Positions 1-7,519 of a stretch of 7,519 nucleotides of DNA are shown here, piece by piece. Every line of letters starts with the position of its first letter. The first letter of the stretch is position 1. The translations under genes and the position numbers were made by a program. The notes below the pieces were generated by a model. It was not told the origin of the DNA. It saw only the letters and a list, made by a program, of their open reading frames with translations, and searched no databases. The DNA lies in contig JAKBSX010000118.1 in NCBI GenBank assembly GCA_021844725.1, forward strand, positions 1-7,519. Reading direction: 5' to 3'. Source of the stretch: Actinomycetes bacterium (lineage in GTDB: Bacteria; Actinomycetota; Acidimicrobiia; Acidimicrobiales; Acidimicrobiaceae).

Positions 1-386
1 GCAAACATGTGGTGTATTGGTCGTGATCCTGTCTAGATTCATTGACAGGACACTATGTAAGAATTGCAACATTCGAGGAAAATATGGGCTGCCAATGTTC
101 AAAGGATAGAGATGCGGGGTTCAAATCCTAGGCGTTTTACACCGTCCGTGCGGTCGCCGAGCTTTCAACATTATGTGCGGTGACATTGTGAAGGATCAGC
201 TATGTAATTCACGCTCAAAGAATCTAAATAATTTGCCCTTTATTGGACTTGCTATGCGCCGTTATATCAAGAATGCTAGGTCGCAATTTTTCTTCAGGAG
301 ATGAACCCGGAGGGATTTCAACTCACTTTGGGTTCAAGTTCAGCATTTTAGGGCCTTTCATGCGATCGCCAAGCATTTAATGAAAA
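1..386. other. Intergenic stretch downstream of the mer cluster; no gene seen
   Basis: No convincing coding frame or complete RNA gene is visible. Frame 1 from the window edge reads ANMWCIGRDPV and stops at 34-36, so it could be the tail of a gene beginning outside the window, but 11 residues prove nothing. Two inverted repeats are present: TCCTGTC/GACAGGA (27-33 and 44-50) and TGAACCC/GGGTTCA (302-308 and 330-336). The second lies just past the end of the minus-strand cluster and could help end that transcript, but no T-run follows it in that direction. A T-arm-like string at 115-131 has no matching acceptor stem. Confidence 0.5.
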
Positions 387-1115
387 TTAACGAGAGCAAG
401 TTCTGCCAAGTGCACTAGTCTTTCGAGCAGTGTAAATGACTGAGGACAACATCGAAAGAACTATCAGGAAATTTAACAGTGAAGGATTGTCAAATTCTAT
501 ATTGAGAAGCATCGTTGATGAGACAACAGATCCGAGCAACAACGTAGCAAGCGGAACTGAGCAACATCCGCCTGTGAAAATAGCTGGAATAATTCCTAGG
601 AATCCCACCATGCCGCCCGATTTTCTTATCCTGCCTTGCAGACGGATATTGTAGCTAATGAGAACTATGCTCAACGCAAAGAGAACGGATAAAACAACTG
701 AGAATATCATTGGACCGATAAAAAGTATCAAGGCGAGATGACCAGTGGGATACCAAATGAGTCCAGAATTGTAAAAGCCGGAAAGACTCGACAGATCAAG
801 ACCGAATGCTGGATTAGGAATTCCCTCCTTCCTTATGTACTGCGTTACGTTAAAAGAATAATAGAAAAACATCCCAGCCGAGTAACCATAGAGAAGCCAG
901 TAAGCAACAGTACTCAGTAATGCTACAATTTTATACTTCACAGATCGACCCAGAATCTTTCCTAAAAGTGAGAGAACAGAATCTGATTTGTGAAAAAAGA
1001 TCTCTTTTGAACTATTGTCTCTCTGCTTTTCACTTTCTAATCTTGATTGATCTTTGACTAGTCTTCTTTTTGAAGAGATGCGTAATGCAGGTTCCCACTT
1101 CGCAAGTGATTTCAC
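387..1115 (-). CDS. Four-helix membrane protein with CCSVP motif, possible metal (Hg) transporter
   Basis: 242 residues from a GTG start; no ATG occurs before Met82, so the exact start is uncertain. The first 60 residues are highly charged and probably cytoplasmic. Hydrophobic segments follow at about 63-88, 119-155 (long, perhaps kinked), 169-198 and 213-230. The third contains Cys184-Cys185-Ser-Val-Pro188, which recalls the vicinal-cysteine first helix of MerT, MerF and MerC that carries Hg(II). A further single Cys240 is near the C-terminus. It is the last gene of the cluster, 47 bases after the thioredoxin gene, and shares overall plan and motif placement with the 177-residue protein at 1923-2456, so the two may be distant paralogues. 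Hg transport is inferred from motif and context. Copper or heme handling, or a redox partner for the thioredoxin, are alternatives. Confidence 0.75.
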   Translation of the reverse strand: MKSLAKWEPALRISSKRRLVKDQSRLESEKQRDNSSKEIFFHKSDSVLSLLGKILGRSVKYKIVALLSTVAYWLLYGYSAGMFFYYSFNVTQYIRKEGIPNPAFGLDLSSLSGFYNSGLIWYPTGHLALILFIGPMIFSVVLSVLFALSIVLISYNIRLQGRIRKSGGMVGFLGIIPAIFTGGCCSVPLATLLLGSVVSSTMLLNIEFDNPSLLNFLIVLSMLSSVIYTARKTSALGRTCSR

Positions 1116-1162
1116 TTTCGCTCACGCGCCGCTTTCTATGCCTTCTCTAAGAGAAAAGGAAG

Positions 1163-1921
1163 TCAGGCTGCACTGACAACACTCGGGAGATTGTTGGCAA
1201 GACCAGAGGAACTTGTGGTCATGATTATTGCTCCAGTGCCATTGATCAAATAATAGGCCTCAAGATTCGCACTAGGATCGTAAGTATAAGTTGCGTTTTG
1301 GGTACTAGTTCCAAAGAACCATCCTGCCTTCCCCGTTCCTCCCCCATATTGGCTTGCAAACTGCTGTATCGATGGTCCCTGCTGGTTCAAATCGTTGTAC
1401 AATTCGATTGTTAGAATAACAACCCCCTTTGAGTGAAGCTGCGAATAGTATTGTTGATCCAGGAGCTGTGCCGCTTGCTGACAAGAAGGACACCAGGTTG
1501 CAACAAAGTAAAGGAGAACAGTACTACCTGAGAATTTGGACAAGGAAGTAGTTGTTCCGTTTGTGAGTGTGATTGGAATATTCGGGGCATAATCCCCTTG
1601 GTTTATGCCGTAAATAGGGCTAGATACCTTATTGTCGGAAGTGTGCTTTGTAGCTCCGCCTGTAGAGGGATTATGGTAGTATACTCCAACTGCCGCAATC
1701 ACGATGATGATTATCGCAATAGCAGATATTATCAGGAGCCTGTTTTGCCTACTTTTGTGAGATCTATTCGCTTTCTGTTTTCTTAGTGCATTCCTCTTCA
1801 CTACGTCTTTGGGCGGCGTGACACCTGGATGCTTGTCTGAGTAATGTTGGAGCAAGCCTTGTTCGGAAGTAAACTCTCTGTCACAAAGATCACAACTCTT
1901 CTTTGACATGAGCCCCTGCAT
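1163..1921 (-). CDS. C2H2 zinc finger / membrane anchor / TlpA-like thioredoxin fusion protein
   Basis: 252 residues. Residues 10-31 form a classical C2H2 finger (Cys10, Cys13, His26, His31; spacing C-x2-C-x12-H-x4-H). A strongly basic linker (about 42-61) precedes one hydrophobic helix at 62-82. By the positive-inside rule the finger is cytoplasmic and the C-terminal part is outside. That part begins GDYAPNIPITLTNG (109-122), typical of AhpC/TSA-TlpA redoxins, with active site Trp143-Cys-Pro-Ser-Cys147. In TlpA relatives a cis-proline precedes the TTFLI-like strand; here the strand reads EAYYLI, so that proline seems to be lost. ATG1 lies one base after the upstream stop, with Shine-Dalgarno AGAGGTGA overlapping it; Met5 is an alternative start. 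In this cluster the protein may act in place of an extracytoplasmic Hg-binding protein such as MerP, or keep transporter cysteines reduced. That role is inferred. Confidence 0.85.
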   Translation of the reverse strand: MQGLMSKKSCDLCDREFTSEQGLLQHYSDKHPGVTPPKDVVKRNALRKQKANRSHKSRQNRLLIISAIAIIIIVIAAVGVYYHNPSTGGATKHTSDNKVSSPIYGINQGDYAPNIPITLTNGTTTSLSKFSGSTVLLYFVATWCPSCQQAAQLLDQQYYSQLHSKGVVILTIELYNDLNQQGPSIQQFASQYGGGTGKAGWFFGTSTQNATYTYDPSANLEAYYLINGTGAIIMTTSSSGLANNLPSVVSAA

Positions 1922-1922
1922 T

Positions 1923-2456
1923 TCACCTCTTGCAGCAAGTGGTTATGTTCCTGCTTAAGTAATGGACTGAAACAAGCAAGAGGGCAGCTGAAAGTAAGTA
2001 AAAGTACGGATAGTTGAACTCAAAGAAGGCTTGAATCCTTGGAGAATAATCGAATAGAATCGGTGTTGATGCTCCGGATAGAGCAATCAGAGTTGGTATG
2101 ATTGGAGTACAGCATAGCCCATTGACCAAGCTTGCAAGTACAGATCCAATCGTCAAGTGCTTTCCTGCAGACGCGTGCATTCTGAACGCATAGATGTTCA
2201 GTACAATTACGAGGCTGAACAACACGCCGAAGACGAGCGCGAATCCTTCCTGAAGGGGCGTGATGAAATTGATTGCATAAGGAGCAATCAGAACTCCATC
2301 TGGAAGTGATGGAAGAAGATACATGTACAAGACAGAGATTGCTATCGCAAGAACGGCGAAAATTGCAATATAATTCCTCTTGGAGAAAGCTAGACGTAAT
2401 GCGTTTCTCTCATAAGCCATCGATAGTGGCGAATTGCGAATAGTCTGTGATTTCAT
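1923..2456 (-). CDS. Four-helix membrane protein with CCTP motif and C-terminal CC, probable Hg/metal transporter
   Basis: 177 residues from ATG, with Shine-Dalgarno GGGGTGAG overlapping the stop of the preceding gene. Hydrophobic segments lie at about 29-51, 71-91, 103-131 and 147-167. The third contains Cys115-Cys116-Thr-Pro118, and the C-terminus ends TTCCKR with a second vicinal pair (Cys174-Cys175). An intramembrane pair plus a terminal cytosolic pair is the arrangement of MerF, where Hg(II) moves from one pair to the next and then to MerA, but this protein has four helices instead of two. It sits 10 bases after the MerF-like gene and one base before the thioredoxin gene, so the genes are almost certainly co-transcribed. 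Substrate and direction are inferred. I do not recognise a named family. It resembles the 242-residue product at 387-1115 in helix order and motif position. Confidence 0.8.
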   Translation of the reverse strand: MKSQTIRNSPLSMAYERNALRLAFSKRNYIAIFAVLAIAISVLYMYLLPSLPDGVLIAPYAINFITPLQEGFALVFGVLFSLVIVLNIYAFRMHASAGKHLTIGSVLASLVNGLCCTPIIPTLIALSGASTPILFDYSPRIQAFFEFNYPYFYLLSAALLLVSVHYLSRNITTCCKR

Positions 2457-2466
2457 CTAATTTGGC

Positions 2467-2847
2467 TCACCCCTTCCTCTTTCTCGATATCTCTGGACTT
2501 GGAGGCTCGTCTTCTTTGGCAGGGATCAATGTCTTGGTTTTATGTCTCCGATGATAGAATACGAAAGAGCCGAAAATCAAGAGAAGAATCGAAGCGACGA
2601 TCAAAATGACATCCCATCCTTTGAAAAAAGAATAGACTGCGAGCCCTGCTCCTGCTGAGGCCAGGATTGCAGGAAGTGCGCAGCAAACCAATAGCGAAGC
2701 TATCAAAACAAGAGATAGCTTTGCACTGTTATTATCGCGATTTTGCTCTACAAGACTTCCAGTGTCTGATCCTAGCCTTTCTCTATTGGCTTTATAGCTA
2801 CTGTTTCCACAGTCATTGCATCGCTCTTCCTCTTGTTCCTTTTTCAA
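2467..2847 (-). CDS. MerF/MerT-like two-helix mercury transport protein
   Basis: 126 residues with hydrophobic helices at about 44-74 and 79-98. The first contains LLVCCALPAIL (Cys55-Cys56, Pro59) followed by a Gly/Ala-rich turn and an aromatic loop. This closely parallels MerF, whose first helix reads LCCFTPVLV and whose second helix ends in a basic patch, here HRRHK (99-103). MerF is about 80 residues. This protein has an additional 40-residue soluble N-terminus with Cys10-Asn-Asp-Cys13, and it lacks the C-terminal Cys pair of MerF. The start is TTG, chosen because AAGGAGTG (2859-2866) lies 11 bases upstream and no ATG is in frame nearby. It lies 24 bases after merA. Known MerF/MerT proteins bring Hg(II) into the cytoplasm for MerA. 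I infer the same job here, with the N-terminal CxxC as a possible cytosolic docking site. Confidence 0.75.
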   Translation of the reverse strand: MKKEQEEERCNDCGNSSYKANRERLGSDTGSLVEQNRDNNSAKLSLVLIASLLVCCALPAILASAGAGLAVYSFFKGWDVILIVASILLLIFGSFVFYHRRHKTKTLIPAKEDEPPSPEISRKRKG

Positions 2848-2858
2848 AGGATTCGATT

Positions 2859-2866
2859 CACTCCTT
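2859..2866 (-). promoter_or_regulatory. Shine-Dalgarno site for the MerF-like gene
   Basis: On the minus strand this reads AAGGAGTG, in the gap between the merA stop (2872-2874) and the TTG codon at 2845-2847. It supports the TTG start and translation of this gene from the shared transcript. Confidence 0.6.
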
Positions 2867-2871
2867 GTGTT

Positions 2872-4350
2872 CTATATGCAACAGCTTGTTGCTCCCACAT
2901 CGCGAAAGTAAGATTGCGCAACTATCTTGATTGATTCAGCCAAAGTTGGAAAAATGTGGATTGTATCGCTGACATCCTCCAAAGTGTACCTGTTTTTGAT
3001 AATCAGGGCTGCTTCAGTGATGATGTCGGCAGCATTCGGACAGAGGATATGGATGCCAAGCACCCTGTGGGTCGTGTTGTCCGCAACCATCTTGATGACT
3101 CCTCTCGTATTTCCAATGATTCTCGCCTTTGCGATCTCTGAAAAATTGAGTACTCTGCAGTTGCACTCGTAGCCATTCTCTATAGCTTCTCTATCCGTGA
3201 GTCCGACGCTTGCAAGCTGGGGATCTGTGAAGATTGCTCTTGGAACGGTGTTAAGATCAATTTTCTTGCCCGAACCAGTGAGTGCGTTCTCGGCAGCTAT
3301 CGTCCCTTCTCTAGCGGAAAGAGCTTCAAGCATCGGCTCGCCGGTGACATCTCCCGCTGCGTAGATGTTTGGAACACTGGTACGCATTTCATTATTGATG
3401 ATTATTGTTCCGCCGTCTCTTGTCTTGACACCCAGCTCTTCGAGTCCAATGTCTTTTGAGTTTGGTGCCCTACCTGTGGCGAGCAACAGAGCTTCGGTTT
3501 TGAATGACTCCTCTTTCTTCTTGCCGTCAATCACAGCTTCTACAGTTATGATCTTTTTGCCATTTCTAGATTTGCCATTTGGCTGTGATACTTTCTTGAC
3601 ATTAACGCCCGTCCTGATGTCTATTCCGTCTTCCTCTAGATAGGTCGCAAGAGCTTCTGCTATCTCTGGTTCGTCATTAGGGATTATTGTGTCACTCCTT
3701 TGGAGTAAGGTGACTTTGGTTCCAAGTCTAGAGTACATTTGAGCAAACTCTAGACCAAGTGCTCTTCCTCCTATCACAATCATGGAATCGGGGCGAAACG
3801 GCGGAGATAGTGCCTCCACGTTTGTCCAGTAATTTACATCTTGAATGCCTTCAAAGGAAGGTATTCTTGGGCGCGATCCAGTAGCGATGAGAAACGCGCC
3901 CCCGGCTATCGTCATTGTACCATTGTTATGACGATTGTCGCTTGTCGTAATCTTTACTTGATCCTTAGAAACAAAGACTCCTTTTCCCCTGTACACGTGA
4001 ACATTCTCTGAAAGCCCTTTCAGGACATTTTCGTACTTTTCTTTCCTCAAAACAGAGACCATCTGGCTCTTTGACTCGATTAGGTTTTGAAAGTTGAATT
4101 TCTCAACGCGAGGAGATATCGTGCCATTGCCCAGCTTATGTTTGGAGCTATTTTTGATCACCTCTCCTGCAACAAGTAATCTTTTGCTAGGCACGCAACC
4201 GACATTTACACAGGTTCCTCCAATGATACCTCCTTGCACTATGGCAGCTTTCTTTTTGAGCTCATCAGCTTTGATTGCAGCGGCAAATGCCGCGGCACCG
4301 TTACCTAGAATAACTAAATCGTACTTTGCTTTCCTCGCTTTTTCTGTCAA
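2872..4350 (-). CDS. merA: Mercuric reductase (MerA), core form without N-terminal metal-binding domain
   Basis: 492 residues; a cytoplasmic flavoprotein disulfide reductase that uses NADPH to reduce Hg(II) to volatile Hg(0). The FAD-binding motif GNGAAAFAAA (16-25) is followed by the redox pair Cys47-VNVG-Cys52, then YWTNVEAL with Tyr174 (matching the conserved active-site Tyr of Tn501 MerA YWTSTEAL). The NAD(P) fold VIGGRALGLE (192-201), ATGRAPN and the second FAD motif AAGD follow. The C-terminal vicinal pair Cys490-Cys491, diagnostic for MerA, is one residue from the end. The position that is His in dihydrolipoamide dehydrogenase (HPT) and Tyr in Tn501 MerA is Phe467 (FPT). The N-terminal HMA domain of many bacterial MerAs is absent. 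The start is TTG: an in-frame TGA lies three codons upstream, and the next Met is residue 97. It follows the ArsR gene by 42 bases. Confidence 0.96.
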   Translation of the reverse strand: MTEKARKAKYDLVILGNGAAAFAAAIKADELKKKAAIVQGGIIGGTCVNVGCVPSKRLLVAGEVIKNSSKHKLGNGTISPRVEKFNFQNLIESKSQMVSVLRKEKYENVLKGLSENVHVYRGKGVFVSKDQVKITTSDNRHNNGTMTIAGGAFLIATGSRPRIPSFEGIQDVNYWTNVEALSPPFRPDSMIVIGGRALGLEFAQMYSRLGTKVTLLQRSDTIIPNDEPEIAEALATYLEEDGIDIRTGVNVKKVSQPNGKSRNGKKIITVEAVIDGKKKEESFKTEALLLATGRAPNSKDIGLEELGVKTRDGGTIIINNEMRTSVPNIYAAGDVTGEPMLEALSAREGTIAAENALTGSGKKIDLNTVPRAIFTDPQLASVGLTDREAIENGYECNCRVLNFSEIAKARIIGNTRGVIKMVADNTTHRVLGIHILCPNAADIITEAALIIKNRYTLEDVSDTIHIFPTLAESIKIVAQSYFRDVGATSCCI

Positions 4351-4392
4351 TGGTCTTTTTCAGAACCTCTGTTGTAGAGAGATATAGAAGAA

Positions 4393-4746
4393 TCACTTTG
4401 TTATTTGAGCCACTGTGATCTTCTTTGCGTCAGAGATCATGTCGCAGCCCTCCATTCTTTGGCCAAACTTCTCGACGTGCTTTGAGGCTGCATCAAGTAT
4501 CGGAACAACAGTCTTCGAATTGAGTGAGTAGATTATTCGCTTGCCATCCCGTCTAAAATTTGCAAACCCGCAAACTGTTAGACAACGAAGCTCGTGCGAG
4601 ACACGCGTTTGTTCCTCGCGCACCTCGCTGCAAAGCTCACTCACATCTCTTTCATCGTCACGTAGCGCTTCTATCAGCTTTAGACGCACTTGATTTGAAA
4701 GCACTTTGAAGACAAGAACATGAGCCTGAAAATCTTGTTTAGACAT
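4393..4746 (-). CDS. ArsR/SmtB-family metal-sensing repressor of the mer cluster
   Basis: 117 residues. Winged helix-turn-helix: VLSNQVRLKLIEAL (15-28) is the typical ArsR helix, DVSELCSEV (34-42) and QTRVSHELRCL (46-56) are the turn and recognition helices, and RRDGKRIIYSLN (65-76) is the wing. Cysteines at 39, 55, 59 and 101 are candidate Hg(II) ligands; Cys39 lies where ArsR proteins carry their ELCVCDL metal site. The ATG falls about 26 bases from the TATA box, so the mRNA is probably leaderless. The palindrome at 4744-4765 overlaps the start and would let the protein repress itself and the genes behind it. In Sulfolobus the mer operon regulator is likewise ArsR-like although called MerR (established knowledge). 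Hg as inducer is inferred from the neighbouring merA; As, Cd or Zn cannot be excluded. Confidence 0.9.
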   Translation of the reverse strand: MSKQDFQAHVLVFKVLSNQVRLKLIEALRDDERDVSELCSEVREEQTRVSHELRCLTVCGFANFRRDGKRIIYSLNSKTVVPILDAASKHVEKFGQRMEGCDMISDAKKITVAQITK

Positions 4747-4765
4747 ATGAATAATAACTCATATG
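4744..4765. promoter_or_regulatory. Candidate ArsR-type operator (7-bp inverted repeat)
   Basis: CATATGA (4744-4750) and TCATATG (4759-4765) form a perfect 7-bp inverted repeat with an 8-base A/T-rich spacer. The half-site ATATGA resembles known ArsR/SmtB operators. It spans the predicted transcription start and the start codon of the repressor, so a bound dimer would block initiation. Binding itself is inferred. Confidence 0.6.
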
Positions 4766-4770
4766 ACTAG

Positions 4771-4778
4771 ATATAAAG
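4771..4778 (-). promoter_or_regulatory. TATA box of the mer cluster
   Basis: The minus strand reads CTTTATAT, preceded by a purine-rich BRE-like stretch (CGATAAA). Its centre is about 27 bases from the ATG at 4746, which places the predicted start of transcription at or within a few bases of the start codon. Confidence 0.65.
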
Positions 4779-4801
4779 TTTATCGGGGTCTCTTCAAATG
4801 A

Positions 4802-5032
4802 TTTAACGGCGGAGGCTTCAATGAGCAAGGTTGGTACTATGGTTATTCAAATCAGACTACAACGTACATTTTTGATCTGAAAGAAGCGTTGGAAGTTTAT
4901 TACGCGTTGAACAGGCAAAGAGAAATTGTTACTCGTGCAATAGAGCTATCCAACGGCCCTCATTCTCTTGTTGCCGATATTCCTGGTGTCACCGCTAGAT
5001 CTAAGATGGGAGGGTTTGCCCTTTTGTCATAA
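4802..5032 (+). other. Open frame without a usable start; possible gene remnant
   Basis: A 76-codon stretch is open on the plus strand from just after a TGA (4799-4801) to TAA (5030-5032). It reads, in part, NEQGWYYGYSNQ, IFDLKEALEVYYALNRQ and VADIPGVTARSKMGGF, which looks protein-like in composition. The only ATG comes near the end, so as it stands it is not expressed from a normal start. It overlaps the truncated end of the integrase pseudogene on the opposite strand and lies directly behind the mer promoter. It may be the broken tail of a gene displaced by the element that brought in the mer cluster, or chance. I recognise no family. Confidence 0.2.
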
Positions 5033-5692
5033 GCATGTCCCTCGTCATGAGCAATGTCGCGATGATTGCTTTGTCTCGAACAGGAACTTGTCCGTCGTCT
5101 ATGATCTTCCAAACTTCATCGGACTTTACATAGGACTACTCCGTGATCGTCTTCGTAAGCATCTCGCGATCATATGTTATCTTCTCTCGAGGAAGCTCGG
5201 ATCGAGTCTTTCTGTAGAATCCCCTGATAATCGTCTGCACTGAGTTCTTTGACTCAAAGTCGCCCTTCCAGGAATCGAAGTATTCCTGCATGATGTCGAG
5301 ATGTCTGTACTTGCCATCCTCATTTTTCGCATTCTTGTAGTCATCCAGCAGCGCCTCGACATCGGGGAGATTTCCTTCGTAACAAGCCACTTTTGGTACT
5401 TGAAGAGCTTCCTTCCCCAAGAGGCGCGGGTCTTGTTGCTGCCCAGCTTCAAGAGCATTCTCTTGACACATGGAATCTCCAGGATTTCTGCCAGACCTAG
5501 AGTCCGGATGAATCCGCTGCGCTCGACCTCGAAAGCCCCGCGGTATTTCTTCAGTTTCCATAAGAACGGCAAAACGTGCGAAGGGGGTCTTCCAAGTTTT
5601 AGGGCAATCTGGCCGCTCGTAAGACCAGAGTTCTCCTTCACTACTTTTACTAGATCATTGTAGATCTGGCGCCTGTGGAAGTGACGGCCGCA
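5001..5692 (-). pseudogene. Tyrosine recombinase (integrase) pseudogene with helix-turn-helix N-terminus, catalytic domain missing
   Basis: Joining two frames gives one protein. The first part (5692 to about 5367) reads RRQIYNDLVKVVKENSGL, then TSGQIALKLGRPPSHVLPFL, a probable helix-turn-helix, and later KLFKYQKWLVTKEISP. At the run of four C on the minus strand (5364-5367) the frame shifts by one base and continues DVEALLDDYKNAKNEDGKYR, YFDSWKGDFESKNSVQTII, GFYRKTRSELPREKITYD, which looks like the helical core-binding domain of archaeal integrases. A TAG (5136-5138) follows; then KSDEVWKIIDDGQVPVRDKA and IIATLL open the catalytic domain, after which similarity to the expected pattern ends. 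The Arg, HxxR and Tyr catalytic motifs are absent. A short frame upstream (to about 5748; ARWFYKRDPVLPEFDNAA) may be an earlier part, implying another frameshift near 5690. The pseudogene starts 114 bases inside the tRNA-Ala 3' end on the same strand. Family assignment rests on motif recall without a search. Confidence 0.65.
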
Positions 5693-5851
5693 TTATCAAA
5701 CTCAGGAAGGACTGGGTCGCGCTTGTAGAACCAGCGGGCTACAATCAAATTCTAAGGTCATTGGGTACTAGGTTGTGACCCCCTATATTATCCAAGTGTA
5801 GTTTATGGACCGGCTGGGATTTGAACCCAGGACCCCCACCATGCCAAAGTG

Positions 5852-5883
5852 CTGGACGCAGAAGTTATTTCTTCACAACCGCT
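5852..5883 (-). other. tRNA-Ala intron 2 (top of the anticodon stem, between positions 27 and 28)
   Basis: 32 bases. The exon strand GGAT pairs with intron GTCC, flanked by bulges ACA and AGC; inside, GCGG pairs with CTGC. Excision joins C27 to CACT and restores the anticodon stem CCACT/GGTGG. The outer helix of a strict bulge-helix-bulge is not seen. The site is noncanonical. Confidence 0.7.
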
Positions 5884-5896
5884 GTATCCTACCAGG

Positions 5897-5917
5897 CTTT
5901 CCGAAGTGAGTTCTTCT
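5897..5917 (-). other. tRNA-Ala intron 1 (D-loop, between positions 15 and 16)
   Basis: 21 bases. The intron carries the hairpin GAAG-AACTCA-CTTC. Its 3' part GGAA can pair (three of four bases) with the D-stem strand GTCT, leaving three-base bulges AGA and AGC at the two cut sites, a relaxed bulge-helix-bulge. The position is noncanonical and matches tRNA-Gly intron 1. Confidence 0.7.
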
Positions 5918-5959
5918 CTAGACGACCGGCCCGCGTAGAGTTTGATTTTCTTTTATCTT

Positions 5960-5967
5960 GTTAAAAG
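5960..5967 (-). promoter_or_regulatory. Candidate TATA box for tRNA-Ala
   Basis: The minus strand reads CTTTTAAC within a long A/T-rich tract, centred about 31 bases before the tRNA 5' end. A second candidate, GATAAAAG, lies closer to the gene. This is position-based support only. Confidence 0.35.
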
Positions 5968-6019
5968 TCTTATTTTGTTTTTGTGACATCGAGAGATTGC
6001 GCGGGAAGCTTTGCTCTCT

Positions 6020-6033
6020 CTATTCCGGAATAG
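6020..6033. repeat. 14-bp perfect palindrome between the divergent tRNA genes
   Basis: CTATTCCGGAATAG is self-complementary. Its right half GGAATAGCG recurs as GAATAGCG at 6048-6055, so the two copies bracket the TATA-like TTTATTAA at 6036-6043. It may be a regulator site or chance. Confidence 0.4.
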
Positions 6034-6035
6034 CG

Positions 6036-6043
6036 TTTATTAA
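6036..6043 (+). promoter_or_regulatory. Candidate TATA box for tRNA-Gly
   Basis: TTTATTAA lies about 31 bases before the tRNA-Gly 5' end at 6071, the spacing expected when the primary transcript begins a few bases before the mature end. It is bracketed by two GAATAGCG copies. Confidence 0.5.
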
Positions 6044-6085
6044 CCGTGAATAGCGGAGTTTGATTCAAGTGCGGCGATCGTCTAG

Positions 6086-6132
6086 ACGCAATTTGTTACT
6101 TCGCTAATCACGTAGGATCAAGTGCGGGAGAT
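6086..6132 (+). other. tRNA-Gly intron 1 (D-loop, between positions 15 and 16)
   Basis: 47 bases. CGCA (6087-6090) pairs with TGCG (6123-6126) as the inner helix. The following GGAG pairs three of four bases with the D-stem strand GTCT, leaving bulges AGA and ATC at the cut sites. This is the same exon context and geometry as tRNA-Ala intron 1, though the interiors differ. Confidence 0.75.
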
Positions 6133-6157
6133 CCTGGTCTAGGACATCAGCCTGCCA

Positions 6158-6185
6158 TTCTCCTTGAGTAAAATCGAGAGCAGTG
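6158..6185 (+). other. tRNA-Gly intron 2 (canonical position 37/38)
   Basis: 28 bases forming a textbook bulge-helix-bulge. The outer helix is TCAGC/GCTGG, the central helix CTGC/GCAG, the bulges CAT and TGC are each cut after the second base, and the inner helix is TCTC/GAGA. Confidence 0.9.
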
Positions 6186-6220
6186 CGCTGGTAACCCGGG
6201 TTCAAATCCCGGTCGCCGCA

Positions 6221-6225
6221 TTTTT
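6221..6225 (+). terminator. T-run terminator of tRNA-Gly
   Basis: Five consecutive T directly follow the mature 3' end, as is common for archaeal tRNA genes, which end transcription at T-runs without needing a hairpin. Confidence 0.55.
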
Positions 6226-6314
6226 CGTAGCTTTCCAAGAGGCCTGATTCATTGAAAAGTAGATCATACAACTTTGCAGGGTGCAAAGATCAAGGTAATG
6301 AAAACAGAAGGCGG

Positions 6315-6326
6315 AACGCTATCTTA
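6315..6326 (+). repeat. 12-base repeat AACGCTATCTTA, first copy
   Basis: This string recurs identically at 7298-7309 in the same orientation, about 980 bases away, bracketing the hairpin and the 198-residue membrane protein gene. Confidence 0.4.
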
Positions 6327-6330
6327 GAGC

Positions 6331-6384
6331 AGGTCCACACATCGGAGCGCAAAAAGACCTAAATTTTTGCGGACCTGTGGACCT
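6331..6384. repeat. Two-tier hairpin in the tRNA-Gly downstream intergenic region
   Basis: The outer stem has nine perfect pairs, AGGTCCACA (6331-6339) with TGTGGACCT (6376-6384). The inner stem has eight, CGCAAAAA (6348-6355) with TTTTTGCG (6364-6371). Between them is an asymmetric internal loop (8 and 4 bases), and the terminal loop is GACCTAAA. The region 6226-6542 holds no gene I can support, so this could be a small RNA, a processing site, a protein-binding site or the remnant end of a mobile element. The inner T-run could also end transcripts on either strand. Confidence 0.6.
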
Positions 6385-6499
6385 AGGTGGGAAGTCGACC
6401 ATCGTCATGCAATTACTGTAACATTCGAGCTAAAAGATAACAAAATATCATTGAAAACAATGAGGTACCCCCCGTGGGTTCTGGGAAAATAGCGGTTGC

Positions 6500-6507
6500 A
6501 ATAAATA
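6500..6507 (+). promoter_or_regulatory. Candidate TATA box for the downstream membrane protein
   Basis: AATAAATA lies about 40 bases before the TTG at 6543. Its spacing suits a short-leader transcript, but the match is loose and the area is A/T-rich. Confidence 0.25.
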
Positions 6508-6542
6508 CCTAACAATATCAAACTCTGCGTGTTACTTTTCGG

Positions 6543-7139
6543 TTGCTAATCCCCTCTTTTGCAGACCAAGCGGTCATAGTTTTCTTCGCATTTGTCATTA
6601 CTCTTATTGTGATATTGGCTCTCGTAAGAGCTTTCCCAAATCCAAAGACGAACAACCAAAACACATTGTTCATTCTCCTAATACTGGTAATAATGTTCAT
6701 CGTTACGATAGTAATTTCGTTTGTACTTTTGTACCTTGCAGTAGCAGGTTTGATAGAATATCCACTCGTGGTTTCGTTGGTGATAGCTGAAGTGCCAATA
6801 GCAGCTTTCATTTCATTGCTCTTTGGTGAACATAATAGATCTGCCCAAGATCTGAATGACGCAATCCAAAGGGCGAAAGCATTGACACAGTTCAAACATT
6901 TGGAAATCTTGTTTATTCCGAACAAATGGAGTCCAGTTATTGAGAGACGAAGATACTACGTTGTGAATAAACGGACAATGCTAGCTTTCGTCTGTCCGAG
7001 ATACATTCGCATTTTGGGTCAAAATGACATCGTTCATAGGATCTCTTACAGCAAACTTGATGAGATACAGAGCTACTTCAAACAGCATGAAATAACTCTG
7101 GTAACGAGAGAGCCACTAGCTGGGGAGCTGGACGATTAG
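6543..7139 (+). CDS. Unidentified protein with three membrane helices and a soluble C-terminal domain
   Basis: 198 residues from TTG. The first ATG in frame is Met51, inside the second helix, so a non-ATG start is needed; the frame is open upstream to about 6513. Hydrophobic segments lie at about 9-29, 42-68 and 74-95. A charged region of about 100 residues follows (96-198), with short beta-like stretches such as YYVVNKRTMLAFV and an acidic end (GELDD). There are no Cys pairs or recognisable catalytic motifs, and I do not recognise the family. It is on the opposite strand to the mer cluster and beyond the tRNA pair, so it probably belongs to a different unit. Absence of a Shine-Dalgarno site fits a leaderless or short-leader message. 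Confidence 0.6.
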   Translation: MLIPSFADQAVIVFFAFVITLIVILALVRAFPNPKTNNQNTLFILLILVIMFIVTIVISFVLLYLAVAGLIEYPLVVSLVIAEVPIAAFISLLFGEHNRSAQDLNDAIQRAKALTQFKHLEILFIPNKWSPVIERRRYYVVNKRTMLAFVCPRYIRILGQNDIVHRISYSKLDEIQSYFKQHEITLVTREPLAGELDD

Positions 7140-7349
7140 GATTTTGAAAGATATTCGCTTAAGATCATACGGGCTGTTTCTGGAATTGAATCCAAAGCGC
7201 GTTTCTTTCGTTCTACTTCTAATCTTCTTTCCATTTCCTCAGTTATGGTTAGCATGTACCGTTTCTGCAATTTCCTTCACGCTATCTATCCATAGCAAAC
7301 GCTATCTTAATATACCTAACGCTTGCTACTTATGGATAGCGAATGATAT
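7140..7349 (+). other. Intergenic region with pyrimidine tract and CGCTATC repeats
   Basis: An 85-codon frame from a TTG at 7144 is open here, but I do not call it: it has no Shine-Dalgarno site, is T-rich and hydrophobic, and runs into the next gene. The pyrimidine-rich tract at about 7201-7245 could end transcription of the membrane protein gene. Near the right end CGCTATC occurs at 7280-7286 and 7300-7306 (20 bases apart) and inverted as GATAGCG at 7335-7341. TTAATATA (7307-7314) is a TATA-like element about 40 bases before the next ATG. Confidence 0.45.
7298..7309 (+). repeat. 12-base repeat AACGCTATCTTA, second copy
   Basis: Identical to 6315-6326. Here it contains one of three CGCTATC/GATAGCG motifs lying upstream of the transposase-like fragment and directly abuts its TATA-like element, so it may be part of that gene's control region or of an element terminus. 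Confidence 0.4.
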
Positions 7350-7511
7350 ATGCAAACCGCAACCGAACTTAGACAAACAAGAGGCAAGGAAATCTGCATG
7401 ATGCAAAACTCTGTCCAGCAAAAGAACGAGACTGACTATATCGTAAAGTCTCAAACTGGAAACGGAGAGTATCATGTTGAAAATTGTTTTGGGAAATGGA
7501 AAGAAGATTAG
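7350..7511 (+). CDS. N-terminal fragment resembling a SWIM-zinc-finger transposase
   Basis: 53 residues from ATG: MQTATELRQTRGKE, then a second Met pair, then NETDYIVKSQTGNGEYHVEN and FGKWKED before TAG. The pattern VKSQ-x-GNG-x-Y-x-V followed by a Trp resembles the start of SWIM-type zinc-finger modules in the N-terminal region of some archaeal DDE transposases, where CxC-P-D-F and a later C-x-H would follow. Those zinc ligands are missing: the frame stops at TAG just where the first Cys would be expected, and the window ends 8 bases later. It is therefore probably a decayed transposase start, or a small protein of its own. The assignment is from motif recall only. Confidence 0.45.
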   Translation: MQTATELRQTRGKEICMMQNSVQQKNETDYIVKSQTGNGEYHVENCFGKWKED

Positions 7512-7519
7512 AAGTAGAA

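Follow-up and report, generated by a model that had tools for sequence, protein, structure and literature searches.

A putative Hg(II) import relay of cysteine-paired membrane proteins and an anchored redoxin encoded beside an archaeal mercuric reductase

The described archaeal mercury operon of the Sulfolobus type, merH-merA, encodes a TRASH protein, MerH, and also includes MerI. Bacterial systems carry dedicated membrane transporters. MerT (PF02411) has three helices (PMC3466566) with a vicinal cysteine pair (CC) in the first (PMC5715351), MerC and MerH have four spans (PMC3466566), and MerE needs the CC pair of its first helix for uptake (PMC5715351). PMC3466566 also reports that, apart from one merP, the Archaea examined at that time had no transporters of the merT/merP type. 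An archaeal MerA without bacterial transporters left the supply route of Hg(II) open; the cluster described here is a concrete candidate for it, with named cysteines.

The window, by which we mean the whole stretch of 7,519 nucleotides analysed, contains a six-gene minus-strand run (387-4746) in the order arsR, merA, TM126, TM177, redoxin, TM242 (Table 1). An earlier note had described ArsR, MerA and three CC membrane proteins in one tight unit. Those reading frames are all present on the minus strand, and the word tight is fair because the gaps from arsR to TM242 are 42, 24, 10, 1 and 47 bases. Its list of membrane components was right as to the three CC proteins but left out a fourth component, the redoxin. 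The six genes are probably an ArsR-controlled archaeal mercury-resistance cluster. By analogy with the bacterial transporters, we consider it fairly probable that the cluster encodes an Hg(II) import relay of its own, with the anchored redoxin replacing MerP and a four-helix CC protein replacing MerT. The window resembles the Sulfolobus-type operon in having an archaeal merA with an ArsR-type regulator, but no such TRASH gene or MerI was seen in it.

Table 1. Positions of the genes and candidate control elements in the window
Feature	Position	Strand	Description
arsR-type regulator	4393..4746	-	First gene of unit; PF01022 2.6e-8; NF033788 67.8 bits
merA mercuric reductase	2872..4350	-	TIGR02053 550 bits; C-terminal CC at 2878-2883
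TM126, 126 aa	2467..2847	-	Two TM helices predicted; CC (in CCALP) at 2680-2685, TM1
TM177, 177 aa	1923..2456	-	Four TM helices predicted; CC (in CCTP) at 2109-2114, TM3
Redoxin, 252 aa	1163..1921	-	C2H2-like finger, one TM, TlpA/ResA-like domain; WCPSC at 1481-1492
TM242, 242 aa	387..1115	-	Four or five predicted TM segments; CC of CCSVP at 561-566
Candidate operator	4744..4765	.	Perfect inverted repeat CATATGA-N8-TCATATG over arsR start codon; one sequence
Candidate archaeal promoter	4771..4777	-	TATA-like TTTATAT, ~25-30 nt 5' of arsR start; by-eye reading
Degenerate redoxin-gene-like fragment	4808..4996	+	5' of arsR, opposite strand; tblastn with window redoxin

The MerA of the window is genuine by score and by motif. 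It exceeds the curated TIGR02053 cut-off of 454 bits, keeps the redox-active CVNVGC (CxxxxC) motif and the C-terminal SCC vicinal cysteines, and among solved structures is closest to 4ywo, 'Mercuric reductase' (1.6e-114); no N-terminal HMA domain is among its Pfam matches. The regulator likewise passes the NF033788 cut-off of 55 bits for the ArsR/SmtB type, and an arsR-type gene adjoins merA in many relatives too.

The cysteines of the four accessory proteins are nearly all paired. A hydropathy scan places each vicinal pair within a hydrophobic segment, just as the earlier note had read CCALP, CCTP and CCSVP: C55/C56 of TM126 in residues 44-62, C115/C116 of TM177 in 106-124 and C184/C185 of TM242 in 169-187. 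Further cysteines form a CxxC near the N terminus of TM126 (C10/13), a second CC near the C terminus of TM177 (C174/175, at 1932-1937) and two pairs in the redoxin (C10/13 and C144/147); TM242 has one single cysteine, C240. As a chance background, 250 predicted membrane proteins from 54 merA neighbourhoods in the phylum group of locus L001 include 14 whose CC falls within or beside a segment. Of these 14, eight belong to the TM177 family or are its redoxin, and 6/242 is the rate without them; the three out of three of the window greatly exceed this background. TM177 has four hydrophobic segments, as expected of a four-helix protein. TM242, which had been given the same description, has four or five, because two of its five hydropathy segments abut and its structure model is unusable (pLDDT 46.6). 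For TM177 and TM126, the charge distribution favours cytosolic N and C termini, a point for the import relay.

The anchored protein of the window is a redoxin and not MerP: no HMA match was found in the window proteins scanned. It matches PF08534 (1.9e-11; 44.4 bits, cut-off 26.6) and PF00578 (1.2e-10) and has the CxxC of a TlpA/ResA-like redoxin in WCPSC, while reaching 46.4 of the 170 bits of the ResA subfamily cut-off. Its N-terminal C2H2-like finger lies just under the zf-met cut-off (20.9 of 21.2 bits). In the relay, the CxxC of this protein would take Hg(II) outside the membrane, the job of MerP in bacteria, and would pass it to the buried CC of TM177 (and TM242); TM126 would assist in the manner of MerF. 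Thiol exchange would move the metal to the C-terminal, cytosolic cysteine pair of TM177, from which it would reach the C-terminal CC of MerA for reduction to Hg(0). Until Hg(II) binds, ArsR would keep the unit repressed.

TM177 is the core of the set. Across 196 genomes of the Micrarchaeota phylum group, TM177 occurs in 36 of 37 MerA-positive genomes and in 14/159 others (Fisher 1e-26; related MAGs inflate such counts). All 36 copies share a contig with merA and lie at most 2,331 bases from it; in the sole exception, G614, the contig ends just after arsR and redoxin. The six-gene order of the window recurs in three loci (L003, L007 and L008) whose MerA is only ~50% identical. TM177 is thus conserved near merA in relatives, as the earlier note would require, and parts of the gene set accompany merA in many archaea that are only distantly related. 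We also compared 51 MerA-holding loci, the window included and four duplicates (L028, L037, L039 and L044) dropped beforehand; these were picked for holding TM177, so only the genome surveys are unbiased for linkage. All 51 retain the intramembrane CC (50 by pattern, L134 by reading), and 39 of the 50 full-length copies retain the C-terminal CC, the cut-off copy of L020 being set aside. The redoxin gene lies within 100 bp of TM177 in 51/51, in arrangements with merA that vary between operon, divergent and redoxin-first; both observations favour the relay. On the MerA tree, a hand-assigned 'pair' label needs 11 changes, nine of them forced by starred branches (L165 and the duplicates were left out, and L217 was scored 'pair' though its redoxin is a weak match of 83 residues). 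Archaeal MerA has a conserved companion in TM177 and its redoxin, with the buried CC kept; the co-occurrence, the retained CC and the changes on the tree likewise count for the relay.

The link to merA is rarer in the phylum group of L001. There a CC four-helix gene lies near merA in 10 of 54 MerA genomes, nine times with the redoxin; the 44 without one count against the relay, although some of these absences are weak because contigs end early (L194, L209 and L223, for example). Our first profile, A1, matched 5/398 genomes (3/54 with MerA and 2/344 others; Fisher 0.019, a weak association that again counts against the relay) and was too narrow, missing divergent copies found in merA neighbourhoods. 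A wider profile, A6, has matches in 92/398 genomes. Its 12 strong matches (>70 bits) fall in 11 genomes, ten of which carry MerA over the cut-off, a figure that is not independent because nine of the 11, all but G156 and G137, gave rows to A6, most of them from merA loci. Two further sets of genomes speak against the relay. In G002, G009, G017, G321 and G156 the cluster has no MerA nearby and MerA lies elsewhere in the genome; in G344, G440, G487, G599, G612 and G020 TM177 and redoxin occur without MerA over the cut-off, some of these contigs being short.

Gene fusions and variants favour the import relay. A CCGLP helix is fused with TM177 in one protein (P0039), some micrarchaeal redoxins carry CCG[IV]P within the TM anchor, and in L217 merA adjoins the gene of a CCGGG membrane protein that has an HMA domain at its C terminus, a likeness to the bacterial MerTP fusion. 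TM177 itself resembles MerT in placing a CC pair followed by proline in a membrane helix beside merA, but it has four helices with the pair in the third, its partner is a redoxin rather than MerP, and it stays below curated cut-offs. It shares four spans with bacterial MerC and MerH (the latter by description alone), but no MerC match was found among 34 TM177 members.

The main rival of the relay is a thiol-redox partnership. CcdA/DsbD and DsbB/VKOR keep thioredoxin-fold partners reduced or oxidised, and TM177 and TM242 could likewise be membrane thiol carriers that keep the redoxin reduced or oxidised; the cluster would then repair or shield surface thiols that mercury attacks. We regard this as unlikely, though it has points in its favour. 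The redoxin is the most constant neighbour of TM177, the pair lacks MerA in the few genomes named above, and, as in TlpA/ResA systems with CcdA/DsbD-type partners, an anchored CxxC redoxin stands beside a polytopic cysteine-bearing membrane protein. Moreover, ammonia-oxidising archaea contain distant homologues of TM177, as yet uncharacterised, that bear CxC or CxxC. The eight that we fetched and read, from the many weaker A6 matches, have CSCG, CGCG, CASC or CPAC, and a Thioredoxin_4/DSBA gene adjoins four of them (L036, L225, L229 and L231), an observation that also counts against the relay. But the MerA-holding loci have vicinal CC, never CxC or CxxC, in all 51 cases; in the Micrarchaeota group the association with ArsR and MerA is strong; most TM177 proteins have the second cysteine pair near the cytosolic end; and some CC membrane proteins carry a fused HMA or weakly TRASH-like domain. 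The window pair further differs from CcdA/DsbD systems in having no CcdA/DsbD match and in its C2H2-like finger.

MerA over the cut-off is absent in all seven sampled ammonia-oxidiser genomes of the CxC/CxxC branch, so the vicinal CC goes with MerA. Ammonia-oxidising archaea depend on copper. It is conceivable, if speculative and rather doubtful, that both branches form an archaeal soft-metal importer superfamily, pairing a four-helix protein with buried cysteines and an extracytoplasmic, metal-delivering thioredoxin-fold protein; mercury would be the metal of the CC branch beside MerA, and a different soft metal, copper for example, that of the CxC/CxxC branch.

Less probable still is export or sequestration at the membrane surface, with the CC proteins binding Hg(II) or other soft metals to expel or hold them and MerA acting as a parallel route. 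The sequence gives no direction of transport, and import is argued by analogy with MerT, MerF and MerE. However, no ATPase or other energy-coupling domain appears among the family matches of the six genes, and the CC pair of MerE serves uptake.

The three membrane proteins, which the earlier note called different, are not three unrelated types. TM177 and TM242 are homologous, if distant relatives, and TM126 is MerF/MerT-like. TM126 has the short two-helix form of MerF with CC in the first helix, and several of its relatives have a tail cysteine pair, although in the window copy the second pair is the N-terminal CxxC. Its profile matches that of bacterial MerT/MerF (E 4.9e-7, none of 60 shuffles as good, over 40 columns and against two MerT and two MerF sequences), in favour of the relay. 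The same comparison is not significant for TM177 (probability 14, 2/60 shuffles as good), which counts against it, and gives TM242 a probability of 28 (0/60). A kinship of TM177 with TM126 was rejected (probability 0.2, 36/60 shuffles as good). No window membrane protein reaches a curated Mer cut-off in Pfam or NCBIfam; TM126 scores 16.8 of 130 bits for merT_RC607 and 13.2 of 27.6 for MerC, and neither TM177 nor TM242 matches PF02411 at its gathering score. Relatives of TM126 match a phage-holin Pfam model (14/26, best 2e-4) oftener than any Mer Pfam model, a point against the relay; among the 30 matches listed for its profile against solved structures (best E 0.47) there is no Mer protein. 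On viral contigs, 39 pattern matches include no relative. TM177 has no Pfam or NCBIfam match at E<=1 and no fold match at E<=0.001, only middling helical-bundle alignments, and 34 relatives gave only scattered sub-threshold Pfam matches; no known non-mercury family, which would have undermined the transporter reading, was found for TM177 among these. That the three are ordinary, far-diverged MerT, MerF or MerC with an incidental redoxin is very improbable: TM126 aligns with MerT/MerF, four of 12 TM242 members match PF02411 (best 2.3e-4) and four spans are known in bacterial Mer proteins, but curated cut-offs are missed throughout, Pfam gives no Mer match at E<=1 for any of 34 TM177 members, and the redoxin is at every MerA-holding locus.

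The named members of the TM177 family carry the label 'hypothetical protein'. The earlier note knew of no mer operon with this membrane set; we found no published description in the open literature that we searched. Our comparisons support the note's hedged suggestion of a possible new type of Hg(II) transporter in the four-helix proteins. Archaea of the Nitrososphaeria type and Micrarchaeota have the candidate set conserved, and some others have it too. If the import relay is real, a thioredoxin-fold protein stands in for MerP, prokaryotes have a second mercury-uptake route, and a family so far called hypothetical gains a function.

Three loci, L175, L187 and L201, have merA placed between a short TRASH-like gene and a divergent TM177-redoxin pair; these TRASH-like genes were called by cysteine pattern, and of the two checked by Pfam the one in L187 is over the TRASH cut-off and the one in L175 under it. 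Rfam gave two sub-threshold matches in the window. The candidate TTTATAT promoter would give a leaderless arsR mRNA, and the degenerate fragment upstream aligns with the window redoxin in tblastn at E 4.8e-9, with 35% identity over 63 columns.

The mercury cluster forms a single six-gene run on the minus strand of the window, in the order arsR, merA, TM126, TM177, redoxin, TM242 (TM denotes membrane proteins of 126, 177 and 242 residues), with gaps of 42, 24, 10, 1 and 47 bases. We confirm the observation of the earlier note that arsR, merA and the three membrane proteins lie in one minus-strand run; its cluster stands but in enlarged form, the redoxin inside the run having been missing from its list. 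The window MerA is genuine, passing the curated TIGR02053 score (550 bits, cut-off 454) and having the active-site and C-terminal cysteines. In the redoxin, a C2H2-like finger at the N terminus is combined with a single membrane helix and a WCPSC-bearing domain of the TlpA/ResA-like type. Inferring both direction and mechanism, we propose that the module probably imports Hg(II). A 2021 survey counts MerA of Micrarchaeota and Thaumarchaeota, and the available portion of that article describes no merA neighbours of the window type (PMC8261052). A review reports that, one merP apart, the Archaea examined at the time lack merT/merP-type transporters (PMC3466566). Our searches of an open-access library listed no description of the window gene set. 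Few TM177 homologues bear names (Nitrososphaerales, Thaumarchaeota and Ca. Marsarchaeota records), and the sole named TM242 homologue is a Nitrososphaerota record.

TM177 has exactly four cysteines, arranged as two vicinal pairs (CC), in helix 3 and near the C terminus. TM126 also has four, a CxxC ahead of helix 1 and a CC within it; the four of the redoxin are split between finger and CxxC. TM242 has a CC in its third segment and a single C-terminal cysteine, where several relatives have CxxC. Charge counts favour a cytosolic location for the ends of TM177 and TM126. TM177 is homologous to TM242 across helices 2–4 (hhalign E 4.1e-8; score 57.3 versus 19.5 reversed; none of 60 local shuffles scored as well), and TM126 aligns with a set made up of two MerT and two MerF sequences (E 4.9e-7; again none of 60 shuffles equalled it). 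Members of the TM126 family weakly match MerT (8/26), MerTP (8/26) and MerE (5/26) in NCBIfam; in Pfam, 4/26 match MerC versus 14/26 a holin model. Pfam MerT is matched by four of 12 TM242 members (best 2.3e-4), and TM177 by itself did not reach a match to MerT/MerF. None of the three window proteins passes a curated Mer cut-off, and we therefore do not assign them to MerT, MerF or MerC.

The TM177 profile search returned 23 loci in 21 genomes, 17 of which have MerA above the cut-off. Three loci (L003, L007, L008) keep the six-gene order, with MerA ∼50% identical to that of the window; L004, L005 and L006 have the window order with arsR undetected; and L002 and L009 retain arsR-TM126-TM177-redoxin, with merA absent from the stretch and MerA elsewhere in the genome. 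In Micrarchaeota records (L011–L014, L016, L020), arsR-redoxin-TM177 is divergent from merA, and the redoxin membrane anchor carries CCG[IV]P in L011, L012, L013 and L020. All 51 MerA-holding TM177 loci have a redoxin within 100 bases, and all 51 retain the helix CC. One locus also has a membrane protein with a CCCC motif, and three have redoxins extended at the C terminus (Table).

Linkage to MerA is tight in the Micrarchaeota phylum group (196 genomes): TM177 occurs in 50, MerA above the cut-off in 37 and both in 36 (Fisher p 1e-26), sharing one contig in 36/36, at most 2,331 bases apart. The sole MerA-positive genome lacking TM177 (L165) has a contig edge right after arsR and redoxin. In the phylum group of locus L001 (398 genomes, MerA in 54), our first, narrow TM177 profile and MerA occur together in three of the 54 (G001, G321, G156; Fisher 0.019). 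We scanned a further 54 merA neighbourhoods, from 51 MerA genomes of this group, with a widened profile. A CC membrane gene and a redoxin adjoin merA in L175, L187, L201, L202, L206, L208, L182 and L210; at L217 the neighbour is a CC protein fused to an HMA domain, and the redoxin match there is weak; and in G137 the pair lies ∼6.4 kb from merA. Including G001, 10 of the 54 genomes have a CC membrane gene near MerA, nine with a redoxin; 44, G321 and G156 among them, show no CC membrane gene there. The pair also occurs where MerA above the cut-off is absent, in G344, G440, G487, G599, G612 and G020 (on short contigs in G612 and G020), and arsR adjoins it in G487, G599 and G612. On a MerA tree of 101 unevenly sampled rows, the pair label needs 11 changes, nine forced by starred branches; the link of the pair to MerA has thus been gained or lost repeatedly.

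Natural fusions link these parts. In P0039 a CCGLP helix protein is fused with TM177, P0095 combines a CCGVP helix and a weakly TRASH-like domain, and the CCGGG-HMA fusion of L217 resembles bacterial MerTP, as an archaeal analogue.

The widened profile (A6) matches 92 of the 398 genomes, and many matches below ∼62 bits form a separate class of roughly 160–170 residues. In the eight weaker matches examined (L036, L224–L227, L229–L231), CSCG, CGCG, CASC or CPAC replaces CC. A Thioredoxin_4/DSBA gene is next to the homologue in L036, L225, L229 and L231, and nearby but divergent in L227. The genomes behind these loci have archaeal AmoA (7/7) and no MerA above the cut-off (0/7). There may thus be a common theme of a four-helix cysteine protein and an outward thioredoxin-fold protein engaged in redox exchange or metal hand-over. 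Redox exchange is the main rival to import and is supported by these distant homologues. In the mercury branch, the vicinal CC, the linkage to ArsR and MerA and the HMA fusion favour metal hand-over. At three loci with MerA on the same contig (L182, L210, L228), a CC membrane protein and redoxin are accompanied by a second membrane protein with CPACFSF. Two cysteine spacings within one such cluster could separate transport from redox roles.

Table: Coordinates of features in the window and fetched loci. Distant homologues carry CPAC or CSCG/CGCG/CASC and come from ammonia-oxidising archaea.
Locus	Position	Strand	Feature
L217	2799-3587	-	CCGGG membrane protein, C-terminal HMA domain (24.6 bits, Pfam cut-off 24.8), adjoins merA
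L224	4822-5337		distant TM177 homologue
L226	4989-5501		distant TM177 homologue
L036	8447-8932		distant TM177 homologue
L225	4692-5171		distant TM177 homologue
L229	4833-5315		distant TM177 homologue
L231	4613-5128		distant TM177 homologue
L004	12864-13763		299-aa CCCC membrane protein, overlaps TM242 end, in merA cluster
L018	2463-3905		redoxin (395-480 aa in these three loci), extra C-terminal part, adjoins TM177
L019	10467-11654		as L018
L166	3607-5022		as L018
L182	8467-10107		trio
L210	9276-10875		trio
L228	4746-6480		trio
Window	4808-4996	+	degenerate redoxin-like fragment
Window	5136-5641	-	ORFs of 141 and 154 aa
Window	5803-5932	-	tRNA-like end
Window	about 6070-6220	+	tRNA-like end

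Elsewhere in the window, the 141- and 154-residue ORFs overlap in two frames and may be one frameshift-broken gene; a Pfam scan gave no significant match. Two tRNA-like ends around extra sequence, read by eye, are perhaps intron-containing archaeal tRNAs. ARAGORN, intron options included, detected neither, and the minus-strand element has a sub-threshold tmRNA match in Rfam. Immediately upstream of arsR, on the opposite strand, the redoxin-like fragment suggests that a divergent redoxin-like copy may once have been present at this locus.
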